Positions 1 through 37,091 of a stretch of DNA of 37,091 bases are shown piece by piece. The position numbers were made by a program, and so were the translations under genes. How positions within the stretch are numbered: position 1 is the first letter of the stretch; each line of letters begins with the position of its first letter. The notes below the pieces were generated by a model that did no database searches, had not been told where the DNA came from, and saw only the letters and a program-made list of their open reading frames with translations. This DNA is from an uncultured Verrucomicrobiota bacterium (GTDB taxonomy: Bacteria; Verrucomicrobiota; Verrucomicrobiia; Verrucomicrobiales; Akkermansiaceae): the NCBI GenBank assembly GCA_913063525.1, contig CAJXYV010000008.1, positions 1-37,091 of the forward strand. Direction: 5' to 3'.

Positions 1-2
1 AT

Positions 3-1613
3 GAGATTTGCGCAGCGCGGGAAAACGCGATTTCCTACGGCTGGGAAGACGCCGAGTACACGGCCACAGACATCCGCGATCTCAAAGGATCGTCGGCTTT
101 CACGGTAAAGAAGCGGGGTGAAGTGCTGGGCGATGTCGAGCTCGGCATTCCCGGCAATCACAACATTCTCAATTCCCTGGCGGCGATTGCGCTGGCCGAC
201 AGCTGCGGCGCGGAGTTTGCACTGGTCGCCCGCGCCTTGGCGACTTTCGCCGGGGCCAAGCGCCGCTTCGAGACGAAGTATCTGTCGCCGAACTACCGCA
301 TCATCGACGACTACGGCCACCACCCGACCGAACTCGCGGCGACTCTCCAAACCGCCCGCACGCTGAAGTCGAAGCGGCTGGTGGTGCTGTTTCAGCCGCA
401 CCGCTACACGCGGACCAAGGCGCTGGCCGATGATTTTGGCAAAGTCCTGCAAGCGGCGGATCTGGTTTTCATCACGGATGTTTACGCCGCTTCGGAAAAG
501 CCGATCAAAGGCATTTCTGGCCAGACCTTGGTCGAAGCGATGGGAGCGAACGGCGATGTCCCCTGCACCTACGTCCCCGATTTAGCGACGGCGCATCACG
601 CGGTCGGCCACGCGCTCCATCCGGGTGATTTGTTGATCACGCTGGGCGCAGGCAATGTCCATGAGGCGGGGGCGCGGATCGCGGCGGATTTGAAGATTCT
701 CGAAGAGATGCGCGGGTTGATGCCTGCGGGCGAAATCGACGGCAAACTTTACGAGCCGATGAGCCGCCACACGACATTGTTGGTGGGTGGTCCGGCCCAG
801 TACTGGATGGAGCCGCACAGTTTTTACGGCTTTGCGTTCCTCGTCGATTACTGCCGCGAGCGCGGCATTCCGGTGCGGGTGGTGGGCCGAGGTTCGAACC
901 TGTTGGTGCGCGATGGTGGCATCCGCGGTGCGGTGATTCATCCGACGGGCGGGGTTTTCTCCGAAGTCATCGTCGATGGCAAAGGTCATATCACCGCGGG
1001 AGCGGGCGCTAGGCTCAAAAAACTGGCAAGTCTTGCGGGTGCCAGCGGAATCGGCGGCTTCGAGTGGATGGAGGGAATCCCCGGCAATGTGGGCGGAGCG
1101 CTGCGCATGAATGCGGGTGCGATGGGCATTGAAATGTTCGACCAAGTGGTGCGCGTGACTTTCCTCGACGAAGACGGCGTCATCCGCACCCGCGAGCGCG
1201 ACGAGATTGTCACCCAATACCGCAACGTGCCTGAGTTGCGGCGGAACTTTGCGTTGCAAGCGGTCTTCAAAGGCAAAGCTGATTCGGCGGCGAACATCAA
1301 GGAGCGCTGGGATGCGTCGCGCGAAAAGCGCAAGGCCAGCCAGCCGATCGCGGCTTCCGCGGGTTGCACTTTCAGAAATCCCGAGGAGGTTCCTGCAGGC
1401 CGTGTGATCGACTCAATGGGGCTGAAGGGAAGCACGTGTGGCAAGGCGGCGATTTCGGAAATCCACGGGAACTTTGTGGTTAACCAAGGCGGCGCATCCG
1501 CACTGGAGATTCTAACACTCATCGAATTCATCCAAGAAAAGGCGCGCACCGAGCGTAGCGTGGAACTCGAAACCGAGATCAAGATCCTCGGCGAAGAAGA
1601 AGCTTCATTTTAA
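3..1613 (+). CDS. murC-murB: MurC-MurB fusion (UDP-MurNAc-L-Ala ligase / UDP-MurNAc dehydrogenase), 5' end outside window
   Basis: The reading frame is open through the left edge, so the N-terminal half of MurC is missing. The first ~235 residues are the middle and C-terminal MurC domains: LGIPGNHNILN, the DDYGHHPTE motif, FQPHRYTRT, and LGAGNV near 640-660. From about 770 a complete MurB follows: GRGSNLLVRDGG (FAD-binding region, ~890-930), EGIPGNVGGALRMNAGA (~1070-1120), SAGCTFRNP with Cys at the usual Ser/Cys catalytic position (~1357-1383), and the closing LETEIKILGE. It looks like the shorter type II MurB. MurC adds L-Ala to UDP-MurNAc in the cytoplasm. MurB reduces enolpyruvyl-UDP-GlcNAc with NADPH and FAD, which is the preceding step, so one polypeptide carries two consecutive reactions. 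The gene lies 12 bases before ddl in a dcw cluster. No stop or restart is visible between the domains, so I read it as a genuine fusion. Confidence 0.95.
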   Translation, partial: EICAARENAISYGWEDAEYTATDIRDLKGSSAFTVKKRGEVLGDVELGIPGNHNILNSLAAIALADSCGAEFALVARALATFAGAKRRFETKYLSPNYRIIDDYGHHPTELAATLQTARTLKSKRLVVLFQPHRYTRTKALADDFGKVLQAADLVFITDVYAASEKPIKGISGQTLVEAMGANGDVPCTYVPDLATAHHAVGHALHPGDLLITLGAGNVHEAGARIAADLKILEEMRGLMPAGEIDGKLYEPMSRHTTLLVGGPAQYWMEPHSFYGFAFLVDYCRERGIPVRVVGRGSNLLVRDGGIRGAVIHPTGGVFSEVIVDGKGHITAGAGARLKKLASLAGASGIGGFEWMEGIPGNVGGALRMNAGAMGIEMFDQVVRVTFLDEDGVIRTRERDEIVTQYRNVPELRRNFALQAVFKGKADSAANIKERWDASREKRKASQPIAASAGCTFRNPEEVPAGRVIDSMGLKGSTCGKAAISEIHGNFVVNQGGASALEILTLIEFIQEKARTERSVELETEIKILGEEEASF

Positions 1614-1625
1614 TTTGAAAACATC

Positions 1626-2552
1626 ATGTTGAGTCACAAAAAAATCGCAGTTCTCATGGGTGGGCCCGGTTCCGAGCGGGCCGTTTCGCTGGCATCGGGC
1701 AATGCGGTTTTGAAGGCGTTGCAGGGGCTGGGCCTCGATGCGGTGGGCGTGGATGTCACCCGTTTTGAGATCGATCTGCCCGTGGGCACGGATCTCGCCT
1801 TCAATGTGATTCACGGGACTTTTGGCGAAGATGGTCGTTTGCAAACGATCCTCGAAGGCATGGGTGTGCCGTACACCGGCGCGGGGGCGACGAGCAGTCG
1901 CATCGCCTTTGATAAGAATCTGGCTAAAGCCGCGTTTGTTGAACACGGCGTGCCAACGCCACGGGCTGAAATCATCGATGTTTCCGGCGGACCGCGCTTG
2001 CCATCGTTTCCCGCTCCTTTTGTGGTCAAGCCGCCGCGCGAAGGTTCCAGTGTGGGAGTCCACATCGTCCGCAACCAAGCAGACGCCGAAGCAGCGATGG
2101 CAGACGCTGCGAAATATGGCGACGATATTCTCGTCGAGGAATTCATCGAAGGCCAGGAACTCACCGTGGGCGTTCTGAATGATGTTGCGCTGCCGATCGT
2201 TCACATCATTCCGCCCGATGGTGTTTATGATATGGCCAGCAAATATCCATGGCTATCGGGTGCCAAGGGCAGCCAATACATTTGCCCAGCGGATCTCGAT
2301 GCAGAAACCACCCGCATCGTTCAAGAAGCCGCGCTGGCGGCACATCGCTCGCTGGGCGTGGAGATTTATTCGCGGGTGGACGTGTTGCTGGATTCCCAGA
2401 ACCGCCCGTTTGTGCTGGAAGCCAACACCATCCCCGGCATGACGGAAACCAGTCTGCTGCCCAAAGCAGCGGCGGCCACAGGAATCGCTTTCCCTGAATT
2501 ATGCAAAACCATCGCCGAACTCTCCCTTCAACTTCGCTCCGCCCATGTTTAA
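1626..2552 (+). CDS. ddl: D-alanine--D-alanine ligase
   Basis: This 308-residue cytoplasmic ATP-grasp enzyme joins two D-Ala for the peptidoglycan stem peptide. Visible family motifs are GGPGSERAVSLASG at the N-terminus, IHGTFGEDGRLQ (~residues 62-73), KPPREGSSVGV in the ATP-grasp fold (~138-148), EEFIEGQELTVGV, and the metal/ATP site SRVDVLL...LEANTIPGMTETSLLP near the C-terminus. The length is normal for Ddl. The omega-loop region reads YDMASKY followed by PWLSGAKGSQYICP, where E. coli DdlB has YDYEAKY and a shorter stretch, so the loop looks a few residues longer and lacks the second Tyr. The start is the ATG 12 bases after murC-murB; no clear Shine-Dalgarno site precedes it. The stop codon overlaps the ftsQ start by 8 bases, suggesting translational coupling. 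Confidence 0.95.
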   Translation: MLSHKKIAVLMGGPGSERAVSLASGNAVLKALQGLGLDAVGVDVTRFEIDLPVGTDLAFNVIHGTFGEDGRLQTILEGMGVPYTGAGATSSRIAFDKNLAKAAFVEHGVPTPRAEIIDVSGGPRLPSFPAPFVVKPPREGSSVGVHIVRNQADAEAAMADAAKYGDDILVEEFIEGQELTVGVLNDVALPIVHIIPPDGVYDMASKYPWLSGAKGSQYICPADLDAETTRIVQEAALAAHRSLGVEIYSRVDVLLDSQNRPFVLEANTIPGMTETSLLPKAAAATGIAFPELCKTIAELSLQLRSAHV

Positions 2553-3513
2553 AAACCATATCAGCAAGTCCCGCCGCCGCTCCCACTCCAAGGTGCTGGA
2601 AGTCCGTGTCATGTCGCCGCGCATCGCTTGGTTCGGCTTTCTCAAGTTCGCGGGCGGTTTGACCAAACTGGCCCTCATTCTCGCGGTCATCACTGGCATT
2701 GGTTGGGGCGTCTGGCTGGGAGTCCAGCACGCGTTTTACAACAACCCCGATTTCCGCCTTCAGGTCATCGAGCTCAACGCCAACCCGGTCATCGACGAAG
2801 TCGGACTGGCCAAGACCGCAGAGATCGACCTAACCGCCAACCTTTTCACCATCGATGTGAAAGAGGTGGAGCGGAAACTCAAGAGCTTGCCTGCCATCGC
2901 CGAGGCTCATGCAGAGCGCCATTTGCCTGGCACACTGGTGGTGCAAGTGACAGCCCGCACCCCGCGGGCGTGGATTTCTTGTCCCGCTGTGGGCCTGCCC
3001 GAAGTGCGGCACGCCGGCGCGATGCTGGTCGATCGCGATGGCATCGCTTATCCCTGCCCGGAGCTGCAGCTTGAATCCGCGCTGCGACTTCCTGCGATCC
3101 AGCTGCCTGCGTCTGGGGGAACTCCGATTGTGGCTGGACAAAAAATCCAGCAGCCCGAACTGGCGCACTGCTTTCATTTATTAGACTCTGCCTGTGAAGC
3201 TGATCCCGAGGCGACGCAATGGGTGGAATCGGTAAAACAAGTCAACGAGTGGTCGCTGCTGCTCGTCACTCGCCAAGGCACAGCGGCGACATTCGGGGTG
3301 GGTGACCACGACCGCCAGATCCGTAGCCTGCGCGTGGCGATGGATCATTCCAGCGCCAAAGGTTATGTGATTGAAACGATCAATCTGATCCCCAAGCACA
3401 ACGTGCCGATCACAGTCCGCAATGAAACGCCAGCGGCCAATGCAGTGCCTGTACCCGCTGCGCGTCCCGCCGCAGTCCTAGTCAAGCGCCGCGCTCCGTC
3501 CACTCACAACTGA
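2545..3513 (+). CDS. ftsQ: Cell division protein FtsQ/DivIB
   Basis: This is a 322-residue bitopic membrane protein. A basic cytoplasmic N-terminus (KSRRRSHSK) is followed by one hydrophobic segment at about residues 38-58 (LTKLALILAVITGIGWGVWL). A POTRA-like region follows, with FRLQVIELNAN, then NLFTIDVKEVERKLKSLPAIAEA and a following ARTPRAWI stretch, which is the typical FtsQ domain order. The C-terminus is Pro/Ala-rich. In other bacteria FtsQ links FtsA/FtsZ in the cytoplasm to FtsB/FtsL and the septal synthase in the periplasm. Position between ddl and ftsA is the canonical dcw order. Sequence similarity alone is weak, as usual for FtsQ, so synteny and topology carry much of the call. 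Confidence 0.9.
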   Translation: MFKNHISKSRRRSHSKVLEVRVMSPRIAWFGFLKFAGGLTKLALILAVITGIGWGVWLGVQHAFYNNPDFRLQVIELNANPVIDEVGLAKTAEIDLTANLFTIDVKEVERKLKSLPAIAEAHAERHLPGTLVVQVTARTPRAWISCPAVGLPEVRHAGAMLVDRDGIAYPCPELQLESALRLPAIQLPASGGTPIVAGQKIQQPELAHCFHLLDSACEADPEATQWVESVKQVNEWSLLLVTRQGTAATFGVGDHDRQIRSLRVAMDHSSAKGYVIETINLIPKHNVPITVRNETPAANAVPVPAARPAAVLVKRRAPSTHN

Positions 3514-3537
3514 TTCATTTTTCCCAATTCTACCCCT

Positions 3538-4752
3538 ATGGCACGTCGCACGAAGATTCACGTTGGACTCGAAATCGGCAGCAGCAAGACCTGCATGGTC
3601 GTCGGCGAGGTGAAGGCCGACAGTGCCGTCAAAATTTTAGGGATTGGCGTTACCAAAACCGCCGGGGTTCGCAAAGGGGAAATCTATGATTTCTCCCAAG
3701 CCCGCGCCTGCCTCAAGGATGCGCTGGCGAAGGCGGAGGATGCCAGCGATGTCGAAATCGGCAGCGTCTATCTGGCGGTGACAGGGGCCCATATCCAAGG
3801 CATCAACCACCGTGGAACCTATCGACTGCCCGATGGCGAGCCAACGGTGACACCCGAGCATGTCGAGGAAGCGCGCAGCATCGCCCGCGAAGTCCACATT
3901 CCCCAAGACCACGTTTATCTTCACCCGATTATCCGCAATTACTGGCTCGATGGGCTGGAGCATTCCATGAGCCCTGTCGGCCTTTTCGGCAAAACCGTGG
4001 AAGCCGACTTCCACGTGGTTCACGGCATCGGCACCCGCATTCAGAATAGCATCAAACTCGTCCGCGAGATGCCTTTGGAGGTCGACGATATTGTGTTCTC
4101 GCCCATCGCGACCGCACAAATGGCGCTCGACCGCGAGCAGCGTGAACGCGGAGCGCTGGTGATCGACATCGGCGGTGGCACTACCGATTACGCCCTCTAT
4201 CTCAACGGGGCCATCGCCGCATCGGGCTGCATTCCGGTGGGTGGTGACCACATCACCAATGACATCCACTTAGTCACTGGCCTACCATTTTCATCGGCGG
4301 ATCGTCTGAAAATCACGGAAGGAGATGCCTCGGCAGACCCCGTTCGCTCCGTCGGGATTGCGAAGCTAACGGACGATCGCGGATTTGCAGAAGTCGAAGT
4401 GAGCCGCAGCATTCTCAACGAAGTGATCCGCCAGCGCCTCGAAGAAACGCTCAAACTCGTGCGCCAACGCCTGCCTGTCGGCTCGGTCGGGGAGATCGGC
4501 GCGGGAGTTTTCCTCACGGGCGGCACCAGCCTGATGCGCGGGTTCAGCGAGCTCGCCTTCGATGTCTTCGGTCGCGACATTTACCGCCCCGAGCTGCCGG
4601 AGCTCAGCGGAACCCAGGCGAGCTTCCGAGATCCGCATTACGCGACAGCCATCGGCCTGATCCGCTACGCCCAGATTCTGGATGCCGAGCGCGCGAAGCC
4701 GCCCGGGATCTTTGGCAAGATCGGCCGCATGTTCTGGTCGTCTGGACAATAA
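3538..4752 (+). CDS. ftsA: Cell division protein FtsA
   Basis: This 404-residue actin-fold ATPase tethers FtsZ to the membrane. The N-terminal phosphate-1 motif (VGLEIGSSKTCMVVGEV), the 1C domain around YLAVTGAHIQGINHRG, the phosphate-2 motif (LVIDIGGGTTDYALY, ~residues 206-220) and the adenosine motif (GVFLTGGTSLMRGFSELA, ~323-340) are all visible. The C-terminus (GIFGKIGRMFWSSGQ) reads as a short amphipathic helix, matching the membrane-targeting sequence of FtsA. The ATG start lies 24 bases after ftsQ and 30 bases separate it from ftsZ, so the three genes form one unit. Length and motifs are ordinary for the family. Confidence 0.96.
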   Translation: MARRTKIHVGLEIGSSKTCMVVGEVKADSAVKILGIGVTKTAGVRKGEIYDFSQARACLKDALAKAEDASDVEIGSVYLAVTGAHIQGINHRGTYRLPDGEPTVTPEHVEEARSIAREVHIPQDHVYLHPIIRNYWLDGLEHSMSPVGLFGKTVEADFHVVHGIGTRIQNSIKLVREMPLEVDDIVFSPIATAQMALDREQRERGALVIDIGGGTTDYALYLNGAIAASGCIPVGGDHITNDIHLVTGLPFSSADRLKITEGDASADPVRSVGIAKLTDDRGFAEVEVSRSILNEVIRQRLEETLKLVRQRLPVGSVGEIGAGVFLTGGTSLMRGFSELAFDVFGRDIYRPELPELSGTQASFRDPHYATAIGLIRYAQILDAERAKPPGIFGKIGRMFWSSGQ

Positions 4753-4782
4753 AATCTCAACTCCTCAAATTCAAAAACCGCC

Positions 4783-6390
4783 ATGATTCCCTACATCCGC
4801 GATCCGAAGCAAACGATCCCCACCTCCTCCGTAAAAATCATCGGTCTCGGCGGGGCCGGGGCGAACATGCTCGAACGCATCGCGCTCGACGGCATGGAAG
4901 GAGCCGAGTTGCTGGCCCTCAACACCGATCAGCGTACCCTCTCCAGCGGGCTCGCCTTGGAGAAAATCCAGCTCGGCGTGAATCTCACCAAGGGTCTCGG
5001 CACGGGCGGCGATCCTGAATTGGGACACCGCGCCATCTTGGAATCGGAAGACCAGCTCCGCGCTTCCATCAAAGGTCGCCGCATTGTTTTTCTTTGCACC
5101 GGTCTCGGCGGCGGCACGGGTTCCGGCGCGGCCCCCATCGTCACGCGGATTGCCCGCGAGGAAGGCGCGTTCATCGTCGTTTTCGCCACCATGCCCTTTG
5201 CCTTCGAAGGCAAGCGCAGGCGCGAACAGGCGGAGACCGCTCTCAACGAACTCGCGGTTTTGTCCAATGCCCTTGTCACCTTCGACAACAATCGGATGGG
5301 CGAGCTCGTGCTCGCCAAACAAGGGGTCCACGAAGCCTTCGCTGCCGCGGATCACATGATTTGCGAATCGATCAAGGCCGTCATCCGCCTCGTCGTTCGC
5401 CCGGGCTTGATCAATGTCGGCCTCGATGAACTGGTGAGCGCACTGCGGACCAATCGCTCCCGCTGCCTCTTCGGCTCCGGCATCGCCAATGGCAAAGACC
5501 GCGCGGCCAGCGCCCTGAAAAACGTGCTCAACAGCCCGCTGCTCGACCAAGGGGCCCTGCTAAAAAAAGCCCAAACCGTTCTCGTTCACCTCTGCGGCGG
5601 CGAGGACCTCACACTGTTCGAGATCGAACTCCTGATGCAGCGCTTGCAGAAATTCATTCCCGAAACGGCCCACGTGCTCTTCGGCGCCGCCATCGATCCC
5701 GCCATGGGCGACTCGCTTTCCATCACTCTGATCAGTGCGCTACCCGAAGATTCACTGGCCATCAAATCGCGCGATTCGCTCAGCCAACATTCCCAAGAAA
5801 ATCCGATTCTCGATCCAGATCAAGAAATCGATCCAGAGCTGATGGCCGAGGACCCGGTTCCAGCGCTGCCCACCCCACCCGAGAACCCGCCTGAACCGAC
5901 AGTCGCTGCAGAGCCAATCGCCGTGCATGCTTCAGAAGCTCCGCTATTTGACGCCGCAGCGGCAGAATCGGCACCGGAGCCCGAGATGGAACTCCTCGCA
6001 GCCCAGGCCATCGTCGAGCCGCTGCCCGGACCCGAAAAGCCTTCCGAACTTCTCCCGCTAGTCGAAGATGAGATTCCAGAATCACCCGAAACTGCAGAAG
6101 CTGCGCCCGAGGTTCCAGCCGTAGCCCCAAGTCCGAAAAAGAAGTCGCCGTTCTCATCGCCATGGAGCAAACCCAAAGAAGCTGCGCCTCTCGAAGAACC
6201 GATTTTCCAAGAACCCGCAGCGCCCGCCGAAGCCGAGCCACCCAAGCTCAAACTGGGGATCAAAGCTTCTGGCCCGCAAAGCGAGTTGTCGCTCGATGCC
6301 GCGCCGCGCGGCCGCTTCGAAGGCGAAACCCCCAATGTTTATGAGGGCCAAGACCTCGACCTGCCACCCTTTCTGCGGAAGAAAAAATAA
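4783..6390 (+). CDS. ftsZ: Cell division protein FtsZ, divergent T7 loop and long acidic linker
   Basis: This 535-residue tubulin-like GTPase should form the Z-ring. GLGGAGANML (residues 21-30) and the tubulin signature GGGTGSG (109-115) are intact, so GTP binding is expected. The T7 synergy loop, normally N-x-D-x-x-D, reads N211-V-G-L-D-E216 (bases 5413-5430). The first catalytic Asp is Gly, and the second is Glu with an Asp one residue earlier. Residues ~325-510 form a Pro/Glu/Ala-rich linker, much longer than in E. coli FtsZ (383 residues in total). The protein ends with a normal C-terminal peptide (DLDLPPFLRKKK), the usual FtsA-binding tail. Position after ftsA makes the identity certain; the change in GTPase chemistry is inference. 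Confidence 0.95.
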   Translation: MIPYIRDPKQTIPTSSVKIIGLGGAGANMLERIALDGMEGAELLALNTDQRTLSSGLALEKIQLGVNLTKGLGTGGDPELGHRAILESEDQLRASIKGRRIVFLCTGLGGGTGSGAAPIVTRIAREEGAFIVVFATMPFAFEGKRRREQAETALNELAVLSNALVTFDNNRMGELVLAKQGVHEAFAAADHMICESIKAVIRLVVRPGLINVGLDELVSALRTNRSRCLFGSGIANGKDRAASALKNVLNSPLLDQGALLKKAQTVLVHLCGGEDLTLFEIELLMQRLQKFIPETAHVLFGAAIDPAMGDSLSITLISALPEDSLAIKSRDSLSQHSQENPILDPDQEIDPELMAEDPVPALPTPPENPPEPTVAAEPIAVHASEAPLFDAAAAESAPEPEMELLAAQAIVEPLPGPEKPSELLPLVEDEIPESPETAEAAPEVPAVAPSPKKKSPFSSPWSKPKEAAPLEEPIFQEPAAPAEAEPPKLKLGIKASGPQSELSLDAAPRGRFEGETPNVYEGQDLDLPPFLRKKK

Positions 6391-6395
6391 AGCCG

Positions 6396-7268
6396 ATGAT
6401 CGATTTGCACAAATATGAAATCCCCGGCCACGTATCCTTGACCGTAGGCCAAGGTGGTTTGCCAAAAATACTCATCGAAACAGCATCCAGCTCTGCCGAG
6501 GTTTACCTTCACGGGGCCCACGTCACTCACTTCCAAAAAAAGGGCGAACCCCCACTTTTATTCATGAGCGCGGCCAGCGATTTTGCCGCTGGCAAACCGA
6601 TCCGCGGCGGGGTACCGCTTGTTTTTCCATGGTTTGGCGGACGCGAGGGCCTGCCCGCGCATGGCTTCGCCCGCATCGAATCGTGGCAACTCACCGCGAC
6701 CTCACTGCTGCCCCACGGCGCTGTCTGCTTGCACTTTTCATTGCCGACACCCGAGCCCTACAAAGTCGAATGGATCGTCACCGTGGCGGAAACGCTTTCG
6801 ATGGAACTCATCGTCACCAACATTGCTGACAAAGAAGTCACTTTCGAAACCTGCCTTCACACCTATTTCCAAATCAGCGAGATCGATGCCATCTCCATCA
6901 CCGGCCTCTCAGGGGCGAACGGCCTGAACAAATTGACAGGCTGCGACTTTGTTGAAGGCGTATCTCCCATTCGCTTCATCGCCGAAACCGAGATCGTTTA
7001 TTCGAACACCACCGCCTTCGTCGAAATCATCGATCCCCCGTGGAATCGCAAAACACGGATTGCGACGTCAGGGTCCAACTCGACCGTCGTCTGGAATCCA
7101 TGGATCGAAAAATCCCAGCGCATGCCCGACTTCGGCGATGGCGAATACCTGCAAATGGTCTGCGTCGAATCGGGCAACATCGCCACGAATTCGGTCACCC
7201 TCCCGCCTAGTGCAGGTGCTTCACTAAAAGTGGAGCTGAGCAGCGAGGCGCTGAGGCATGAACCCTAA
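6396..7268 (+). CDS. Glucose-6-phosphate 1-epimerase-like (D-hexose-6-phosphate mutarotase family)
   Basis: This 290-residue protein of the galactose-mutarotase-like beta-sandwich fold resembles the YeaD group, which interconverts the alpha and beta anomers of hexose 6-phosphates in the cytoplasm. Visible motifs are the N-terminal VYLHGAHVTHF, the signature GGVPLVFPWFGGREGLPAHGFAR (~residues 69-91) with its phosphate-binding Arg and His, FETCLHTYFQISEID (~149-163) with the catalytic-type His, and VWNPWIEKSQRMPDF (~230-244). The ATG start is 5 bases after the ftsZ stop, so it is probably co-transcribed with the division genes. A hairpin overlaps its stop codon. The substrate is not certain from sequence. 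Confidence 0.85.
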   Translation: MIDLHKYEIPGHVSLTVGQGGLPKILIETASSSAEVYLHGAHVTHFQKKGEPPLLFMSAASDFAAGKPIRGGVPLVFPWFGGREGLPAHGFARIESWQLTATSLLPHGAVCLHFSLPTPEPYKVEWIVTVAETLSMELIVTNIADKEVTFETCLHTYFQISEIDAISITGLSGANGLNKLTGCDFVEGVSPIRFIAETEIVYSNTTAFVEIIDPPWNRKTRIATSGSNSTVVWNPWIEKSQRMPDFGDGEYLQMVCVESGNIATNSVTLPPSAGASLKVELSSEALRHEP

Positions 7269-7286
7269 GAGGCAAACCGCCTCTTT
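7267..7286 (+). terminator. Hairpin after mutarotase gene, possible terminator or attenuator
   Basis: Perfect 7-bp inverted repeat AAGAGGC / GCCTCTT with a 5-base loop, beginning inside the mutarotase stop codon and followed by only one further T. It lies 22 bases before the murJ start. The weak T-run suggests partial termination or mRNA stabilisation rather than a strong terminator. Confidence 0.45.
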
Positions 7287-7307
7287 CCAAGCCCCCAAAA
7301 CAATCGC

Positions 7308-8903
7308 ATGTCCGCCAAAGCCACCGGGAAAGTCAGCGCCGCAGTGATGCTCAGCCGCGTCCTCGGCCTAGCGCGGGAGGTCATGTTCACCACCATCTTC
7401 GGCGCGGGTGCCGCGCTGGATTGTTTCCAGCTGGCCTTCCGCGTGCCGAACTTGTTGAGAGACTTATTCGCCGAGGGCGCACTCTCCCAAGCATTCGTCA
7501 CCACGTTCTCCAAAAAACTGAAATCCGATGGCGAGGCATCCGCCTGGCAGTTGGCGAACAAGATGATGACGCTAGCCACCGTTTTCATGAGCCTTGTCAC
7601 GCTCATCGGCATCTTCGCCGCACCTTGGATCGTCGATCTCCTTACCATGCTGGCGCGCAGCGACAACAACAGCCGCGTCTATAGCCCGGATAACATCGCC
7701 CTCACCGTGACCATGGTCCGCGTGATGTATCCTTTCATCCTGTTAGTATCTCTAGCAGCACTGGTGATGGGCATGTTGAACGCCAAAAGCGTCTTTGGCA
7801 TTCCTGCGCTGTCGTCGTGTTTTTTCAATATCGGCTCGATGGTGGGCGGCGCGGCCATCGGTTACTGGATGGATCCCGCATGGGGGCCGCGCAGCCTGAT
7901 CGGGTTTGCCATCGGCGTGGTCATCGGCGGTCTCGCGCAGCTCGTCTGCCAGTTCCCCGCCTTGTCGCGCGCGGGTTACCGCTTTGCGGCGAACTTCCAG
8001 TGGCGCGATCCAGGCGTGCGGCAGATTTTACGGCTGATGGGCCCCGCGGTCATTTCCTCCTCGGTTGTGCAAATTAACGTGGTGGTGAACTCGATGTTTG
8101 CGGTGCATGTCGGCCCGGGTGCCGTTAGCTGGCTCAATTGCGCGTTCCGTTTGATGCAGCTGCCCATCGGGATTTTCGGCGTGGCTGTGGCCACAGTCAC
8201 CCTGCCAGCGCTTTCACGGGCCGCCATCGGCGGGATTTCCGCGGACTTCGGGCCCACCCTTTCGAAGGGCCTACGGCTCGTCGCATTCCTTGTCATTCCA
8301 TCGACCATCGGCTTGGCCGTGTTGGCAGAGCCGATCATCAGCCTGATTTACGAACACGGCCACTTCACCCCCCAGCAACGCATGGAAACCGCCCTCGCGC
8401 TGCGGGCATACGGCTACGGCCTCGTGTTCTACGCCGCGCTCAAAGTGCTGCAACCCGCGTTCTATGCCATCGATAAACGTTGGTTTCCCATGATGGTGAG
8501 TTTCCTTGCACTCGGCATCAATCTCGGCTTCAACTACCTGTTTGTTTATGTCCTCAAATGGGGCCACGAATCCCTCGCGCTGACGACCAGCATCTCCGCC
8601 TCGGTTAACTTCCTGCTGCTGTTTTTCGCCATGCGAAAGTTCGCGGGAAATCTCGATGGCGGCGCGCTGTCATGGCTGCTTGGCAAACTGGTCCTCGCCG
8701 GTGCGCTGATGGCCGGCGTTTGCGCACTCGCAAATCTCTATCTCTTCCACGACCTCGCACAACTCCACTTTTCGCTTAAATTGATCGAACTAGGCATGAC
8801 CATCGCCGCCGCATTTATCGTCTATTTCCTCGCCGCGAAAATCCTCCGTGTTGCCGAAGCCCAAGAAGCACTCGCCATGATCACGCGCAAGTTCCGCCGC
8901 TGA
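7308..8903 (+). CDS. murJ: Lipid II flippase MurJ
   Basis: This 531-residue polytopic membrane protein of the MOP/MviN family moves lipid II across the inner membrane. The N-terminus has the typical MurJ opening: SAAVMLSRVLGLAREVMFTTIFG and then FRVPNLLRDLFAEGALSQAFV (residues ~30-60), with conserved Arg residues in TM1-TM2. Many hydrophobic segments follow, including PFILLVSLAALVMGMLN, and the later motifs SWLNCAFRLMQLPIGIFGVAVATV and YEHGHFTPQQ. Length matches the family. It follows the dcw genes, completing a block for precursor synthesis, division and export of lipid II. The ATG at 7308 precedes the first membrane segment. Confidence 0.95.
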   Translation: MSAKATGKVSAAVMLSRVLGLAREVMFTTIFGAGAALDCFQLAFRVPNLLRDLFAEGALSQAFVTTFSKKLKSDGEASAWQLANKMMTLATVFMSLVTLIGIFAAPWIVDLLTMLARSDNNSRVYSPDNIALTVTMVRVMYPFILLVSLAALVMGMLNAKSVFGIPALSSCFFNIGSMVGGAAIGYWMDPAWGPRSLIGFAIGVVIGGLAQLVCQFPALSRAGYRFAANFQWRDPGVRQILRLMGPAVISSSVVQINVVVNSMFAVHVGPGAVSWLNCAFRLMQLPIGIFGVAVATVTLPALSRAAIGGISADFGPTLSKGLRLVAFLVIPSTIGLAVLAEPIISLIYEHGHFTPQQRMETALALRAYGYGLVFYAALKVLQPAFYAIDKRWFPMMVSFLALGINLGFNYLFVYVLKWGHESLALTTSISASVNFLLLFFAMRKFAGNLDGGALSWLLGKLVLAGALMAGVCALANLYLFHDLAQLHFSLKLIELGMTIAAAFIVYFLAAKILRVAEAQEALAMITRKFRR

Positions 8904-8921
8904 GTCTCTTCGAATGGAGTC

Positions 8922-8942
8922 CAGACTTCAGTCTGTTCTTTT
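8922..8942 (+). terminator. Putative rho-independent terminator after murJ
   Basis: A CAGACT / AGTCTG inverted repeat with a very tight loop, followed by TTCTTTT, lies 18 bases after the murJ stop and just before the convergent toxin gene. The stem is short, so strength is uncertain. Confidence 0.5.
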
Positions 8943-8947
8943 ACGGG

Positions 8948-9364
8948 TTAGATCGGCGGCGCCGGGATCAAATAAGCGTTGGGAATGCCTTGGTCCAGCG
9001 TGGCCAGTAAAACTCCATGCCGTTCCGCCAAACAGCCGAGATGCGCATCCGTCGTTCTTGCCGCAGCACCACACCAAGCAGGCCACGACCCAACAGAGGA
9101 TTGATCATCGGGCAAAAAAGCATGGCTCTTTCCCAATGATTTCAGCATTCCTGACAAGGTCGCTGCCGCCTCGACGACCTGCAGGCTACCACCTGTGCGC
9201 TGCACAGAAACGCGGACAAAACCCAATTCAGGAATCGTAGATGTCATCAGGACGACACCACCTTTTGCCCTCATCGCGCCGATCCATTTCGCCGTGCGAT
9301 GATGATCCACGTGATCGGCCCAGCCCCAAGCGACCAGCACATTCACGTCGAGCAGGTAGTCCAT
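8948..9364 (-). CDS. PIN-domain ribonuclease toxin (VapC family)
   Basis: This ~138-residue PIN-domain protein is the toxin of a type II pair; characterised VapC toxins cleave tRNA or rRNA. The acidic residues expected for the metal site are visible: D in LLDVNVLVAW at the N-terminus, E in IPELGFVRV (~residue 46), and D in TTDAHLGCLAERHG and ATLDQGI near the C-terminus. The start is ATG at 9364, sharing one base with the TGA of the upstream antitoxin; a GTG three bases earlier is the alternative. It forms a two-gene minus-strand operon with the antitoxin and converges on murJ. No flanking repeats are visible. The RNA target is unknown. Confidence 0.88.
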   Translation of the reverse strand: MDYLLDVNVLVAWGWADHVDHHRTAKWIGAMRAKGGVVLMTSTIPELGFVRVSVQRTGGSLQVVEAAATLSGMLKSLGKSHAFLPDDQSSVGSWPAWCGAAARTTDAHLGCLAERHGVLLATLDQGIPNAYLIPAPPI

Positions 9365-9606
9365 CACGGAAAATCGGCTAACATTGCTCCGACCGTTTCA
9401 GTGGTCAACGGCACATGCCCAGGCAGCGGCGCAAAAATCATCGCCCCCGTATAGGGGCAGACCTGACGTGTTGGCGTGTCAAGTGGCACCGTCACACCTG
9501 TTGCCTTTCTGCGCAGGTATTCGGACAAGGTCGTCCTCTCCTGCTTTGCCAACGAGCGGATGAGTTTGTCCTCACTGTCGCTCACTTTGAAAGCGATCGT
9601 TTTCAT
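9364..9606 (-). CDS. Antitoxin of the PIN toxin, ribbon-helix-helix type
   Basis: A small protein of about 80 residues, or 98 if an earlier upstream start is used. From the ATG at 9606 it opens with MKTIAFKVSDSEDKLIRSLAK and ERTTLSEYLRRKATG, a pattern typical of a ribbon-helix-helix DNA-binding N-terminus. The rest (VPLDTPTRQVCPYTGAMIF and onward) would be the toxin-binding tail. It precedes the PIN toxin with overlapping stop and start codons, the normal antitoxin-first order. It should repress its own promoter and neutralise the toxin. An in-frame ATG 12 bases upstream (9618) is also possible. The family is assigned by pattern and context. Confidence 0.7.
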   Translation of the reverse strand: MKTIAFKVSDSEDKLIRSLAKQERTTLSEYLRRKATGVTVPLDTPTRQVCPYTGAMIFAPLPGHVPLTTETVGAMLADFP

Positions 9607-9759
9607 GAGTAATACCATAATGCCTGACCTAGCAGGCTTCAATCGAATTATCTGCTTCACGGGTGGTGGGGCTATCCTGCTTCAACTCCTGCGGTATCTG
9701 CCATCTGCTTCTAACACTCCTTGATGGGCTTCGCTAAGTCCGCCGGATTCCACCAGGCG

Positions 9760-11433
9760 TCACCGTCCAGCACGGGAGGCAATGAGCTTCCGTGCACTGC
9801 GCAAGCGACCGATCAAGTAGATCGCCACGATCAGGTGGATCCCCTGCCAAAAGTAAAAGGCTCGCGGCACGGAGCGCGCCAAGTTCACAGGCAGCTCGCT
9901 GATCGATAATAAACTGGTAGCGGCGTAAATGGGCGCGCTGGCGGGCGAAATCCCAAAGATCCATGTCGCGGCAGGAATCAGCCGATCACTCGATGCGCTC
10001 AAAATAGAACCGATCATCAGCGGCAAAACTCCGACTAAAATCACCACCAGACCAACGGTGCGTCCACCGTTCGCTTCTAACACCGCGTGAAATCCCAACC
10101 CGCCCGATAGCAGTGCGACGCTAAAAAATCCCAGCACGTGCAATGGCACCGAGTGGCCGGGAAACCAGCGGGATTCGACCAATGCTTGGGTGAATAGATA
10201 CCATCCGCCTCCCCCAGCCAGGGCCATCACGATCACCCAGCCAAATGCCGTTGCCGCGTCGGCAAGGATCGCCAATGAGGATTCCCCTTGTTTGCGCGCT
10301 CTCCGCCAACCGCGGATCTGAATCTCTGCCGATGGGGTGATGATTTTAGTCATCGTGAATAACAGCAGCAGCGTCGCCAGCCCATAAATCCCCGACATCG
10401 CGACGCCTTCCGACGCCTTGGGAGACCAACCGCTCCAATCGAGAATCAATCGCGAAATTTCCCGCGACGGGAAAAGATTGCCAGGTTCGATCAGCGGCAG
10501 CGCATTGCCTAACAATAGAATCTGTACCCATCCAAAAAAACCAGTCGCCCAGACTTTGTTCAACAACAGCGACTCACTGCGCCGCCATTTGCGACACAGC
10601 ATCACGATGAAGGTGAGGATCAATCCGCCTTGGCAAAACACCGTGAAAACCGCCTCAGGCAAGGCGAGGTCGAAAAACTTCACCTCGGGCGCGAGCTTTT
10701 GGCTGGTGGCGACGATGGCACCAGCGCTGCGAGGAAGGATTCCGGGTAAACTTTCCTGAAACACGGGGGTGACGGTGAGGTATTTGAAAAACACCAAGCC
10801 AAACTTCGCCATCTGCGGCACCACCGTGTAGAGGCAAAAAACCAAGCCGATCGAAACCAGAAATGCCCAACGTCGATTGCGCACCACCGTGCCTGTCACC
10901 AAGCCCGTGAGATGATAGGTCAGCGCCGTGGTGATGAAAACCGCGTACAGCGGAATCCAGACATGGGCCGCCACTTCACCCCGCCACAGCGCCCATCCGG
11001 TGAAGGGCATCGTGATCAAAAACATCAAATACTCGCGTATGGGCAGGCCGAACAAGTAGCCCAGCACCTTCGACAAGGGACTCATCGGGATGAGCCGTTG
11101 GTAATCGATCACTCCTTCATCAGCCTCGGCTGTCATTCCGCCCGAAACCTGGGCGGTGCCTAACACAAAAAGGATCAATGCCTGGTAAATGAAGAGCGGT
11201 ATCAGCGCGCTCCGCTCGCCATCCACGATACTCAAATGCGCCCGGGATGTCCCCAGCGAACGCGACATGAAAAACAAAAATCCCGCCATCAAAACGCTGA
11301 TCAGTAACGCCAAGCCTAAGCCATGGAAACGCAAACGCGACTGGCAATAACGCCTGAAAATCGGATTCTCCCAGATTCTCCAACTTGAATGCCGGCTGGA
11401 GGAATCAACAGTTTTCATGGTTTCGGATTTCAT
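9760..11433 (-). CDS. ABC transporter permease, large ABC-2-like integral membrane protein
   Basis: This 557-residue protein has roughly twelve hydrophobic segments, for example GLGLALLISVLMAGFLFFM (~residues 34-52), a pair around residues 115-150, LILTFIVMLC in the middle, and a hydrophobic C-terminal series (GLVVILVGVLPLMIGSIL). The N-terminal cytoplasmic part contains ENPIFRRYCQSRLR, as often seen in ABC-2 permeases. It overlaps the ATPase gene upstream by 4 bases (ATGA), so the two should be made together and form an exporter. No sequence feature fixes the substrate. The C-terminus is basic. It is the last gene of a four-gene minus-strand unit starting at 14564. Confidence 0.75.
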   Translation of the reverse strand: MKSETMKTVDSSSRHSSWRIWENPIFRRYCQSRLRFHGLGLALLISVLMAGFLFFMSRSLGTSRAHLSIVDGERSALIPLFIYQALILFVLGTAQVSGGMTAEADEGVIDYQRLIPMSPLSKVLGYLFGLPIREYLMFLITMPFTGWALWRGEVAAHVWIPLYAVFITTALTYHLTGLVTGTVVRNRRWAFLVSIGLVFCLYTVVPQMAKFGLVFFKYLTVTPVFQESLPGILPRSAGAIVATSQKLAPEVKFFDLALPEAVFTVFCQGGLILTFIVMLCRKWRRSESLLLNKVWATGFFGWVQILLLGNALPLIEPGNLFPSREISRLILDWSGWSPKASEGVAMSGIYGLATLLLLFTMTKIITPSAEIQIRGWRRARKQGESSLAILADAATAFGWVIVMALAGGGGWYLFTQALVESRWFPGHSVPLHVLGFFSVALLSGGLGFHAVLEANGGRTVGLVVILVGVLPLMIGSILSASSDRLIPAATWIFGISPASAPIYAATSLLSISELPVNLARSVPRAFYFWQGIHLIVAIYLIGRLRSARKLIASRAGR

Positions 11434-12380
11434 GCGCGACGGTTTGTTTCAGCCACATCCACGAGGATTTCTTCAAACGACGAGCGCTTTTCTTCAAACG
11501 CTCTCATCCGCGCACCCAGTCGGATCAGCCCCTCCATCAGATCCGCTTGGCCATCGTCATTGCCGGTGAACCCAAAAACTAACTGCTCGCCCACGACCTG
11601 TAAATCGTGCACCGCCTCCTGAGATTTCAGCCACACGGCGGCATCTTGGTGGCGGGTGAGCAAACTCACGGTCAGCGTTTTTTCGTTTCTGCCCAGCTGG
11701 TCGCGGACCTCCTCCGCCGTCCCCGAGGCTAACAAGCGCCCGCGATTCATCACACAGAGCGAAGAACACATCTCCGCCAGTTCACTCAGAATGTGCGAGC
11801 TAACAAATACGGTGGCTCCCGTAGCTGCCAGTTTCCGTAGGGCTTGGCGCAGATCGCGGCGGGCCAGCGGATCCAGACCACTTGCAGGTTCATCGAGGAT
11901 TAAAATACTGGGGCGGTGTAGCAGCGTTTTGGCCAAGACCACGCGCTGCGTTTGGCCTCGCGACAGGGCCTTGCACCAGTGATCGCGTTGATCTGCTAGA
12001 GCGACTTCTTCCAGGCACTCCGCCACCCGGTCCCGGCGCTGCGCGCGCGTGCCGAGACCATGAGCCGCCGCATGAAATTCCAGAAACTCCCCCACCTTTA
12101 GATCCGATGGCACAGGCGCGAGATCGGGCATGTAGCCCACGATGCGGCGAGCCATTTCGATGTCTTCTAACACATCCACCCCGCTCAAGATCACTTCGCC
12201 ATACGTCGGCTCCATCAAGGTGGTGAGAACCCGAAAAGTACTGGTTTTGCCAGCCCCATTCGGCCCCACCAAACCAAAAACTTCACCCGCTGGCACTTGG
12301 AGCGTGAGGTCATCCACCGCGACGAAGTTGCCATAGTCCACCCGCAGGTAACGGATATCGATCGCGGGCGTCGTTTCCAT
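11430..12380 (-). CDS. ABC transporter ATP-binding protein
   Basis: This 316-residue ATPase has a full nucleotide-binding domain: Walker A GPNGAGKTS (~residues 38-46), the signature LSRGQTQRVVLAK (~139-151, LSRGQ in place of LSGGQ), Walker B SILILDEPASGLDPLARRDL (~159-178) and the H-loop VSSHILSE. The C-terminal ~90 residues (from RLLASGTAEEVRDQL) are the usual regulatory tail of DRA/NatA-type exporters. It powers the permease encoded next with a 4-base overlap. The start lies 7 bases after the end of the membrane-anchored helical gene, so the operon is tight. Confidence 0.93.
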   Translation of the reverse strand: METTPAIDIRYLRVDYGNFVAVDDLTLQVPAGEVFGLVGPNGAGKTSTFRVLTTLMEPTYGEVILSGVDVLEDIEMARRIVGYMPDLAPVPSDLKVGEFLEFHAAAHGLGTRAQRRDRVAECLEEVALADQRDHWCKALSRGQTQRVVLAKTLLHRPSILILDEPASGLDPLARRDLRQALRKLAATGATVFVSSHILSELAEMCSSLCVMNRGRLLASGTAEEVRDQLGRNEKTLTVSLLTRHQDAAVWLKSQEAVHDLQVVGEQLVFGFTGNDDGQADLMEGLIRLGARMRAFEEKRSSFEEILVDVAETNRRA

Positions 12381-12387
12381 AGCTGTG

Positions 12388-13347
12388 TTAGAAATTCGAT
12401 GGATCGAGCGAGTCCCAGTTTTTCGGCAAACTCAGACCGATCGCGCCAAGATCCTTCTCTTTTTCGATCCGACGTTTTTCGCGATCCTCTTCATAGGCCT
12501 TGCGCTGATCGGGTCTTAAAACCGCGAGAATCGCATCCTGCTTCGACTGCTGGGATGTGAGCGCACCCGCATCCGTGCCCAGTCCTTCAAACTGCATCGA
12601 CGGGTCAAAATCACGGGCACCGCGGGCCAGGGTGCTGAAAACTTGGCCGCGCTGAACATCGTCAAGCCCGACGATCGCATCGAGTCGCTCCACTTTCATA
12701 TCCGCCTCCTGCTGGACCCGCGCAACCCGTTCGGTCATTTGATCCGTCTTGAACGCGGCGAGTTTATCACCCGTCAGCACCCTTTGCATGTATAGGTCCA
12801 AGCCATTCTCCAGTCGGAAATCCGCCGATGCTTTCACCAAGTCTTCCAACTTCGTGCCATCCCGCGAAACCAGGTCGGTAAAGCGTTTCGATTCATCCAC
12901 CGCCTTTTGCTCAAACCACTTTTTCAGCGACTCCTGCTGCGTCGGGTTCAATGAATACTTGCGCGCCAGCTCGCCCGCCATCCCGTCGATTTTGCGCTGC
13001 TGTTCCCGCACGCGCACCCGGTCAAATAGCGGCGCGAGATCTCGAATCAACGGCTGTGTCGCCCGGAAAACATCATCCGGCGTCACGGGTTTGCCGTCCC
13101 GAATGGCCTCGGTGATACTCCGCGCCCCGTCTGCTAGAGCGCGCCCCGGGCGGCGGCGACCTTGCGGATCCTGACCTTCCAAGGCGATGACACGGTTGTT
13201 GGCCCGCTTCAGTTCCACCTCTAGTTTACCGACTCGCTCTTCGGCCGATCCTTCTTTGGGCGGCATGCTTTGGAGGAATAATATAGCTCCGGCCACACCA
13301 ACGGTTAGACCGATGGCGAGTGAAATCATGGGATGGATAGCGCGCAT
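12388..13347 (-). CDS. Membrane-anchored helical protein of unknown function
   Basis: This 319-residue protein has one N-terminal hydrophobic segment (MISLAIGLTVGVAGAILFL, residues 7-25). A predicted coiled coil follows (EERVGKLEVELKRANNRVIALEG), then a long charged helical region. Repeated segments of the LNPTQQESLKKWFEQ and RPDQRKAYEEDREKR type recall the LTxxQ helical-hairpin style of periplasmic Spy/CpxP-like proteins; this resemblance is a weak inference. The sequence should lie outside the cytoplasmic membrane, attached by the anchor. It is the second gene of the minus-strand unit, 7 bases before the ABC ATPase and 26 bases after the acidic protein. It could be an accessory subunit or stress sensor of the transporter. 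I do not recognise a named family. Confidence 0.6.
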   Translation of the reverse strand: MRAIHPMISLAIGLTVGVAGAILFLQSMPPKEGSAEERVGKLEVELKRANNRVIALEGQDPQGRRRPGRALADGARSITEAIRDGKPVTPDDVFRATQPLIRDLAPLFDRVRVREQQRKIDGMAGELARKYSLNPTQQESLKKWFEQKAVDESKRFTDLVSRDGTKLEDLVKASADFRLENGLDLYMQRVLTGDKLAAFKTDQMTERVARVQQEADMKVERLDAIVGLDDVQRGQVFSTLARGARDFDPSMQFEGLGTDAGALTSQQSKQDAILAVLRPDQRKAYEEDREKRRIEKEKDLGAIGLSLPKNWDSLDPSNF

Positions 13348-13373
13348 GCGATTGATAGGAATATTTAGGAAGA

Positions 13374-14564
13374 TTACTTCAGCTCCCGCCGCATCTCTAC
13401 GATGCCATTGCGGATCTCAAAGGCAGAGCTGCGGAGCTGTTCCAAGGCGATCCGCCGTTCGGGATCACGCTCCAGCTTGATCAGAAGCTGGCAGGCACCC
13501 ACCGCCTCGTTCAGCCAGTTCAGGCAGCGCTTCAGGATCGCCAGCACAAACCCGGTTTCCGGTTCGTACCCGCCGCGGCCCCCGTAGAGCGCACCCGCCA
13601 GTTTGCCGCTCACCTGCAGCAGATGGTTGACCAGCTCATAGGAGGGCGTGCCCGGCCCGGCATCGCGTTCCACCAAGTCCATCGCCCGCATGGCGAGCTC
13701 TTGGGCCTTCGCTTGCAAGGGGTGCCCGTCTCCTTGGCTGCTGAAATCATCGTCCTCATCCTCGTCTTCATCCTCATAAGCCAAGCGCTCGGCCGTTTCA
13801 AAATCATCCTCATCTTCATCCGCCTCGTCTTGGTCGGCCAGGGCATCCAACAGCCCGTCCCAGCCCATCACAAAGGCCTCCTTCTGCTCGCTGTCCGCGT
13901 CCTCCATGTACTTCTCCAACACTTCCTGGTAGGCCTCGCTCAGCCGGTCGGATTCCTTCAGGCGCTCTTCCCACGCATACTCATCCAGCTCCTTCGCCAC
14001 CTTTGTCGCTGGCTCCTCGGATTCGCGGCGGCCGATCACCTGTGCCATGAAATCGCGCATCGCGTTCAAGTTCGCCAGCTTTTGCGCGTTCTCCGCATCC
14101 TCGTCCATCTCCCACTCGTGCGGGGAAATCGTGAGAATGAAATCCGCCGTATCGATCACCACCCGCCCGTTGACTTCGCCGAACCACTCCAGATAGAGCG
14201 CATTCCGCCACTCGAAAGGGATGTCCTGTTCGCTCTCGTAGAGCTCGTTGAATTCCGCCTCATCCACCGTCGGCACCCGCTTGCGGCGCGATGCGGTCAT
14301 GTCGCCAATGATCCCGAGCTGGTCGATGTCCAGCGAATCCATGTCCGGCAGCGCTGTGGGGGCGGGGTTTTCAAACTGCAAGCGCGTGCCCGCCAGATCC
14401 CGCCAGCAATCGCCATTCAGCGACAATATCAAAGGCTCGTCCCGATCGATCAGCCAGATGCGCCCCGTCGTGTGACCCTCGACGGTATTGTCAATTTCGC
14501 CGTGCGCGACCGCGTCTTCGATCATCCATGCCATGGCCGCTAGTTTCCGCACCAGCAGGCTCAC
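13374..14564 (-). CDS. Acidic cytoplasmic protein of unknown function
   Basis: This protein of about 396 residues has no signal peptide or membrane segment. The first ~150 residues look globular (AWMIEDAVAHGEIDN, GRIWLIDRDEPLILSL, WFGEVNGRVVIDTADF). The middle is very acidic (runs of DEDEDD around residues 245-285), and the last ~110 residues are helical (ELAMRAMDLVERDAG, LLQVSGKLAGALYGG, RRIALEQLRSSAFEIRN). The longest start is a GTG at 14564; an in-frame ATG at 14534 is also possible, and no Shine-Dalgarno site decides it. It is first in the unit with the helical membrane protein and ABC pair. The region just upstream is filled by palindromic repeats. No family recognised. Confidence 0.55.
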   Translation of the reverse strand: MSLLVRKLAAMAWMIEDAVAHGEIDNTVEGHTTGRIWLIDRDEPLILSLNGDCWRDLAGTRLQFENPAPTALPDMDSLDIDQLGIIGDMTASRRKRVPTVDEAEFNELYESEQDIPFEWRNALYLEWFGEVNGRVVIDTADFILTISPHEWEMDEDAENAQKLANLNAMRDFMAQVIGRRESEEPATKVAKELDEYAWEERLKESDRLSEAYQEVLEKYMEDADSEQKEAFVMGWDGLLDALADQDEADEDEDDFETAERLAYEDEDEDEDDDFSSQGDGHPLQAKAQELAMRAMDLVERDAGPGTPSYELVNHLLQVSGKLAGALYGGRGGYEPETGFVLAILKRCLNWLNEAVGACQLLIKLERDPERRIALEQLRSSAFEIRNGIVEMRRELK

Positions 14565-14615
14565 CCGTCAAGCAAGCGTCTTCATGGATTTTGTTTCGGG
14601 GGAAGAGAAGATGGG

Positions 14616-14759
14616 CTCGCGCAAAGCCGCCAAGACGCCAAGGAAGAAAAGACCCGACAACGGGGATTTCAGGTTTCCGATAAATCGCGACAGCTTACAA
14701 TCCCATCCCAAAACCCAAAAACCCCCTCTTCCCTTTGCGTCTCCGCGCCTTTGCGCGAG
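14616..14759 (+). repeat. Palindromic repeat copy A (~144 bp)
   Basis: Starts CTCGCGCAAAGCCGCC and ends GCGCCTTTGCGCGAG, so the ends are inverted repeats of each other. The core carries an internal stretch with TTTCCGATAAATCGCGAC. It is followed by a 21-bp spacer (14760-14780) and then copy B. The facing ends of A and B form a long imperfect hairpin (about 14729-14813) with the 21-bp spacer as its loop. It fills most of the 368-base gap between the acidic-protein gene and the GxxExxY gene. Confidence 0.85.
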
Positions 14760-14780
14760 CCCCTCTTTGAATTAGATCAT

Positions 14781-14924
14781 CTCGCGCAAAGCCGCCAAGC
14801 CGCCAAGGAAGAAAAGATTCGGCAATGGGATTTCAGGTTTCCGATAAATCGCGACAGCTTACAATCCCACCCCAAAACCCAAAAATCCCCCTCTTCCCTT
14901 TGCGTCTCCGCGCCTTTGCGCGAG
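14781..14924 (+). repeat. Palindromic repeat copy B (~144 bp)
   Basis: Nearly identical to copy A, with the same orientation, length and 165-bp period. Its right arm (GCGCCTTTGCGCGAG) ends 9 bases before the stop codon of the GxxExxY gene. Confidence 0.85.
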
Positions 14925-14932
14925 CCCCTTCT

Positions 14933-15319
14933 TCAACCTTCAGGGAGATGGTTCACCGCACGCACAATCCCATCACGCATCAGCGTTGCCCCAAAATTCA
15001 AAAGCAACCCAAGCTTTTTATCCGCGAGACGGAGGTAAGTTTGTAATTGCTTGCGATGAACCTGCGCAATGTTTTCAACTGATTTAAGCTCGAGAATCAC
15101 CAGATCATTGATGACAAGATCCGCGCGGAAGCCTTCGTTAAAGTGAACGCCGTCGTAGGCGATCGGAATGGGAATTTGGCGGCCACAAGAAAGGCCGCGC
15201 CGCGTGAGAGCATGGGCCAGCGTGACTTCATAAACCGATTCCAACAACCCAGGGCCAAGGTCTTGGTGAAGTTTGACTGCGGCATCAACGACGATTTTAC
15301 TGATTTCGTTTTCGGTCAT
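14933..15319 (-). CDS. GxxExxY protein (PD-(D/E)XK nuclease-like)
   Basis: This 128-residue protein belongs to the GxxExxY family. Its motif reads GLLESVY (~residues 23-29), after the usual opening ISKIVVDAAVKLHQDLGPG. The later FRADLVI and ILELKSV (~residues 68-85) supply the D and E-x-K of a PD-(D/E)XK nuclease core, so a nuclease-like fold is likely. The biological function of this family is, to my knowledge, not established. The start was placed at the ATG at 15319 (MTENEISK); an ATG two codons earlier is possible. The gene lies exactly between repeat copies B and C, where the 21-bp loop lies at the AB and CD junctions, so it looks like a cassette captured inside the repeat array. No Shine-Dalgarno site is visible. 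Confidence 0.88.
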   Translation of the reverse strand: MTENEISKIVVDAAVKLHQDLGPGLLESVYEVTLAHALTRRGLSCGRQIPIPIAYDGVHFNEGFRADLVINDLVILELKSVENIAQVHRKQLQTYLRLADKKLGLLLNFGATLMRDGIVRAVNHLPEG

Positions 15320-15346
15320 GATCATGGGGGGAAAAGGGAAGATAGT

Positions 15347-15482
15347 CTCGCGCCAAGCCGCCAAGACGCCAAGGAAGAAAAGACCCGGCAATGGAGATTT
15401 CAGGTTTCCGATAGATCGCGGCACCCTACAATCCCCCCCCAAAAAAACCTCTTCCCTTTGCGCCTTCGCGCCTTTGCGCGAG
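15347..15482 (+). repeat. Palindromic repeat copy C (~136 bp)
   Basis: Same family as copies A and B, slightly shorter. It starts CTCGCGCCAAGCCGCC 27 bases upstream of the GxxExxY start and ends CGCCTTTGCGCGAG. The bases before it (GGGGAAAAGGGAAGAT) match those before copy A, so the duplicated stretch extends beyond the arms. Confidence 0.83.
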
Positions 15483-15503
15483 CCCCTCTTTGAATTAGAT
15501 CAT

Positions 15504-15648
15504 CTCGCGCAAAGCCGCCAAGCCGCCAAGGAAGAAAAGATTCGGCAATGGGATTTCAGGTTTCCGATAAATCGCGACAGCTTACAATCCCCCCCCAAAA
15601 ACCCAAAAATCCCCCTCTTCCCTTTGCGCCTTCGCGCCTCTGCGCGAG
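15504..15648 (+). repeat. Palindromic repeat copy D (~145 bp)
   Basis: Follows copy C after the same 21-bp spacer (15483-15503) found between A and B, and ends 16 bases before the L,D-transpeptidase stop codon. The C/D junction (about 15452-15536) forms the same imperfect hairpin as the A/B junction. Confidence 0.83.
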
Positions 15649-15664
15649 CCCCTCTTCCCCCCCA

Positions 15665-16420
15665 TCACCGGTCCTTTTGGACCCGATACCGCCCACCAAA
15701 AACATCAACCTCTGGCGGGACGTGGCTGCTTTCGAATGCATCGTATCCCTCCTTGAGATGGTTCCAAAACTCCTCATTCGGGTCCCCCACCGCTTTTGCC
15801 ATCCGCGCGGCCGTCATCCGGAACGGGAAAAGGTGGATGCGGAAAAATGCCTGCCCGTGGGCGTGGGCAGCGGCGCAGAGGGTGTAGATCTCCTCCATCT
15901 TCTCATCCGTCATCGCCAGGCAGCCGATCGATTTCCGGCCGCCATGCACCATGATCGCGCTGCCCGTGCGGTGGTGGGCGAGATCGTACCCATTCGGATA
16001 GCCGATGTTAAATGCGAGGTGGAATCGACTCTCCGGATTCATCCCCGCGGGCGGGACCGTGTAAAAGCCCTCCGGCACCTGCTGGTCGCCCTCCGCCAGT
16101 TTCGGCCCCAAGCGGCCCGAGGCGGCAACGATCGGATAAGTCCGAAACCGCCCAAACACCCCCGTCGCCCCGTGGCGGATCCATAGCTCCAGCTGCCCCT
16201 CCTCCTTAAAAGCGCGGATGAAAACCGGATCGCCCACACGCCAGCCAGCCGCTGCCAGATCGCCGTCCAAGCCCGGTGTCACCCGTGCTGCGGCGGCGGC
16301 AGCTCGCGCCGTGCCGTGTAGCGTAGGCTCATCGGTCATGGGTGGGGTGGGGCCTTTCTTTTTACTGCAAGAACCCAGCAACCCCAGACACAACAGAGCC
16401 ATGACGGACGCGAGTTTCAT
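15665..16420 (-). CDS. L,D-transpeptidase-family lipoprotein (YkuD domain, YafK/DpaA-like)
   Basis: This 251-residue protein has a lipoprotein signal peptide. A short basic start is followed by MALLCLGLLGSC, with lipobox LGSC (Cys 18), then KKKG. The YkuD catalytic motif is clear: IMVHGGRKSIGCLAM (~residues 153-167), with the His and the Ser-x-Gly-Cys. The sequence after it (TDEKMEEIYTLCAAA) resembles the E. coli YafK/DpaA type. E. coli DpaA releases Braun lipoprotein from peptidoglycan; other YkuD enzymes cross-link it. Which of these applies here cannot be told. The lipoprotein should face the periplasm. The start is the ATG at 16420; a TTG one codon earlier is less likely. It is divergent from the beta-lactamase-like gene, with 172 bases between. 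Confidence 0.88.
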   Translation of the reverse strand: MKLASVMALLCLGLLGSCSKKKGPTPPMTDEPTLHGTARAAAAAARVTPGLDGDLAAAGWRVGDPVFIRAFKEEGQLELWIRHGATGVFGRFRTYPIVAASGRLGPKLAEGDQQVPEGFYTVPPAGMNPESRFHLAFNIGYPNGYDLAHHRTGSAIMVHGGRKSIGCLAMTDEKMEEIYTLCAAAHAHGQAFFRIHLFPFRMTAARMAKAVGDPNEEFWNHLKEGYDAFESSHVPPEVDVFGGRYRVQKDR

Positions 16421-16592
16421 CAAATCTTACCGGTTCGTGGGACCATGCCCGCCGCCATCATACACCCCTTTCCCGGAAAATCCCACCACCAATCCCAGCC
16501 ATTCACCACCACGCCCCCCTCCGTGTCCCGCCTCGTTTCCCGTCGCACCGTTTCAAGGTTGTCGGCCGCCCGAAATTTCGCTCACCTTGCGC

Positions 16593-17750
16593 ATGCTGAA
16601 AAACCCGTGCGCACTTATTTTTTGGGCCGCTGCCATCTCCGGCCCGCTCCGCGCCGCGCCACCGGTCATCCAGTCCGTCGCCACCACCATGCAGGCGTTG
16701 GTCGATGCTCGGGAAATCTCCGGCTCCGTCACCCTCGTCGCCGATTCTGAAAATATCATTCATCTCGCCGCCACCGGCCTGGCCGATGTGGAAACCCAGA
16801 CGGCCATGCGCCCCGACACCGTCTTCTGGATTGCCTCCATGACCAAGCCCATCACCGCCACCGCAGTCATGATGATGCAGGAAGAAGGCCGCCTCTCCGT
16901 AGATGACCCAGTCGCCCGCTACCTGCCAGAATTCCGCCAGCTCAAAGATGCCGCCGGCCAGCCCGCGTCCATCACCATCCGCCAGTGCCTCACCCACAGC
17001 AGCGGCCTCTGCGACCTCTCCCTGGACGAAACAAAAACCACCGCCACCCTCGCCGGACTCAGCCCACTCATCGCCTCCAAGCCCCTCAAGTTCCCCCCCG
17101 GCAGCCAGTGGCAATACTGCCAGACCGGCATCAACACCGTCGCCCGGATCGTCGAAGTCGTCTCCGGAAAATCATACCCCGACTTCCTCCAAGACCGCCT
17201 CTTCACCCCCCTCGGCATGGTCGACACCAGCTTCTACCCCCCTGCCGCCCAAGTCGCGCGGCTTGCCACACCCTACAAGCGCAACGCCAGCGGCCAGCTC
17301 GAAAAAACCGGACTCTTTTTCCTCAACGGCCAGCCCCCCACCAGTCGGGATCGATACCCCATGGCCAATGGCGGCCTCTTCTCCACCGCCGCAGACTACG
17401 CCAAATTCGCCCAAATGATCCTGCGCGGCGGCCTAGCCACCGGCACCCGCTACCTCCAGCCCGCCTCCATCCGCCAAATGACCAGCCCCCAGACTGGCGA
17501 CCTCCTCACCGGCTTCACCCCCGGAAACGCCTGGGGCCTCGGCTGGTGCATCGTTTGCCAACCCCAAGGCGCCAGCGCCGCCCTATCCCCCGGATCCTTC
17601 GGCCATGGCGGACTCTTCGGCACCCAAGCCTGGATCGACCCCGTCAAAAACCGCATCCACCTCCTCCTCATCCAGCGCAGCGACCTCCCCAACTCCGACG
17701 CCTCCGAAATCCGCCGCCTCTTCCAAAACGCCACCCACACCCCGCGATGA
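16593..17750 (+). CDS. Serine beta-lactamase-like hydrolase (class C / PF00144 type), exported
   Basis: This 385-residue protein has a signal peptide (hydrophobic CALIFWAAAISG, likely cleavage after LRAA near residue 22). The catalytic S-x-x-K is SMTK (Ser82, Lys85) in VFWIASMTKPITATAV. The second motif is Tyr in WQYCQTGINT (~residue 174), where Y-C-Q replaces the usual Y-x-N. The third motif is GHGGLFGT (~residues 336-343). Family members include AmpC, esterases (EstB) and DD-peptidases, so the substrate is open; the poor YxN motif argues against a classical beta-lactamase. The start was set at the ATG before the signal peptide, because the upstream in-frame sequence overlaps the divergent L,D-transpeptidase gene. 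The stop overlaps the next gene by 4 bases. Third codon positions are strongly C-rich. Confidence 0.85.
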   Translation: MLKNPCALIFWAAAISGPLRAAPPVIQSVATTMQALVDAREISGSVTLVADSENIIHLAATGLADVETQTAMRPDTVFWIASMTKPITATAVMMMQEEGRLSVDDPVARYLPEFRQLKDAAGQPASITIRQCLTHSSGLCDLSLDETKTTATLAGLSPLIASKPLKFPPGSQWQYCQTGINTVARIVEVVSGKSYPDFLQDRLFTPLGMVDTSFYPPAAQVARLATPYKRNASGQLEKTGLFFLNGQPPTSRDRYPMANGGLFSTAADYAKFAQMILRGGLATGTRYLQPASIRQMTSPQTGDLLTGFTPGNAWGLGWCIVCQPQGASAALSPGSFGHGGLFGTQAWIDPVKNRIHLLLIQRSDLPNSDASEIRRLFQNATHTPR

Positions 17751-18565
17751 AACTCCTCCTCATCGGCCACGGCTACCTTGGCCAAGCCATCGCCCACCAA
17801 TTCCGCGCCCACCAGTGGCAGGTCACCCCCGTCTCCCTCTCCGGCGATCACGGCTCCCTTGCCTGCGACGTCGCAGACCCCCATGCCGTAGCCAGCCTCC
17901 CCCCCGCCGACTTCATCATCCACTGCGCCGCCTCCGGCCGCGGTGGGGCAGAAGCCTACCAGCGCGTCTATGTCGATGGCTGCCGCCACCTCATCACCAC
18001 CTTTCCCGGCACCCCCCTCCTCTTCACCTCCAGCAGCTCCGTTTACGCCCAGACAGACGGCTCCACCGTCACCGAGACCAGCCCCACCACCCCGGACCAA
18101 GCCACCGGCCGCCTCCTCCTCCAGGCAGAGCAACTCACCCTCGCTGCAGGCGGCATCGTCACCCGCCTCTCCGGCATATACGGTCCTGGCCGCAGCGCCA
18201 TCCTCCGCAAACTCTTCACCGCCACCGCCAGCATCGAAGAAGACGGCCACCGCATCCTCAACCAAATTCACCGCGACGATGCCGCGCGCGCCATCCTCCA
18301 CCTCGCCACCCAGCGCCCACTCCCCAGCGGCCAGATCTACAACGTCAGCGACTCCACCCCCCTCACCCAGCTCGCCTGCTACACCCAGCTCTGCCAGCTC
18401 TTCGCCCTGCCCCTCCCGCCCCGTGGCCCGCGCGACCTCCTCCGCAAACGGGGCTGGACCCACAAACAAGTCTCCAACCAAAAACTCCGCCACAGCGGCT
18501 GGCAGCCCCACTACCCCAGCCTACTCGCCGCCGCACCAGACATCGCCCCCAGCATCCTCCCCTGA
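17747..18565 (+). CDS. NAD(P)-binding SDR/epimerase-family protein, atypical
   Basis: This 272-residue Rossmann-fold protein starts with MKLLLIGHGYLGQAIA, giving the GxGxxG dinucleotide-binding motif (GHGYLG). TSSSSVYAQ (~residues 90-98) and LSGIYGPGR (~140-148) match extended SDRs. The usual catalytic Y-x-x-x-K is absent: the corresponding helix reads ATGRLLLQAEQL. This resembles the atypical YeeZ-like SDR group, whose activity is unclear. It is translationally coupled (ATGA) to the beta-lactamase-like gene, so the two probably act together, perhaps on a cell-envelope substrate; that link is inference. Codon use is as C-rich as in its partner. Confidence 0.82.
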   Translation: MKLLLIGHGYLGQAIAHQFRAHQWQVTPVSLSGDHGSLACDVADPHAVASLPPADFIIHCAASGRGGAEAYQRVYVDGCRHLITTFPGTPLLFTSSSSVYAQTDGSTVTETSPTTPDQATGRLLLQAEQLTLAAGGIVTRLSGIYGPGRSAILRKLFTATASIEEDGHRILNQIHRDDAARAILHLATQRPLPSGQIYNVSDSTPLTQLACYTQLCQLFALPLPPRGPRDLLRKRGWTHKQVSNQKLRHSGWQPHYPSLLAAAPDIAPSILP

Positions 18566-18606
18566 AAATCATCGTTAGCTCCCCATCCGCCCCCCTCCCA
18601 GACACG

Positions 18607-18640
18607 AAAAAACCACCAGCCCCATGCGAGACCGGTGGTT
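18607..18640 (-). terminator. Rho-independent terminator for the minus-strand small gene
   Basis: Inverted repeat AACCACC / GGTGGTT (18611-18617 and 18634-18640). Read on the minus strand, the stem is followed by a run of six T. It lies between the convergent SDR gene and the 130-residue gene, and its T-run serves the latter. Confidence 0.65.
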
Positions 18641-18709
18641 AGTTTGTTGTTATCCGAGCCCGCGCCTACACGGCGCATTCCCCTGATTCCTCAGCCCTGG
18701 TCAGCTGAA

Positions 18710-19102
18710 TCAAGCGACGCCCTCAGCCGCGTCCAGAGCCACCACCACCGGCGTACTGCCCGTCTTACGCGTCAGGCCACTCTTGCGCTCGCTCTGGCGC
18801 ACATAACCCAGTGCGCGGTACAGCGCACTATCCTTGCCGTGGCCCGGCGTCCCGCGCACCGCATTCACGACCAGATCGCACAAATGGCGCGCCGCCAGAT
18901 CTGCCACCTCGCGCGCCGTGCGCTTCCCTTCGCGTTGGATGTCCAACACCAAGATCTCCTCGCGCAGCGACAAACAATCCGCACACGCCGACTCAAACTG
19001 CGCATACGTCATCCCCGCAAACGACTCCGTAGAAGCCTGCTCATTCCACGCCGCCTTGAACAATCTAATTCTCTCCGCCATCGATTTATTGGTTAATGTC
19101 AT
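18710..19102 (-). CDS. Small conserved-looking protein of unknown function
   Basis: This 130-residue soluble protein has no signal or membrane segment. The sequence is rich in charged helices (MAERIRLFKAAWNEQAS, FESACADCLSLREEILVLD, REVADLAARHLCDLVVNAV) and ends with a basic stretch (LGYVRQSERKSGLTRKTG) before a hydrophobic tail. Two Cys (ACADC) sit close together. I do not recognise a named family. The basic C-terminal patch would suit nucleic-acid binding, but that is speculation. It has its own leader, an unusually A/T-rich ~100 bases upstream with AAAGGAAAA before the ATG, and its own terminator, so it is probably expressed as a single-gene unit. Confidence 0.6.
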   Translation of the reverse strand: MTLTNKSMAERIRLFKAAWNEQASTESFAGMTYAQFESACADCLSLREEILVLDIQREGKRTAREVADLAARHLCDLVVNAVRGTPGHGKDSALYRALGYVRQSERKSGLTRKTGSTPVVVALDAAEGVA

Positions 19103-19551
19103 AATTTTTTATTTTCCTTTTTATTTGTTTGTTATTATCAGCTATATTGATTCTCAAATTTCCACTTTCAGATTTCCCAATTTCATAGTTACCCTATACC
19201 CAATAGATGGTACCAAAATAACAACTTGTCAAGCCACCCCCAGTCGACACGACATCAGTCATTTCCCGTTCCACCCCGTCATCCGTCCACCCGCCCAGCC
19301 CCATTTCCCAGTCGCCGCCGCCCCGCCGCCCGTGGAAAAATCCCAGCCCCCTCATCCGCTCGCGCAAACCTCTCATCGCCCCATTCGACCGTCCGTTCCG
19401 CCCATGCAACCGTCCATCCAATCATCATCCCATCCCATCCGACCCACCGCCCCACAAAATCCAAAAAATAAGTCGCCACCCCCACCAACCCCGATAAAAC
19501 CGAACATCCTATCCACCCATCCCATCATTCACATCCCCACCTATTCTTTCC
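19103..19551. other. Divergent intergenic region with A/T-rich leader and G-poor tract
   Basis: No gene is supported here. Bases 19103-19215 are very A/T-rich and form the leader of the minus-strand 130-residue gene; a TTGACA on the minus strand at 19232-19227 could be its -35 element, but no clean -10 lies at the right spacing. Bases ~19250-19550 are strikingly poor in G on the plus strand (runs such as CATCCCATCCCATCCGACC) and lead into the 202-residue gene. The open frames here are low-complexity and I do not believe them. Confidence 0.5.
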
Positions 19552-20160
19552 ATGAGTAATCCCTTTTTAAACAGGCTTACATTGAGCAAGTCAGACATGA
19601 GCGAAGAGCAGAAAAAAGAGTTAGTAGTTCTACTTGATGCCGAAAAAAATGGAAATTTGACAGAGTCTGGCAAGAAATACATGAAGGATATTCGAGATAC
19701 GGCTGATCAGATAATGATGATATCAATTGCTCTAAGATTGATTACGAAGTGTGTCGACCCATACGGCAAAAAACACACGATTGCGTCACTATTTGTTGGT
19801 GGTTCACTCCGTGATTTCCCTTTTTTGAATTCAAATCAAGCCAGCACAGAACTGGGTTATTTGATAAGACTCGAATTATCCAAAGGCAAAAACACAATTT
19901 CTCGAAATATTGCAGATCTCAGCATTGTCTCTCCTGTATTCAACAAGCAAGAGGCATGTCTTGAGTCAATAGTTAGATTCTACTTCAGAGAGGGCTATTG
20001 GCCTACAAAAAAAGAGTTGTCAGTTGAATCTCTCAAACAATATCCCGAGCAATTTCAAAATTTTGACGAAAAAGAATGGCGACGCTTGAGGAAATCGCTT
20101 TGCATCGAATGGCTGGAGGACGGAAAGCGTGGGATAAAAAGGGGGGGCAAAAAGAAATGA
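19552..20160 (+). CDS. Hypothetical protein, low GC, probably acquired
   Basis: This 202-residue, Lys-rich soluble protein ends in a strongly basic tail (DGKRGIKRGGKKK). It has no recognisable domain. Its middle is hydrophobic and helical (QIMMISIALRLITKCVD), followed by SLFVGGSLRDFPFLN and SIVRFYFREGYWPTKKELS. The base composition is clearly more A/T-rich than the flanking genes, with frequent AAA, ATT and TTT codons, which points to recent transfer. It stands 26 bases before a primase-like gene and may belong to the same mobile unit. The start (MSNPFLNRL) has no Shine-Dalgarno site; a second in-frame ATG lies 15 codons in (MSEEQKKE, at 19597). Confidence 0.6.
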   Translation: MSNPFLNRLTLSKSDMSEEQKKELVVLLDAEKNGNLTESGKKYMKDIRDTADQIMMISIALRLITKCVDPYGKKHTIASLFVGGSLRDFPFLNSNQASTELGYLIRLELSKGKNTISRNIADLSIVSPVFNKQEACLESIVRFYFREGYWPTKKELSVESLKQYPEQFQNFDEKEWRRLRKSLCIEWLEDGKRGIKRGGKKK

Positions 20161-20186
20161 TACCTGCCCTTATTTGATGAGGATGG

Positions 20187-21242
20187 ATGTGTTTTTTTTG
20201 CTTTGTGCCAAGCAAATACCCACCCCTAATCACTAAAAGCGAAGTCCCCGCCATTCTTGGCGTCACGGCTCGCACCGTTACCACCCCGCCGCAAGACTAC
20301 TTTGGCGAGGCCAAGGAAAAGTACACCATCGCCGATGTCTGGCTGATGCTCGGATTGGAGGGTGTGCCGAAAAAATCCTGCAAAAGCCCGTTTCGAGAGG
20401 ATCGCAATCCTAGCTTTTCAATCTATGCCGATGGCAGACGTTGGGAGGATCACAGCACAGGCGAAGGCGGCGATGTGATCGAGTTTATCCGCCATGCCAT
20501 CAACGGCAATTATGACGATGTCAGGAATTGGTTAGCAGGTAAAATCCCGCAGAACATTGGCTTCGTCGCTAGGCCCTCTAGCAGCTCGCTGAAGGCGCCG
20601 CAACCACCCAAGGTGATCATCTGGCCAGCAGCGATGGGGCGCGGCCTAGCGCCTTCGTGGGAGGCGTTTTCCGAGCGCACCGGCATCGCCAAAGAAATCG
20701 GGGAGATCCTGATCCGAGCCGAGATATTGGAGTTTTGCCAAGTCGACGAGCACGCCTGTTATCTGGTCAAAGACAGCGAAAACCGCGCCGCAGAAATCCG
20801 CCGACTCGACGGTGGGCTGTTCGGCACTTCCAAGGCATTTCCGCTGACCGGCGTGGATAAGGCCTGGCTGCCCGGCACCGCCCTGTTGCGAGATGCACCG
20901 CCCGAAACCGCCGTGCTCATCACCGAAGGGGCGACCGATTTCCTCACGGCCATGGATCTCTATATCCGCTACCGCAAAAGCGGTGGCAAAAACCGTTGGT
21001 GTCCCATCGCCCTGCTCGGTGCCACCTGCAAACGACTCGATCCCGCTGCCCAAGGACTGCTCCGCGGCAGACGCATCCGCCTCGTCCCCGATGGCGACGC
21101 CGCCGGCCGCCTCATGGCCAGCCACTGGGAGGCGCTGCTGAGGCAAATCGGCTGCCATGTCGACACCGTCACCCTACCCGAAAACACCGACCTCACCGAC
21201 CAACGCCACCACCTCAACCCCACCGAACTCTTCGCCTTATGA
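20187..21242 (+). CDS. Primase-like Toprim protein of a mobile element
   Basis: This 351-residue protein has three visible parts. Residues ~14-32 (LITKSEVPAILGVTARTVT) look like a small helix-turn-helix. Residues ~65-103 (CKSPFREDRNPSFSIYADG...GEGGDVIEFIRH) match the CHC2 zinc-finger fold of bacterial primases, but only the first Cys is kept, so zinc binding is probably lost. Residues ~243-310 form a Toprim domain with the catalytic Glu in LITEGATDF and the acidic LVPDGDAAG. Such proteins are typical of phages, plasmids and integrated elements. GAGG lies 4 bases before the ATG, supporting this start. It overlaps the following DUF3987 gene by 4 bases, a pairing expected for a replication module. 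Confidence 0.8.
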   Translation: MCFFCFVPSKYPPLITKSEVPAILGVTARTVTTPPQDYFGEAKEKYTIADVWLMLGLEGVPKKSCKSPFREDRNPSFSIYADGRRWEDHSTGEGGDVIEFIRHAINGNYDDVRNWLAGKIPQNIGFVARPSSSSLKAPQPPKVIIWPAAMGRGLAPSWEAFSERTGIAKEIGEILIRAEILEFCQVDEHACYLVKDSENRAAEIRRLDGGLFGTSKAFPLTGVDKAWLPGTALLRDAPPETAVLITEGATDFLTAMDLYIRYRKSGGKNRWCPIALLGATCKRLDPAAQGLLRGRRIRLVPDGDAAGRLMASHWEALLRQIGCHVDTVTLPENTDLTDQRHHLNPTELFAL

Positions 21243-22051
21243 ACCCTACCCTGACACTCCAAATCTCCGATCTCAAACCACCGATCATGACAAACGAAAC
21301 GACAAACGAAATGACCACCACACTAATGACTGACCCGACCACCCGAAACGAAATAAACACCAACTTCCCGCTGCACTGTCTCCCGAATGCTGCAGGTAAT
21401 ATGGCCCGCGAGATTGGCCGCGTCACCACCGCCCAGAATGAAGCACTCGCTGCAGCATCAGTCATTGCACTTGTCAGCGCATCGATCGGTGCAGGACTGG
21501 CCGTAAATACGGGGGGAGAAAGAACCACCCGAGGGAATCTCTATATTCTCGCCATCGCAGAGTCCGGAACGGGCAAGGGCGAAGCCTATAAACTCGCCGC
21601 TCTTCCCTTCGAACAAATGGAGACCGACGCGCTCGATCAATTCAACCAACACACCAAACCCGGATTGATGGCAGATCTATGCGTGGCAGAGTTACGCTGC
21701 AAAAAACTTGCCACTAAGGCGGCGGGTGAAATGGACCCTGCACTCCGCGGCATCCAGTTGATCGATTACCGTCAGGCCGAGACCGAACGCACCCAAATCC
21801 AAAAACAAATCGATACCGCGCCGCGCTGGAAAGTGGCAGACGTGACGAAGGAAGCATTAGCTGTCGTCATGGCTGGGCAAGCGGGCGAAGCAGTGGCCAG
21901 CCTTTCGAGCGAAGCGCGCGGCATCCTCTCCATCGTCAAAGGTCGAAGGGGTCAGTCCTCGCGGATTCACATGACGGGGACACCTGGGAGGGACTTTTCT
22001 CGGGAAACAGGATTTCTGCCAGCTCACGCCTCTTCATTGACAGTAGGATGA
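21239..22051 (+). pseudogene. Truncated DUF3987 (primase/helicase-like) gene
   Basis: The frame opens with ATG overlapping the Toprim gene stop (ATGA). After a low-complexity start, the sequence FPLHCLPNAAGNMAREIGRV and a P-loop-like AESGTGKGEA (~residues 107-116) identify a DUF3987-type protein, normally around 450 residues or more. Here native sequence stops at about residue 235 (SLSSEARGILSIVKG). The last ~35 codons come from a 95-bp repeat and unrelated DNA before a chance stop at 22051. The P-loop is present but the rest of the domain, including any Walker B region, is gone, so the product is probably inactive. No downstream half is found in the window, so the insertion was accompanied by a deletion, or the remainder lies elsewhere. 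Confidence 0.75.
21943..22037 (+). repeat. 95-bp direct repeat, copy 1
   Basis: Begins TCGAAGGGGTCAGTCCTCGC and ends at TCTTCAT. It has 4 mismatches over 95 bases to copy 2 at 23650-23744, in the same orientation. It interrupts the DUF3987 gene. The GGGGTCAGTCC end resembles sequences seen next to IS200/REP-type transposases; this is from memory and uncertain. Confidence 0.85.
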
Positions 22052-22238
22052 CGGTACGGGCAGCGGAAAGCAGGCGGCCTTCCGGTGGGGAGTGTAAAAA
22101 CCCTTCAAGGTCTGTTATTTGGGGCCGCCCCCGCAGGACGTTCTTACAAGGATTGCACATGCTGATAATTATCCTTGCCGTTTCGTTCAGGGCTATTCAA
22201 TTTCCGACGGTTGGAGATAATTAACCTCCTCGCACGCC

Positions 22239-22919
22239 ATGAAAAAGACACGCCTGCTTACGCTAACAGCGGCAAACACACTCGCTTCGCTATCTGCTAA
22301 ACCGGTAGTGTATGAGATCAACTCCGCATTTTTTGACGACTCCTCGACACTCGGCGGAACATTTACGCATGATGCATCCACTGGGATTTTTTCGAACATC
22401 GACATTAATGGAGTCCTTTCAAATTATTTTCAGGAGAATACATATACCAATTTCGATGTATCCGGAAACATCATTGATCCATCTGGCAGCTTGATTGGCC
22501 CATTCGGTAATGGTATCAGCAACGCCTTTCATTTTAATGATCAAAGCATCGTCCCCATTCTTTTCGAAGATGATCTCTTGCTAAAGAACTTCGATCTATT
22601 TGGAAACAATATCATCAGTTTAAACTTGTTTTTTACAATCGATGCGAGTTCAAACCTGTTCCAGGGTCAAATAGAACCAGGATCCCTCACGGCATCAAAT
22701 TCGATAGAATTGTACGATCCGTCTTACAACCTATTTGATCACGGTTCATATATTACAGTCCTGGTAAATGGTCAGAATAAAAGTTCCAATTTGAATTCTG
22801 GAGTCTTGACGGTGATCCCGGAGCCGAAATCCACATTCCAAACCTTGATTGGATTGCTGGTGCTTTTGTGCGGTGGCTTCATCTTTAGGCGCAGACCCTT
22901 GGAGCAAATCAAACACTGA
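22239..22919 (+). CDS. PEP-CTERM sorting-domain surface protein
   Basis: This 226-residue exported protein has a signal peptide MKKTRLLTLTAANTLASLSA with cleavage likely near residue 20. The body is rich in Asn, Ser, Asp and Phe and looks beta-stranded, with repeated NLF, YNLF and DLFGNN turns. The C-terminus is a PEP-CTERM signal: VIPEPKS (~residues 192-198), then a hydrophobic segment (LIGLLVLLCGGFIF) and a basic end (RRRP). Such proteins are processed by an exosortase in Gram-negative bacteria that make exopolysaccharide. No exosortase lies in this window. It is followed within 10 bases by a glycosyltransferase, and the pair sits between two 95-bp direct repeats. A/T content is higher than in the surrounding chromosome. 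Confidence 0.88.
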   Translation: MKKTRLLTLTAANTLASLSAKPVVYEINSAFFDDSSTLGGTFTHDASTGIFSNIDINGVLSNYFQENTYTNFDVSGNIIDPSGSLIGPFGNGISNAFHFNDQSIVPILFEDDLLLKNFDLFGNNIISLNLFFTIDASSNLFQGQIEPGSLTASNSIELYDPSYNLFDHGSYITVLVNGQNKSSNLNSGVLTVIPEPKSTFQTLIGLLVLLCGGFIFRRRPLEQIKH

Positions 22920-22928
22920 TTGAAGCCC

Positions 22929-23633
22929 ATGCACCCTCTTGTCAGCATACTTACCCCCACTCAGAACAGGCGGATCTTTATTCCTTGGCTGATTGAAATG
23001 GTGAAAAATCAGACCTATCCCCAAAATAGGATCGAATGGATTATTGCTGACGATGGAGAGGAAGATTTGAGTGATTTGGTACAAGACGTACCCATGATTC
23101 GCTACATCCAATTAAAAGATAAGATATCGATAGGATCTAAAAGAAACCTGCTCGCTAGCGAAGCAGGCGGGGATATCCTCATTCACTTCGATGATGATGA
23201 CTATTACCCCCCATCCAGAATTTCGCATGCCGTGCATCGGCTGGTTATTTCAAAGAAGCTGCTTGCGGGATCCAATCAGCTGATGATGTACAATCTATTT
23301 GATTCGAAAATAAGCCGCCTAGGCCCGTACGGCGGGCCCCGCCACGCACTTGGCGCGACTATGGCATACAGGAAAGAGTATATTCTGAAGAATCGGTTTG
23401 ATGATTCGGCTTACAAAGGGGAAGAGAAATATTTCACTAACAATTTTACCAGTGACATGATTCAACTGGATACTTTATCCACGGTGATTTGCATCAGTCA
23501 CAACAAAAACACGGTTCCAAAGGACAAAGTTGCCCAAAGTCCATCCGATTTGAAGTTTGTCGATATTATCCACTGCGAAAAAGCGGAGGCGCATTATTCC
23601 TTGCTGGCCAAAACTCTTTTGGCTAACAAATAG
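22929..23633 (+). CDS. Glycosyltransferase family 2
   Basis: This protein of about 234 residues has a GT-A fold. The opening HPLVSILTPTQNRR, followed by IEWIIADDGEED (~residues 36-47), is the usual nucleotide-sugar site, and FDDDDYYPPSRI (~87-98) supplies the D-x-D metal motif. It has no membrane anchor, so it should act in the cytoplasm. It lies 9 bases after the PEP-CTERM gene; a TTG three codons earlier, starting directly after the stop, is another possible start. The pairing suggests a role in glycosylating that surface protein or making associated polysaccharide, which is inference. Composition is A/T-richer than average, as for its neighbour. Confidence 0.85.
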   Translation: MHPLVSILTPTQNRRIFIPWLIEMVKNQTYPQNRIEWIIADDGEEDLSDLVQDVPMIRYIQLKDKISIGSKRNLLASEAGGDILIHFDDDDYYPPSRISHAVHRLVISKKLLAGSNQLMMYNLFDSKISRLGPYGGPRHALGATMAYRKEYILKNRFDDSAYKGEEKYFTNNFTSDMIQLDTLSTVICISHNKNTVPKDKVAQSPSDLKFVDIIHCEKAEAHYSLLAKTLLANK

Positions 23634-23649
23634 CTTCCCCAATTCCCTC

Positions 23650-23744
23650 TCGAAGGGGTCAGTCCTCGCGGAATCACATGACGGGGACACCTGGGAGGGA
23701 CTTTTCTCGGGAAACAGGATTTCTGCCAGCTCGCAGCTCTTCAT
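23650..23744 (+). repeat. 95-bp direct repeat, copy 2
   Basis: Matches copy 1 at 21943-22037 apart from 4 bases. It begins 16 bases after the glycosyltransferase stop. The two copies bracket 1612 bases holding the PEP-CTERM and glycosyltransferase genes. Confidence 0.85.
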
Positions 23745-23771
23745 GGATGGACGGGGTGAAGCGGGTTTCAC

Positions 23772-23798
23772 CGCAAAAGTCGCAAAAGTCGCAAAGGT
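23772..23798 (+). repeat. Short tandem repeat, three 9-bp units
   Basis: Three units of CGCAAAAGT, the last with one change (CGCAAAGGT), followed by CGCGG. The unit resembles the arm of the nearby hairpin repeats and may be a degenerate copy. The rest of 23745-23880 holds no gene that I can support. Confidence 0.6.
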
Positions 23799-23880
23799 CG
23801 CGGAGGAAGAGGGGGGGGGAGGGATTTTCGGATTTTCGGAGGGCCGGGCGTGGATGGGGCCTGTGTTTGGGTTGCGCTGA

Positions 23881-23981
23881 CTTGAAAACTTGGCGGCTTG
23901 GCGGCTTCGTGCGAGGTGATCTGATTCAGAGGGGCTCGCGCAAAGGCGCGAAGGCGCGAAGGGAAGAGGGGGAGATTTTCA
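23881..23981 (-). repeat. Dispersed hairpin repeat copy E
   Basis: Reverse-oriented relative of copies A-D. An arm of the type GGCGGCTTGGCGGCTTCGTG is followed by a loop GTGATCTGATTCAGAGGGG and the opposite arm CTCGCGCAAAGGCGCGAAGG. The arms form an imperfect stem. It lies between the second 95-bp repeat and the TacT-like module. Confidence 0.8.
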
Positions 23982-24053
23982 GAGTTTCTCCCGGTTTCCG
24001 GTCTCCGAAACTCTCTCTTGCGTTTTGGCTGTCATTGTGGCATCTATTGAATT

Positions 24054-24281
24054 GTGAATTCGGTGATCCCAGAAACGAAACGTGCGCCGCGCGTGGGCTG
24101 CCTTGGCCCTGAAGATGAGAGGGGAGTCGGGGACGATGAGGCCGCATCCCTAACGGTCATTCAGCTCGACGAAGCGCAGTCGCGTCGCTTTGTAGCAGCC
24201 GTTCAAGCTCCTTTCGTGGGGGCGACGCCATCCATAAGCCGTGCTGTCGATGCCTATCGGCAAACCGTCACCGAGTGCTGA
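24054..24281 (+). pseudogene. Possible remnant of a DUF1778-type antitoxin tail
   Basis: This 75-residue frame has a C-terminal half (VIQLDEAQSRRFVAAVQAP and then SISRAVDAYRQTVTE) that resembles the toxin-binding tail of DUF1778/TacA antitoxins, which have a (L/F)-x-L-S/D-x-E...FV-x-A(L/V) stretch followed by a short helix. The N-terminal half shows no ribbon-helix-helix. It is convergent with, not upstream of, the GNAT toxin gene, so if real it has been separated or inverted. It could also be a chance open frame. Confidence 0.3.
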
Positions 24282-24783
24282 GGATCATTTTGATTTCCGT
24301 CATCGGCAGGAACATTCGTGAATCATCCAGCGGGGAGAAGCCCATTTTCCGGTAAAACTCCACGGCGGTTTGATCCTTCGGATCGGTGACTAGCGCCCAA
24401 GATGCCACCTGCTCGCTAGCCTGCAGCGCCCGGCTCATGGCGCTGACTAACAAGCGTCCACCCAATCCCTGCCGCTGCGCCACCTTCGCTACGGCCAGTC
24501 GGCCCAACAAAGTGGCGGGCATCTCCCGATACCGTGGCAGCTTTCGGGTCAGTGAATCGGGCAAAAGGGTACGCACAATCACCGCCGCTGACAGGGTGTA
24601 AAATCCTAACACCTGCTGTGGCTGGGAGGCGAGACTGGCCACGCAGCACACCGCCAGCCCCGCCGACATTTCCTTGCGGGCACGCTTCGCCAAGTAGTCG
24701 TTCAATTCCGGCACCCCGCAATCAAAAGAACTCCGGTCATGGACCACAGGATCGAACACTTGGATCAGCAAAGAAGAAATCAT
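24268..24783 (-). CDS. GNAT-family acetyltransferase toxin (TacT-like)
   Basis: This 171-residue GNAT protein has the TacT-type opening VHDRSSFDCGVPELNDYLAK (~residues 14-33). The acetyl-CoA-binding motif is LLGRLAVAKVAQRQGLGGRLL (~residues 91-111), with the pyrophosphate loop QGLGG, and EFYRKMGF near the C-terminus is standard. TacT toxins acetylate aminoacyl-tRNA and are neutralised by an antitoxin encoded directly upstream. Here the upstream side (24784 onward) holds hairpin repeat F and no antitoxin gene. A possible antitoxin tail lies on the other side and the other strand. The gene therefore looks like an orphan or rearranged module. Confidence 0.85.
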   Translation of the reverse strand: MISSLLIQVFDPVVHDRSSFDCGVPELNDYLAKRARKEMSAGLAVCCVASLASQPQQVLGFYTLSAAVIVRTLLPDSLTRKLPRYREMPATLLGRLAVAKVAQRQGLGGRLLVSAMSRALQASEQVASWALVTDPKDQTAVEFYRKMGFSPLDDSRMFLPMTEIKMILSTR

Positions 24784-24803
24784 GACGGTAACAGGGCACT
24801 TTG

Positions 24804-24909
24804 CTGGAAAACTTGGTGATTTGGTGGCTTCGTGCGAGGTGATCTGATTCAGAGGGACTCGCGCAAAGGCGCGAAGGCGCGAAGGGAAGAGGAGATTTTC
24901 GGATTTTCG
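24804..24909 (-). repeat. Dispersed hairpin repeat copy F
   Basis: Contains GGAAAACTTGG, the arm ending GGCTTCGTGCGAG, the loop GTGATCTGATTCAGAGGG and the arm CTCGCGCAAAGGCGC, then GGGAAGAGGAGATTTTC. Same orientation as copy E. It separates the TacT-like gene from the ORF6N gene, 20 bases and 15 bases from each. Confidence 0.8.
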
Positions 24910-24924
24910 GTGGGGCGGTGTGGG

Positions 24925-25503
24925 TTACGGGTGGAAGCCGATTTGGGGTTTGGGCTCGACGGGCGGCGGAGCTAGCAGGGGCTGCAGTTCGCGCCAGATG
25001 AGGCGCAGTGCCTCGTCGTGGTGGAGCAGGCTGGCATCGATCTGGGCGAGTCGTTTGAGGGCATCGGCGTGAGCGAGGATGAGCTCGCGCTGGAGGATGA
25101 AGGCGCGGACGACAAATACGCTCATCTTGATGGCCGCGGGGCTGTTTAACACGGTGGCGGCCATGATGGCACCGTGCTCGGTGAAGGCGTAGGGGAGAAA
25201 GCGTGGGTCGCGGTGTCGCTGGGAACCGGTCGCAATTTGCGACCGGTTCGGTGGATCGCCCGCCTTTCGCGGAGATTCCGAATTCAAGGGCATCGTTTGC
25301 GAGCGTGAAGTCGGGAGGGCGACCATTTCATCTTGGCTGAGTTGGAACACAAAGTCGGTCGGAAACCGGGCGGAGTTGCGTTTCACTTGCTCGTTGAGCC
25401 GTTTCGTCGGCACTTGGTAAATCGCGGCAAGATCGGCATCCAGGATGACTTTTTGATGGCGGAGGGTGATAATGACCTCTGCGATGGGCGGGGTGGGGTC
25501 CAT
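24925..25503 (-). CDS. ORF6N-domain (KilA-N related) DNA-binding protein
   Basis: This 192-residue protein has the ORF6N domain in the first ~135 residues: IITLRHQKVILDADLAAIYQ, RLNEQVKRNSARFPTDFVFQ, and then FLPYAFTEHGAIMAATVLNS with MSVFVVRAF. The last ~55 residues are a helical tail. ORF6N proteins are common in phages and accessory islands and are thought to regulate transcription. Codons for PPNRSQIATGSQ within the domain contain a perfect palindrome that recurs in the gene's leader, suggesting self-binding. The start is the ATG at 25503 (MDPTPPIAEV); an upstream in-frame start would run through the leader palindrome. No antitoxin partner is visible. Confidence 0.85.
   Translation of the reverse strand: MDPTPPIAEVIITLRHQKVILDADLAAIYQVPTKRLNEQVKRNSARFPTDFVFQLSQDEMVALPTSRSQTMPLNSESPRKAGDPPNRSQIATGSQRHRDPRFLPYAFTEHGAIMAATVLNSPAAIKMSVFVVRAFILQRELILAHADALKRLAQIDASLLHHDEALRLIWRELQPLLAPPPVEPKPQIGFHP
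25223..25249. promoter_or_regulatory. 27-bp perfect palindrome inside the ORF6N gene
   Basis: Arms of 13 bases (GAACCGGTCGCAA and its complement) around a single central T, at 25223-25235 and 25237-25249, lie within the ORF6N coding region. The inner 19 bases match the leader palindrome at 25522-25540 except at the outermost pair. Confidence 0.7.
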
Positions 25504-25521
25504 GACTTGGGGTGCCGGGGG

Positions 25522-25540
25522 TGGTCGCAATTTGCGACCA
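25522..25540. promoter_or_regulatory. 19-bp palindrome in the ORF6N leader, possible operator
   Basis: Arms TGGTCGCAA and TTGCGACCA flank a central T, 19-37 bases upstream of the ORF6N start. A second inverted pair GTTCC/GGAAC follows at 25541-25559. The position suits autoregulation by the ORF6N protein; binding is inference. Confidence 0.55.
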
Positions 25541-25637
25541 GTTCCTGCAATTTTGGAACTCTACCCTTTCGGGCGGCGCGGTGGAAGGAGTTTCGGAGGG
25601 CGGGGCGTGGATGGGTCCTGTGTTTTGGATTCCCGGT

Positions 25638-25731
25638 CTGGAAAACTTGGCGGCTTGGCGGCTTCGTGCGAGGTGATCGAATTCAGAGGGCTCGCGCGAA
25701 GGCGCGAAGGGAAGAGGGGGGCGGATTTTCA
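25638..25731 (-). repeat. Dispersed hairpin repeat copy G
   Basis: Contains GGAAAACTTGGCGGCTTGGC, an arm ending CTTCGTGCGAG, the loop GTGATCGAATTCAGAGGG and the arm CTCGCGCGAAGGCGC, followed by GGGAAGAGG. The preceding bases (TTGGATTCCCGGTCTGG) also match those before copy H, so the repeat unit is longer than the hairpin. It lies between the ORF6N and HigBA modules. Confidence 0.8.
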
Positions 25732-25872
25732 GGGGTTTAGATTTTGGTTTTTTTTGGGGCGATGGATCTTGAGGGGGGTGGGGGGAATGGGTTAGGGTGG
25801 ATGCTTGTGTTTTTTACGCGGGCCCGATGGCTTGTCGAATCTGGATCCAAGACTCGCCCCTATTTTTGAACG

Positions 25873-26151
25873 ATGATCCAATCTTTTGGCAATCTGGAGA
25901 CGGAGCGGTTGTTTCGGACGGAATCGAGTCGGCGGTTTGGGGCGGTGGCGCGGGTGGCGCTGCGGAAGTTGATCCAGCTGAACCAGGCGGGGGGGCTGGC
26001 GGATTTGGCGGTGCCACCGGGAAACCGACTGGAGGGCTTGAAGGGGAAATGGGCAGGCTGGCATTCGATCCGCATCAATGGCCAGTGGCGGATTGTCTTC
26101 CGCTGGACGGTGGCAGGGCCGCAGGAGGTGGCGATCTTGGATTACCATTGA
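25873..26151 (+). CDS. higB: HigB-type mRNA interferase toxin (RelE/ParE superfamily)
   Basis: This 92-residue protein is of standard HigB length. Typical elements are [16 protein letters not shown] at the start, [26 protein letters not shown] in the middle, the core [22 protein letters not shown] (~residues 53-74) with the basic and Trp/His residues expected at the ribosome-dependent cleavage site, and the ending VAILDYH. HigB cleaves mRNA on the ribosome. As usual for this family the toxin gene comes first, with higA 30 bases downstream. The ATG has no clear Shine-Dalgarno site. Confidence 0.92.
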
Positions 26152-26161
26152 CGGCGGGGTA

Positions 26162-26176
26162 TAACGTGGTACGTTA
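26162..26176. promoter_or_regulatory. Palindrome between higB and higA, possible HigA operator
   Basis: TAACGT-GGT-ACGTTA, a perfect inverted repeat with 6-bp arms, ends 5 bases before the higA start. TAACG/CGTTA half-sites recall operators reported for HigA/GraA-type antitoxins, so it could be an internal operator allowing separate control of the antitoxin. It is placed unusually, between the two genes rather than before higB. Confidence 0.5.
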
Positions 26177-26181
26177 CGGTC

Positions 26182-26475
26182 GTGAAGGGCTTGATCCATG
26201 CGGGGGAGATTTTGCTGGAGGAATACCTGCGGCCGATGGGGATTTCGCAGAATGCGATGGCGCGGGCGATGGGGGTGCCACCCCGGGCGGTGAATGAGAT
26301 CGTGCTGGGCAAGCGGTCGATCACGCCGGTGATGTCGATCCGGATGGGGGCGTTTTTTGGGCAGTCGGATGGATTTTGGCACGGGATCCAGGTGGAGTGC
26401 GATTTCCGGGCGTTGGCGCACCAGCGCCTAGCGCTGGTGGAGAAAGTGCGGCCTGCGGTGTCGCTGGTTGACTGA
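26182..26475 (+). CDS. higA: HigA-type antitoxin, HTH (XRE family)
   Basis: This 97-residue protein is of typical HigA form. The start [16 protein letters not shown] is followed by the helix-turn-helix [28 protein letters not shown] (~residues 21-48), which binds the operator, then the dimer/toxin-binding tail [20 protein letters not shown]. The start codon appears to be GTG at 26182. It should neutralise HigB and repress the operon. It is the downstream partner in the higBA pair and is followed by hairpin repeat H. Confidence 0.9.
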
Positions 26476-26554
26476 CGGGTTGACTCATTTCACGACTCGG
26501 GGTGGGGTGATGTGAGTTTCTGGACGCGGCTGGGTGGTGTGGCTTTGGATTCCC

Positions 26555-26666
26555 AATTTGGAAAACTTGGCGGCGGCTTCGTGCGAGGTGATTGAATTCA
26601 GAGGGGCTCGCGCAGAGGAGCAGAGGCGCGAAGGGAAGAGGGGATTTTTGGGGTTTTGGGGGGCGG
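26555..26666 (-). repeat. Dispersed hairpin repeat copy H
   Basis: Contains GGAAAACTTGGCGGCGGCTT, an arm ending CGTGCGAG, the loop GTGATTGAATTCAGAGGGG and a somewhat diverged arm CTCGCGCAGAGGAGC, then GGGAAGAGGGGATTTTTGGGG. This last stretch also matches the interior of copies A and B read in reverse, linking E-H to the A-D family. It lies between higBA and purE in a gene-free stretch of 250 bases (26476-26725). Confidence 0.8.
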
Positions 26667-26725
26667 ATCGAAATTCGCTAATTTGCGGCTGCGGATTGAC
26701 GGGTTGGCGGTGGTGGGCTAGATCC

Positions 26726-27238
26726 ATGGCCATGTCTTCAACACCTGTCGTCGGAATTATCATGGGAAGCACGTCGGATTGGCCGACGATGGAACACGCC
26801 GCTCGCACTTTGCGTGACTTTGGGGTCGCTTGGGAGGCGGAGGTCATCAGCGCGCACCGTGCGCCGGGTAAATTGATGGCTTATGCCGGCAGTGCCCGCG
26901 AACGGGGATTGAAATGCATCATCACGGGTGCCGGGGCGGCCGCTCACCTAGGCGGGGTGACTGCTGCTCTCACGGATCTGCCTGTCTTGGGCGTGCCGAT
27001 GGAATCTAAGGCGCTGCAAGGGATCGACTCGCTGCTTTCGATCGTGCAAATGCCTGCGGGGATCCCGACGGCGACGTTTGCGATCGGTAAAGCGGGTGCG
27101 ATCAATGCGGCGCTTTTTGCGGTGGCAATGCTGGCGAACAACGACGCGGACCTGCTGGCGAAGCTGACGGAGTTCCGCAAACAGCAGACCGCTACGGTGG
27201 AAGCCGCGACTTTGCCGCCGCTGGATCCCATTGACTGA
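26726..27238 (+). CDS. purE: N5-carboxyaminoimidazole ribonucleotide mutase PurE
   Basis: This protein of about 170 residues is a class I PurE, which converts N5-CAIR to CAIR in purine synthesis in the cytoplasm. Diagnostic stretches are [19 protein letters not shown] at the N-terminus (phosphate-binding Ser-rich loop), VISAHRAP with the catalytic His, [24 protein letters not shown], and [20 protein letters not shown]. The start is the ATG at 26726, or two codons later at 26732; neither has a good Shine-Dalgarno site. purK is not in the window. It is followed 12 bases later by the SNF2 gene, with a GAGGT overlapping the stop region. Confidence 0.95.
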
Positions 27239-27250
27239 GGTCGCTCACTT

Positions 27251-29956
27251 TTGCCGCAGACTGCTGACATTTCATCGTTCCTCGGAAGTTCCCGCTGGAA
27301 GGATCGCTTCGACGACGAGATTCTCGCCGCCGCGAGTTCCCTCGTCGGCAAAGTCAAGGATCTGCGGAGCGAGGAGCAGGGGGCGGGCTCGCTGAGTCTG
27401 GTCGGCAACGTCGCGAAGGACGAAACGGAGGTGAACCTCTGGCAATCCGGGCAGACTTGGGAGTTTGAGACGTTTTGTTCCTGCGAAGTCGGCAGCTTTT
27501 GTCATCACGCGGCGGCCTTGCTGCTGCGGGCGGCGAAGGAGCGAGATCCGTCGCGTCTGCAAGGGCGCGGGATCGCAGGCGCGGTTGCTGCGGCCCTGCC
27601 GAGTGCGCAGGAATTGATGAAGGACCCGCCGCCTGATTTGCCGCGGCTGCGGTTTGAGCCGCGATTCGAGCTACACGTCACCCGCGAGCCCTTGGACCGG
27701 GCGATGCATCTTCTGCTGAAGTCGCTGGGCCAGCCTGAGCTGGATTTCTGGATCTCGGCGGAAGCGACGGTGGTTTATGGCGACCACCGCAGCTCGTTGC
27801 GGGCGAGTGCGCCGGATTGGATCAGCTCGATCACGCAGGCCGACGGCCAAGCGGCGATCCTGCAACACGAGGCGGGCGCGGAAAACGCCGCCACCCAGCA
27901 ACTGCGCGACACGGGGCTTTCATCGCTGCAATCAAACTCGGCATGGAAGTTCATGCTCAACCTGAAGTCCCGCGACGCGAACCGCAGCAAGACGCCGGAC
28001 CGCTGGTTCCCCGATCCCAGCCGCATCGCGACGGATGCGTTTTGGCACCAGTTCCGCGGCGAAATGGTCGCGCGGCTGGAGGGACTGGGCTGGATTGTCA
28101 CGATCGCGGACAGCGTCGGCCATCGAGTGCACGAGGCGGATCCGGTGTTGTGGGACAGCTCGTTGGATCCCGGCGATGGCGGCTGGTTCAGTCTTTCCGT
28201 GGGCTTCGATGTGGCGGGGCAGCGCTACGATCTACTGCCAATCCTTGCGGGTTTGTTGGAAAACGATTTCCTCGAAGAAACACTGGATCGCCCCGACAAC
28301 GGCCACATCTACGCGCCGCTGCCCGATGGCGATGCGCTGAAATTGCCGATCGGCCGCGTGCGGAAAATTCTCAACCACTTGTCGGCGCTGATCGACCCGA
28401 AATTCCCCGACAAGGCGCGGCTGCACGCACTCGATGCCGCCGCGCTGGCGAGTTTGGGCGTGTTGGGGATCGACACGCCGCCGCAGTTGGCCGAGTTGGC
28501 GGCGAAACTGAACGACTTTTCAGGGATCGACCCGGTGCCGACGGCCAGTGGATTGCGGGCGACGCTGCGGGACTACCAGCTCGCGGGCTTCCACTGGATG
28601 CAGTTCCTCGCCCGCCACGGGCTGCACGGGATTCTGGCCGACGACATGGGCTTGGGGAAAACGCTGCAGACGCTTGCTCACATTCTCACGGAAAAGCAAT
28701 CGGGCCAGTCACGCGGTCTGCCCGTGCTGGTCATCGCCCCCACCTCGGTCGTGCCAAACTGGCGGGCGGAGGCCATGAAGTTCACCCCCGATCTGCGGGT
28801 CTTGGTGCTCAACGGGCCGGAGCGGAAAAAGTACTTTCGCTCGATCCCCCACGCCGATGTGGTGCTGACTTCCTTCGCCCTGCTCCAGCGCGACATCGAC
28901 AAACTGGCGGCCGTGCCGTTCCACCTGGTCGTGCTCGACGAGGCGCAGAACATCAAAAACCCGCGCTCGAAAGTGGCGCAGGCCGCCTGCAAACTGGATG
29001 CCCGCCACCGCCTCTGCCTATCGGGCACGCCGATCGAAAACCACCTCGGTGAGCTCTGGAGCCTGATGAATTTCCTCGTCCCCGGTTTCCTCGGCACCGA
29101 AGACGCCTTCAACCAGCGCTTCCGCACGCCCATCGAAAAAAACGGCGATGCCGAACGCAACGCGGTGCTGAAACAACGCGTCGCCCCGCTGATCCTGCGC
29201 CGCACCAAGGACCAAGTGGCCAAGGAATTGCCGCCGAAAACCGAGCTGGTCCACCTGATCGAGCTCAACACCGGCCAAAAAGACCTCTACGAAACCGTGC
29301 GCGCCACCATGGACAAACGCGTGCGCGAGGCCATCGCCGCCCGCGGGATCGAGCAATCGCAGATCGTCTTTCTCGACGCCCTGCTCAAGCTCCGCCAAAT
29401 CTGCTGCCACCCGCGCCTTTTGCCCGAGGACTACGAGCGCGACGTGCTGGAATCCGCCAAACTCGATTTCCTCACCGAACTGCTCGCACTGCTGATCGAA
29501 GAAGGGCGGCGGATTCTCCTGTTTTCGCAGTTCACCACCATGCTCTCGATCATCGAGGCGCATCTGGTGAAGGAGAAAATCCCTTATCTCAAGCTCACCG
29601 GCGCTTCCAAAGACCGCGGTAAACTCGTCGATGATTTCCAAAACGGCAAAGCCCCGCTGTTCCTCATTTCGCTGAAAGCAGGCGGCACCGGCCTCAACCT
29701 GACCGCCGCTGACACCGTGATTCACTACGACCCCTGGTGGAATCCCGCCGCCGAGGCCCAAGCGACCGACCGCGCCTATCGCATCGGCCAGGACAAACCC
29801 GTCTTCGTCCACAAACTGCTCTGCCAAGACACCGTCGAAGAGCGCATCCACAGGCTCCAGCAGGAAAAAGGCAAACTCGCCGCTGGCATCCTCGCCGATG
29901 CGGACATCTCGAATCGCCTCGACGCCGCCACCGTCCGCGCGCTGCTCGATCCGTGA
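27251..29956 (+). CDS. SWIM-domain SNF2-family helicase
   Basis: This 901-residue DEAD/H-like ATPase starts with TTG, preceded by GAGGT 8 bases upstream, which supports the start. An N-terminal SWIM zinc finger has Cys76, Cys78, Cys84 and His86 (CSCEVGSFCHH). The SNF2 N domain carries Walker A ADDMGLGKTLQT (~463-474) and the DEAQ box VVLDEAQNIKNP (~559-570). The helicase C domain has ILLFSQFTTML, ISLKAGGTGLNLTAADTVIH (~803-822) and the arginine-finger motif QATDRAYRIGQ. Such proteins remodel DNA-protein complexes; the bacterial role is not settled. It follows purE closely. The third-position base preference shifts within the gene, from G-rich before ~28.7 kb to C-rich after it. A fragment similar to its 3' end lies at 30916-30967. 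Confidence 0.93.
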   Translation: MPQTADISSFLGSSRWKDRFDDEILAAASSLVGKVKDLRSEEQGAGSLSLVGNVAKDETEVNLWQSGQTWEFETFCSCEVGSFCHHAAALLLRAAKERDPSRLQGRGIAGAVAAALPSAQELMKDPPPDLPRLRFEPRFELHVTREPLDRAMHLLLKSLGQPELDFWISAEATVVYGDHRSSLRASAPDWISSITQADGQAAILQHEAGAENAATQQLRDTGLSSLQSNSAWKFMLNLKSRDANRSKTPDRWFPDPSRIATDAFWHQFRGEMVARLEGLGWIVTIADSVGHRVHEADPVLWDSSLDPGDGGWFSLSVGFDVAGQRYDLLPILAGLLENDFLEETLDRPDNGHIYAPLPDGDALKLPIGRVRKILNHLSALIDPKFPDKARLHALDAAALASLGVLGIDTPPQLAELAAKLNDFSGIDPVPTASGLRATLRDYQLAGFHWMQFLARHGLHGILADDMGLGKTLQTLAHILTEKQSGQSRGLPVLVIAPTSVVPNWRAEAMKFTPDLRVLVLNGPERKKYFRSIPHADVVLTSFALLQRDIDKLAAVPFHLVVLDEAQNIKNPRSKVAQAACKLDARHRLCLSGTPIENHLGELWSLMNFLVPGFLGTEDAFNQRFRTPIEKNGDAERNAVLKQRVAPLILRRTKDQVAKELPPKTELVHLIELNTGQKDLYETVRATMDKRVREAIAARGIEQSQIVFLDALLKLRQICCHPRLLPEDYERDVLESAKLDFLTELLALLIEEGRRILLFSQFTTMLSIIEAHLVKEKIPYLKLTGASKDRGKLVDDFQNGKAPLFLISLKAGGTGLNLTAADTVIHYDPWWNPAAEAQATDRAYRIGQDKPVFVHKLLCQDTVEERIHRLQQEKGKLAAGILADADISNRLDAATVRALLDP

Positions 29957-30004
29957 TGGGCTGGCGATTCAAGCACCCATTGCCATCAGACAAGTTCCAC
30001 ACGG

Positions 30005-30023
30005 AGTCCCGCTTTTAAGCGGT
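30005..30023 (+). repeat. 19-bp palindromic direct repeat, copy 1
   Basis: AGTCCCGCTTTTAAGCGGT, containing the hairpin CCGCTT/AAGCGG. An exact copy lies at 30857-30875. The two bracket the UPF0175/DUF3368 pair. Copy 1 could also act as a weak terminator after the SNF2 gene. Confidence 0.8.
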
Positions 30024-30069
30024 AAGCGGTCTTCTCCCCCTATTCATTTCTACTATCCCTCTCCGCCAT

Positions 30070-30540
30070 TCACTCACCCGCCATCTGCAACGCCCATTCC
30101 ACAATCGGTTTTGCGATCCAATAAGATTGTTTTTCCAACGCCTCAAACAACGGTGCCAGGTTGCCAATGAGTCCCGCACGCTTGGCCTCCACCAGCAGAC
30201 CCGCAGTCCCTAGCGTTTGCAGCCCATAAATCCTCCGTGCGATTTTGCGCCCTTTCCTTTCATCCATCAACACGGTGCCAATCCCCCGATTGAGCGCCGT
30301 TTGAATGACCGATGCTTCACCTCGATCCAGCTGAAGCAACAAAGCCGGATCAAAATGAGGATTGGCCACCCGCTCGTAGCCCCTCGGCAAATTCCGCGGT
30401 CTCAGATCCGCGCCCTTACGCCACTCGTCGCAAACCGCTTGCGGAATAACTGCCCGATAAAGATTGCTGAGAATATCTTGGCAAGAAAGCAGCGACAGGG
30501 CGATGAGCGGCCCGGTATTGCACACCACCTCGGCCTTCAT
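30070..30540 (-). CDS. DUF3368 PIN-like toxin
   Basis: This 156-residue protein belongs to the DUF3368 group, related to the PIN domain. The start VVCNTGPLIALS has Asn where most PIN proteins have Asp. LDRGEASVIQTAL (~residues 75-87) and VLMDERKGRKIAR (~94-106) carry other expected acidic residues, and YGLQTLGTAGLLVEAKRAG is a family hallmark. It should be the toxin of a pair with the overlapping UPF0175 gene (ATGA, 4 bases). RNase activity is expected by analogy but not proved, and the N-terminal Asn may lower it. The pair is bracketed by 19-bp direct repeats. Confidence 0.85.
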   Translation of the reverse strand: MKAEVVCNTGPLIALSLLSCQDILSNLYRAVIPQAVCDEWRKGADLRPRNLPRGYERVANPHFDPALLLQLDRGEASVIQTALNRGIGTVLMDERKGRKIARRIYGLQTLGTAGLLVEAKRAGLIGNLAPLFEALEKQSYWIAKPIVEWALQMAGE

Positions 30541-30800
30541 ACCCGCGTTTCCAAGGCCGCGCCTTCCGCAGCCAATTCCTCGTCATCCCAAGCCACTGAC
30601 GGGATTCCGTGCTGCGCCGTTTCCAGCAAAAATTGCCGCCGCGGCATTCCCGCAAGCTCAGCCGCCCGCCCCGAAGTGATTTTACCCAGCTCAAACAGCC
30701 TCACCGCAAAAACCGTCCGCGCCATCTGCGTCAGTTCTTCACCCGATGCGCCGATCGCCAAATCCAAATCGTCCGAAACTGGAATTTCCAATACCTTCAC
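30537..30800 (-). CDS. UPF0175 antitoxin
   Basis: This 87-residue protein has a GTG start at 30800 (MKVLEIPVSDDLDLA). The family core is visible: RTVFAVRLFELGKITSGRAAELAGMPRRQFLLE (~residues 28-60), which is a helix-turn-helix typical of UPF0175. It probably binds DNA and neutralises the DUF3368 protein encoded downstream with a 4-base overlap. The order antitoxin then toxin fits other type II pairs. The Shine-Dalgarno site is unclear. Confidence 0.85.
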   Translation of the reverse strand: MKVLEIPVSDDLDLAIGASGEELTQMARTVFAVRLFELGKITSGRAAELAGMPRRQFLLETAQHGIPSVAWDDEELAAEGAALETRV

Positions 30801-30856
30801 GTTTTCAACCTACGCTTTCCTCAAATTTTAGCAATCCCCATCCTTCACATGCACGC

Positions 30857-30875
30857 AGTCCCGCTTTTAAGCGGT
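30857..30875 (+). repeat. 19-bp palindromic direct repeat, copy 2
   Basis: Exact match to 30005-30023, 56 bases upstream of the UPF0175 start. Confidence 0.8.
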
Positions 30876-30915
30876 CTCTTTCTCCGCGCACCAGACTGGA
30901 TCAATCCGGGACTCC

Positions 30916-30967
30916 CTGCGAAGACAGCGCCGAAGAGCGCATTCACAAGCTCCAGCAGGATTTTTGA
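30916..30967 (+). pseudogene. Fragment of an SNF2 3' end
   Basis: Bases 30916-30960 match 29821-29865 in the SNF2 gene at 40 of 45 positions. In frame they read CEDSAEERIHKLQQDF then a stop, against CQDTVEERIHRLQQEK in the intact protein. Two of the changes are conservative at codon level, so this looks like a decayed piece of a related SNF2 gene. The rest of 30801-31040 holds no supported gene. Confidence 0.6.
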
Positions 30968-31040
30968 AGGTCGGGGGGCGGGCAATCCGTAAATTTGAGG
31001 CTTTGCCGTTAGGTGGGGGCTGCTAAATGAAGGGCAACCC

Positions 31041-32309
31041 ATGAGTACTGAGCCTCTTCCCGCCCGAGAAGTCCACCACCTTCGCGATTTGTCTGCCGAA
31101 CAGGTGAGGTCGGGGGCGGCGGCTTGGTTGGGGTGGTTGTTCGACGGGCTGGACATGCACCTTTACACGTTGGTGGCGACGGCGTTTGTGGCGCAGTTGC
31201 TGATGACGGGCGAGGGGGATCCCGAGGTGGGGAAAAAGGCGTCGATCATTCAGGCGGCTTTTCTCGTCGGCTGGGCGGTGGGTGGCGGTTTTTTTGGGCG
31301 CGTGGCGGATTTGCTGGGACGTAGCCGGGCGCTGGTGCTGACGATCCTGACTTACGCGTGTTTCACGGGGCTGTCGTTTTTCGCGACGGAGTGGTGGCAC
31401 TTGATGGCGTTCCGGTTTCTGGCGGCACTGGGCATCGGCGGCGAGTGGGCGGTGGGAGCATCGCTGCTTTCGGAAACGTGGCCGAAGTCGTGGCGACCAT
31501 GGATTGCTGCGACGCTGCAAAGCGCGGTGAACTGCGGGGTGCTGCTGGCCTGCTTGGCGGGCGCGTTGCTGAAAGGTCAGCCGCCGCAATGGATTTTTCT
31601 CGTCGGTGTGCTGCCTGCGTTTATCACGCTGTGGATTCGCCGCGCGGTGCCGGAGACGGAGGAGTGGACCGAAGCGAGAAAAGGCCAGGCCGCACCGCGC
31701 ATCGCCGAGCTATTTGGGCCCGCCGTGCGGAGCATCACTCTGCGCGTGATGCTGATCTGTGCGGTGTCGTTGACAGCGCATTGGACGTTTATGTTTTGGC
31801 AGCAGAGCTACATCCGCAGCCTGCCCGAGGTGGGTGTTCTGAAAGCGGGCAAAGATCACGCTACGGTGATGGCGCTGCTGTGGATCATGGTGGGGTCGCT
31901 GGTGGGAAATTTCACGGCAGGAGGGCTGGCGAAGTGGATCGGCTACGGCAAGGCCATCGCGCTGATGCTGGTGGGATATTTCATCGTGATGTGGTTCACG
32001 TTTTCGCGCAGCCATGGTCTGGAAATGACTTATGGGCTGTTTGCGATCATCGGCGTGATGCAGGGCTGCTTCGGGCTTTTCACGATGTGCCTGCCGCCGC
32101 TGTTTCCGGTCTTGCTGCGCAGCACGGGGGCTGGGTTTTGCTATAACATCGGGCGCATTCTTTCCGCCGGCGGGGTGGTGTTTTTCGGGATTTTCAACAA
32201 GGTGCAGGGCGACTTTGCCGGGGTGCTGCTGACGGCATCCTATCTGTTCATTCCTGCGGCGTTTTTTGCGCTGCTCTTGCCCGAGCAACGGGAAAAAGAA
32301 TCGGCTTAG
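31041..32309 (+). CDS. MFS transporter
   Basis: This 422-residue transporter of the major facilitator superfamily has about twelve hydrophobic segments. WLGWLFDGLDMHLYTLVATAF (~residues 29-49) has the D-G-x-D motif of the sialate/aromatic acid:H+ symporter groups. GRVADLLGRSRAL (~85-97) is the loop 2-3 MFS signature, and FLAALGIGGEWAVGASLLSE (~129-148) is transmembrane helix 4. The substrate is not evident; hydroxyproline is possible given the nearby catabolic operon but is not shown. GAAGGG precedes the ATG at a fair spacing. It is convergent with the GT9 gene and their stop codons overlap by 4 bases. Confidence 0.88.
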   Translation: MSTEPLPAREVHHLRDLSAEQVRSGAAAWLGWLFDGLDMHLYTLVATAFVAQLLMTGEGDPEVGKKASIIQAAFLVGWAVGGGFFGRVADLLGRSRALVLTILTYACFTGLSFFATEWWHLMAFRFLAALGIGGEWAVGASLLSETWPKSWRPWIAATLQSAVNCGVLLACLAGALLKGQPPQWIFLVGVLPAFITLWIRRAVPETEEWTEARKGQAAPRIAELFGPAVRSITLRVMLICAVSLTAHWTFMFWQQSYIRSLPEVGVLKAGKDHATVMALLWIMVGSLVGNFTAGGLAKWIGYGKAIALMLVGYFIVMWFTFSRSHGLEMTYGLFAIIGVMQGCFGLFTMCLPPLFPVLLRSTGAGFCYNIGRILSAGGVVFFGIFNKVQGDFAGVLLTASYLFIPAAFFALLLPEQREKESA

Positions 32310-33256
32310 CCCATCGTCGCTAATTTTTCCTGCACGACTCGCCAGACACGGTCGGTTTCGAGCTCGTTCTGGCAGCGCCTGTCCAGCGGGCACTTCGCCA
32401 GCAGGCATGGTGCGCACTCGACGTGGCGACTCACCCCGGAGTGTCGGCGCCCGAGCGGTCGCTTCCAGACGGGATCATTCGGGCCAAACAAGGTGACGCA
32501 AGTCGCTCCCGCGTGGGCAGCCAGATGCGGCAACGAGCCGTCTGCGGCAACCAGCAAGCGATGGACCGCCAACAGCGGCAAGGCGCGATCCAACGAAGGA
32601 ATGGGAAGAAGCTCGGCCGCATCGCCCAGTTGTCCGGCGAGAACTTTCCCCAAACCGCGACCACTTGGCAGTTCCGCGACGACGACACGGCGACCTTGTT
32701 GGACTGTTTTTCCGGCGATTTCCTCCCAGCGTTCGATCGGCCACTCGTGGCTGGCGCCAAAGTCGGAATCGGGGCAAAGCAACACCGCTCCGGCGAGCGG
32801 CTCGGCCCCCAGCACTGCGGGTGCGAAAAAATCAGCATGGGCCGTGTCGACCCCCAATTCCTCGACCGCCGCAAGATAGAACCTGACCCGATGCTCCAGC
32901 GGTCCTGCGGAAAAGCCGAGCGGATGTGTTAGCAGTTTTTTCAATTTCCGTTCGTCCGCGCCGAGTCGCCGTGGGATCGCTGCGATTTTAAATGCCTCCG
33001 CCACCATGCCTGATTCCCAAGCCAGCGACGCTTGCCACGAGCCCGCGATTTGAGCCGTCACCGCCTTGGCTTTGGCCTGCGCTGGAAAATCGATCACGCA
33101 TAATCCTGCCACGGTTTCCCAAAATTCCCGCTGCGCTGACGGACACAGAATCCCCGTGCGCAGACCCGAAGCGATGAGCGCCCGCAGCGCAGGCACGGCA
33201 AAACACGCCTCGTCCCAGCGCCCGGGCGCAGCCACCAGCATGTCTCCCGCGTTCAT
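32306..33256 (-). CDS. Glycosyltransferase family 9 (heptosyltransferase-like)
   Basis: This protein of about 316 residues has a GT-B fold. MLVAAPGRWDEACFAVPALRAL at the N-terminus is the acceptor-side motif of GT9. PSLDRALPLLAVHRLLVAAD then SLPHLAAHAGATCVTLFGPNDP (~residues 240-265) is the ADP-heptose-binding region of LPS heptosyltransferases. CAPCLLAKCP near the C-terminus matches a stretch common in this family. It is probably involved in lipopolysaccharide or surface-glycan assembly at the inner membrane. The start was set at the ATG at 33256; a GTG five codons earlier is possible. Confidence 0.85.
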   Translation of the reverse strand: MNAGDMLVAAPGRWDEACFAVPALRALIASGLRTGILCPSAQREFWETVAGLCVIDFPAQAKAKAVTAQIAGSWQASLAWESGMVAEAFKIAAIPRRLGADERKLKKLLTHPLGFSAGPLEHRVRFYLAAVEELGVDTAHADFFAPAVLGAEPLAGAVLLCPDSDFGASHEWPIERWEEIAGKTVQQGRRVVVAELPSGRGLGKVLAGQLGDAAELLPIPSLDRALPLLAVHRLLVAADGSLPHLAAHAGATCVTLFGPNDPVWKRPLGRRHSGVSRHVECAPCLLAKCPLDRRCQNELETDRVWRVVQEKLATMG

Positions 33257-33482
33257 CGTCACTTCGCGCACGCTAACTCTTCCGCGCAGCTACGGAAATA
33301 GTAAATTCTGGCGGAGCCAGTTAGGCGTGTGGCACCTTGGCCCGACTTTTCCAAATGATTTACCGCCTCGATACCAACGTCTGGACCGCGACGATGCGGG
33401 GAGAAAGCCGGGAATGGCCCGCGCGTGGAAGATTGGGAGGGCTGGAATTGAAGCGATGTTTAGATCAATCCGCTAAATGGTA

Positions 33483-35042
33483 TCATTCCATCCGCCGGAT
33501 CTCGATTGGGTTGGCTTCTTGCAGTTCGGCGGGTAGGGCAGCGTCGGGGAAACTTTGCCAAGCGACGGGGCGGCAGAAGCGGAAGATCGCCATCGTGCCT
33601 ACGGACGTGCTGCGACCATCGGAAGACGCGGGGAACGGGCCGCCGTGGACCATGCTGTTGCAGACCTCCACGCCGGTAGGAAAGCCGTTGAAAATCAAAC
33701 GTCCTACGCGGTTTTGTAGTGCAAAGACGAGGCTCGCATGGGCGGCTAATTCGGCATCGCTGGCGTGCAGGCTGGCGGTGAGTTGTCCTTCCAACTGGGG
33801 AATCGCCGCTTCGATTTCTGCAAGCGTGCCGCGCACGATCAGCGTCGCAGGGCCGAACATTTCGTGTTGCAGCGCCGGCTGTTTCAGGAAATCGCCGATG
33901 CCGATGGTGAAAGCGGCTGGCCCACCTTGGCCTGCTCCTGCTGCGTTCGAACAACGGGCCAAAGTTTTCACGCCTTCCGCCGCAGCGACAGCCGCTGTCG
34001 AGTGGGCATACGCTTGGCAGATTCCCGCATTCAGCATCATGCCGGGTGTGCCTGCTTCGACCAGCGATTGGAGGCGTTCGAGGAACTTTCCGCCCACTCC
34101 AGCGGGCAGAAAAACCAGCCCGGGATTGGTGCAAAACTGGCCAACTCCCAGCGTGAGCGAGCCGAAAAACGCGTCGGCCAGCGCCTCTTCGCCGCGCTCT
34201 AACGCACCTGGTAAAATCACCAGCGGATTGACCGAGCTCATCTCCGCATAAACCGGGATTGGCTGGGCTCGGTTAGCGGCGATCTCCATCAGCGCGGTGC
34301 CACCTGCGCGCGAGCCCGTAAAGCCGACCCCCTGCGTCACACGGTGTTTCACCACCGCTTGGCCGACCGTGCGGCCACCGCCGTAAAGCACCGAAAACAC
34401 GCCCTCGGGCATCCCCGTTAGGTTTGCCGCGCGGATCACTGCCGCAGCGACGATTTCCGCCATGCCAGGATGAGATTCGTGGGCGATGACGACCACGGGA
34501 CAACCCGCAGCCAGTGCTGCCGCGGTGTCGCCGCCTGCCACCGAATAGGCGAGCGGGAAATTGCTTGCGCAAAAAACAGCCACAGTTCCCAGCGGCCGCA
34601 ACATCGAGCGCAGATCCACCTTCGGGATCGGCAAACGATCGGGCTGGGCACGATCAATCCGCGCATCCACCCAAGATCCTTCTTCAATCAGGTCTGCAAA
34701 CAGGCGGAGTTGACCAACAGTGCGACCCGTTTCGCCTCTTAGGCGTGCTTCGGGCAATGCCGTTTCCAGCGATCCGCGTTCGACCAGATCTTCCACCACA
34801 CCTTCGATCTCACGGGCGATGGCTCGCAGGAATTCCGCGCGATTTTTGCCCGATTGATTCGAGTAAATCGGAAACGCCGCGGCTGAGAGCGCCATGGTTT
34901 TCTCGACCTCTTCGGGAGTCGCCGCCAGATAACGAGGCTCCAAGATTGCACCCGTCCCCGGCTGCACCGCATAGCCGCATGGCTCGGTGCTAACCGAACG
35001 GGAATTACCTATGAATGAGCTGCCGTGTAGTGATGAAATCAT
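33483..35042 (-). CDS. Alpha-ketoglutaric semialdehyde dehydrogenase (NADP-type ALDH)
   Basis: This 519-residue aldehyde dehydrogenase contains ASNFPLAYSVAGGDTAAALAAGCPVV (~residues 157-182, with catalytic Asn), VGFTGSRAGG (~232-241), the general-base Glu in PVYAEMSSVNP (~258-268) and the nucleophile Cys in VGQFCTNPGLV (~303-313). The N-terminal part resembles 2,5-dioxovalerate dehydrogenases. It would oxidise alpha-ketoglutaric semialdehyde, the last step of trans-4-hydroxyproline breakdown, to 2-oxoglutarate. It is last in an operon with the deaminase and epimerase, 21 bases after the former. The substrate call rests on family and context. Confidence 0.88.
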   Translation of the reverse strand: MISSLHGSSFIGNSRSVSTEPCGYAVQPGTGAILEPRYLAATPEEVEKTMALSAAAFPIYSNQSGKNRAEFLRAIAREIEGVVEDLVERGSLETALPEARLRGETGRTVGQLRLFADLIEEGSWVDARIDRAQPDRLPIPKVDLRSMLRPLGTVAVFCASNFPLAYSVAGGDTAAALAAGCPVVVIAHESHPGMAEIVAAAVIRAANLTGMPEGVFSVLYGGGRTVGQAVVKHRVTQGVGFTGSRAGGTALMEIAANRAQPIPVYAEMSSVNPLVILPGALERGEEALADAFFGSLTLGVGQFCTNPGLVFLPAGVGGKFLERLQSLVEAGTPGMMLNAGICQAYAHSTAAVAAAEGVKTLARCSNAAGAGQGGPAAFTIGIGDFLKQPALQHEMFGPATLIVRGTLAEIEAAIPQLEGQLTASLHASDAELAAHASLVFALQNRVGRLIFNGFPTGVEVCNSMVHGGPFPASSDGRSTSVGTMAIFRFCRPVAWQSFPDAALPAELQEANPIEIRRME

Positions 35043-35063
35043 CGGAATGGGAATGAACTAAAG

Positions 35064-35969
35064 TTAGAGTGCAGGTGCCGTCTTGAGAGCGAGTTCGATG
35101 ATCGCGGTGGCGGCATCGAGTTCTGCGCCGACCAGTTCCAGGCGTGGTGGGCGGACGCGATTGTTGCCGAGTTTGCCACTGCTGGCGAGATTCTGCTGGA
35201 GTTTGATCAACTGCACAAATTTCACCACGGTATCCATCCGCAACATCGGCAGCATCCAGTGGTAAAGCGGCATTGCTTCTTCGATGCGGCCCGTTGTCGC
35301 CAGTTCCCATAGTTTCACATTGTGCTGCGGGAATGCTCCGCCGACACCGGTGATCCAGAATTTTGCTCCCATTGCCGCACCTTCCAGCGCGCAATCGTCC
35401 ACACCCACGCCTAGTACAAGGCGATCACCACAGAGTTCGCGGATTCCTGCGACGCGGCGCACATCCGTTGATGATTCTTTGACCGATTCGACGTTGGGCA
35501 ATTCATCTGCCAGCTCTTTGATCTGCGCTGGCGTGAAGTCGGTTTTATAGGCGACGGGATTGTTATAAATGATGCACGGCAGATCCGTGGCGCTGATGAC
35601 TGCGGACATGTGCGCTTTCATTTCCCGCCAATCCGAGGCATAAAGATAGGGCGGCAGCACCATCAGGCCGCGACAGCCATTATCTTTGGCGGCCTTGGCG
35701 ATGTCTACCGCTTCGCGAGTCGAAAGCGCAGCGACACCTGGAATGATCGGTGTATCAGGCAGCGCGGCAACGTAGGTTTTTTGCAGCGCGATCTTCTCAT
35801 CAAAAGAAAGCGTCGCGCCCTCACCTAACGAGCCATGGGCTACGATGGCGGTGCAGCCGTGTTCGATTAGCCATTTACCGTGTTCCGCCATCAGACCGTG
35901 GTCGATGCTGAGGTCGGCATTAAATTGGGTCAAGGTCGCGGGCATAACGCCCTTCCATTGGATGCTCAT
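35064..35969 (-). CDS. lhpC: 1-pyrroline-4-hydroxy-2-carboxylate deaminase (DHDPS family)
   Basis: This 301-residue class I aldolase-fold enzyme has the motifs GSLGEGATLSFDEK (~residues 46-59), the catalytic Tyr in CIIYNNPVAYKTDF (~131-144) and the Schiff-base Lys in VESVKESSTD (~158-167). It belongs to the dihydrodipicolinate synthase/N-acetylneuraminate lyase superfamily. In the operon with a hydroxyproline epimerase and an ALDH it should deaminate pyrroline-4-hydroxy-2-carboxylate to alpha-ketoglutaric semialdehyde. Other family members act on different keto acids, so the call relies on context. It lies 15 bases from the epimerase gene. Confidence 0.87.
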   Translation of the reverse strand: MSIQWKGVMPATLTQFNADLSIDHGLMAEHGKWLIEHGCTAIVAHGSLGEGATLSFDEKIALQKTYVAALPDTPIIPGVAALSTREAVDIAKAAKDNGCRGLMVLPPYLYASDWREMKAHMSAVISATDLPCIIYNNPVAYKTDFTPAQIKELADELPNVESVKESSTDVRRVAGIRELCGDRLVLGVGVDDCALEGAAMGAKFWITGVGGAFPQHNVKLWELATTGRIEEAMPLYHWMLPMLRMDTVVKFVQLIKLQQNLASSGKLGNNRVRPPRLELVGAELDAATAIIELALKTAPAL

Positions 35970-35984
35970 AAGGATCGTGTTGTA

Positions 35985-36947
35985 TTAGTGTGAAATGGGC
36001 GATGGGATGCCGTCGCGGAATGGATCGGTCGGGTCGAAATGATAGGTGCTTTGGCCATTCACCCAAGCGCGGCCCGAGACGCGGGGGATGATTTTGCCAT
36101 CCGCCAGCAGCTCGATCCGACCTTCGAAGACAGTATCGAGAATGCTCGCCTGACGCCAGATTTCTCCGGGCAAAAGTTTTCCTGCCGCGGCAAGACATGC
36201 GAGCTTGGCGCTGGTGCCTGTGCCACACGGCGATCGATCGTAGGCTTTTCCCGGGCAAAGCACGAAGTTGCGACTGTCTGCTAGATGGGGATTGGCAGGT
36301 GGGCCAAACAGCTCGATGTGATCGATCTCCATCCCACCATCGCCCGTGATGCCTTGCGCGCCCAGCTCTTGGCGGACTGCCCATGCAAATGCCGTGAGCG
36401 CATCGAGATTGGCAAAATCCACCGCAGGACCTTGCTGGTCGATGAGGAAAAACCAATTGCCGCCCCATGCGATGTCGCCGCGCACCGTGCCCCAGTGAGG
36501 GACTTCCACGGCCACCGCTGCGGCTTTTCGATAACTCGGGACATTCGCGATTTCCACCGATCCATCCTCGCGCAGTTCTGCCACCACCACGCCCACGGGC
36601 GTGTCGATGCGGTGCGTGCCTGGGCCGATTTTTCCCAGATGCGCCAGCGTCACCGTTAGGCCGATGCTGCCGTGGATGCACATGTTCAATGTGGAAACAT
36701 TGTTGAAAAAAATCACCCCGCAGCAGCAATCCGCCGCGTGAGGTTCACACAGCAGGGCGCCCACCATCGCCTCGTGGCCACGCGGTTCATTGCATACCGC
36801 GCTGCGCAGCCAGTCGTGGTTTTCGCGCAGCCGTTGTGCCCGTTCCGCCAGTGGGCCCGTGCCTAAATCCGGGCCGCCAGCGATGACGACCCGCGTGGGT
36901 TCGCCTTCGGTGTGGGAATCGATAACGTGGAGTGGCGCGCGTTCCAT
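35985..36947 (-). CDS. lhpA: 4-hydroxyproline 2-epimerase (proline racemase family)
   Basis: This 320-residue proline-racemase-fold enzyme has both catalytic Cys: one in LNMCIHGSIG (~residues 88-97), the other in DRSPCGTGTSAK (~residues 237-248). This supports an epimerase rather than the dehydratase type, which has Thr at the first position. The first motif reads MCIHG where many members have MCGHG. The opening HVIDSHTEGEPTRVV is typical. It converts trans-4-hydroxy-L-proline to cis-4-hydroxy-D-proline, the first step of the pathway. It is first in the operon and divergent from an unknown gene at the right edge. The hydroxyproline dehydrogenase for the next step is not seen in the window. 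Confidence 0.92.
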   Translation of the reverse strand: MERAPLHVIDSHTEGEPTRVVIAGGPDLGTGPLAERAQRLRENHDWLRSAVCNEPRGHEAMVGALLCEPHAADCCCGVIFFNNVSTLNMCIHGSIGLTVTLAHLGKIGPGTHRIDTPVGVVVAELREDGSVEIANVPSYRKAAAVAVEVPHWGTVRGDIAWGGNWFFLIDQQGPAVDFANLDALTAFAWAVRQELGAQGITGDGGMEIDHIELFGPPANPHLADSRNFVLCPGKAYDRSPCGTGTSAKLACLAAAGKLLPGEIWRQASILDTVFEGRIELLADGKIIPRVSGRAWVNGQSTYHFDPTDPFRDGIPSPISH

Positions 36948-37037
36948 GAGCTGAAATAGTCATATCATCGCGGTCTTGGCGAATGCTCTAGCAGTCGCTC
37001 TCGAATCGGTATAAGCAAGACCCCAGCACCATCCCGC

Positions 37038-37091
37038 ATGAGTCAGGCCGCCCTACTTCGCCAAACCTTCTTCGATTCGCTCGACGGCCTA
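37038..37091 (+). CDS. Start of a gene cut by the right edge, unidentified
   Basis: Eighteen codons from an ATG (MSQAALLRQTFFDSLDGL) run to the window end with no stop. It is divergent from the hydroxyproline operon, with 90 bases between. A divergent position often marks a regulator, but the residues present do not identify a family. Confidence 0.4.
   Translation, partial: MSQAALLRQTFFDSLDGL

Follow-up and report, generated by a model that had tools for sequence, protein, structure and literature searches.

Matched palindromic arms around GxxExxY genes suggest a previously undescribed minimal, probably selfish, genetic element

A GxxExxY gene of an uncultured Akkermansiaceae bacterium lies inside an array of palindromic repeats, which raises the question whether the repeats are a site where a gene has been captured, or whether gene and repeats form one mobile unit. 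The window, i.e. the whole stretch of 37,091 nucleotides that was analysed, is contig C8 of the draft genome G000 (3.0 Mb). Hereafter, L designates the left purine-rich arm of a hairpin and R its reverse complement on the right.

The region 14600-15660 had been described as four ~145-bp repeats in the same orientation, with a common 21-bp spacer between copies A and B and between copies C and D, facing ends that form a long imperfect hairpin, and 422 bp with a complete GxxExxY gene between B and C. The repeats were confirmed base for base as unit A (14613-14760, the hairpin spanning ~14608-14767 with an L arm at ~14608-14651, an interior of ~88 nt and an R arm at ~14725-14767), unit B (14781-14925, the R arm ending at 14924), unit C (15347-15483, a near-copy of A whose L arm starts at 15347) and unit D (15504-15649, a near-copy of B); B, C and D are 95%, 86% and 91% identical to A, respectively. 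The A/B spacer (14760-14780), taken in the preliminary description as an "empty loop", and the C/D spacer (15483-15503) are identical 21-nt sequences, CCCCTCTTTGAATTAGATCAT, and the facing ends around them indeed form the hairpin, with 28-nt arms that are 82-86% complementary and 21 nt apart. The 422 bp extend from the R arm of B to the L arm of C and contain the gene on the minus strand (14933-15325), with an ATG start and 130 intact codons encoding a PDDEXK_3/TIGR04256 protein of 130 aa. Two features had been missed, the gene-free copies of the hairpin elsewhere in the window (see below) and the fact that each of the units A-D is an inverted repeat in its own right, with 36-nt arms that are 86% complementary and separated by 88 nt. 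Therefore, each of the four is a full L-R hairpin, and the gene lies between two pairs of them. Dimer C-D is a near-copy of dimer A-B at a distance of ~725 bp, and the window copy is a GxxExxY gene with two complete hairpin units per side. The best alignment of one flank of this locus against the other scored 52, compared to a maximum of 25 for composition shuffles. Its neighbours are a hypothetical gene on one side and an L,D-transpeptidase-like gene on the other. Elsewhere in the window (123-6390), a murC/murB-like fused ORF is followed by ddl-, ftsQ-, ftsA- and ftsZ-like genes, as read from the translations only.

The window protein matched TIGR04256 (E = 4.6e-38, 130.2 bits vs a cut-off of 35) and PF13366 (E = 1.1e-37, 129.4 bits vs a cut-off of 22); PF13366 was its sole Pfam match, and a Y1/HUH transposase domain (Transposase_17/PF01797) was not found in it. 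In 53 sequences, residues E29, D69, E79 and K81 (E79-x-K81) are invariant and Q93 and Y97 (Q93-x3-Y97) near-invariant. The conserved motif, D..ExK..QxxxY, contains the PD-(D/E)XK active-site pattern D..(D/E)xK, and these residues fit what we take to be a RecB/Cas4-type active site. The AlphaFold2 model, which is confident (pLDDT 93.6), exhibits a restriction-endonuclease-like fold that is best matched by the Cas4-like SSO0001 (Z 9.1), followed by a restriction-endonuclease-like protein (Z 8.5); Hjc resolvases match it at Z ~6.6, a Z under 8 not being decisive. Sequence search gave no solved homologue at E values up to 1. The PD-(D/E)XK-like fold previously attributed to the family is thus borne out by the predicted structure and the conserved residues, and the protein is predicted to have a RecB/Cas4-type nuclease fold. 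The dN/dS of GxxExxY is ~0.05-0.1, indicating purifying selection. A role as a defence system was set aside, PADLOC having given only weak partial matches (PDC-M36A, E = 0.001).

The arrangement seen in the window proved to be general. Arms were detected by local alignment of the 350-bp left flank with the reverse-complemented right flank, a score of at least 30 being counted (shuffle maximum 25). The window's own genome contains seven GxxExxY genes, all seven enclosed by facing, purine-rich, ~9-nt-periodic arms that match within a locus and differ between all seven loci (AACCGCAAAGACGCAGAGGTCGCGAAGGGACGCAAAG, AACCACAGATGAACGGGATGGACGCAGATGG, AACCACGAAAGGCACGAAAGAGCACGAAA, GACCACGGAGACACGGAGG and others). 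One of these copies (L037, G000:C6) has no N-terminal motif region and seems to be degenerate, yet arms can still be recognised around it. If the array had a wider meaning, a consistent arm-gene-arm structure should recur in relatives and GxxExxY genes should be enriched in the loop position, as the preliminary description had proposed, and both were found. In the own and related genomes, 31 of the 34 loci with usable flanks reached the threshold, as did 34 of 40 further copies in relatives. A set of 75 named loci, chosen by a motif scan and hence biased to canonical GPGLLE members, covered Verrucomicrobia, Bacteroidetes, Cyanobacteria, Acidobacteria, Planctomycetes, Chloroflexi, Proteobacteria, Archaea and others. 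Arms were present at 62 of these loci (83%) vs 17 of 1,393 control positions (1.2%) in the same loci; ~17% of the named loci presented no detectable arms. Control genes in the related genomes were seldom enclosed (ParE toxins 1/24, ORF6N genes 3/15). Chance inverted repeats as the source of the arms were ruled out by the shuffles and the neighbour controls.

Over 129 armed loci, the arms have a median length of 35 nt, are 89% identical and lie ~28 nt from the profile match, and their outer tips are often TTAACCRC, TGAACCGCC or CTCRCGC. The commonest layout is L-gene-R, with a minority of L-R-gene-L-R, and the L-R-L-R-gene-L-R-L-R layout is restricted to the window and its closest relative, L105. 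Since L105 lies elsewhere, next to an argB-like gene, the double-hairpin layout is not one orthologous locus. L105 and another locus, L067, come from MAGs titled Akkermansia muciniphila with loci homologous to those of the window's genus, and the species label may be wrong. GxxExxY is rare on plasmids (8 distant copies) and on viral contigs (one match).

What lies between facing arms was listed with a simple arm pattern over 0.82 Mb around 80 loci (the named loci and the window), a GxxExxY-centred sample in which the ratio is biased. Of 83 facing-arm pairs, 46 are gene-free with gaps of 5-106 nt and 35 surround GxxExxY with gaps of 373-608 nt; the remaining two pairs, the only others with a gap above 200 nt, are 322 nt apart with no gene between them and 1,035 nt apart with weak arms, respectively. 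In the complete genome G003, the matches listed comprise short gene-free pairs and one gene-sized pair, which holds GxxExxY. Different genes in the same repeat context, as in an integron, were not found in this GxxExxY-centred sample, and the absence of other enclosed genes is informative despite the way it was drawn. As gene-sized loops almost never hold other genes, an open capture site for arbitrary cassettes, one of the two readings of the preliminary description, is not supported, in line with the low enclosure of ParE and ORF6N genes.

The other reading, in which gene and repeat are one mobile unit, is strongly supported by the matched arms across phyla and by three further observations, i.e. 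arms that track the protein subfamily, covariation between arms, and the whole unit at two unrelated sites. Arm similarity correlated with protein identity in the relatives (rho 0.33 vs 0.08 ± 0.04 when permuted within genomes) and between cross-phylum loci (rho 0.18 vs 0 ± 0.046 permuted), with 0/500 permutations as high. Such a correlation is also expected from joint descent, so that it demonstrates the unit but not yet recognition of the arms by the protein. It is close to certain that gene and arms are one co-inherited unit. Many GxxExxY copies lie at orthologous sites, which reads as vertical inheritance, and no compared pair of same-genome copies exceeds 60% protein identity, giving no sign of recent proliferation.

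In the window's genus, metH appears to be split at one place by an old insertion in most members (loci L268-L296 of related genomes), while in outgroups and two genus members it is uninterrupted there, with a 42-nt linker. Many species keep an intact unit at this site, some present internal deletions that leave gaps of 442, 413, 332, 258, 129 and 128 nt, and in some the unit has been lost, yet metH remains split. The comparison of empty and filled sites that had been suggested for strains was made here among relatives, which have filled, eroded and element-free metH sites. No recent insertion was resolved among the compared sites and no target-site duplication is visible at metH, where the insertions are old only. 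The aligned metH-site arms show an own pairing of 0.87 and a cross pairing of 0.65, the arms having been chosen by self-alignment, which inflates own pairing. The ratio of compensated to uncompensated changes was 1.20, compared to 0.11 for the null (null maximum 0.29). Palindromy is therefore kept while the arm sequence changes, by compensatory covariation.

Sixteen metH-site proteins form one group, whereas the metH-site proteins L040 and L067 group with those of the pheS-pheT site and carry the CGCCAAG arms of the pheS-pheT-site units; an AU test spoke against all metH-site rows forming one side of a branch (p = 4e-5). Homology between the metH-site and pheS-pheT-site units stops at the arm tips, TGAACCGCC...GGCGGTTCA, and the flanks outside are unrelated; the moved unit is thus delimited by terminal inverted repeats. 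Given this homology up to the arm tips at two sites and the grouping of L040 and L067, one transfer between the sites is needed. The arms go with the protein subfamily, not with the site. G053, from another family, has a different subfamily with ACAGGATT arms between pheS and pheT, and a further GxxExxY copy adjoins aspS.

The R-21nt-L hairpin also recurs without a gene at four places in the window between 23.9 and 26.65 kb (23889-23975, ~24811-24892, 25646-25719 and ~26561-26644, the R arms of the second and fourth having been read by eye), all of the same family; their loop is conserved and of the GTGATCTGATTCAGAGGGG type. The preliminary description had missed these copies, which make the hairpin a real dispersed repeat. 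Between 23889 and 26644 the four hairpins alternate with a GNAT acetyltransferase-like gene, an ORF6N-domain gene and a HigB/HigA-like pair; this stretch resembles an accessory-gene array between hairpins, and its genes are not inside matched L-gene-R arms. A known Rfam family for the hairpins was rejected, the only matches being sub-threshold ones to plant microRNAs (30 bits vs a gathering score of 100) that were taken as chance. The hairpin-motif excess per Mb correlated with GxxExxY density at rho 0.46 and with the density of four-helix-bundle (PF05635) genes at rho 0.72. The motif is also present in genomes without GxxExxY (zero-copy genomes vs the rest, p = 0.74), and these genomes, together with the better PF05635 correlation, mean that a RAYT-like dependence of the hairpins on GxxExxY is not shown. 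Across genomes G000-G058 the excess varies widely, and a host factor, e.g. palindrome tolerance, could underlie both the excess and PF05635 density.

PF05635, the 23S rRNA intervening sequence (IVS) protein family, offers a parallel, since in the same genomes its genes are flanked by arms at 21 of 25 loci. The arm period is 7 nt for PF05635 (autocorrelation 0.56) vs 9 nt for GxxExxY (0.39), and in a leave-one-out assignment by four-mer content 65/66 and 19/21 arms were given to the right family. The Coxiella IVS has a 28-bp terminal stem with AGAAGA followed by GACAGAT/GACAGAA heptamers (PMC4990558). Judged by sequence, its ends look like the arms found here, and rRNA IVSs would seem to be one member of a broader class. 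Tentatively, and with more doubt than for the unit itself, GxxExxY and four-helix-bundle/IVS genes may constitute one class of "hairpin-loop genes", in which a single protein would read a family-specific 9- or 7-nt code in its own arms and so keep, copy or move the hairpin. The PF05635 loci of the relatives (L147-L176) have matched arms of 7-nt period that are similar to the Coxiella heptamers.

Together, these data suggest that the gene and its hairpin make up a genetic element of a minimal and probably selfish kind that had not been described before. Our best inference, with a probability of about 0.6, is a minimal selfish element whose nuclease acts on the palindrome around its own gene. 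The heritable unit of ~0.5 kb would consist of an outer arm tip, a purine-rich ~9-nt arm, the PD-(D/E)XK gene and the reverse-complement arm. The RecB/Cas4-like protein would recognise the palindrome of its own arms, in the form of a hairpin or cruciform of DNA, and could process these ends and thereby maintain the unit and, on rare occasions, copy or move it. Gene-free hairpins may be miniature derivatives of the unit. The logic would be that of RAYT transposases on REP/REPIN palindromes, with another enzyme.

Most likely, the element works like RAYT-REP or the rRNA IVS. RAYT genes, which evolve fast, lie between inverted REPs with which they co-evolve (PMC2817692). In RAYT-REP/REPIN systems (PMC2817692, PMC3116915), as here, a small nuclease-like gene lies between inverted palindromic repeats, repeats and protein co-evolve (for GxxExxY, linked inheritance alone could give the correlation), and gene-free copies are dispersed singly or arrayed, the window having BIME-like arrays. 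The differences are that the GxxExxY enzyme belongs to the PD-(D/E)XK type (RecB/Cas4-like) and not to the HUH/Y1 transposases, that its arms have a greater length (median 35 nt) and a 9-nt period and differ for each own-genome copy, and that no dependence of GxxExxY-type hairpin abundance on gene presence has been shown. RAYT-REP is the closest logic, with another enzyme. With the 23S rRNA IVS (PF05635; PMC4990558) the GxxExxY unit has in common a stem of terminal inverted repeats with one small ORF in its loop, arms composed of short tandem purine-rich units, a size of ~0.4-0.5 kb and a patchy, presumed selfish distribution; it differs in protein family (PF13366 only, no S23p/PF05635), in arm code (9 vs 7 nt) and in location, the GxxExxY copies with neighbours read lying outside rRNA. 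Homing endonucleases in rRNA insertions (PMC11270868) are likewise nuclease genes in site-bound insertions with filled and empty sites among relatives, whereas the GxxExxY unit has palindromic arms and no intron, intein or known recognition site. MITEs and single-gene insertion sequences resemble it in their terminal inverted repeats, gene-free miniatures and repeat-delimited unit, but the GxxExxY unit is without a known transposase, no target-site duplication was seen, its arms are unique to each copy and no recent intragenomic expansion was seen. Hjc and Cas4/RecB-type nucleases have the fold and active-site residues in common with GxxExxY, without detectable sequence homology. Hjc acts on four-way junctions, and a cruciform is a four-way junction; to our knowledge, these nuclease families are not encoded inside palindromes.

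Several other explanations of the matched arms were weighed. The arms could act at the RNA level, by forming a stem that encloses the mRNA. A precedent is given by the 23S rRNA intervening sequences, in which the S23p gene lies in the loop of a stem that is excised by RNase III. The identical layout of the PF05635 loci with their heptad arms, the resemblance of the Coxiella stem and heptamers, and the position of units in the gap between adjacent genes (e.g. pheS and pheT), or splitting metH, are all consistent with this. Nevertheless, sense-strand changes compatible with G:U were not in excess among the stem mismatches (150 vs 156, p = 0.78), and at the metH site the unit is found in either gene orientation. 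An RNA-level element is considered unlikely. The absence of G:U bias favours a DNA-level over a sense-RNA stem, and a sense-RNA stem as the sole constraint is not supported by the wobble test. A little less likely again is a gene useful to its host, e.g. in DNA repair, with an autoregulatory or protective palindrome whose arms are an operator or terminators; such a gene would be inherited vertically and not be selfish. Long retention at orthologous sites, the low dN/dS and a location on the chromosome, with copies on plasmids or viral contigs being very few, would suit such a gene; its patchy presence, the erosion and loss at metH, the unit common to different sites, the gene-free hairpins elsewhere and the splitting of a metabolic gene by an insertion would not.

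That the hairpins are landing sites for unrelated cassettes, GxxExxY being one of these, is suggested by the layout of the window locus and by the occurrence of more than one GxxExxY subfamily at both metH and pheS-pheT. We consider it very improbable, in view of the gene-sized loops with almost only GxxExxY (in a GxxExxY-centred sample), the ORF6N and ParE genes mostly outside arms, and arms that move with the protein subfamily and do not stay with the site. Template switching during replication perfects quasi-palindromes, and a passive origin, in which it makes and matches the palindromes and the gene is there by chance or hitchhiking, would also agree with a hairpin abundance not tied to gene presence. 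Such an origin is the least credible of these explanations, as it leaves unexplained both the excess of arms at GxxExxY loci over controls and the family-specific arm codes in the same genomes. The preferred reading remains a nuclease that would act on the palindrome of its own unit.

GxxExxY is a very widespread family without an assigned function and is rarely named in the open literature. In the titles and passages of open-access papers that name GxxExxY or PDDEXK_3/PF13366/TIGR04256, no description of a link between GxxExxY and repeats was found. The tie to its own palindrome provides a direct, testable substrate for the nuclease, and a possible explanation for the dispersed periodic repeats of many genomes (CACAGAG, CGCAAAG, ACAGGATT and similar). 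Two orphan puzzles, GxxExxY and the 23S rRNA IVS protein, are joined as one architectural class with different arm codes. If the proposal of hairpin-loop genes is true, the rRNA IVS would be no more than the most familiar member of a pan-bacterial class with a new mechanism of hairpin mobilisation, which in the GxxExxY family would be PD-(D/E)XK-based.
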